A DNA stretch of 33,128 bases, taken from positions 2,633,615 to 2,666,742 of the forward strand of contig VLTH01000002.1 of NCBI GenBank assembly GCA_008125075.1, in the 5' to 3' direction. The stretch comes from Acetivibrio alkalicellulosi (GTDB taxonomy: Bacteria > Bacillota > Clostridia > Acetivibrionales > Acetivibrionaceae). Position numbers and translations under genes: made by a program. Shown one piece after another: positions 1 to 33,128 of the stretch. The first letter of the stretch is position 1, and each line of letters begins with the position of its first letter. The notes beneath the pieces were generated by a model. That model made no database searches, had not been told where the DNA came from, and worked only from the letters and a program-made list of their open reading frames with translations.

Positions 1-271
1 TAGCAGCTTTTAAAATATCATCAACTGCCTCTTCTAAAGCTTTTACATCTTGTGCTTCTAAAGCTTCCCTTATTGTATAAATATACTTTATCAAATTATC
101 AGAATATGAACTAACTGATATTTCACTTTCTTTAACATCTTCAATATATATTTTTTCATTAAATGCAACTGTGTTTTGTGAAAATACCTCTGGTGAAGGC
201 AGTGCAAATGTCATAATAAATGCTATAAGCAATGGTATTGTTATCATTTTTATTATCCTGTTGTTAAACAT
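1..271 (-). CDS. Secreted or membrane-anchored protein, N-terminal part only
   Basis: The first 90 codons of a gene that runs off the left edge. The start is ATG at 271, preceded by a strong AGGAGGG site that lies inside the last codons of the upstream surface-protein gene; only 3 bp separate the two, so they are almost certainly co-transcribed. The product begins with a basic stretch (MFNNRIIKM) and a hydrophobic segment of about 15 residues ending near PSPEVFSQ, which reads as a signal peptide. A hydrophilic, acidic and probably helical region follows (EALEAQDVKALEEAVDDI). I do not recognise a family in the visible part. Its position suggests an extracytoplasmic partner of the SLH/vWA protein (inference). 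Confidence 0.75.
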   Translation of the reverse strand, partial: MFNNRIIKMITIPLLIAFIMTFALPSPEVFSQNTVAFNEKIYIEDVKESEISVSSYSDNLIKYIYTIREALEAQDVKALEEAVDDILKAA

Positions 272-274
272 TAT

Positions 275-3200
275 CTATTCCCCCTCCTTTAAAATCTCAT
301 TTCCATCATCATCTAGTATCAATTCATGGTCTATAGCAGCTTCTGCAATATGCCCAAAAGCCCAGTGATTTTTGTCTACATCCATGAATATCTTTTTATC
401 TGTTTTTAAAGGTCCTCTGTAAAGCATCTTATTAATTAGCACAACTGCTTCTGAGCGCTTTATGTTATTATCAGGTCTAAAGCTTCCATCCTCATAACCT
501 TTTATTATGTTGTGTCTGTGTAATTCCTGAATAATGCCATACGCCCAGTGACCTTCTATATCATGGTAATTTATTTCTACGGGTCTTATATTTTCTATTT
601 CTAAATAATTTGCTATTACAGCACTAAGTTCAGCTCTTGTAATATTTGCATCAGGCTTAAAAGTACCATCTTTATAACCTTTAAAAAGCCCTGCTTTTGT
701 AACTGCTATAATACTGTCTAAACCCCAATGGTCACTACTTAAATCGGTATATAGGTTTTCAAAATCAACTTTAGTGTCAATTTCTACAAAACTAGCAAAC
801 ATTGCAGCAATTTCAGCCCTTGTAACTTCTATTTCTGGTCTGAATGTTCCATCTGGATATCCGCTTACATATGCTTTATGAAATACTTTTCCGTTTAATG
901 ACCTTAGCATTACCCTTATTGTTGATGTTCCTATTAAATCTTGCTCTCTTTTCACCTCTGCCGTATTTGAAACCAAAATCTCAGGCTCTTCAAATTCTTC
1001 AACCTTTACAGCATATATTATCTGACCTTCACTATTTCCTGATAACTCTGGTATCTTCCATGTTATGACTCCTTCTTTAACCTCTCCCCCACTGTCATAT
1101 TTCAAAGAAGTATATTGTGGAATTTCTGCTATTATATTGAATTCTTCCGCTGTGATGTCGAGAATATTTTTGTATCTTATTGTGTATGTAATTGTTTCAC
1201 CTTTTAGATATATTGATTTATCCGCACTTACAGATACAATAATTTCTTCTGGTAACGCTCCGGGCTTTTCTACCTCTGGCCTTTCTATTGTTCCTGTAGT
1301 ACCATGAGAATGTCTTGTCCCTGACGATTCTTCTAAAACTTTAAAATAGCTACTATCTAAAGGAATTATCATCCCATTTGATAATTCTACTTTATATGAT
1401 ACAAGATATGTTCCTGGTCTTATTCCATCATTCTTCCAAACCACTTCATACTCTCTTGTTTCATCTACCTTTAGATTTAAAGTACCTTCAATCGTTCCTA
1501 CAACTTCTTCTGTTAAGGGATTTACAATTTTTATTATTCTTTTTGCTACATTAATATCTTTATTTCCCGTGTTTATAGCAGTTGTTTTTAATAGTATATC
1601 TTCATTCCTTAATATCTTTTCCTTTTTTACTTCTACAACTCCATCTATTCCGTAACCAGTCAAATCCGAATCCAATATTTCAAATTTTGCAACATCCCTT
1701 GATAATTCATTTTCTCCATGAACAACAGATGTAACTTTATAAATCCCAGGTAAATTCAATTCAGTATTCCAAGAGTTTTTTACTCTTATCATATCTTTAC
1801 TAAGTATTTCTTTTACAATGCTTTCGTTCCCCCAAATTATTTCTTCTTTAGAATTTGATATAGTTGTTATTACCGAAATATCCTTTAAATTAGCATTAGT
1901 ACTTGGATTGTGCAAAGAATCAGTAATTTGTACAGTATCACCTGAATTATATTGCTTTTTATCAGTAACTACAGAATTGGTAATTTGGTCATCAGGAATA
2001 ACCCTAAAATCCTTTACATATGAAGATATAATTTTATTTTGTTCCATCCATATAACCTTTACCTTATATATTCCTGCAATAACATTTTGAGCATTCCAAT
2101 TAAAAGTTTGAGTTGTTGTTTCTTCGGGCTGCCACTGCATATTTCTTTTATCTTCAAGAGATTTGACCAACTTGTCATTTTCATCTACAATTTTTACTTT
2201 TCCAATAAGCTCAGTCAAATGTCCTGTTAGATTTTTTGATTCAACAGATATATGAACATCTTCTATAGACGAGTACTTATCCTTATCTGTGTTTATTATT
2301 GTTTTAAGATTGTATTTGTTAACTTCCACAGATATCCCTGGCAGCTCAAAATTCATGGTCATACCATTTCCATCAATATATGAAACTTCTGCTTTTTCAG
2401 TTAATACTACATTAGTATCTGATATTAGATTTTCTCCGTCAAAAGTTATTCTAACTAATCGTTCCTGCCCCATTACAATACGCGGAAATTTCCATTCTAT
2501 AATCATAGAGCCATCTTCTTTAATTGTTTCTCTTGATGGTGCAGGCACAATTCTATCAATATTAATATAGTTACTGTCTTTTGGAATATAAGCTTTTATA
2601 ACAATATCTTTTCCCGCAGTATCAAATATATCCCCTGCAATTTCTATCATCATTTCCGCAAGTTCATCAGGTCCTGGGCTGTGCTTATATGTTGCTCCTG
2701 TAAGGCTTGCAATGTTTTTTAGAAAATCTTCATCTATTCTGCTTCCCAAGCCAAGAGTATATATTTTCATCCCCTTTTCTGCTGCTATATTTGCCTGAGC
2801 TTGAGTGGTGTTTCTATTATTTGGTATACCATCGGAAAGAAGCATAAAAACTGTCTCTCTTTCTGTTTTCTCCTCTTCAATAAGCTCAATTGCTCTGGAA
2901 ATTCCAAGATCCATACGAGTGCCTCCTCCTTCAAAAGGCATACCATCAATAACCTGATTTAATAGTTCTTTATTTGATGTAAGTCCCTGCCTCAAAGTGG
3001 CTCTGCTTCCAAAGTCAATAACTGCACAGCGATCCTGTGGCAAAATCATGTTTGCTATTATTTTCGATGCCTCTTTTGTCTGTGTCCAAGGCGTTCCGCT
3101 CATGCTTCCTGAACTATCCAAAAGCAGAACAAGGTCAATTGGCTCTCGCTCTGGCATCTCAGGTGTTCCCTCTCCAAAAAGATTGTATGTAAGTGTAACG

Positions 3201-4807
3201 CTGTCTGTACCTGGGTAAAGAACTTCCTTATCTACACTTTGAACAGCATCTACTCTAGTAGGCGGTGGAGGAGGCAAAACTTTAAAGCTTGTAGTTCTTT
3301 CTGCTATTTTTACTGAGCTATCTATTATTTCAGATTTAATTATATATTTAGAAGGAGAACTTACATCTGGCTCAAAGCTTAAAGCCTTTGCAGCTGTTAT
3401 ACGATTTTCTGCCTTGCTTTTAACCATTTCATCAGATAATGTAACAACATTTCCGTTTTCATCTAAAATAGTGCTTATTACTTGTAAATCCCTATCCACA
3501 TTTGATTTTGTATAAAATGCAATCTCTGCATTCACTGTCACAGGTTGGTCTACATAAGTCGATTTTGGATATGTTGTTATTGACATGTTTCCCATATTGA
3601 AAAAAGTATCAATTTCAAAAGCTTTTTCATAGTTTGTGAGTATTTTCCCACTGGCTTTATCTTTTATAATTGCTATTACTGAATACTTTCCTGGGCTATT
3701 TCCAGCTGTATTCCACTTAAAATCTGACCCTGCCTGGGAATATACTATATCTCCATAAGGATTTGTAACAAATATAACTTTTGCTGCTTCAAACTGGTCA
3801 TATTCACACTCCACATAAATTTTCATGTCTTCATAGGCTGTAAAATCATAACTCTCAACTATTTTACTTTCTACATATTTAAAAATATTTATATCGTTAA
3901 TTTTTGCATACGGTAAATTCATCTTTTCATCTAAAGCTTGTACAGCCAATATTGTAATATATGGGCTGTCATACCAGCTTCCATTAACTTGCTGTAGGGA
4001 CTTTATCAAAAACTCTACTCCTTCAACAGGTTCAATTCCTAATGTATTTAAAACTGCACGGTATGCCAATAATGTCTCGGGCAATTTTTCTTTGCTAGTC
4101 CCCCAGGTCTTGTCATCTTTTTGACTTGATATAATAAATTTTCCAGCTTTTATAAGTGTTTCTTCTAAGGTATCTGAAGTTAGATTTGTCCTGAATATAA
4201 ATTTACTCATACATAAAACAATTTGTGATGTAAGTGCTACAGATGATTCTACTCCCCAAACATATGACCATCCACCTATATCATTTTGGGTTTTAATAAG
4301 ATAATCCAGCCCTCTTTGAAGTATCTCAATATCAGGTTCGCTTTCCTCTAAAAGAGAATTAATAACGAGAACAGTATCAAGAACACTGCTTTGATAACCT
4401 TTATAAATTCCCCAGCCACCATCATTGTTCTGACTCTCTACAACAAAAGAACGTACATCGGAATATTTACCTGCTTCGGTTATGAATGGCAATATCCTCG
4501 CAGAATAGTCATTGTTTTTAATTTCAAAACTTCTAAACCACTCTTCTGCTTTAAAAAGACTATCTGCTTTTAATGAATTGGTTTTAAGATATGAAGCTAT
4601 TTTCGAGCTTACTACTACAGGTGTAGTAATTTCATCTCTCCAATAACCCTTATCAAATTGATTTTGAATCAGCCATTCAATGGCTTTTTCCACTTCATCA
4701 TTGTAAGAATTTTCTCCTGCAATGACTACAGTTGGAGTTATTGCAATTGCCAGAATACAAATAATCATACTTAAAGCTATAACTCCCCTGTTTTTAAATA
4801 AATTCAT
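275..4807 (-). CDS. Large S-layer-anchored surface protein: toroid repeats, vWA domain, Ig-like domains, 3 SLH repeats
   Basis: A 1510-aa exported protein. Residues 1-30 are a signal peptide (ends near VVIAGENS). Residues about 35-300 hold five repeats of the prenyltransferase/squalene-cyclase alpha-toroid type (NDGGWG, IGGWSY and degenerate versions). Ig-like segments follow to about 545. A von Willebrand A domain spans about 557-740 with the MIDAS motif DSSGS (D564) and a later LLSDG. More Ig/CARDB-like modules run to about 1150, then a DUF11-like repeat near 1190-1290 (SADKSIYLKGETITYTIRY). Three SLH repeats with DGTF(R/K)P motifs begin near 1310, and a partial fourth ends the protein. SLH repeats bind pyruvylated secondary cell-wall polymer, so it should sit on the cell surface; the vWA domain suggests metal-dependent adhesion. 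Toroid active-site residues for terpene cyclisation are not evident, so the toroid is probably structural. The ATG start follows AGGGGG at 7 nt. Confidence 0.9.
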   Translation of the reverse strand: MNLFKNRGVIALSMIICILAIAITPTVVIAGENSYNDEVEKAIEWLIQNQFDKGYWRDEITTPVVVSSKIASYLKTNSLKADSLFKAEEWFRSFEIKNNDYSARILPFITEAGKYSDVRSFVVESQNNDGGWGIYKGYQSSVLDTVLVINSLLEESEPDIEILQRGLDYLIKTQNDIGGWSYVWGVESSVALTSQIVLCMSKFIFRTNLTSDTLEETLIKAGKFIISSQKDDKTWGTSKEKLPETLLAYRAVLNTLGIEPVEGVEFLIKSLQQVNGSWYDSPYITILAVQALDEKMNLPYAKINDINIFKYVESKIVESYDFTAYEDMKIYVECEYDQFEAAKVIFVTNPYGDIVYSQAGSDFKWNTAGNSPGKYSVIAIIKDKASGKILTNYEKAFEIDTFFNMGNMSITTYPKSTYVDQPVTVNAEIAFYTKSNVDRDLQVISTILDENGNVVTLSDEMVKSKAENRITAAKALSFEPDVSSPSKYIIKSEIIDSSVKIAERTTSFKVLPPPPPTRVDAVQSVDKEVLYPGTDSVTLTYNLFGEGTPEMPEREPIDLVLLLDSSGSMSGTPWTQTKEASKIIANMILPQDRCAVIDFGSRATLRQGLTSNKELLNQVIDGMPFEGGGTRMDLGISRAIELIEEEKTERETVFMLLSDGIPNNRNTTQAQANIAAEKGMKIYTLGLGSRIDEDFLKNIASLTGATYKHSPGPDELAEMMIEIAGDIFDTAGKDIVIKAYIPKDSNYINIDRIVPAPSRETIKEDGSMIIEWKFPRIVMGQERLVRITFDGENLISDTNVVLTEKAEVSYIDGNGMTMNFELPGISVEVNKYNLKTIINTDKDKYSSIEDVHISVESKNLTGHLTELIGKVKIVDENDKLVKSLEDKRNMQWQPEETTTQTFNWNAQNVIAGIYKVKVIWMEQNKIISSYVKDFRVIPDDQITNSVVTDKKQYNSGDTVQITDSLHNPSTNANLKDISVITTISNSKEEIIWGNESIVKEILSKDMIRVKNSWNTELNLPGIYKVTSVVHGENELSRDVAKFEILDSDLTGYGIDGVVEVKKEKILRNEDILLKTTAINTGNKDINVAKRIIKIVNPLTEEVVGTIEGTLNLKVDETREYEVVWKNDGIRPGTYLVSYKVELSNGMIIPLDSSYFKVLEESSGTRHSHGTTGTIERPEVEKPGALPEEIIVSVSADKSIYLKGETITYTIRYKNILDITAEEFNIIAEIPQYTSLKYDSGGEVKEGVITWKIPELSGNSEGQIIYAVKVEEFEEPEILVSNTAEVKREQDLIGTSTIRVMLRSLNGKVFHKAYVSGYPDGTFRPEIEVTRAEIAAMFASFVEIDTKVDFENLYTDLSSDHWGLDSIIAVTKAGLFKGYKDGTFKPDANITRAELSAVIANYLEIENIRPVEINYHDIEGHWAYGIIQELHRHNIIKGYEDGSFRPDNNIKRSEAVVLINKMLYRGPLKTDKKIFMDVDKNHWAFGHIAEAAIDHELILDDDGNEILKEGE

Positions 4808-5318
4808 AGAAATACCCCCTAAATATCTTAGTTATATACTATTATCCTCTTTGAGGTTATAGTTTCTCTATTTTTTGGCAAATTTTATAATTTCACCTTT
4901 AACATATAGGTATTTGCTTTTTTTATAATATCATATCAAATCAAATCCTGTTTTTCAATCCGAAAATCATAAAATTAACTAAAACAACATACACCTGCTT
5001 TGTTTTTAAATAAAAGCCCCAAAATAATATTATCCTTAAGTAATGAATATCCTGCACAAAACAAAAATAGCAGAACAAACTTAAGGTTAAAAGAATTTAT
5101 TTTTTAAAACCAGTCCTTATATTTTGGCATTACATCACAAGTTTCATAATCAGAAAAAAGCACATAACTTTAAAAATTTGAAAACTTTTTGTTATTTGCT
5201 AAGGTATTTATAGAAAGAACATTAGAAATAAATGACGACACGTGCATTAAAATCAAAAGCTTCTTATTGAAGTATTTATGATACAATTAATAGGTAAAAA
5301 TATAGGAAAGGATGGATA
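4808..5318. other. Divergent intergenic region between surface-protein gene and sigma-factor gene
   Basis: About 510 bp without a convincing gene, carrying the control regions of two divergent units. On the minus side there is an AGGGGG ribosome site and an imperfect palindrome (CCTC-ttt-GAGG at 4846-4856) about 40 bp from the surface-protein start, within the likely leader. On the plus side the sequence TATGATACAAT (about 5277-5287) could be a -10 for the sigma operon, but I see no convincing -35. A GGAAAGGA ribosome site lies at 5305-5312. Both promoter calls are weak. Extreme AT richness makes further calls unsafe. Confidence 0.5.
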
Positions 5319-5858
5319 TTGAAGGTGGAAAAAATTCTGCTAAAAAAAGTTATAAATGGTGATCAAAACGCCTTTAAAACCTTATATGATGAGTACAGCA
5401 ATTACGCATTAAGGGTAGCAGCAGCTGTCACAAAAAATAATTCAATAGCTGCTGATGTTGTACAAGAAACTTTTATACGTATTTTTAATAATATCCATAA
5501 GTTTGATGTAAATCGACCATTTAAACCATGGTTTTATAGAATTCTTTTAAATGAGTGTAATAGATCCATTAGTAAAAAAGAAACTACTACCTATATTAGT
5601 GATTACATAGAAAATCATCAGGAAATCTCAGAATATGATGTTCACAGCTTTGAGGAATATGAGTTATTATATCGGGCAATAGAAGATCTTGATGAAATTA
5701 ATAGAATACCGTTAATTTTAAAATATTTAAATGATTTTCAAGATGGCGAAATAGCTAAGATTTTAGATTTAAATGTAAACACTGTCAAGTCCCGACTCTA
5801 TAAAGGAAAAGAAAAGCTAAAAAAAATAATGAAATCTTTTAAAAAGGAGGTTAACTAA
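5319..5858 (+). CDS. ECF-subfamily RNA polymerase sigma factor
   Basis: A 179-aa sigma-70 family protein of extracytoplasmic-function size. Region 2 is at about residues 13-78 (AADVVQETFIRIFNNIHKF, then PFKPWFYRILLNECN), which binds the -10 element and core polymerase. Region 4 is at about 115-170, with the helix-turn-helix DGEIAKILDLNVNTVKSRLYKGK. It lacks regions 1 and 3, as is normal for ECF factors. The start is TTG at 5319, 6 nt after GGAAAGGA; a GTG two codons later is the alternative. Its TAA ends one base before the ATG of the next gene, so the two are translationally coupled. Such coupling usually marks a sigma/anti-sigma pair, so this factor is probably held at the membrane by its partner. 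Confidence 0.93.
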   Translation: MKVEKILLKKVINGDQNAFKTLYDEYSNYALRVAAAVTKNNSIAADVVQETFIRIFNNIHKFDVNRPFKPWFYRILLNECNRSISKKETTTYISDYIENHQEISEYDVHSFEEYELLYRAIEDLDEINRIPLILKYLNDFQDGEIAKILDLNVNTVKSRLYKGKEKLKKIMKSFKKEVN

Positions 5859-5859
5859 A

Positions 5860-8289
5860 ATGAGTGATAAATTTGAATATACTATAAAAAATGCCATCTT
5901 AAAGGGCACAGATAGCGCAACTGAACAAAAAGATAAGGTATGGGAAAATATCAGCAAAAAATTGAAGGAAAATAGAGATTGTGATGTTATGAAAAAGAAA
6001 AAAAGCGTACCTTATATACCAATAAGTATTGCCTCAGTTTTAGTAATAATTATTTTGTTAGCCTATGGACTTACAGAACAAGGTAGGGATCAATTTATGA
6101 AGCTAAAAGCATTATTTGAAACTGAAAGCACTGATAATGAACTACCAAATGAAAGTAAATATGTTCTTATAGAATCAGATAAAGGCTATGTAATTTACAT
6201 TGATGAAAATCATTATAAAATGTTAACTGGTGACACCCCTGACAAAATAGTACCTATAGATTGGAAAAAAAGTGATGATATAAATTCATATGCTTATATG
6301 GAAATACAGCACATAAAAGACAAAAACACAAGTGAAGTTTTAGATTCAATTAAAACTCAAATTAAAAATGTCCATAATATTACTGTAAGTGAAGATAAAG
6401 TTGATTCACCTGTGGCAGGATGGAAGCTTAGTTTTAGTACAGAATACAGACAGGAAGTTTATTATGTAATTGACAATGAGAATAATGGTAGCTTTTTGAT
6501 AAAGCAACTCTATTCTCTTGATGAATTAGAAAGTCATGGAGCTAATTTTGACAATATGCTCAATAGCTTTGCTATTATTAGCACTAAAAATACGGATAAT
6601 GAGAAAATTGATCATAATAATACTGTAGATGAGGTAATTGGAGAAGAAGTAACTGATAACGGTACAATTGATAAAAATCTACGAAAGGACTTTGTTTGGA
6701 ATATTGGAGATTTTGAAGTACGAGATGGTAATATTTTATCAGAGGTAGTATCTTTAAGAAGTTCAAATCCTTTAAGAAAAATATCTGGGGACAAGGATAT
6801 TTTCCCTAATTTAAATAAAGTGTACGCTGGCTACACTAGATATATCCCTATTTTCATAGAAGAAAGTGATACTAAGATTTGGGCTACAGGAGAACATAAG
6901 GGATTTGGCTACCCAAGCGATACTTCTATAAGAATAAAAATAAAAGATGGTAAAAAAGTATATAGTTCTACCAGGTTTTTTAATGAAAATGAGGATCATG
7001 ATGTTGAAATAACAGATCTCTTATTAGAAGTTGGAATAAATATGTCTTTAGCAAAAGTTGAGATTATTCATGAAAGCAATGATAGATATACTTTAGTATA
7101 TAAAATATCAGATGGAACAAATGAAGAATTATACTTTACAAAATTGAATTATGATAAGAAAACACTTAAAACTATTCCACTATCAAGATTTAATATTTCA
7201 TACGCCAATAATGATGTATATATACTTTATGAAAATCAAAAACATTACATAGCTTTATGGTCTGATAAAGAAAATAAACTATTAAATTTTGAGATACCTA
7301 TTAAATTAGAAAAAGTGGAAGTAGCTTTTAAACTTTATGATAATTTATATATTAAAGCTCTAAAAAATAATAATATCACTTCATATTTTAAAGTTAACCC
7401 TACTACTAAAGAAATAACAGAATACCTTACTTTAAAAAATTTAAAAGATATTTACCCTGTAAAATGGACTTTTAAGAGCGATCTTATTGAAAATTACTAT
7501 GTTAAAAGTATAGGTGATATAATTTTTGTTCATGGAACTGATGGTCGTTTCAGTGGATATCATGATCACTGTTATTTGTATGGTATAAACAAAAACACAG
7601 GAAAAAGAATATGGGGGCTCTATGGATACTGTGTGGAATATAGCATTAGTGAAGATGAGAAATATATCGTTGGAGGAAATAGCCAAGGTGGACTTATTAA
7701 GTGTATTGAAATAAATACAGGAAAAACTATATGGAGTAAATCAATTGAAGATTATCATTTTTTCAGTATTGTACATCATGAAGATAGTGTATTAGTTGGT
7801 AACAGCGAAAGCATAACAGCTTTAAATGCTAAGACTGGTGAGTTTTTATGGAAACAACCAAACAATATTGAAAGTTATTTACCTGCAAATGATAGAAATG
7901 AACATGATAATGATACCGACTTTAATGATAAAATTATTCATGAGGCCTTGTCTGGTGAGGAGTATTATTCGGGAGTTAAAATTATTTTTAATGAAGGTAA
8001 AAAAATACAAGCAGTTAATTCCCGTGGTGATACCTTGTGGGAAATGGACTATAATTGGTTCTTTGCAACATATAATAGGTATAACTTCTACCACCCAATA
8101 AGAGTAAACAACACTTTATATATTAATATGAATGATGCAATGGTGGCACTTGATGCAAACACTGGGCAATTACTTTATCAGGTAGCAGATTATATAACGA
8201 GAATAAGCACTATAGAGCATTTAGGCAATGAAGTATATTGGTTTTTAAACGCTGAAGACGGCATTTTTGAAGCCCTAAAAATAAAGTGA
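5860..8289 (+). CDS. Membrane protein with extracytoplasmic PQQ-type beta-propeller; probable anti-sigma/sensor
   Basis: An 809-aa single-pass protein. The first 45 residues are cytoplasmic and charged (TEQKDKVWENISKKLKE), the kind of short N-terminus seen in clostridial ECF anti-sigma proteins. A basic patch KKKK precedes one membrane helix at about 51-70. A compact domain follows at about 95-240 (ESDKGYVIYIDENHYKML), resembling the DUF4367-like domain of anti-sigma partners, then a long region without a recognised family. From about 550 to 805 come PQQ/quinoprotein-like blades (INKNTGKRIWGLYG, IEINTGKTIWSK, LNAKTGEFLWKQ, LDANTGQLLYQ). Start: ATG one base after the sigma stop, with AGGAGG 8 nt upstream. 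Inference: the propeller senses an envelope signal and the short N-terminus restrains the sigma factor. I cannot identify a zinc-finger anti-sigma motif, so the anti-sigma role rests on gene order and topology. Confidence 0.82.
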   Translation: MSDKFEYTIKNAILKGTDSATEQKDKVWENISKKLKENRDCDVMKKKKSVPYIPISIASVLVIIILLAYGLTEQGRDQFMKLKALFETESTDNELPNESKYVLIESDKGYVIYIDENHYKMLTGDTPDKIVPIDWKKSDDINSYAYMEIQHIKDKNTSEVLDSIKTQIKNVHNITVSEDKVDSPVAGWKLSFSTEYRQEVYYVIDNENNGSFLIKQLYSLDELESHGANFDNMLNSFAIISTKNTDNEKIDHNNTVDEVIGEEVTDNGTIDKNLRKDFVWNIGDFEVRDGNILSEVVSLRSSNPLRKISGDKDIFPNLNKVYAGYTRYIPIFIEESDTKIWATGEHKGFGYPSDTSIRIKIKDGKKVYSSTRFFNENEDHDVEITDLLLEVGINMSLAKVEIIHESNDRYTLVYKISDGTNEELYFTKLNYDKKTLKTIPLSRFNISYANNDVYILYENQKHYIALWSDKENKLLNFEIPIKLEKVEVAFKLYDNLYIKALKNNNITSYFKVNPTTKEITEYLTLKNLKDIYPVKWTFKSDLIENYYVKSIGDIIFVHGTDGRFSGYHDHCYLYGINKNTGKRIWGLYGYCVEYSISEDEKYIVGGNSQGGLIKCIEINTGKTIWSKSIEDYHFFSIVHHEDSVLVGNSESITALNAKTGEFLWKQPNNIESYLPANDRNEHDNDTDFNDKIIHEALSGEEYYSGVKIIFNEGKKIQAVNSRGDTLWEMDYNWFFATYNRYNFYHPIRVNNTLYINMNDAMVALDANTGQLLYQVADYITRISTIEHLGNEVYWFLNAEDGIFEALKIK

Positions 8290-8320
8290 AGCAAGGGGAC
8301 GGTTCTTTTGCTTCCGTTCC
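8288..8320. repeat. REP-like palindromic sequence
   Basis: GAAGCAA at 8288-8294 pairs exactly with TTGCTTC at 8308-8314 around GGGGACGGTTCTT. It overlaps the stop codon of the preceding gene. A diverged relative (ACGGTTCTTTTGCATCC) lies at 12224-12240. Sequences of the GGGGACGGTTCT type are, as I recall, dispersed in clostridial genomes and often found beside REP-associated Y1 transposases; that link is from memory. There is no T-run, so it is probably not a terminator. Confidence 0.45.
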
Positions 8321-8356
8321 TAGCTAAGCTGTTAATGTTAAAGAAAAATATCAGAC

Positions 8357-8394
8357 ATTAAGGAACTCCACTTTACACAATGGAGTTCCTTAAT
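8357..8394. terminator. Bidirectional intrinsic terminator between convergent genes
   Basis: A perfect 14-bp inverted repeat, ATTAAGGAACTCCA at 8357-8370 and its complement at 8381-8394, around a 10-nt loop. It lies between the 3' end of the propeller gene and that of the minus-strand TolB-like gene. T-rich tracts follow on both strands (weaker on plus, TATTTTTCTTT on minus), so it can serve both. Confidence 0.85.
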
Positions 8395-8423
8395 TAGGTT
8401 ATTTCTTTAATATTATACATTTA

Positions 8424-9650
8424 CTAATATTCCAATTCGATAATGTAGTTTTTACCCCCAGAAGCTTTTGCTAAAACATTGGTACAATCATAATTCCAAT
8501 TGACTCTCCATATGTATGGCTCATTTACAAGCCTATAAATAGATGTAGAATCTTTTATTCCTTCACTGCAAAGTGTTGCAACTCTTATGTCAATACTGTC
8601 TTCATATGTATGACTGTAAACAATTCTTTTTCCATCTGGAGAAATATCATACCCAAAATAGTTTTCAGATAAAAGTTTCTTATCTTTTGTTTCTGTATCT
8701 AGAAGAAATAGTCCTTTAATTGGACTGAAAATGTAAATACCACTGTTAAAAACAACATTCCTCCCCTCTCTTAGTACTTGATAACTATCAACATAATCAG
8801 CCAACAACTCAGCTTCTAATTTTTCCTTATTCAAGTCAATTTTATATAGATTATATGTACCCTGAAATTTATCTTCTAGAAAAAATATGTATCTTCCATC
8901 TCCAGAAAGTCTTGGTTCTCTAATGTCAAAATAGTCATCTTCTGATAAAGTAAGTTGTATAGTATGTTTTGTAGTGGTTTCTTTAGCTATATCATATATA
9001 AAAAAATCAAAAGTACTGTCTTCTTTTTCTAAACAATATATAATACACCGACCATCATCTGACCATCCACTACCCCTAAACACTCTTGTGTTTTCTAATA
9101 ATAAGTCTGTTATTTTATAATTACTCTCTTTAACTATATCATATATATATAATCCATAATTGATATCTAAATTTTGTTTATAAAGCTTAGGCTCCCGTTT
9201 ACCAAATTCAATAGATACTATCTCATCTAATAATATCGCCTTAGATTTATCTGGAGATATTCCACCACAACTATACGCAAGACTTGTTTTTTCATTATCT
9301 TCTAAAATCAACTTTTCATAGCTGTCATTATAGGGATCATAAATACTTAAGCCTAGTTCCATAACAAATACATCAACCTGATCTTCCTCTTTCGGAGTAT
9401 GTATCAAAATTTTGTTTTTACCTAAATACCCATAAATATATCCATAAATATCACCAGAAGTTTTAAATTCCTTAATACCTTTAACTCTAGGTTTTGCAAG
9501 ATTTGGATTCCAATATTGATCTTCTTTTGGTGGTAATGTCAGGGTCTTTAATCCCTGTGACATGGAAGACACTTTAAAATATAACATAACTCCTATTGTA
9601 GTAGTTAGTAAAATAATAACTATTAGCGCTATAGTTCTTTGATATTTCAT
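8424..9650 (-). CDS. Membrane-anchored TolB/WD40-like beta-propeller protein
   Basis: A 408-aa protein with one N-terminal membrane helix at about residues 7-26 (TIALIVIILLTTTIGVMLYF) and an outside domain of PD40/TolB-like blades: GGISPDKSKAILLD, GWSDDGRCIIYCLE, RLSGDGRYIFFLED and DISPDGKRIVYSH each show the S-x-DG(K/R)-x-I strand-turn signature. No lipobox cysteine or catalytic domain is visible, so it probably works as a binding or scaffold propeller. The ATG follows AGGAGAGAG. It is the third gene after a response regulator and a histidine kinase on the same strand, with a 92-bp gap and no obvious terminator in it. This suggests co-expression, and the propeller may be an accessory sensor for the kinase or a target of the system (inference). 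Confidence 0.83.
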   Translation of the reverse strand: MKYQRTIALIVIILLTTTIGVMLYFKVSSMSQGLKTLTLPPKEDQYWNPNLAKPRVKGIKEFKTSGDIYGYIYGYLGKNKILIHTPKEEDQVDVFVMELGLSIYDPYNDSYEKLILEDNEKTSLAYSCGGISPDKSKAILLDEIVSIEFGKREPKLYKQNLDINYGLYIYDIVKESNYKITDLLLENTRVFRGSGWSDDGRCIIYCLEKEDSTFDFFIYDIAKETTTKHTIQLTLSEDDYFDIREPRLSGDGRYIFFLEDKFQGTYNLYKIDLNKEKLEAELLADYVDSYQVLREGRNVVFNSGIYIFSPIKGLFLLDTETKDKKLLSENYFGYDISPDGKRIVYSHTYEDSIDIRVATLCSEGIKDSTSIYRLVNEPYIWRVNWNYDCTNVLAKASGGKNYIIELEY

Positions 9651-9742
9651 TTTTTCACTCTCTCCTCTGTATCAAATTTGTAATCTAAATGAGAGTATAT
9701 TAAATACTTGTTTCAATTCTATTGACTGTTGTTTCAAAAATG

Positions 9743-11197
9743 TTAATTTTTAATTGGAATTGAAATTTGCACACAAGTACCGTACTGTAGTGAACTATTA
9801 ACAAAGATTGTTCCATTGTGACTTTCAACTACCTGCTTTGCTATAAATAACCCAAGACCGCATCCTTCAACTGTTTTTTCTTTGTCGTATTCTACCCTAA
9901 AAAAGGGCTCAAAGATTCTATCCTTTAAATCTTCAGGTATGCCAGTTCCACAATCATCTATAGATATTTTTACACATTCTTCTTCTCTAAATGCTATTAC
10001 TTCTATAAATGTTCTAGATGGGCTATACTTAATTGCATTATCAATTACATTGGTAAAAACACTTCTTAAATTCTCTTTATCTCCACAAACAAACATTTCC
10101 TCATCTATTTCTATTCGTATTTTAATATCTTTACTCTTTGCTTTAATATTCATAGACTCACAAACAGAAATAAGCAAGTCAGAAATGCTGATTTTTTCAA
10201 ATATAACATTAGTTTTATCTGTGGTTTGACGAGAGACGCTCAGAAGCTTCAATACCATATCATGAAGTCGTTGGCTTTCTTTTCTAATATACTTTATTCC
10301 TTTTATAATTATATCCCTATCTAAAAAATCTGAATCCTCTATTACCTGAGCATATCCTGATATTATTGTAAGAGGAGTTTTAAACTCATGAGTGACATTA
10401 TCAAAGAATTGTTTTCGATAGCTTTCGATACTCTTTAATTTTTCATGCTTACTTGTTATAGCTTCAATTTGAGAATGAATTTGATTTTTCATTTTGACAA
10501 ATTGCCCAGCCAATTCTCCAATTTCATCCTTAGATTTTATATCTACATTAACATCAAACTCACCTTTTGCAACAACCATAGAATAATCCCTCAATTTCAA
10601 AAGAGGAGTCAGAATATTATATGAAATCAATAGGGAAATAACAATGATCCCAAAAACTATAAAAATGGCAAATATGCTTATTGACTTAATAAGTGAATTT
10701 CCATATTGATATATAACTGAATAGTCTTTAGAAAACCTGTATACACCCATTAGAGTATCCTCAACCATAATGGGAACTGAAAACATTGCCATAGTTCTTT
10801 CTCTGTCAGCATGAATGGTAACAGCACTTTGTTTATTTAATGCCAATTCCAGATCATCTGTATTATTCCATGCTTTGTCAATATCATAAATGTCACTAGC
10901 AATTGTTCCATTGTAATAATACATAACTCCTCTTGCGTTTATTTTTTCATTTAAATCTTTTAATAAGTCCATATTAATTATTGAAAATTCACTTCTAGCT
11001 TTTGGTACATTATTTAAAAGCATAAATTGATGTGCATATGTATTGACACTTCCCTCTATTTTCTCTAAATCACCTAAAATCATATTTTCATTATTCTTAA
11101 TTATGCTATTATTTATAAAAAAAATCATAATCATAAATGCAATACTAACAAGAAGTATATAACTAAAAAGAATCTTATCTCTAATGGAAAACCTCAT
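9743..11197 (-). CDS. Sensor histidine kinase, HAMP/HisKA/HATPase_c
   Basis: An inner-membrane sensor kinase of 484 aa. Two membrane helices (about 8-29 and 172-195) flank an extracytoplasmic domain of about 140 residues. A HAMP linker follows at about 196-248. The phosphoacceptor is H270 in DNVTHEFKTPL; the ATPase domain shows N-box VIDNAIKYSP, G1 DDCGTGIPEDL, F-box FEPFFR and G2 GCGLGLFIAK. I place the start at ATG 11197 because AGGAGG lies 6 nt upstream; the in-frame TTG at 11215, overlapping the regulator's stop, has no site of its own. It follows the OmpR-type regulator directly. The sensor domain does not suggest a ligand. Confidence 0.92.
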   Translation of the reverse strand: MRFSIRDKILFSYILLVSIAFMIMIFFINNSIIKNNENMILGDLEKIEGSVNTYAHQFMLLNNVPKARSEFSIINMDLLKDLNEKINARGVMYYYNGTIASDIYDIDKAWNNTDDLELALNKQSAVTIHADRERTMAMFSVPIMVEDTLMGVYRFSKDYSVIYQYGNSLIKSISIFAIFIVFGIIVISLLISYNILTPLLKLRDYSMVVAKGEFDVNVDIKSKDEIGELAGQFVKMKNQIHSQIEAITSKHEKLKSIESYRKQFFDNVTHEFKTPLTIISGYAQVIEDSDFLDRDIIIKGIKYIRKESQRLHDMVLKLLSVSRQTTDKTNVIFEKISISDLLISVCESMNIKAKSKDIKIRIEIDEEMFVCGDKENLRSVFTNVIDNAIKYSPSRTFIEVIAFREEECVKISIDDCGTGIPEDLKDRIFEPFFRVEYDKEKTVEGCGLGLFIAKQVVESHNGTIFVNSSLQYGTCVQISIPIKN

Positions 11198-11211
11198 TTT
11201 GATCCTCCTTG

Positions 11212-11910
11212 TCAATCCATCTTATAACCTACACCAAAAACAGTTTTAATTACTATTCCATTAAAATCCCCAATTTTCTTCCTTAGTCTAAGAATATGAA
11301 TATCTACAGAACGTGTATCTATCGCATAATCATATCCCCATACCCTGTCTAAAAGCTTATCTCGTGAAAACACCATTCCTTTATTTTGTGCAAGTAAATA
11401 TATTAACTCAAACTCTTTTGGTGTTAAAGTTATAGTTTCTCCATATTTTATTACTTCTCGCCCATCAACATTTACATATGTATTGTCATTTAATATTATC
11501 CTGTCTGGTTGTCTCATATTTCCCCGAATCTCTTCGATTCTTCTGAAAGCCGCCTTGACTCTCGCAACTACCTCCCGAACATCGAAAGGCTTTGTTATGT
11601 AATCATCTGCACCATAATTAAATCCCGTCACCTTGTCAACAATATCGCTCTTAGCTGTAAGAATAATAACTGGTATTTCAAATTCAGATTTAACCTTTTT
11701 ACATACATCAATTCCATTTATGTCGGGTAACATCAAGTCTAGAATAAGCAAATCTGGTTTTGTAGCTTTTACTTTATTTATCCCTTCAATGCCCTTGTAT
11801 TCAGCAATAGTTTTAAATCCTTCTCTTTCAAGCGCATACGAAAGTAATTCTGCAATTGCTTTTTCATCTTCAATTATAAAGACAGTTTTTCTTGTATCAT
11901 CACAACTCAC
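11212..11910 (-). CDS. OmpR/PhoB-family response regulator
   Basis: A two-domain regulator of 232 aa. The receiver domain begins at FIIEDE, with phosphoacceptor D58 in LILDLMLPD, a T in VIILTAKS and K in DYITKPFD. The winged-helix DNA-binding domain follows (TLTPKEFELIYLLAQNKGMV, then RSVDIHILRLRKKI). The reading frame is open upstream to 11985, but a promoter with its -10 at 11944-11949 lies inside that extension, so translation must begin later. I choose GTG 11910, 8 nt after GGGGG; ATG 11925 is the alternative but lies about 10 nt from the expected transcript start with no ribosome site. First gene of an operon with the kinase and propeller protein. Confidence 0.92.
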   Translation of the reverse strand: MSCDDTRKTVFIIEDEKAIAELLSYALEREGFKTIAEYKGIEGINKVKATKPDLLILDLMLPDINGIDVCKKVKSEFEIPVIILTAKSDIVDKVTGFNYGADDYITKPFDVREVVARVKAAFRRIEEIRGNMRQPDRIILNDNTYVNVDGREVIKYGETITLTPKEFELIYLLAQNKGMVFSRDKLLDRVWGYDYAIDTRSVDIHILRLRKKIGDFNGIVIKTVFGVGYKMD

Positions 11911-11943
11911 ATTTATAACCCCCATTTTGATGCTATTATTGCT

Positions 11944-11973
11944 ATTATAACAACAGAAGCAATTGTAGATCAA
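11944..11973 (-). promoter_or_regulatory. SigA-type promoter of the regulator/kinase/propeller operon
   Basis: On the minus strand TTGATC (11968-11973) and TATAAT (11944-11949) are separated by 18 bp. The expected transcript start is around 11937, about 27 nt before the GTG start codon. Confidence 0.75.
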
Positions 11974-11977
11974 TTGC
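11959..11977. promoter_or_regulatory. Perfect palindrome over the -35 (candidate operator)
   Basis: GCAATTG-TAGAT-CAATTGC, a perfect 7-bp inverted repeat with a 5-bp spacer, covers the -35 box of the operon promoter. The placement suits repression by a dimeric protein. OmpR-type regulators usually prefer direct repeats, so the binder may be another protein. Confidence 0.5.
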
Positions 11978-12052
11978 AAACACACCAGATTTGCTCACTG
12001 CCTTATTTATAATCTGTAATAGCTATAGCAGTAGGATAATTTTTTTGCCTCA

Positions 12053-12174
12053 TTAAAAGTTAGAATACAATATAGATGTTTCAAAATTGTTACCTATCTT
12101 GATTTTGATTCTAAAAATTCTTTTTAGTACATTTATATCCTCATTACTCATTGTACCTAAAACCTCTTTTTTAT
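12053..12174 (-). pseudogene. Decayed copy of the 3' end of the 446-aa membrane-protein gene at 21331
   Basis: The segment 12092-12174 is nearly identical to 21329-21418, the last 30 or so codons of the unrecognised membrane protein. Both read KKEVLGTMSNEDINVLK. After that the copies diverge because this one carries an extra T in the run after AAAAATTC (frameshift) and lacks about 8 bp near the stop. Upstream of KKEVLG there is no resemblance to the full gene, so only the tail was duplicated or survives. The open frame covering it (12053-12322) is therefore not a functional gene in my reading. Confidence 0.8.
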
Positions 12175-12223
12175 ATTTTTTTATATTAGAGGAATCAATG
12201 GGAAGTTTAACGGCTACGGTACT

Positions 12224-12240
12224 ACGGTTCTTTTGCATCC
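12224..12240. repeat. Diverged REP-like sequence
   Basis: ACGGTTCTTTTGCATCC matches the core of the element at 8288-8320 (ACGGTTCTTTTGCTTCC) at 15-16 of 17 positions. It lacks the left palindromic arm. It lies beside the pseudogene fragment, consistent with this gap being accumulated debris. Confidence 0.4.
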
Positions 12241-12255
12241 TTTCCCAATTTAAAA

Positions 12256-12286
12256 CTCCTTGTTCAGTTTTTACCCAAACAAGGAG
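12256..12286 (-). terminator. Intrinsic terminator downstream of the ABC/peptide operon
   Basis: CTCCTTGTT (12256-12264) and AACAAGGAG (12278-12286) form a perfect 9-bp stem with a 13-nt loop. On the minus strand TTTTAAATT follows the stem. It lies about 45 bp past the stop of the small peptide ORF and fits the end of the operon that starts at 15383. Confidence 0.6.
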
Positions 12287-12305
12287 CAATACCTTTTGTA
12301 TAACA

Positions 12306-12349
12306 TATCGCAGCGGAAGCAATCATAGTAGTTAAGTTCCGCTGCGATA
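12306..12349. repeat. 13-bp perfect inverted repeat
   Basis: TATCGCAGCGGAA at 12306-12318 pairs with TTCCGCTGCGATA at 12337-12349 around 18 nt. It is unusually GC-rich for the surroundings and spans the end of the peptide ORF. A second perfect hairpin, AAAAAGTTTGC/GCAAACTTTTT (11 bp, 7-nt loop), lies at 12371-12399. They may help protect or terminate the ABC operon transcript. Confidence 0.6.
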
Positions 12350-12498
12350 AACAGAGGAACTATATCTTCTAAAAAGTTTGCTAAAAAAGCAAACTTTTTG
12401 AGAATAATAGTATATAGTATCAGAAATTGCAATCAAAGTAGTAAGTTTCGCTGTGGTTATAAGCAGACGAACTATATCTTTTAAAAAGTTTACCCAAA
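12319..12498 (-). repeat. Tandem duplication of a ~70-bp peptide-coding segment
   Basis: Two units, 12319-12386 and 12429-12498, are about 80% alike by eye and lie 110 bp apart. Read on the minus strand, the upstream unit encodes VNFLKDIVRLLITTAKLTTL within the small ORF. The second encodes ANFLEDIVPLFIAAELNYYD, but in a different frame from the first. Conservation of the FL(K/E)DIV core shows both once coded for related hydrophobic peptides. Confidence 0.65.
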
Positions 12499-12520
12499 AC
12501 AAACATTTCAAAGAAATCAT
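12332..12520 (-). CDS. Small hydrophobic peptide at the end of the ABC operon
   Basis: A 62-aa ORF with ATG at 12520, exactly 6 nt after AGGAGA, and 37 bp after the stop of the ABC ATPase gene; the ribosome site is the main reason to believe it. The first 38 residues (from MISLKCLFWVNFLKDIVRLL) have a hydrophobic, amphipathic look with K/R scattered, as in short membrane peptides. The C-terminal third reads through the second duplicated unit in the wrong frame, so the ancestral product was probably nearer 38 aa, and the present C-terminus (SSSVYRSGT) may be accidental. I recognise no family. A membrane peptide handled by the adjacent transporter is possible but unproven. Confidence 0.45.
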   Translation of the reverse strand: MISLKCLFWVNFLKDIVRLLITTAKLTTLIAISDTIYYYSQKVCFFSKLFRRYSSSVYRSGT

Positions 12521-12557
12521 ATTCAGTCTCCTAAATTTCATTGTTATTTCATATTTT

Positions 12558-13235
12558 TTAGTTTTGAACTTTCACAAGATTGCCCTGATCAATTCTATAG
12601 CAAACATCCGAAGCCTCCGCAACATCTTGTGAATGGCTTACAACAATAACACATTTATTATACTTATGAGCAAGTTCTTTTAATATCTCTATGATTTCAG
12701 ATGCTGTTTTAGCATCAAGATTACCTGTTGGTTCATCTGCAAGGATTACTTGAGCATCTGTCGCAATGGCACGTGCAATTGCAACTCTTTGCTGTTGTCC
12801 CCCTGATAATTTCATAACATTTCTTTTAGCTTCATCTTCGTTTAAACCCATATCATTTAAAAGTTTTAATGCTTTTTCTTTTCTTTCTCCCTTATATGAA
12901 CCTGATATATCCATTGCCATAATCACATTTTCTAAAGGAGTCATATAATTTAAAAGGTTGTAGTTTTGAAAAATTAGTGCAATATTTTTTCTTCTATGCT
13001 TTGTAAAACCTATTTTCTTTATATCCTCCCCATTAAATAAAATGCTTCCGGAAATAGGATTGTCTAATGCTCCTAAAAGCGCAAGAGAAGTAGTCTTACC
13101 AGAACCTGATGGACCTACAATTGAGTAGAAAATACCTTTAGCAAATGAAACCTGTGCATTTTTAAATATATCCAGCTTTTTGCCTCCATTTTGGTAGTTA
13201 AAATTTATATTTTTAAATTCAAGTACACCATCCAT
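12558..13235 (-). CDS. ABC transporter ATP-binding protein, LolD/MacB/FtsE type
   Basis: A 225-aa nucleotide-binding subunit. Walker A is GPSGSGKTT (about 40-48), the Q-loop is at IFQNYNLLNYMTP, the signature is LSGGQQQR, Walker B is VILADEPTGNLD, and the H-loop is VVSHSQDV. The PTGNLD motif and small size place it in the FtsE/LolD/MacB branch that powers FtsX-like permeases rather than classical importers. The ATG follows AGGAGGAAGG and lies 18 bp after the permease stop, so the two genes form one transporter. Such transporters act mechanically on envelope proteins, peptides or antibiotics; the substrate cannot be read from the ATPase. Confidence 0.95.
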   Translation of the reverse strand: MDGVLEFKNINFNYQNGGKKLDIFKNAQVSFAKGIFYSIVGPSGSGKTTSLALLGALDNPISGSILFNGEDIKKIGFTKHRRKNIALIFQNYNLLNYMTPLENVIMAMDISGSYKGERKEKALKLLNDMGLNEDEAKRNVMKLSGGQQQRVAIARAIATDAQVILADEPTGNLDAKTASEIIEILKELAHKYNKCVIVVSHSQDVAEASDVCYRIDQGNLVKVQN

Positions 13236-13253
13236 ACAGCCTTCCTCCTAATC

Positions 13254-14729
13254 TTATGTTACTTTTGTTAATATGGTTTTTGGATTATATCTCATGACAG
13301 TTAGCGCTGGTAGTATTATTCCTGCAAAAATTATTATTAGACCAACTAAGATCATTTGTAGAATTTCCATAGATGAAACACTTATTTGCAATGTGTCTAT
13401 TACTTCAATATTTCCATCTGCTCTAAAATCATAAGAGCTTTCCATTAGTCTTCTAAAACCTCCTCCTCCACCTCCAAATGCTTGTTGTACGTGTAATGTT
13501 TGTGGATGAATTGTGCTTATTTCACGTTCTAAAAGTAAGTTTCCCACTCCTTGAGCAATAAAGTTTCCTGTTAAAGAAGACACAAAAAATGCTAACGTAG
13601 CCACAATTAAAACTTCGGCTATATATTGTGAAATTATTTTAACTTTTCCTTCTCCCATAGAAAGTAAAATTCCCGTTTCATATATTCTATCCTTAATAAA
13701 AAGCATTAAAATCAATGCAAGTATTATTACTCCTGCAATTATAATAATATAAATCATACTAGCTGAAAAAGCTGCCACATTTTCTATAGGTCCCATCATT
13801 TTTTGATATGCTTGATCATTTGCATTTAAAATATATTCTTCCATGTCAATAGGCATGTTATCAATATCTTCTAAGACTCTTTCAATATTTATAGGATCAT
13901 CTATATAAAATACAGCTAAATCAATTCCTCCTTCAAATACTTCTGTCTCTTTATCTATTGTCTTTAATGGAATTACAGACATATAATCTGCATAAATAAG
14001 ATTATATGGTTGAGTAAAAGGCATACTCCTCATGCCTGTTCCCTGAGTTGCTGCAATATTAATCGCCCTAAAAATTCCAACCACAGTAAAGTATTCTTCT
14101 ACATCTGACCTTTCAGCAACTAATGTTATGATGTCACCTATATTAAGATTATTTAAATGAGCCAGATTTTCCTCAATTAATGCCACATTCCCACCTTCAT
14201 CTTGAGTCTCTATATGTCTACCTTCAATTAGTATAAAATCACCATTTCTAAAAGAAGGCATTAAGTCAGTGAAGCTAACACCAGATATTGTAACATCAGG
14301 AATAACTCTATCTCTACCTGCCATTCCCTGTCTAGAGTCATATTCACCTTGAAGCATTGCATTATTTTCTTCAAATATAACGGGTTCAAAACCCTCTGCA
14401 TATCCACTCGCATTTACAATATAATTACGCTCAAAAATATTGGGTTGTTCAAAAATCACATCTGCCATTTCTTGACTAACAGGTTTAGTACTTAGTCTCC
14501 AACTTATACCTTCTTCTCTTGCTTTTTCAATTGCTCCTTGAGTATCAAACGCAAGTGTCAACTCACCTCCAAGTTTCTGACGTGCTAAAATACTTGCATG
14601 TTCTGTTGCCTTTTGTATTGCAAAACCTGCCAATACCATATTTACAATAACAGCAAAAATAAAAAACAACAAAAAGAATCTACCTTTTCTTCTTATAACA
14701 GCTAAAAATGACCTTTTTAAAAAGTTCAT
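13254..14729 (-). CDS. FtsX/MacB-type ABC transporter permease
   Basis: A 491-aa permease with type-VII (MacB/FtsX) architecture: membrane helix 1 at about 18-40, a periplasmic-core-like extracytoplasmic domain at about 45-320, then three helices at about 328-352, 368-393 and 458-480. The cytoplasmic loop after helix 2 carries the usual coupling motif (YETGILLSMGEGKVKI). The last external loop contains a Gly-rich run (AFGGGGGGFRR) that I do not know from the family. The ATG follows AGGAGGGG. It pairs with the ATPase downstream. The DUF2680 secreted protein and a two-component system lie just upstream, suggesting an envelope-stress or peptide-resistance unit. Confidence 0.92.
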   Translation of the reverse strand: MNFLKRSFLAVIRRKGRFFLLFFIFAVIVNMVLAGFAIQKATEHASILARQKLGGELTLAFDTQGAIEKAREEGISWRLSTKPVSQEMADVIFEQPNIFERNYIVNASGYAEGFEPVIFEENNAMLQGEYDSRQGMAGRDRVIPDVTISGVSFTDLMPSFRNGDFILIEGRHIETQDEGGNVALIEENLAHLNNLNIGDIITLVAERSDVEEYFTVVGIFRAINIAATQGTGMRSMPFTQPYNLIYADYMSVIPLKTIDKETEVFEGGIDLAVFYIDDPINIERVLEDIDNMPIDMEEYILNANDQAYQKMMGPIENVAAFSASMIYIIIIAGVIILALILMLFIKDRIYETGILLSMGEGKVKIISQYIAEVLIVATLAFFVSSLTGNFIAQGVGNLLLEREISTIHPQTLHVQQAFGGGGGGFRRLMESSYDFRADGNIEVIDTLQISVSSMEILQMILVGLIIIFAGIILPALTVMRYNPKTILTKVT

Positions 14730-14768
14730 AAGCCCCTCCTTTTAAGCAATACAAGATATTTTAAAACT

Positions 14769-14803
14769 AGAGACAAACCCCCTTTCAAAGAAGATTTGTC
14801 TCT
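14769..14803 (-). terminator. Hairpin after the DUF2680 gene
   Basis: AGAGACAAA (14769-14777) and TTTGTCTCT (14795-14803) form a perfect 9-bp stem. On the minus strand it is followed by AGTTTTAAAAT. It sits between the DUF2680 gene and the permease and probably works as a partial terminator that lowers transporter expression relative to the secreted protein. Confidence 0.65.
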
Positions 14804-14873
14804 TTATAGAAATACTAAAACAGAACTAGTCTTTTTACTTGACAAAAGTAAAATTTAGCTAATCCTTAATACT

Positions 14874-15383
14874 TTATATTGCATTACCATTTCCTTTTCC
14901 TCTACTTGAACCTCTTCCTTGACCATCTTGAGTCATATTATTTCTTTTTCCTTGTCCATCAAGGTTCATATTCATGTTATTTCTTTTTCCTTCTCCATTT
15001 TCATCTCCATGAAGTCCTTTACCAAAGCAAGCAGAAAAATCCTTTCCAAAGTGCATTTGGCCTACATCACTACAAAATGCCTCATAGATTTTATCTGCTT
15101 CCTCCTGTGTTATAACTCCACTTTCAACCTTTTCATCTAAAAGAGCTTTTTTTTGCTCCAACATTATTGCCTTAAACTCATCTAGTTTTCCATAATCCTC
15201 CGCTATACTGCCATAAGTTTTTCCTTCTTCCACTCTTATGGTACGAAGATTTTCTATTGATTCTCCTGTCACTTCGGATGCAATTTCAACAGGTCTCTTA
15301 AACTCTGCTGCAAAAACCGCTCCTACTGATGCAATTACTGATATTGCAACTGTCACCGCTGCAACTTTTTTAAAATTTTTCAT
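14874..15383 (-). CDS. DUF2680-type secreted protein
   Basis: A 169-aa exported protein. Residues 1-26 are a signal peptide (KKVAAVTVAISVIASVGAVFAA). The mature part has a helical DUF2680-like segment at about 65-105 (ALLDEKVESGVITQEEADKI), then a low-complexity tail of about 60 residues with two GKRNNM repeats and Gly/Asn/Arg-rich sequence, which is highly basic. DUF2680 proteins are secreted proteins of unknown function in Firmicutes. ATG follows AGGAGTG. The promoter has tandem 11-bp repeats where the -35 should be, so expression probably depends on the adjacent two-component system. The basic tail could bind cell-wall polymers or membrane lipids (inference). Confidence 0.82.
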   Translation of the reverse strand: MKNFKKVAAVTVAISVIASVGAVFAAEFKRPVEIASEVTGESIENLRTIRVEEGKTYGSIAEDYGKLDEFKAIMLEQKKALLDEKVESGVITQEEADKIYEAFCSDVGQMHFGKDFSACFGKGLHGDENGEGKRNNMNMNLDGQGKRNNMTQDGQGRGSSRGKGNGNAI

Positions 15384-15433
15384 TTTAAAATCACACTCCT
15401 ATTTTTTATTTTGTACTTTTTGTACATATTTTT

Positions 15434-15469
15434 ATTATAGGTTTTAGTTGTGATAGAATTGTGATAGAA
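15434..15469 (-). promoter_or_regulatory. Promoter with tandem 11-bp direct repeats (probable response-regulator site)
   Basis: On the minus strand two perfect, abutting copies of TTCTATCACAA occupy 15448-15469, followed 8 bp later by TATAAT at 15434-15439. No -35 consensus is present; the repeats cover that position. Tandem repeats with 11-bp periodicity are the classical PhoB/OmpR binding arrangement. The regulator encoded at 16870-17559 is the obvious candidate. Confidence 0.75.
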
Positions 15470-15487
15470 GAATGAAATTTTTTAATA

Positions 15488-16873
15488 TTAGGACAGTTTT
15501 AATTCAAACCAGAAGGTAGTTCCTTTTCCACTAACGCTTTCTACACCATACTCATTTCCATGTGCATCCAAAATATTTTTTACAATTGCAAGTCCTAAAC
15601 CTGTTCCAACAATTTTTGATTTCTCTGCTTTATAATATTTATCCCATATATAATTAATTTCTTTTTCATCAATTCCCTTACCTGTGTCTGAGATAAAAAC
15701 CCTAACTGTTTTTTCTTTTACTTCTAATTTTATGGTAATTATCCCACCTTCCTCACTATAATTTAAAGCATTGTTAATCAAATTACTCAAAACTTGCTCA
15801 ATTCTTGCTTCGTCTCCATTTACTAAAATGCTTGAAAAAGACTCAAAAATAATCTTAACATCTATCTGCATAGACAAAATTTCATACTTATTTATAACAG
15901 ATAAAATTGTAACATTTATATCAAACTGCTCTTTTTTTATTGAAAAATTCCCAGACTGCATCTGAGAAAGATCTAGTATATCATTTACAATGGAGCTAAG
16001 TCGTTTGGTCTCATCAATTATTATTTCAAGCTGACGTTCTCTTTTGTCTTTATTATCTCCGGATACATCTTTTATTGTTTCTGCATAGCCTCTTATAAGA
16101 CTTAATGGAGTCCTAAGTTCGTGAGATACATTGGCAATAAGATCCCTTCTTAAGTTTTCTATTTTGGACAATTCTTTCACAAGATGATTTATTGCTTCTG
16201 AAAGCTCACCTATTTCATCTTTAGACTTTGTCTCAATCTTTACAGATAAATCACCCGTAGCAATTTGTCCAGTTGCTTTTGTAATTTTAAGTAGTGGCTT
16301 TGTAAAAGATCTAGAAATAATGAAGGATATTATAATAGATACTAAAAATAAAATTAGAGAAATATATATAAGCTGCCCTTTTAATATATAAGTAGTATCT
16401 TCCACTGGTACTAGAGGCATATTAATAAGCATAAATCCTCCTAATTTATCCTCTATAAATAGTGGCATACCGATAACCATATATTCACTATTAAACCTTG
16501 GATGAACCATCCTTGTAGTTATTACTTCTCCAGCTAAAAGCTCTTTTAGCAATTCTCCCCTTATTTGATTGTAAACCATCATAGGTCTTTGATTTCCCTG
16601 TCCATTACTGTAAAGTATATTTCCTCTTATATCAATAAGATCTAAACTTAAATTATAATCATATATAAAACTGTCAAGCTGATACTCCATTTCTTCTATG
16701 TCAAGTTTATTAAAATCTTTCAAAATGGAAAACCCTCTGTTTTTTACTTCGTTAACTCTTTGATGAATATAAAACTTTTCTAAAAAGACAATTTGAAAAA
16801 ACCATAATAATAACAAAACTACTACTACAAGAAGCATCATGCCTACCCATAGTTTGTGAGCTATACTTTTCAT
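15488..16873 (-). CDS. Sensor histidine kinase, HAMP/HisKA/HATPase_c
   Basis: A 461-aa sensor kinase. Membrane helix 1 is at about 9-31, an external domain of about 135 residues follows, and helix 2 is at about 164-187. HAMP spans about 188-240. The phosphoacceptor is H251 in ANVSHELRTPL; the ATPase domain has NLINNALNYSEEGG, DTGKGIDEKE and GTGLGLAIVK. The start ATG overlaps the regulator stop by 4 bp (ATGA), so translation is coupled. The promoter with tandem repeats begins just past the kinase stop, implying that the DUF2680/ABC genes downstream are its targets. Many Firmicute kinases linked to FtsX-type transporters sense cationic peptides, but this one has a large external loop and could sense directly. 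Confidence 0.94.
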   Translation of the reverse strand: MKSIAHKLWVGMMLLVVVVLLLLWFFQIVFLEKFYIHQRVNEVKNRGFSILKDFNKLDIEEMEYQLDSFIYDYNLSLDLIDIRGNILYSNGQGNQRPMMVYNQIRGELLKELLAGEVITTRMVHPRFNSEYMVIGMPLFIEDKLGGFMLINMPLVPVEDTTYILKGQLIYISLILFLVSIIISFIISRSFTKPLLKITKATGQIATGDLSVKIETKSKDEIGELSEAINHLVKELSKIENLRRDLIANVSHELRTPLSLIRGYAETIKDVSGDNKDKRERQLEIIIDETKRLSSIVNDILDLSQMQSGNFSIKKEQFDINVTILSVINKYEILSMQIDVKIIFESFSSILVNGDEARIEQVLSNLINNALNYSEEGGIITIKLEVKEKTVRVFISDTGKGIDEKEINYIWDKYYKAEKSKIVGTGLGLAIVKNILDAHGNEYGVESVSGKGTTFWFELKLS

Positions 16874-17559
16874 TTTAATTCTCCTGTTTCAAATTTGTAA
16901 CCTATACCCCAAACAGTTACAATTAGTTTTCTGTACTCACCAAGGCTTTCTCTAAGCATCTTAACATGGGTATCTACTGTACGGTTGTCACCGTAAAAAT
17001 CATATCCCCACACTCCACTTAATATCTGATCTCTAGAAAAAACCTTGTTGGGATATTTGGCAAAATAACCTAACAGTTCAAACTCTTTTGGCGTCAATTC
17101 AATAAGTTTATCTTTTATCGTAACATTTCTTCCCTCAAAATCTATTTTTAATTTTTCAAATTGAATAATGCTTCTTTGATTTTGACTATCATCAGTTCCC
17201 AAGCTTCTTTTTATTATTGCCTTTGATCTAGCAACAAGTTCTTTTAAACTAAATGGCTTTACAACATAGTCGTCTACACCAAGTTCAAAACCAAAAAGTT
17301 TATCATATTCTTCCCCTTTAGCAGAAAGCATAATTATTGGAATTTGAGAAGTTTGACGTATTTCTCTACAAACTGTCCAACCATCCATTTTAGGCATCAT
17401 AATATCAAGAATCACAAGTGAATACTCTCCTTTTTTAAAAAGCTCCAATGCACTCAATCCATCTGCTGCCTTATCTATATCATATCCTAATGAGGAAAAA
17501 TACTCTGCTATCATATCCCTCATTCTCTCTTCATCATCTACAACCAATATTTTATACAT
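16870..17559 (-). CDS. OmpR/PhoB-family response regulator
   Basis: A 229-aa regulator. Receiver domain at 1-120: acidic pair DD8-9, phosphoacceptor D52 in VILDIMMP, S in IIMLSAK, and K in DYVVKPFS. Winged-helix domain at about 130-225 (ELTPKEFELLGYFAKYP, then RTVDTHVKMLRESLG). ATG follows AGGAGG at a normal distance. It is the first gene of the regulator/kinase pair, and the likely binder of the 11-bp repeats at 15448-15469. I see no matching repeat upstream of this gene, so autoregulation through the same site is not supported. Confidence 0.94.
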   Translation of the reverse strand: MYKILVVDDEERMRDMIAEYFSSLGYDIDKAADGLSALELFKKGEYSLVILDIMMPKMDGWTVCREIRQTSQIPIIMLSAKGEEYDKLFGFELGVDDYVVKPFSLKELVARSKAIIKRSLGTDDSQNQRSIIQFEKLKIDFEGRNVTIKDKLIELTPKEFELLGYFAKYPNKVFSRDQILSGVWGYDFYGDNRTVDTHVKMLRESLGEYRKLIVTVWGIGYKFETGELK

Positions 17560-17790
17560 CTGTCAATCCTCCTTCTATACAAGTTTAGTATTCAGTTCAA
17601 AGTGTATATTTTTTAGTCAAATAACTTTTTAAAAAACCCATCTACCCCTTTATTATTAGCCCTTACTTTCTTCAAATTATCAATAATGTGTTTTTTATTG
17701 TTGTATACAAATATAGTACCAATATTAAATTTTAAATGCAAATATACAAAATCGTAATCTATATCAACTTCACCATTTTAATAATATAAA

Positions 17791-17812
17791 TAGACATTCA
17801 TGAGCAAAAAAC
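17791..17812. repeat. 22-bp dispersed repeat, copy 1
   Basis: TAGACATTCATGAGCAAAAA and the next two bases match 26668-26689 at 20 of 22 positions in the same orientation. Both copies are intergenic. Confidence 0.55.
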
Positions 17813-17830
17813 TCATAGGATGAAAACATA

Positions 17831-17893
17831 ATGCGAATGAATGTCGCTGCGCATGTGCATGTTTACGACAGCAAACAAATTGCACGCGCATGA
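17831..17893 (+). other. Possible 20-aa leader-like ORF or gene fragment
   Basis: ATG at 17831 opens 20 codons to a TGA at 17891; the peptide contains MNVAAHVHVYDSKQIARA. The codons (GCT, GCG, CAT, GTG, TAC, GAC, AGC, CGC) are far richer in G+C than those of neighbouring genes. AGGA lies 10 nt upstream. It could be a fragment of a transferred gene or a short peptide; I recognise no family. Confidence 0.25.
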
Positions 17894-17952
17894 AATCAAA
17901 GGTTCTATTTTGAAAAGTATTTTCAGAATAGATTTTTGTGAAATGAGCATAT

Positions 17953-17993
17953 AAAAAATCAGGGTATTCATTTGATATAAACCCTGATTTTTT
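17953..17993. terminator. Strong bidirectional terminator
   Basis: AAAAAATCAGGGT (17953-17965) and ACCCTGATTTTTT (17981-17993) form a perfect 13-bp stem with a 15-nt loop and T-runs on both strands. It ends the zinc importer/Fur operon on the minus strand, 41 bp past the last stop. Confidence 0.9.
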
Positions 17994-18033
17994 TAATAAA
18001 TCAAATAATATATTTATTATTTCTTGTTAGTAT

Positions 18034-18486
18034 TTACTCTGAATTCGAAACAGGAGACTCTTTTTTATTACATCCGGGGCACAAACCATATAATTCTAAA
18101 TTATGCCCTTCAATTTTGAAGCCTGTTTCTTTGTTAATTTTTTCTTCAAAAGCATCCAAGGGGCAACCTAAAACAGAAACCATTTTGTGGCATAACCTAC
18201 ATATAATATGATGTTTATGTAGCATATTGTTAATTTCATAAACGCCTTTGTTCTCATCACGAATATTGACTTTTACGATTATATCTTTATTCAATAAAGC
18301 TTCAATAGCCCTGTATACTGTAGAAAGGGATATGTTAGAATCAGACATTTTAATGTCTAGATAAATATCTTCAGCAGAAACAGGAAATTCTTTACTATCT
18401 AGAATTTCCAGTATTTTTTTTCTATGTTTTGTGTTTTTTAAACCATTTCTATTTAGAATTTCTATATATTTTGAATAATCGCCCAC
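18034..18486 (-). CDS. zur: Fur-family metal-responsive repressor, probably Zur
   Basis: A 150-aa Fur-family protein. The N-terminal winged helix (residues about 10-80) includes the recognition segment ISLSTVYRAIEALL. The dimerisation/metal domain has the HxH region HKHH (90-93) and two CxxC pairs, C96/C99 and C136/C139, which hold the structural zinc of the family. It is the last gene of a zinc ABC importer operon, 31 bp after the permease, so I read it as Zur: with zinc bound it would repress the operon at the palindrome near 21190. Fur and Zur cannot be separated by sequence alone here; gene context carries the call. Start is GTG 18486, 7 nt after GAAGG. Confidence 0.88.
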   Translation of the reverse strand: MGDYSKYIEILNRNGLKNTKHRKKILEILDSKEFPVSAEDIYLDIKMSDSNISLSTVYRAIEALLNKDIIVKVNIRDENKGVYEINNMLHKHHIICRLCHKMVSVLGCPLDAFEEKINKETGFKIEGHNLELYGLCPGCNKKESPVSNSE

Positions 18487-18517
18487 AAAAAGCCTTCTCT
18501 CTTTATTTAATCTAACC

Positions 18518-19312
18518 TTATTGTTTTTTAAAACGTATCAAAGATATAATCAAACAAATTACATTGATGATAACAATTGTCCCTCCAGGCTTAAAATCAG
18601 AATAAAATGATATAAAAAGACCTAAGACAATTGTTGTTACTGATATTATAACAGATAAAACTGTTGTTTGCCAATAACTCTTACCAATTTGCATGGCAGT
18701 AGCAACTGGAAGAACAATCATTGAGGATATTACCAGTGTTCCAACTATTCTTGATGAAACCGATACTGTAATTGCTGTAAGCAAGGTGAAAATAAAACGT
18801 ATAATCGCAACGGGTATGCCTGCAAGTCTTGCTGATTCTTCATCAAATGTTATATAAAAAAGCTCTTTATATAAAAGACTAAGAGTTAATAAAACAATAA
18901 AGCTAAGACCAACAACAAGAATTAACTCAAAATTTGTTATTACAACGATACTTCCAAATAAAAAACTGTGAAAATTTGCATTTTTTACATAATCCGACAA
19001 AATAGCGGCTAATCCTATTCCTGTTGACATGACAACAGCAATTGCTATTTCACCGTATTTAGGAATTGCTTTTCTTATTTTTTCAATACCTAAAGCTGAA
19101 AATACTGAAAAAATTATTGCTGCAAATATGGGGTTAATATTAAAAGCTAACCCTGCTGCAACTCCTGCTAAAGCAGTGTGTGATAAAGCATCACCAATCA
19201 TGGAAAGGCGTTTTAACACCATAATCATTCCGATAAGTGGTATAATAACACCGATTAAAATGCCAACAATAAAGGCTCTTTGCATAAAAGGATACTGAAA
19301 AATTTCTAGCAT
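18518..19312 (-). CDS. znuB: Zinc ABC transporter permease, ZnuB/AdcB family
   Basis: An ABC-3 family permease of 264 aa with about eight hydrophobic helices. Family landmarks are the N-terminal FMQRAFIVGILIGVIIPLIG, LSMIGDALSHTALAGVA (helix near residues 35-50) and the C-terminal RIVGTLVISSMIVLPVATAM. It carries zinc (or manganese) across the membrane for the binding protein and ATPase encoded upstream. I start it at ATG 19312, which overlaps the ATPase stop by 7 nt and has GGAAGG about 10 nt upstream; an in-frame ATG eight codons earlier lies inside the ATPase gene with no ribosome site. Confidence 0.94.
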   Translation of the reverse strand: MLEIFQYPFMQRAFIVGILIGVIIPLIGMIMVLKRLSMIGDALSHTALAGVAAGLAFNINPIFAAIIFSVFSALGIEKIRKAIPKYGEIAIAVVMSTGIGLAAILSDYVKNANFHSFLFGSIVVITNFELILVVGLSFIVLLTLSLLYKELFYITFDEESARLAGIPVAIIRFIFTLLTAITVSVSSRIVGTLVISSMIVLPVATAMQIGKSYWQTTVLSVIISVTTIVLGLFISFYSDFKPGGTIVIINVICLIISLIRFKKQ

Positions 19313-20085
19313 GTCCCCCCCGCCTTCCATTTGCACTTATCACAGGCATGGCTGTGAAGGTTAATATGATAGCCGTATATTTCAGAAACCTGTTCTCTGC
19401 TAAGGTTAGAATCAGTGTTGTGTATCATAAGGCCTTTGTCTCCAAGACATAATAATCTATCTGCATGAACGGTTACAGCACCAATATCATGTGTTACCAT
19501 CATAATGGTTATACCAAGTTCTTTATTGAGCCTTGCCAGCAAACAATAAACTGCTTCTTCTGATTTTGCATCTATTCCAACTGTAGGCTCATCTAAAATC
19601 AAAATTTCTGGTTCAGAAACTAAAACCCTTGCAATAAAAACTCTTTGCTGTTGCCCCCCCGATAGCTTTCCTATCAAGTTTTTTTTATAAGGCAACATTC
19701 CCACCTTGTCTAAAGCCTCATCAACTAAGCTTTTATGAAACTTTCTTGGTCTTTTAAAAAGTCCTATCTTTGAATATAGGTTTGCTCTAACGATTTCTTC
19801 AACGGTAGCTGGAAAAGCTCCATTAAAAGTATTAACTTTTTGAGATATGTAGCCAATTTTATTCCATTCCTTAAACTTTTTAACATCCATTCCCATAATT
19901 TTAATTTTACCTTCATTTGGAGATAAAATGTCCAACAATAACTTAACCAAGGTACTTTTACCAGAGCCATTAGGACCAATGACTCCTGTAAATGTGCCTT
20001 TGGGGATATTAAAAGATATTTTGTTTAAAATCTGGTTTCCATTGTAAGCAAAGCCTACGTCCAAAACTTCAATAATATTATCCAC
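19306..20085 (-). CDS. znuC: Zinc ABC transporter ATP-binding protein, ZnuC/AdcC family
   Basis: A 259-aa ATPase. Walker A is GPNGSGKST, signature LSGGQQQR, Walker B ILILDEPTVGID, H-loop MMVTHDIGAV. The C-terminus ends in a metal-binding-looking tail, NLHSHACDKCKWKAGGTC, with His and four Cys; similar tails occur in some ZnuC/AdcC proteins and may sense zinc, though here it is only suggestive. ATG follows AGGTGG. It lies 41 bp after the binding-protein gene and overlaps the permease gene, so the three form one importer. Confidence 0.95.
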   Translation of the reverse strand: MDNIIEVLDVGFAYNGNQILNKISFNIPKGTFTGVIGPNGSGKSTLVKLLLDILSPNEGKIKIMGMDVKKFKEWNKIGYISQKVNTFNGAFPATVEEIVRANLYSKIGLFKRPRKFHKSLVDEALDKVGMLPYKKNLIGKLSGGQQQRVFIARVLVSEPEILILDEPTVGIDAKSEEAVYCLLARLNKELGITIMMVTHDIGAVTVHADRLLCLGDKGLMIHNTDSNLSREQVSEIYGYHINLHSHACDKCKWKAGGTC

Positions 20086-20126
20086 CTATTCCATTTTAAC
20101 CCTTTCTATGGTTTTATTGCATTAAC

Positions 20127-21161
20127 TTAAAAAGTCAAATATTTTTTTAATGTTTCTAAATTCTGACGCATAAAGTAAAAATAATCTCTTCCAGCCTCTA
20201 AATCATCTTTACTGATACCCTCAATTGGGTTTAAAATGGCTGTTTCTATGCCAAGATCCTTCGCTAGTGCATCTACTACTCTTGAGCTTGCCATTTCTTC
20301 AAAAAATATAACCTTTACATTATGCTTTTTAGCAAACCGTGTTATTTCAGCCATTCTAGCAGGACTTGGTTCAACATCAGAATACAAACCTTTAACTCCA
20401 AGTTGTCTTAATCCGTAAGCATCACATAAATAACCGTATGCTTCATGTGATACAATAATTTCCTTTGCTTTAAATTCTGCAACTGCTTCCCTATATTCTT
20501 TATCCAATTCATCAAGCTCTAACGCATATTTTTTAAAATTATCTTCATAAAAGTTTCTGTTTTCAGGATCTTTTTCAATAAATGCCTCCATAATCATTTG
20601 CATTTGAATTTTTGCATTCATGGGATTTAGCCATACATGCGGATCATACTCATGGTGATGGTGATGCTTTTCATTATGGTCGTGATTGTGGCTATGGTCA
20701 TGGTCGTGATTGTGGCTATGGTCATCATGGTCATTACCCATATTAATAAGTTCAATCCCCAAGGAAGTTTCCACCACCAGAAGATTTTTATTATTTACTG
20801 CAGATAGAACACTTTCTACCCATCCTTCCATTTCAGCACCATTATAGATAAATACATCAGCATTGAATAGAGCTGCTATATCCCTTGCTCCCGGCTCCCA
20901 GTGATGAACTTCTGTGCCAGGTGGTACCATATTGCTTGCTTCAATCCTGTCTCCACCAATTTTTTTGGCAAAGTCATACATGGTAAAAAAGCTGGTATAC
21001 ACTTTAAGTTTTGGTTTTTCAGGCTCTGGATCTTCTGACTGTAGTTCTTCTAAATCTACCGTTACAGGTTGGTTGTTGTCATTTTCAGTATTGTCGGTAT
21101 TTTTTGTACATCCACTGGTAAAAATTAAAATCAAGCCTAATAAAATTATTAATTTCTTCAT
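20127..21161 (-). CDS. znuA: Zinc-binding lipoprotein of ABC importer, ZnuA/AdcA family
   Basis: A 344-aa cluster A-I substrate-binding protein. A signal peptide ends in lipobox FTSGC with the lipidated cysteine at C18, so it is tethered outside the membrane. After an acidic linker (about 20-50) comes the metal-binding fold: HHWEPGARD (H86/H87), DPHVWLNP (H175), SHEAYGYL and the final acidic motif near FFEEMASS. Between H87 and H175 lies a long His/Asp-rich loop (about 142-170) typical of zinc rather than manganese binders. Part of this loop is coded by two perfect 24-bp repeats. ATG follows GGAGGGAG. First gene of the znuA-znuC-znuB-zur operon. Confidence 0.95.
   Translation of the reverse strand: MKKLIILLGLILIFTSGCTKNTDNTENDNNQPVTVDLEELQSEDPEPEKPKLKVYTSFFTMYDFAKKIGGDRIEASNMVPPGTEVHHWEPGARDIAALFNADVFIYNGAEMEGWVESVLSAVNNKNLLVVETSLGIELINMGNDHDDHSHNHDHDHSHNHDHNEKHHHHHEYDPHVWLNPMNAKIQMQMIMEAFIEKDPENRNFYEDNFKKYALELDELDKEYREAVAEFKAKEIIVSHEAYGYLCDAYGLRQLGVKGLYSDVEPSPARMAEITRFAKKHNVKVIFFEEMASSRVVDALAKDLGIETAILNPIEGISKDDLEAGRDYFYFMRQNLETLKKYLTF
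20676..20723 (-). repeat. Two perfect 24-bp tandem repeats in the His-rich loop of znuA
   Basis: The unit ATGGTCGTGATTGTGGCTAT plus GGTC occurs at 20676-20699 and again at 20700-20723. On the coding strand it encodes D-H-S-H-N-H-D-H. Such in-frame units can gain or lose copies and so change the length of the zinc-scavenging loop. Confidence 0.9.
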
Positions 21162-21180
21162 TTTCTCCCTCCGTAAAAAC

Positions 21181-21199
21181 GCAAATAATTGTTGTTTGC
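21181..21199. promoter_or_regulatory. Zur/Fur-box-like palindrome in the znu promoter
   Basis: GCAAATAATTGTTGTTTGC is a 19-bp palindrome with 7 of 9 pairs matching about one central base, the layout of Gram-positive Fur/Zur boxes. It lies just downstream of two minus-strand TATAAT boxes (21204-21209 and 21214-21219) and upstream of the ribosome site, so a bound repressor would block transcription start. A possible -35 (TTTGAA, 21236-21241) pairs with the second TATAAT at 16 bp. Binding by the operon's own Zur is inferred. Confidence 0.65.
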
Positions 21200-21328
21200 A
21201 TTTATTATACTATATTATATCCTTGAAAGGAATGCTTCAAACAAATTTCCCATAAAATTTAATGATTTCTGCTTTAATACACATATCCCACTTGAAGCTT
21301 TAAAATTCCCATAATTATTTTTAACATA

Positions 21329-21418
21329 ACCTATCTTGAATTCATTGATTTTGATTCTAAAAATTCTTTTAGTACGTTTATATCTTCATTACTCATTGTA
21401 CCTAAAACCTCTTTTTTA
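21329..21418 (-). repeat. Source copy of the duplicated 3' end
   Basis: The last codons of the membrane-protein gene, nearly identical to 12092-12174 about 9 kb away in the same orientation. This copy is intact and in frame. Confidence 0.8.
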
Positions 21419-22671
21419 TTTTGTAAAGATAAAGATATTTGATACTTTTTTCCTTTTGGAACATAGTCAATATTTTTTAATATATGTAATGGATATTTCC
21501 CTTTTTTAAAGTTACTTCCCAATTCAAAAATAACTATTTGATTAGCAGTATCAATTGTAATTTTTGTTATATATAGATCTAGAACAAACTCTAAAAGTAC
21601 AAATGACAATATCAAAATCCATAATATATTGTGGGGTTGAAATTTCTCTTTAATATTAAGACTGTCAGAACTTTCGTCTGACATAAATGATTTTACTGAA
21701 TTTAAACTGCTTTGACCGAACTTGCTTGTTTTAAACCTAAGATTATTATTATATATAATTACAAAGTATGAACTTTCTGAATCTGATTCTATTCTTACAT
21801 CCTGCACATTTTCTAAAACAACTCTTTTTGTTTCATATTTTTCTTTACCTAAGAAATTATATATTACTTCACCAACTATCCTGTCATTTTCGATTTTTTC
21901 CATTTTTATAGTTTCTAATATAAAAACATAATTAGCAAGAAATATAATAAATAAAAGTACTAGAACAAACATCACCTTAGCTAGTATGCTTTTCTTTACT
22001 TTTAAAACAATGTTTTTTTCTTCTCTTTGTAGTTTTATTTTTTTGTCAAATAAAGCCCCTGAAATCTTCGGAAGTTTTCCAAATAAGTCATTAAATGATT
22101 TGATTTCCTCACAATAGTAATCAATTGGTGTTTCCTCTTTATTATTGTTTTCTGTAGACCCCTTAAATAAAACATCGGGTTTATTTATTGCTAAACCTGG
22201 TTTACCAATAATCATTATTATATCATCAGCCAAATTACTAATTTCTCTTTCAAATATTGATCTTGCTATAGATATCTCTTTTTGATTAATCTCTATAAAT
22301 AAAGTATACTCTACTTCTTCATTGCTGTATTCATCATCAGATATAGATTTATCAATTTTAAATTTTACTATTTCATTAAAGGAATATATATCATAAACAG
22401 AGTTTAAGAAATTTGTTTTTTGTATTCTCATTGTCTTATCTGCTTTATCAAAAATATATTTACTTTCATCTCTCTTTGTTATTAAATAAAAAGCAGCAGC
22501 TACAAGAATGAATAGAATAATTGAGTTTATGCTTATCAAATCATTTAATGTCTTTAGAGCTATATACGTAAAAGATGCTACAACTACTAGAAAAATAATT
22601 CTAACTTTAATTGTTGATTGATACTCTATAACTATCTTTTCATTTTGCCTATCTACTTTAAAATTATTCAA
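21331..22671 (-). CDS. Membrane protein of unknown function, two PH-like halves
   Basis: A 446-aa protein I do not recognise. Four membrane helices occur in two groups: about 22-40 and 46-64, then about 228-250 and 345-365. After each pair comes a soluble beta-rich region in which a buried strand pattern recurs (YIFDKADKTMRIQKT; ITIDTANQIVIFELG), suggesting an internal duplication resembling bacterial PH/DUF304-type domains; this is a reading by eye. The start is TTG 22671, 9 nt after GAGAGG, with an in-frame TGA three codons upstream, so it cannot begin much earlier. The 3' end is duplicated at 12092. No operon partner: the zinc operon downstream has its own promoter. It could be a regulatory or structural membrane protein. 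Confidence 0.72.
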   Translation of the reverse strand: MNNFKVDRQNEKIVIEYQSTIKVRIIFLVVVASFTYIALKTLNDLISINSIILFILVAAAFYLITKRDESKYIFDKADKTMRIQKTNFLNSVYDIYSFNEIVKFKIDKSISDDEYSNEEVEYTLFIEINQKEISIARSIFEREISNLADDIIMIIGKPGLAINKPDVLFKGSTENNNKEETPIDYYCEEIKSFNDLFGKLPKISGALFDKKIKLQREEKNIVLKVKKSILAKVMFVLVLLFIIFLANYVFILETIKMEKIENDRIVGEVIYNFLGKEKYETKRVVLENVQDVRIESDSESSYFVIIYNNNLRFKTSKFGQSSLNSVKSFMSDESSDSLNIKEKFQPHNILWILILSFVLLEFVLDLYITKITIDTANQIVIFELGSNFKKGKYPLHILKNIDYVPKGKKYQISLSLQNKKEVLGTMSNEDINVLKEFLESKSMNSR

Positions 22672-22845
22672 AATGTCTCAACCTCTCATTTAATTATCAA
22701 ATTTTTCATCATGTCATAATTATTGATTGTCATAAATCTTATATCAGATTAAATGTCTTTTTATATTTTCAGAAAAGTATTAAAAGTTTTTTCTTTAATA
22801 TTAAACTATTAAAATATAAAAAACAAGAACTATTCAGACAGAGCT

Positions 22846-22876
22846 AGACAGAGATATACTAGAGAACACTTTTTTG
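22846..22876. repeat. Dispersed repeat, copy 1
   Basis: AGACAGAGATATACTAGAGA and the following bases match 26596-26626 at most of about 31 positions, including GATATACTAGAGAA and a T-run ending in G. It lies in the 290-bp gap upstream of the membrane-protein gene, which otherwise shows only the terminator at 22889. Confidence 0.55.
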
Positions 22877-22888
22877 CTTTTTATGATT

Positions 22889-22927
22889 AAAAAAGAGTAG
22901 AAGGTTTATATGCTTCTACTCTTTTTT
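22889..22927. terminator. Strong intrinsic terminator after the FIST gene
   Basis: AAAAAAGAGTAGAAG (22889-22903) and CTTCTACTCTTTTTT (22913-22927) form a 15-bp perfect stem with a 9-nt loop. It ends the chemoreceptor/FIST operon on the minus strand, 36 bp past the stop. Confidence 0.9.
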
Positions 22928-22962
22928 ATATCTATTAAACTATCTAAATGCTGTGAAAAATT

Positions 22963-24093
22963 TTAAGTTTTTTTGGATTTGAAAACTAGCATTGTAGATG
23001 TTTGATTTATATGGCCTATATATTCTTCACCATAGGTTGAAAAGCCTATTGTAGGAATATCTTTAAAAATTTCACCATATTGCTTTGTTGTATTTTCTTT
23101 TTGCAATTCTAGAGTTCTTAGTATACAATGAAAATTAATAATGCCTTCAATACTTCCAAACTCTTTTACTTTGCTTTCAATAGATCTTTTTGTGTCTTCT
23201 AATATATTTGTTGATTTAAGCAACTTAACTTCCATACCTTCTAATATATTGCAATAGAAACGCATAGTATTACCAATAATACTTTGAGGACTTCTTACGT
23301 AAATATCATCTTCACCAATAGGTAAACCTACAGGATTAGTCATGAAGTATTTAGATATATGTTCAGGCGAAGAAGCACCTACAGCTTTAGCATATGCATT
23401 TACAGCAGGCTCATTGTTAAATTCAATAACCTGTCTGTTTTTTTCATCAACCTTACTAGCAGTAAGAACATGATCTAAAACTTCAAAGCTTTGAGTTTTA
23501 ATAATTCCAAACTCCGCAGTATCATTTATTTTTAAAAGAGCCAGCAAAGCAGCATTATTATATGCTTTGCCATTAGCAAATACATATGTTTTAGAGAATT
23601 TTAGATCATCCCCCGCTGAGCCTCCAATAAAAGTGACATTTGTTCTATCGCCAATCAGATCCATTACACTCTCTTCCATCATACTCAGTCCGTCTATTAA
23701 AATTATACCTACATACTTTGTCATGTCCATGGTATATAAATTATCATTATAGTATTTTTCAAAGGAGTCAAAAGCATTATTAACATCAGGATTATCAGAA
23801 ATATTTTCAAGCACTTCTATCTTACATTCTTCAATAATACTTGAATTAAATGCCATTGCAACAATTGATTTTGTTAACATATCTCCACTTGTTATTTCAC
23901 CTGCCGTTGAGCATCCAAAAACCACAGCATCTTCAAAAGCTCTTTGCATAAGTAGACTCAAACTATCTAGATCAAAACTAGAAGATGAAAAAAACACCAG
24001 CAACTTTACGTCAAAGTCTCCTAACTGATTTTTTATATCTTTTATTGCCTCATCTACCGTAGGCTTTGTTGAAACTACAGACACTATATTCAT
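22963..24093 (-). CDS. Stand-alone FIST-domain sensory protein
   Basis: A 376-aa soluble protein covering FIST_N (about 25-205) and FIST_C (about 220-365) with no other domain. Landmarks: VVFGCSTAGEI, GIILIDGLS, FIGGSAGDDLKF then TYVFANGK, NNEPAVNAYAKAVG, INFHCILR and the C-terminal GFSTYGEEYIGHINQTSTML. FIST domains are predicted small-ligand sensors, usually fused to kinases, chemoreceptors or cyclic-dinucleotide enzymes. Here the domain is free and is the last gene of an operon whose first gene is a receptor without a sensor domain, so it is probably the detached input module for that receptor (inference). No signal peptide or membrane helix, so ligand sensing is cytoplasmic. ATG follows GGAGGTGG. 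Confidence 0.9.
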   Translation of the reverse strand: MNIVSVVSTKPTVDEAIKDIKNQLGDFDVKLLVFFSSSSFDLDSLSLLMQRAFEDAVVFGCSTAGEITSGDMLTKSIVAMAFNSSIIEECKIEVLENISDNPDVNNAFDSFEKYYNDNLYTMDMTKYVGIILIDGLSMMEESVMDLIGDRTNVTFIGGSAGDDLKFSKTYVFANGKAYNNAALLALLKINDTAEFGIIKTQSFEVLDHVLTASKVDEKNRQVIEFNNEPAVNAYAKAVGASSPEHISKYFMTNPVGLPIGEDDIYVRSPQSIIGNTMRFYCNILEGMEVKLLKSTNILEDTKRSIESKVKEFGSIEGIINFHCILRTLELQKENTTKQYGEIFKDIPTIGFSTYGEEYIGHINQTSTMLVFKSKKT

Positions 24094-24103
24094 ATTCCAC
24101 CTC

Positions 24104-24304
24104 CTATAATTTTACATTAAGTTCTTGTGCTATTCTTGTAACTTTTTCAATTATAACAGGGTCATCTTCAGAATTACTATCATACTTGTCCGGATTAATA
24201 CCCTTAAAAATAAATTTAGCTTTAGTGGTTTGAGCTATAACTGAATTACCTTTAGATCGTTCTTCAATAATTTGAGTTATCATATCTTTGATTATACCAG
24301 ACAA
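24104..24304 (-). CDS. Small protein between chemoreceptor and FIST genes
   Basis: A 66-aa acidic protein beginning SGIIKDMITQIIEE. I start it at TTG 24304, 6-7 nt after AGGAGTG; the GTG at 24313 lies inside that ribosome site and cannot be used well. The product has a helical N-terminus, a central basic/hydrophobic strand (KAKFIFKGINPDKY) and a C-terminal helix (EKVTRIAQELNVKL). No family recognised. It lies 44 bp after the receptor gene and 10 bp before the FIST gene, so all three are one transcript. An adaptor that couples the FIST sensor to the receptor is a natural guess, without direct evidence. Confidence 0.75.
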   Translation of the reverse strand: MSGIIKDMITQIIEERSKGNSVIAQTTKAKFIFKGINPDKYDSNSEDDPVIIEKVTRIAQELNVKL

Positions 24305-24348
24305 TAAAATCACTCCTTTTTATATTACTTTTTTGTATTTAAATAAAT

Positions 24349-25416
24349 CTAAACTGGTTTGTTTAGTTTTATTGAAGATAGTTCACTTTCCAATTCTTTA
24401 ACAAATTCCAAAATATTATTAGTAAGTAGTACAATTTCTTCAACATGGTCTATTTGATTTTCACTGGTAGATGCCACATCTGTTGTAATATTTGCTATTT
24501 CTTGAGCTTTTTCAGCTATATCTGTAGACTTTAGCATTATTTCTATTGATTTATCAACCGCATCCTTTAAGGAGCTATTAGTGTTTAACATATTTTCGTT
24601 TGTACTTTTAGCACTGGTAAGAATATCATTAAAAAACTCTTGTGTTGAGTTTAAAGAATCTTCTTGAATGTTAATAGTACTAAGAGTGTTATTCATGCTT
24701 TGTATTAATGATTCACTCTTAGTATTCACCTCAGATATTATATTTACTATTTTTTTTGCAGATGTATTTGAAAGATACGCAAGTTTTTTAATCTCATCAG
24801 AAACAACCAAAAAACCTCTCCCAGCTTCTCCAGCTTTAGCCGATTCTATTGCTGCATTTAAAGCAACCAAATTTGTCTGTTTAGATATAGAAGTTATTAT
24901 TTGTGCAATTGATAAAATATTTTTTATCATTTCTTGCAATTCTTCAATAGATATATTTATTTCATTAATTATATTAATTGTACTTTTAGTTGCTTGAATT
25001 TGATTTAAAACCAATTTCTTACCATTATTAACCAAAATCATCATTTCTTTAATCTTTAATTCACCTTCATTAGTAAGAAAACTAATATTTTCCATCAAAT
25101 CAACGACACTAGAATTTATATTAGTAAGATCTTGTGTTGAGTTTGCTGCAGTACTATTTTTTTCTACAATTCCAGTTATAGACATAGCTAAACTGCTTAC
25201 TGATGAAAAGTTTATGTTTAACTGATCTGTTAATTGATTAAAGCATTTGGAAAGTTTACAAATAATGCTTTGTAATTTATTAATATCAATTTCAGTATTG
25301 ATGCTCTTATTATTAGTTTTGCTTATACTTTGCGCTAAGTACATTTTTCTATATTTAATACATAAGAAAATAATAATAATTGTCTGCAGTATCAAAAATA
25401 AATATACATATACCAT
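24349..25416 (-). CDS. Methyl-accepting-type signalling protein lacking a sensor domain
   Basis: A 355-aa protein with one N-terminal membrane helix (about 3-21), no external domain and no HAMP. The rest is a long coiled coil whose hairpin tip is intact ([20 protein letters not shown] at about 172-191, then [22 protein letters not shown]). This tip binds CheA/CheW in chemoreceptors. The missing input module suggests it takes its signal from a partner, and the FIST protein two genes downstream is the clear candidate. ATG follows AAGGAGA. Upstream is a possible sigma-D-like promoter (25565-25591), fitting motility or chemotaxis control. No CheA or CheW gene is in the window. Confidence 0.9.
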
Positions 25417-25564
25417 TTAAATTCTCCTTATTTAGCACACATTTATGTAAATTACCCGCTACTTAGCCTAGACTCTTTATAAATATATTTCTATTCCTTA
25501 TCTTTGCTGAAATGTTTGTTGAATAAAAAAGTACGAAATTAATTTTAAAATAGTATTAATGTAT

Positions 25565-25591
25565 GTATCGGTTATATCATTTAAAAATTAA
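25565..25591 (-). promoter_or_regulatory. Possible sigma-D (FliA)-type promoter
   Basis: On the minus strand TTAA (25588-25591) and ACCGATAC (25565-25572) are 15 bp apart, against the Bacillus sigma-D consensus TAAA-N15-GCCGATAT. The CCGAT core is present, the -35 is weak. It lies about 150 bp upstream of the receptor gene. The rest of 25417-25737 shows nothing else recognisable. Confidence 0.4.
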
Positions 25592-25737
25592 TACTTTGTA
25601 AGAATTTCTTTTACTTTTTTACCGCAAGCTCATTTTTTTGAGAAAGGGTTCGGTTATGCTGAGCAAAAATATGTAAAACTTATATATATATACCACAGGC
25701 ATTAATTATCTACCGATTTTTTTATGAAGGGAAATAA

Positions 25738-25848
25738 AAAACATATCTTCGGTTTAGAACAACAAATGAAATAAAGAACATAAATGGAAAGGTTAAATTT
25801 GCATTAACAGGAACTCCAATTGAAAATAATATATCATATCAATCATAA
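25738..25848 (+). pseudogene. Remnant of a SNF2-family helicase gene
   Basis: An open stretch of about 36 codons reads INGKVKFALTGTPIENN before a stop at 25846. ALTGTPIEN is the hallmark helicase motif III region of bacterial SNF2/RapA-like ATPases, where it is normally followed by a leucine-rich helix and SIFDF. Here the following residues are unrelated (ISYQS) and the frame closes. There is no start or ribosome site. I read it as a short leftover of a deleted gene. Confidence 0.7.
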
Positions 25849-25910
25849 ACTAAAAACGTAAGCATCCAAGAAACTGACATACAAGTTATTTTTTGCAACC
25901 TATTCTAGTG

Positions 25911-25945
25911 GGCTATTATTTAGATAAGCTGTCCAAATAATAGCC
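25911..25945. repeat. 11-bp perfect inverted repeat
   Basis: GGCTATTATTT (25911-25921) pairs with AAATAATAGCC (25935-25945) around 13 nt. Neither strand has a T-run after it. It lies between the helicase remnant and the toxin gene and may be the end of a lost element. Confidence 0.55.
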
Positions 25946-25978
25946 TAAAATCGGTGACCCTACCTTAAAAATACTAAA

Positions 25979-26018
25979 ACAGTATGATAATTTCCGTCAT
26001 CGGCCATCTTCACACTGT
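25979..26018 (-). terminator. Terminator-like hairpin after the toxin gene
   Basis: ACAGTATG (25979-25986) and CACACTGT (26011-26018) pair with one G-U. On the minus strand TTTTAGTATTTTTAAG follows. It begins 6 bp past the toxin stop codon. Confidence 0.5.
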
Positions 26019-26023
26019 CTTTT

Positions 26024-26290
26024 CTAGTCATAAACATCTCTTCTATGTCCAATTTCTACAATGGTTATTACCACTTTGTCATCTTCAATTTTTGCAAGCA
26101 TGCGATAGCCTCCAACTCTATATCTCCATTTATCTCCAAGATTTCCTTGTAAGGATTTACCGTATACTCTCGGATCACTAGAATTTACAAGCTTATCTTC
26201 AATGTAAGAAAGTATAAACGCAGCAATTTTCTTATCCATCTTTTTAAGTTGTTTCACTGCTGTTTTTGTATATTCCACCTTATAAGTCAT
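26024..26290 (-). CDS. relE: RelE/ParE-family toxin
   Basis: An 88-aa toxin of the RelE fold. Visible family features are the N-terminal YKVEYTKTAVKQLKKMDKK, the central LQGNLGDKWRYRVGGYRML and the C-terminal VVITIVEIGHRRDVYD. RelE members cleave mRNA in the ribosomal A site; the conserved basic residues (K13-K20 region, R56, R61, R84/R85) fit that branch better than gyrase-targeting ParE. The gene's start overlaps the antitoxin stop by 4 bp (ATGA), the usual coupling. The pair is complete and looks functional. Confidence 0.92.
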   Translation of the reverse strand: MTYKVEYTKTAVKQLKKMDKKIAAFILSYIEDKLVNSSDPRVYGKSLQGNLGDKWRYRVGGYRMLAKIEDDKVVITIVEIGHRRDVYD

Positions 26291-26505
26291 AATCCAAGTT
26301 CCTTTTTAAGTTCCTCATGACTAAGCTTTTCTTGATCCTTTTCCTCTTCCCATACTTTGTCAAAAAGGGTCAAATCATATTCATCTTCAATCTTTTCAAT
26401 AACTGCTTGCCTGATAAAAGTAGATAAGTCTACTTGATGTAATTCTGCATATTTTCTTATAAGTGTATCGTCTTTATCGTTTAATCTTATTGAAATTGTA
26501 CTCAT
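26287..26505 (-). CDS. relB: Antitoxin of the RelE-type pair (RelB/DUF6290-like, ribbon-helix-helix)
   Basis: A 72-aa protein. Residues 1-45 have a ribbon-helix-helix pattern (TISIRLNDKDDTLIRKYAEL then LSTFIRQAVIEKIEDEYD) that should bind DNA as a dimer. The acidic C-terminus (EEEKDQEKLSHEELKKELG) would wrap the toxin. ATG follows AGGAGGTG. Promoter and palindrome upstream fit autorepression by the antitoxin alone or in complex. Confidence 0.92.
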   Translation of the reverse strand: MSTISIRLNDKDDTLIRKYAELHQVDLSTFIRQAVIEKIEDEYDLTLFDKVWEEEKDQEKLSHEELKKELGL

Positions 26506-26534
26506 GTTTACACCTCCTAAAATTTCGCACTACA

Positions 26535-26545
26535 TTGTATTACAA
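26535..26545. promoter_or_regulatory. Candidate operator of the toxin-antitoxin operon
   Basis: TTGTA-T-TACAA is a perfect 11-bp palindrome starting about 5 bp downstream of the -10 box, over the expected transcript start. Its size suits one ribbon-helix-helix dimer pair. Confidence 0.6.
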
Positions 26546-26549
26546 CTCT

Positions 26550-26578
26550 ATTATAGCACTCTATTTTTAACAAGTCAA
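26550..26578 (-). promoter_or_regulatory. SigA-type promoter of the toxin-antitoxin operon
   Basis: Minus-strand TTGACT (26573-26578) and TATAAT (26550-26555) with an ideal 17-bp spacer, 45 bp upstream of the antitoxin start. Confidence 0.88.
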
Positions 26579-26595
26579 ATTTCACATCATTCAGC

Positions 26596-26689
26596 AGACA
26601 GTGATATACTAGAGAATGTTTTTTTGTTGATCTGTAACCTTTTGTAATCTTGTGATCTATAATAAACTAGACATTCACGAGCATAAAAC
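26596..26689. repeat. Two dispersed repeats side by side (copies 2)
   Basis: 26596-26626 matches 22846-22876 and 26668-26689 matches 17791-17812. Here both motifs lie within 95 bp, while elsewhere they are separate. This suggests fragments of one ancestral element or of a small non-autonomous repeat. The rest of the gap to 26875 is AT-rich; a TATAAT near 26847 on plus may be a -10 for the next gene, but has no good -35. Confidence 0.5.
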
Positions 26690-26875
26690 CTTTAATATCT
26701 TAAATCTTAAATTATTAGAACAAGTTTTAACAAAAAAGTATAGAAAGATATGATGAATTATGATAATATTCAAATGATAGTATTCATTATATGGAGTATC
26801 ATAAGAGTACATACTATGGGAACAGAGATAAGTTTACAAGAGTATAATAATCTCAAAAGGGGAGGAGAAAAATAA

Positions 26876-27340
26876 ATGAAAAAAGAAAGAAATGATTTAG
26901 TGGTGTTTCTAGTTGGAATTATAATGTTGGCTGCTGGCTTATACTGGTTTACATCTAGTGTCACTGTTAACGCTGGTTTTTATTCATTTCGTCTTTTAGG
27001 AACGAATACAGGAGGCTTGGTAATTATACCTTTTTTAGTTGGAGTTTGTTGGATCTTTGCTAATCCAAAGTCAATTGGAGCAAAGCTTGTACTTGTTATT
27101 GGCCTTGTCATTGTATTATCTTCCGTTGTTGCAGGTACACGTTTTATATTCCGCAATAGAAATCTCTATGAATATATAGTAATGCTTGTATTTATATGTG
27201 GAGGTGCATCTTTAGCATTAAAGGTACTTCTAGCAAAACCGAAAGATCAAGATACAATAAATAGAGATCTTGAAGCTAAGGTAGCTGATTATGACCGAAT
27301 AAAAAATGAACTTGATGATCTAAAAAGGAATATAAAATAG
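26876..27340 (+). CDS. Small membrane protein of unknown function
   Basis: A 154-aa protein with four predicted membrane helices at about 8-26, 46-62, 68-87 and 97-118, and a charged C-terminal helix at about 125-154 (DLEAKVADYDRIKNELDDLK) that looks like a short coiled coil facing the cytoplasm. I recognise no family. ATG follows GGGGAGGAG at a normal distance, and a hairpin closes the transcript, so it is a monocistronic gene. It is the only plus-strand gene between 8290 and the right end that looks intact. Confidence 0.8.
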   Translation: MKKERNDLVVFLVGIIMLAAGLYWFTSSVTVNAGFYSFRLLGTNTGGLVIIPFLVGVCWIFANPKSIGAKLVLVIGLVIVLSSVVAGTRFIFRNRNLYEYIVMLVFICGGASLALKVLLAKPKDQDTINRDLEAKVADYDRIKNELDDLKRNIK

Positions 27341-27346
27341 AACACA

Positions 27347-27387
27347 TAATAAGGCTTATTTCCTAGTTTGGTAACTTAGCCTTATTA
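27347..27387 (+). terminator. Terminator of the small membrane-protein gene
   Basis: TAATAAGGCT (27347-27356) and AGCCTTATTA (27378-27387), a perfect 10-bp stem with a 21-nt loop, begins 6 bp after the stop. AAAATAATTTT follows, a weak T tract. Confidence 0.6.
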
Positions 27388-27439
27388 AAATAATTTTGGT
27401 ATTGGTCATCTTAAATTTAAGAATTAAGATCTCAAGAAG

Positions 27440-27547
27440 CTATGCAATTGACTCTACTGCTTCACGAACTTTTTCTAGCTCTATTACATTTACATTTTCC
27501 CAAAACTCTTCAGTTTGAACTTTTTCAATTATATGCTTTTGTTCTTT
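27440..27547 (-). pseudogene. Gene 3'-end fragment, possibly type I restriction HsdR
   Basis: Minus-strand open codons end in EKVQTEEFWENVNVIELEKV and then REAVESIA before a TAG at 27440. The pattern FW-x-x-V-x4-LE-x-VR resembles, from memory, the C-terminus of EcoEI-type HsdR subunits. There is no start, and the frame runs straight into the transposase remnant. The call to HsdR is weak; that it is coding debris is more likely. Confidence 0.3.
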
Positions 27548-27705
27548 TACTTTAGATCTGTTGCGATTACATGTATATGAGGATTAAAGTTTATAAAATC
27601 TCCAAATGTTTGTACAGCTATAACAACAGCAGGAACTGAATCTTTATCTCTAGATGAACTTTTAAGATAATCCGATAAGACTTTCCATGCACATCTTGAT
27701 TCTTT
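27547..27705 (-). pseudogene. Remnant of an IS91-family (Y2) transposase gene
   Basis: About 52 codons read RCAWKVLSDYL, then VPAVVIAVQTFGDFINFNPH and IHVIATD. The (A/S)IQTFGDFLNFNPHLH block is a signature of IS91/IS1294-type transposases, rolling-circle HUH enzymes; normally it continues into DGCF, but here the frame breaks at ATDLK-stop. Frame is closed upstream too (TAA at about 27706). So only an internal slice remains, marking a past mobile-element insertion. Confidence 0.78.
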
Positions 27706-27723
27706 TTACCATGCGTTTTGTAA

Positions 27724-27864
27724 TCATTCAATAGGTCTAAAACAATTACTAATATTTTCAAGACCTAATGAGATTTTTATAAGATTATCTGTTATTCTAA
27801 GTTTAACTCTTTCACTTTCAGATATGGCAGCATGAGGCATCATTACAGGATAGGACACAATGGC
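27724..27864 (-). pseudogene. Remnant of a Cys/Met-metabolism PLP enzyme gene (C-terminal end)
   Basis: 46 codons read SYPVMMPHAAISESERVKLR, then ITDNLIKISLGLENI and a stop at 27724. In cystathionine gamma-synthase, methionine gamma-lyase and O-acetylhomoserine sulfhydrylase the C-terminus runs HPAxMTHxxxxxEER then GIxDxLIRLSVGLE; the match in order and spacing is good. A TAG at 27865 cuts it off from the rest, which is gone. Confidence 0.68.
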
Positions 27865-27875
27865 CTAAACTTACA

Positions 27876-27903
27876 GCCCTTCAAATCTGCGACTTTGAAG
27901 AGC
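27876..27903. terminator. Hairpin downstream of the NarL-type operon
   Basis: GCCCTTCAAA (27876-27885) and TTTGAAGAGC (27894-27903) form a 10-bp stem with one G-U and an 8-nt loop. It lies about 90 bp past the kinase stop but has no T-run on the minus strand, so termination is uncertain. Confidence 0.4.
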
Positions 27904-27991
27904 TGAGACTCAAATTGAAAACCTACTGATAAATATCTTCTACATGGTGCGAGTCAATTAGAAATGATTGACATAGTACAAACCTCTAAGC

Positions 27992-29773
27992 CTAGTTATG
28001 TAAGGGGTGAATTTGCCCTACAGGTATCTCAGCGTGAATGCTGAAACCTTTCTCACCATCGGAACCATATATTATATTTCCGTTAACTTTTTGAATCCTT
28101 TGTTCCATACCAGAAAGTCCCATTCCTTTATTTGTATTAAGGCAACCTATTCCGTTATCAAATATGAATATTCTTGTCAGAGAAGGGGTGAATTCAATGA
28201 ATATATTAACCTGTGTTGCTTTACCGTGTTTCAAGGAATTTGTCAATGCCTCTTTGCAAACATTGTATATTGTATCGCTGTATTTTAATCCTCTTTCAAT
28301 ATAGTTACCTTCAATGGATAAGTCTAATTTAACACCTGTTGCCTCGAATTCTTTAATCAATTTCTTTAATGCATTTATAAGGTTATAAGTATCAAGATTT
28401 TTAGAGCACAAACCATATACAGATCTTCTTAGTTCAGTTAGACCTTCCTTTGTAATTGCTAAAGCCTTTTCAAGTTTGATTTTAATATTCTTATCATTTT
28501 TACAAGAAACTGTACATGCTCCTAAAAGCGATAATAAAACCGACATTGTGTGTCCTATTGAATCATGGACATCCCGGGCAAAACGGTTCCTTTCTCTTGA
28601 TACGGCAAGCTCTTCGGCGGTAGCAGCATAGTCTTTGAGATATTTATTGTTTGTTTCAAGCTCATGGTTCTTTTCCTCAAGTTTACTTAAAAGATCCCTG
28701 TATATAGTAATATCACTTAACGATACTACTCTTCCTACGTTCTCTTTATTGCTAAATAACGGCTGAATATCAAAAGTAACATACTTTTTATCAAAATACA
28801 ATTCCCCTTTTATATTTGACGATACTCCGTTTTCAACTGCATCAACAAGCTTTTTTGCTTGCGTATCAGGTTCTAGCTTACTAATTATAATATTTATAAA
28901 ACGTATAATCTCATCACCCTCGTTTAATTTTGGATCATTTGGGAATTGATGATAATATGACTCGTTAATACTTGCAATCTTATTATCCTTATCTATAACG
29001 ATTATGGCATCATTTAAATTATCTATTACTTTATGATGAGCAAGAGGCAGTATTTCAAGAAAATTGTATTTATAGGTTGCTATATTCAATAGAATTAGCA
29101 TTAATAAAAACATTGAAGGGGTTATATCAAAATATCCGAAATATGAATACAAGTCGAAAACCCAGTAAATGATTGCAATCAAGGTAGGAACAAACAGTGC
29201 TAAAAGTACGGTGAGTAACTGTTTATTCGAAGTGCAGTATTTTTTGGTGTTTCTGATTAAGAAAAAAATCCCTGCTAGTAAATATACAGTAGTAGTTGCA
29301 ATTTGCACCCAAAAGGCAGGCCTAAATTGACATCCTTCAGGTGGCCAGTACAATACCCAGTTATGTAAGTAATCGTTTGTCAAATAAATTCCGTATTGTA
29401 TAATCTCTGGCAAGAAAAATAAAAACAAGCATAGTCTTTTGAAATTTTTACTCTTCCCCAAAAAAATCCTGTCAGGGTTATTATTATGTAATGAGTAAGA
29501 GAATACAAACCAAAGAGGCCCCCAGAGATAAGCTGCTAGAAATTTGTATTTGTTTAGCTCAATAATATATTTATTAAGTCCGAAATAGTTTAGGTCTGCA
29601 AATATTATAATAATATCTCCTGAAGACCATATAAAGCAAATAGACAAAACCAGAATAAACTTTTTTAATATTGGGGATTTTTTTTCTTTACATATGTATT
29701 TTACTATCATGGTGTATGATAAAGTAGCTGTCAATAATGATATCAACATCGGAAATATGGGTAAAGCTTTCAT
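27992..29773 (-). CDS. Sensor histidine kinase with 7TM N-terminus, PAS and HisKA_3 domains
   Basis: A 593-aa kinase of the NarX/DesK-type (HPK7) class. Residues 1-240 hold about seven membrane helices, the arrangement of the 'histidine kinase N-terminal 7TM' region. A PAS domain follows at about 252-370 (LNDAIIVIDKDNKIASINES). The HisKA_3 helix has H403 in RNRFARDVHDSIGHTMS; the ATPase domain has VCKEALTNSLKHGKA, FDNGIG and KGMGLSGMEQRI. I choose ATG 29773, with GAGGGA 6-7 nt upstream, over the TTG 26 codons earlier, which lacks a site. It follows its NarL-type regulator by 137 bp on the same strand. Sensing may be in the membrane or by the PAS domain. Confidence 0.92.
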   Translation of the reverse strand: MKALPIFPMLISLLTATLSYTMIVKYICKEKKSPILKKFILVLSICFIWSSGDIIIIFADLNYFGLNKYIIELNKYKFLAAYLWGPLWFVFSYSLHNNNPDRIFLGKSKNFKRLCLFLFFLPEIIQYGIYLTNDYLHNWVLYWPPEGCQFRPAFWVQIATTTVYLLAGIFFLIRNTKKYCTSNKQLLTVLLALFVPTLIAIIYWVFDLYSYFGYFDITPSMFLLMLILLNIATYKYNFLEILPLAHHKVIDNLNDAIIVIDKDNKIASINESYYHQFPNDPKLNEGDEIIRFINIIISKLEPDTQAKKLVDAVENGVSSNIKGELYFDKKYVTFDIQPLFSNKENVGRVVSLSDITIYRDLLSKLEEKNHELETNNKYLKDYAATAEELAVSRERNRFARDVHDSIGHTMSVLLSLLGACTVSCKNDKNIKIKLEKALAITKEGLTELRRSVYGLCSKNLDTYNLINALKKLIKEFEATGVKLDLSIEGNYIERGLKYSDTIYNVCKEALTNSLKHGKATQVNIFIEFTPSLTRIFIFDNGIGCLNTNKGMGLSGMEQRIQKVNGNIIYGSDGEKGFSIHAEIPVGQIHPLHN

Positions 29774-29910
29774 TACCAGTCCCTCGCTATTCATTTTATT
29801 AAAATCATAAATTAATCTTACATTTGACAGGGCAAGTAACGGATGCTTCAAAGGTATTGCCAGCAGTTTTCAGCAGGCAAATTCAAAAGATTAAGGTATA
29901 CAATCTGCCT

Positions 29911-30558
29911 CTAGACTAGCTTGTTCTTAACAGCGAATATTGCCAATTGAATCCTATCTTTAAGGTCAAGCTTGTGAAGTAAATTCGAAGTCATATTTCT
30001 TACGGTACCTTCAGAAGCAAATAACACTTTTGACATATCCTTATAGCTTTTTCCATCAACAATAAGTTTTATTATTTCAATTTCTTTTTCATTTAACTTG
30101 AATTTTTCATAAACAAGTTCTTTATTATAAACAGGATGGTCAAAATCAATTCTTCTTACTAAATTATCCATAAGATTGTTCTGAATAATGCCCAGTCCCA
30201 TATAAAGGCTCCTTATTGTTTGTTGCAGTTCTTTTGGTCCAATATCCTTTGTTATGTATCCATCAGCTCCATTTTTAAGTGCGCGGGAAAGATTATCGTC
30301 ACTATTAAATAGAGTCAGTATAACAACTTTAGTATTCTTATTAAAGTCCTTAATTAGCCTTGTTCCTTCAATTCCATCGCAATCTGGCATTATAAGATCC
30401 ATCAACACAATATCTGGTTTTTCCTGTAGGCATATTTTATATGCTTCTCTTCCGTTCTTAGCCATGCCTACAACCTTAATATCTGGGTCATCTTCAAGAA
30501 CATGTTTAAGACTTTCTTTAAGGAGCGGGATATCATCAGCAATTACAACCTTTATCAC
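29911..30558 (-). CDS. NarL/FixJ-family response regulator
   Basis: A 215-aa regulator. Receiver domain: ADD near 7-9, phosphoacceptor D54 in VLMDLIMPD, T in VILTLFNS and K in GYITKDIG. A LuxR-type helix-turn-helix lies at about 150-210 (LNEKEIEIIKLIVDGKSYKD then ASEGTVRNMTSNLLHKL). The start is GTG 30558, 6 nt after AGGAGG. It pairs with the kinase downstream; target genes are not evident in the window, though the adjacent secreted hydrolase is one candidate. The gap 30559-30820 holds a TATACT-like -10 on minus near 30590 and the hydrolase terminator, but no clear operator. Confidence 0.93.
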   Translation of the reverse strand: MIKVVIADDIPLLKESLKHVLEDDPDIKVVGMAKNGREAYKICLQEKPDIVLMDLIMPDCDGIEGTRLIKDFNKNTKVVILTLFNSDDNLSRALKNGADGYITKDIGPKELQQTIRSLYMGLGIIQNNLMDNLVRRIDFDHPVYNKELVYEKFKLNEKEIEIIKLIVDGKSYKDMSKVLFASEGTVRNMTSNLLHKLDLKDRIQLAIFAVKNKLV

Positions 30559-30772
30559 TTGTTACCTCCTATTTAAACTAAGAAAGTAAGTATATTTTAT
30601 CACATTTGTTTTAATAATTGAAATCATTATTAATGGGTGCATATTATTTTTCTTCGCTTTTGTTACACACATCCATTATTAATCTTCAATTTAACAGATA
30701 AAAAAATAAAGGATTTCAGTATTTGAGAAAATATAAATGATAAATCGTACAAAAGTTGTTAATTGCTAAAGA

Positions 30773-30796
30773 GGAGTTATCCTTAAGGATAACTCC
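30773..30796 (-). terminator. 24-bp perfect palindrome, probable terminator of the hydrolase gene
   Basis: GGAGTTATCC-TTAA-GGATAACTCC lies 24 bp past the hydrolase stop. The tail on the minus strand (TCTTTAGC) is only weakly T-rich, so termination may be partial. Confidence 0.6.
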
Positions 30797-30820
30797 AAAA
30801 CATATTGGCCATCTATTTTC

Positions 30821-31960
30821 TTATTTTGAGTACTTTAAGAACCACTCGTTAAGGCTGTCATCCCCATAAGCAAAGTCAGCAGCATTATGTCCTACTCCTT
30901 CAAGCTCATTGTATACTACCTCATATCCTTTCTCGTTTAAATGCCTTACAAATTCCAGTGCTTCCTGAACGGGTATCACATAGTCCATATTTCCATGAGT
31001 AATCAATACTGGTACGTCTTTTAATGATGATATATCTATTTTCATAGCATCATAATCAATCACAGGAGGTTCAGGAAAAACTTCCCTGTTTGAGTAGTAA
31101 TACTCAAGAGACCATATAAGTTCTTCAGTACACATGCCGTAGCCTGCAACTGGAGCTATTGCTGCAAACAAATCACTGTGTTTGGTGCCAAGGTACCATG
31201 TTCCATAGCCACCCATAGAATACCCTGTAAGATATACCTTGTTTTTATTAATGTTGTATGCTTTTTTTACAAGATTTATTACCTGAAGTACATCTTTTTC
31301 TCCATCATTTTGATAGAAAGTTTCACTTCCAGGATTACCATGCCTTCCACATGGTGCAACCATTATTACTCCATTTTTTTCGCAGGAATTTAAATATGCA
31401 CCATGGGCTGGGGAGAAAGGTGATAAGTATGCCATTTCTCCCATGCCATGAAGCATAACTACGAGAGGATATTCTTTTGAAGGATCGTATCCTGAAGGCA
31501 CATATATAATATATGAGTCTATTTTTCCATCTATTTCAGATTTGTATGCTCTTTCAAACAACCCTGTTATTCCGTCAAAAGCGTCTTTCCCTTTTAAAGT
31601 ATTTTCTACGATTTTTTGAATTGTTCCATTATGGATAGTTTCGGAAAATGCTGCCATATTATAAACAGCTGGAACAATATAAGGCTTGTAGGATGAAAAA
31701 ATATTTCCTTTTAATATTTCAGACATATAGTATTCATATCTCTTTAAAAGAAGCATTCCATCGGTATTATCCTTTATACCATTCTTTTTTAAAACTTTCA
31801 TAGAGTCTGAGATTATGTTTTCTGTTTTGACTGAGGTTTTAAATTTTGTTCTACCTCTGCATAATAAACTGTTTCTTTTGGCATCTGCATTTCCATATTG
31901 CATTAACATTAAAGACATTGTAAACAAAACAAGAATTGCAAGTACTGATTTTTTACTCAT
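30821..31960 (-). CDS. Secreted alpha/beta-hydrolase, esterase/PHB-depolymerase-like
   Basis: A 379-aa exported hydrolase. A signal peptide covers residues 1-27 (KKSVLAILVLFTMSLMLMQY, cut near GNADA). After a helical region of about 110 residues comes the alpha/beta-hydrolase fold: YPLVVMLHGMGE (oxyanion hole), nucleophile S248 in GYSMGGYG, D326 in HGNMDYVIP and H358 in GVGHNAADF, so the catalytic triad is complete. The family includes feruloyl/acetyl-xylan esterases and polyester depolymerases; the substrate is unknown. I start at ATG 31960, with GAGGAGG about 10 nt upstream and a signal peptide directly after; the frame is open a further 71 codons upstream but that part is basic, Cys-containing and has no ribosome site. 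Confidence 0.88.
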   Translation of the reverse strand: MSKKSVLAILVLFTMSLMLMQYGNADAKRNSLLCRGRTKFKTSVKTENIISDSMKVLKKNGIKDNTDGMLLLKRYEYYMSEILKGNIFSSYKPYIVPAVYNMAAFSETIHNGTIQKIVENTLKGKDAFDGITGLFERAYKSEIDGKIDSYIIYVPSGYDPSKEYPLVVMLHGMGEMAYLSPFSPAHGAYLNSCEKNGVIMVAPCGRHGNPGSETFYQNDGEKDVLQVINLVKKAYNINKNKVYLTGYSMGGYGTWYLGTKHSDLFAAIAPVAGYGMCTEELIWSLEYYYSNREVFPEPPVIDYDAMKIDISSLKDVPVLITHGNMDYVIPVQEALEFVRHLNEKGYEVVYNELEGVGHNAADFAYGDDSLNEWFLKYSK

Positions 31961-32261
31961 AATAGATTTAGCCTCCTCATTAAATTTTTTTTTGTAAACT
32001 ATATAAAGAGCGCTCCTTTTAATTGATATTTTATTTAACACTTTGTCAGTTGTAAAGATATGTTTTGTCACTACAAGTGTGCGTTTTGTCATTAATTCTT
32101 TTCTAGGATCATTTGACCGGGTGCAGTTTTTGCACTTCAAACCTTTGGAGAAGCTCTTAACTTTAATCCTCATTTTTATATTATTGTGACAGATGGTTGT
32201 TTTTGTAGTAAGGATAAGTTTATAATTGGCAACATAGTGGATTCAATGTTTATTATCGTAA
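31961..32261. other. Gap upstream of the secreted hydrolase
   Basis: About 300 bp between the chosen hydrolase start and the SLH remnant. It contains the open but probably untranslated extension of the hydrolase frame. I see a GAGGAGG ribosome site next to the hydrolase but no convincing promoter. Confidence 0.4.
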
Positions 32262-32504
32262 TGGGCAAGAAATTATATAGCTATTGGAATGCAAAAGGAT
32301 ATAATAAAAGTGTATGAAGATGGTACTTTTAGACCTTCTAATAAGCTGACTCGTGCTGAAATGGTTGTTTTAATATTACGAGCTTTTGACATAGAAGAAT
32401 CAAAAGAAAGAAAATTGAGCTTTGCAGATACAGAAAAAATATCAAACTGGTCAAGAGGTTATGTAGAAAAAGCTATAGAACTTGAACGACCTATTCTAAA
32501 TTGA
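32262..32504 (+). pseudogene. Remnant of an SLH-domain surface-protein gene
   Basis: From a stop at 32259 the frame reads WARNYIAIGMQKDIIKVYED then GTFRPSNKLTRAEM, an almost complete SLH repeat, followed by the start of another (SFADTEKISNWSRGYVEKAI) that stops after 25 residues. There is no ribosome site before ATG 32289, no signal peptide, and no upstream domain. It is a decayed end of an S-layer-associated protein, related in kind to the SLH repeats at the left of the window. Confidence 0.75.
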
Positions 32505-32947
32505 CCACTTGAAAAAGAGGCATTAAATATTTTCAAGATAATTAAACCATTTTGCAGAAACTCTAATCCCCTTTGTGGTTCATCTTTAACTTGAAAAAAA
32601 CAAACTACATGGAATAGTATTGTTATTAAAATAGAAATTGAGAAGACTCCAGATGAAAAATGTGCAAATGACAAATTCTTTAAATGATTAGTTCTAAGCA
32701 AGGATTAGGTATTCGACGAAAGAAGCAGATGCAATGATATAGCCTATTGAACGCCGTTTGTCAAGATAGTTGTCGAAATTTTTTAAATAAATTTTAAAGC
32801 AATATGTAAAATTATATATTTTAAAGAATATAAATGCTTTTGTATCAATTTAGGTTAAATATATTATTTTCTTTATTTATTATTAATTAATGTTTGTATA
32901 AAGATACAAGCATATAGTATTAAAATGTAGTATGTATTAAATAATGT

Positions 32948-32975
32948 AAAAATGCTTGTGCATTTTTTGTTTTTA
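32948..32975 (+). terminator. Terminator-like hairpin with T-run
   Basis: AAAAATGC and GCATTTTT pair around TTGT, followed by TGTTTTTATT on the plus strand. No intact plus-strand gene precedes it; it may have ended the lost SLH gene. Confidence 0.5.
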
Positions 32976-33014
32976 TTGGGGATCTGCGCGATATCCCCAA
33001 ACCCCTTCCGCGTG

Positions 33015-33060
33015 AAGAATAAAAATAAATTTTAAACCCCAAAAATTTATTTTTATTCTT
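33015..33060 (-). terminator. Long AT-rich hairpin after a partial gene
   Basis: A 19-bp perfect stem (33015-33033 with 33042-33060) has an 8-nt loop of AAACCCCA. It lies 8 bp past the stop of the partial minus-strand gene at the window edge and includes a T-rich arm, so it probably terminates it. Confidence 0.6.
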
Positions 33061-33068
33061 TGTATTAG

Positions 33069-33128
33069 CTACCTGCAAGCCTTGACTTTTAATACCTCTT
33101 GTTCGTCTTTTATTGGGTTTAAAGCTAC
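33069..33128 (-). CDS. C-terminal end of a gene entering from the right edge
   Basis: Nineteen sense codons read VALNPIKDEQEVLKVKACR, then TAG at 33069-33071, followed at once by a long hairpin. The sequence has the composition of a real protein end and the terminator position supports it, but 19 codons are too few to name a family. Confidence 0.4.
   Translation of the reverse strand, partial: VALNPIKDEQEVLKVKACR

Follow-up and report, generated by a model that had tools for sequence, protein, structure and literature searches.

Receptors are mostly described as single polypeptides that join sensing to signalling. In the stretch of Acetivibrio alkalicellulosi DNA analysed here (33,128 nucleotides, referred to as the window), open reading frames and sequence place three consecutive genes on the minus strand, encoding a receptor with no recognised sensor, a 66-aa protein and a FIST protein, and the locus raises the question of what such a receptor responds to. 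Our best reading, to which we assign a probability of roughly 0.68, is that the operon is a split cytoplasmic chemosensory unit in which a NosP-like auxiliary FIST sensor drives CheA through the sensor-less receptor. The features concerned are, in order along the minus strand:

24349..25416, minus strand: MCP-type receptor, 355 aa, membrane-anchored, without a recognised sensor (Pfam MCPsignal and hydropathy)
24769..24915, minus strand: hairpin tip of the receptor, predicted CheA/CheW contact region, residues about 168-216 (read from sequence)
24313..24318, minus strand: ribosome-binding site of the 66-aa gene, AAGGAG (sequence)
24104..24304, minus strand: 66-aa protein (SMALL), TTG start, predicted three-helix module, with homologues beside or fused to FIST
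24099..24105, minus strand: ribosome-binding site of the FIST gene, AGGAGGT, overlapping the stop codon of the 66-aa gene (sequence)
22963..24093, minus strand: free-standing FIST protein (FIST_N and FIST_C), 376 aa, NosP-like (Pfam and NCBIfam)
22888..22928, minus strand: Rho-independent terminator, fold -20.6 kcal/mol, z -7.28

The three genes are one tight unit. Their places and their spacing agree with the original prediction, with 44 bp between the receptor and the 66-aa gene and 10 bp between the 66-aa gene and FIST when the TTG at 24304 is taken as the start; this codon lies behind AAGGAG and gives a protein of 66 aa that aligns with its homologues. The overlap of the FIST ribosome-binding site with the preceding stop codon suggests translational coupling. 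A single terminator had been noted for the unit, and a strong 16-bp hairpin is indeed found at its end, about 35 bp past the FIST stop, with a 3' arm that ends in six U; it is nearly symmetric and possibly acts in both directions. A pattern scanner for terminators reported nothing at this hairpin, probably because the 9-nt loop exceeds the scanner's limit of 8. The possible promoter fared less well: a promoter scan gave no minus-strand site in the leader (25417 to 26023), and its 31 sites in total compare with 25.4 expected from shuffling.

The receptor matches Pfam MCPsignal over residues 148-285 with 98.5 bits (cut-off 34.6). No HAMP or sensor domain was found by Pfam at E≤1, a search that a very divergent HAMP could escape, and the only two other Pfam rows at this limit are chance-level and under their own cut-offs. 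A hydropathy scan gave a single hydrophobic segment, at residues 2-20, and the tip (23 residues inside the MCPsignal match) looks intact when compared by eye with the consensus. The earlier picture of a receptor with a membrane helix and an intact tip, and with neither sensor nor HAMP domain, thus held. Its N-terminal part (residues 1-139) had no relative in the other 390 of the 391 class genomes searched, among the matches listed and with at most 10 candidates scored per genome. The genome carries 18 MCPsignal and 10 CheW-domain matches, which indicates that the signalling machinery is present, and all of the CheW matches lie at least about 100 kb from the operon. The two shortest of its 18 MCP frames adjoin its only two FIST genes.

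The FIST protein is complete and stands alone, as predicted, with full matches to FIST_N (132.7 bits) and FIST_C (76.7 bits). The accompanying view that a FIST domain is usually joined to its output in one protein did not survive a survey of the neighbourhoods of FIST (PF08495) matches in 58 order and 391 class genomes, where FIST is present in 19 and 45 genomes, respectively. The 82 loci (one from a Chloroflexi MAG) hold 85 distinct FIST ORFs, including a few that are fragments of a single gene. Of the 85, 62 measure at most 480 aa and have no attached output domain (3 of these are SMALL-FIST fusions), and 23 are longer. Published NosP is likewise free (PMC12570481, PMC6769237).

NosP is the known system that most invites comparison. 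It is reported to be a free FIST protein that binds haem, responds to NO and controls separate sensor-less kinases (PMC12570481, PMC6769237, PMC8846402), so that control of a sensor-less partner by a free FIST sensor is already known for kinases. The window FIST shares with these auxiliary sensors (which work with the NahK, NosK and VpsS kinases) the free FIST_N-FIST_C architecture, an operon with a sensor-less signalling protein, a full-length match to the NosP model and a common HxNQT histidine. The match to NCBIfam NF041558 joins residues 7-369 to positions 3-366 of the 368 in the model and scores 255.3 bits, short of the curated 450-bit cut-off; the same model gives 499.9 bits for an annotated Azospirillum NosP and 86 bits for one GGDEF-fused FIST. 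The partner also differs, since the NosP partner is a kinase, whereas the window FIST shares its operon with a chemoreceptor, and not with a histidine kinase or c-di-GMP enzyme as in the NosP family definition, and with the additional 66-aa module. Haem or NO binding by the window FIST is putative.

The histidine of the HxNQT motif (His361) is present in all 16 SMALL-clade FISTs in the alignment, in 12 of the 13 aligned MCP-paired FISTs (13 of the 15 pairs described below) and in none of the 14 aligned GGDEF-fused FISTs; it also occurs in two NosP-like plasmid proteins and a curated NosP. We guess that it may be a haem ligand. A search of PDB sequences with the FIST profile returned nothing credible (best E 0.09).

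We built two FIST trees. The first took in FIST ORFs scoring 120 bits or more (69 rows, two of them dropped for poor column cover) and had no NosP rows; the second added the two plasmid NosP-like rows and lacked the fused rows L026, L027 and L036. FISTs next to SMALL form one clade in both (6 of 6 rows, support 100/100, in the first; 13 of 13 rows in the second). The trees disagree on how NosP, SMALL and MCP-paired FISTs branch: the SMALL clade is sister, in the first (84/74), to an MCP-paired clade of which 13 of 16 rows are paired with short MCPs, and is joined by the two plasmid NosP-like rows in the second (99 SH-aLRT), where L177 is the nearest row to the window FIST.

The protein between receptor and FIST was, as the original prediction had it, unrecognised. 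Scanned in a 69-aa form, it had no Pfam match and a single NCBIfam row at 15.5 bits against a cut-off of 225, and a PDB sequence search with its profile gave nothing credible (best E 0.031). The family is rare. Matches were found in 4 of 58 order genomes (the source genome included), in 4 of 391 class genomes (two were dropped as chance, leaving the source genome and G219), in 7 of 398 phylum genomes (the source genome included, one dropped as chance) and in 5 of the 63 genomes in the class of G729. Further loci came from one Chloroflexi MAG and two Bacillaceae plasmids; three others from the search that gave the MAG were records already counted. The total is 16 loci, including the window. Matches in G216 and G327 were dropped because each covered 30 residues of a long frame (2008 and 2351 aa) at E of about 5e-4, and the large G216 protein looks from its sequence like a glycosidase; a weak match in G628 (E 9.6e-4) was kept because a FIST gene directly follows.

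FIST accompanies SMALL in all 16 loci, directly downstream in 12 and fused behind it in 4 (L026, L027, L036 and L177, the last with a GGDEF-HD output), and an MCP stands alongside in only 5. On these counts the 66-aa protein would be better described as a FIST module than as a proven receptor adaptor. A single-chain structure prediction for a SMALL-FIST fusion protein (L034, genome G010; 8 rows, mean pLDDT 76.9, pTM 0.70) has three helices in the SMALL part, joined to FIST by a linker (residues 68-95) of low confidence. The model's best counterpart in the PDB is one chain of an SCF-FBXO22-BACH1 structure (E 7.9e-6, rmsd 20.9); FBXO22 is a FIST protein.

A detached FIST beside a bare receptor proved to be a recurrent arrangement. 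A directly adjacent same-strand MCP accompanies the SMALL-FIST pair at the window and in four further genomes (L178, L186, L187 and L167). The order MCP, 66-aa gene, FIST is kept in the window, L178 (G729), L186 (G833) and L187 (G832), with the MCP and the 66-aa gene 42-55 bp apart, which makes the 66-aa gene the middle one in 4 of 5 triplets; L167, on a plasmid of Pontibacillus sp. ALD_SL1, has the order 66-aa gene, FIST, MCP. Two of the triplets belong to che clusters with CheA, CheW, CheY-like, CheB, CheR and CheX proteins by Pfam: L178, which continues in L189, and L187, which continues in L190. L186 is also in a che gene cluster, where CheW was assigned by Pfam in L191 (the only protein scanned) and the remaining layout resembles that of L187 by gene size and sequence. 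The original prediction was to count as refuted if related genomes did not conserve the triplet, and this held only in part: none of the 4 other members of the genus has any FIST, but more distant genomes do carry the triplet. G729, G832 and G833 belong to one family (f112) and their FISTs cluster, so these count as about one event and the triplets as about three possibly independent cases.

MCPsignal is the sole Pfam family above cut-off in all five triplet receptors, at limits of E≤1 for the window, 0.01 for L167 and L178, and 1e-5 for L186 and L187. By hydropathy, the receptors of L178, L186 and L187 have two hydrophobic segments 3-7 residues apart and that of L167 two overlapping ones; with one or two close segments in each of the five, there is no room for an outside domain. 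For L178, L186 and L187, the linker that follows the second segment may represent a divergent HAMP, although Pfam makes no such call. Receptor lengths (326, 355 and 519-531 aa) make it unlikely that the five are simple orthologues.

The other 11 SMALL loci have no MCP directly beside FIST. In L036, a PAS-HisKA-HATPase kinase lies 208 bp downstream of the SMALL-FIST fusion, with an MCP 2.2 kb upstream and thus not adjacent; the MCP of L166 is on the opposite strand and separated by one gene; and in L177 SMALL and FIST are part of one protein with GGDEF and HD domains. The kinase neighbour and the GGDEF-HD fusion indicate that the SMALL-FIST cassette is not tied to chemotaxis. No partner was identified for the remaining MCP-less loci.

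Free FIST genes also adjoin short receptors where the 66-aa gene is missing. A same-strand MCP of less than 400 aa lies within 350 bp of 16 of the 62 free FIST ORFs, the window and 15 others, and two more have a longer MCP within this distance. For comparison, these loci contain 601 other ORFs of 80 aa or more, of which 9 have any same-strand MCP within 350 bp (Fisher p 5.4e-12, uncorrected for relatedness). The 15 pairs include L162 and L163, which are weak and near-identical, and L154 and L155, also near-identical. Like the window, these pairs of the sampled class set a free FIST beside a short MCP without a recognised sensor domain; they differ from it in that FIST comes first, the 66-aa protein is missing, the receptors are mainly soluble and most have a C-terminal motif not seen in the window receptor. 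In all 15 the MCP follows FIST, with gaps of -19 to 25 bp in 14 and 336 bp in L025, the second FIST/short-MCP pair of the A. alkalicellulosi genome. Membrane segments are absent from 14 of the 15 MCPs (best 19-residue hydropathy at most 1.26), and L092 reaches 1.75 at a doubtful start.

In an alignment judged by eye, most of the 15 paired MCPs share the C-terminal motif (about KKxxxFxDINNFLEQI) and an N-terminal LxxEE-like stretch, a candidate docking site; the C-terminal motif is absent from the receptors of the window and of the L025/L092 type. The receptors of L025 and L092 have altered tips (MCPsignal 26.6 and 24.4 bits, cut-off 34.6) and those of L162 and L163 are degenerate, so that the output there need not be CheA.

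In the mechanism we propose, FIST, as a NosP relative, would act as an auxiliary sensor, always accompanied by the 66-aa helical module. FIST would dock on the cytoplasmic part of the receptor, for which the membrane segment would be no more than an anchor, and ligand binding by FIST would shift the receptor's signalling state and hence CheA activity, comparable to the action of free NosP on sensor-less histidine kinases. Since the triplet recurs in other bacteria, the sensor probably engages the receptor on its cytoplasmic side; both the physical docking of FIST on the receptor and the direction of the effect are inferred. Several observations count against this reading: the 11 of 16 SMALL loci without an adjacent MCP, the genus with no FIST in 4 relatives, the receptor N-terminus that is not conserved, the missed NosP cut-off (255 against 450 bits) and the lack, in the window receptor, of the C-terminal motif of the paired MCPs.

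These points bear on two other accounts of the locus. The 66-aa/FIST pair might, as a free sensor, serve other outputs in trans (a histidine kinase or c-di-GMP enzymes), with the window receptor an incidental neighbour, as the kinase behind the fusion in L036, the fused GGDEF and HD domains of L177 (the row nearest to the window FIST in the second tree) and the many SMALL loci that lack an adjacent MCP would suggest. We consider this quite unlikely in view of the triplet in four other genomes, where the receptors vary in size and three sit in che gene clusters, and of the mostly short-MCP-paired clade beside the SMALL clade in the first tree. Alternatively, the 66-aa protein could be a true adaptor, without which FIST would be unable to reach a membrane-anchored receptor. 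All 5 MCPs beside SMALL-FIST have predicted membrane segments against none in 14 of the 15 MCPs without SMALL, and the usual place of the gene, between receptor and FIST, is suggestive too; yet SMALL forms one protein with FIST in 4 loci that have no MCP next to them, accompanies FIST elsewhere where no receptor adjoins, is part of a protein with a different output in L177, and is missing from the 15 other FIST/short-MCP pairs. A strict adaptor role is therefore doubtful, although it retains an appreciable chance.

Returning to the split unit with FIST as its sensor, the ligand is a separate matter. NO or haem would be our leading guess, judged from sequence, but we put the odds about even that FIST senses something else, for example a small metabolite, which is compatible with the split unit and would change only the ligand. 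The window FIST reaches 255 of the 450 bits required of a NosP, and other MCP-paired FISTs score 148 (L128), 172 (L142) and 87 (L154), lower still, with L025 at 256; set against this, the NosP match spans the whole protein, and His361 is common to a curated NosP and the SMALL-clade FISTs and absent from the GGDEF-fused ones.

A further system for comparison is that of H-NOX/MCP fusions, described as membrane-bound proteins in which haem-based sensing feeds an MCP signalling domain (PMC8738867). The proposed unit would resemble them in passing haem-based sensing (putative in the window) to a membrane-bound MCP signalling domain, and differs in that sensor and receptor are encoded by separate genes and not as one protein. 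A literature search, covering mainly open-access papers, found no report of FIST with a chemoreceptor or with the 66-aa module. If our reading is true, a separate cytoplasmic sensor would explain what some sensor-less MCPs listen to, NosP-type sensing would be linked to CheA arrays, and an unnamed family of 66-aa proteins would be given a function.

We lean slightly towards a broader version, in which the window would be one case of an undescribed, Bacillota-wide class of split chemoreceptors: interchangeable free FISTs, some with the 66-aa module, would plug into soluble or membrane-anchored sensor-less MCPs and let arrays read an internal gas or metabolite, and the same cassette would be wired elsewhere to kinases and c-di-GMP enzymes. 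The window FIST matched 221 plasmid records, and the neighbourhoods of five were examined; one of the five had no annotation, and FIST was not picked out among its ORFs. Two others have the 66-aa gene, one of them with an MCP behind FIST; another has a gene annotated as nosP with one annotated as a NahK-type kinase behind it, and in the last FIST is flanked by genes for a response regulator and a PAS-domain protein.

The cassette formed by the 66-aa protein family (SMALL) and FIST is found with other outputs. A single protein at L177:3909–6455 carries the 66-aa module followed by FIST, GGDEF and HD domains; here the SMALL-FIST cassette is naturally fused to domains of the c-di-GMP type. At L036:4561–7552, a SMALL-FIST fusion lies 208 bp upstream of a PAS-HisKA-HATPase kinase, a layout resembling that of NosP, the free haem/NO sensor.

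The A. alkalicellulosi genome encodes a second FIST and MCP-like pair (L025:2392–4941; G000:C2, about 2.818 Mb), whose receptor has a degenerate tip (SSQTKLVAMNALIHSAK). Because a receptor of similar degenerate form adjoins FIST in L092, the partner of FIST in such pairs is possibly independent of CheA/CheW. In two genomes of one genus (L162 and L163, 3676–5510 in each), FIST is shortened to 261 aa and overlaps a strongly degenerate MCP-like protein. A separate clade of free FIST proteins (L113:4902–7583 and L131:4908–7692) has an aldehyde dehydrogenase-like gene directly downstream, assigned by Pfam match in L113 and by sequence resemblance in L131.

In the window, the unit is flanked by the following genes:
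26024–26505, just upstream of the unit, ParE-type toxin gene and DUF6290/ribbon-helix-helix antitoxin-like gene
21331–22671, minus strand (as the unit), 446-aa protein with hydrophobic segments, next gene downstream past the terminator
18034–21161, Fur/Zur-like regulator and ABC metal uptake system

No credible Pfam family was found for the 446-aa protein. The regulator and the uptake system at 18034–21161 were assigned by inspecting the translations; the metal taken up is probably zinc, and the binding protein of the system has a His-rich loop.
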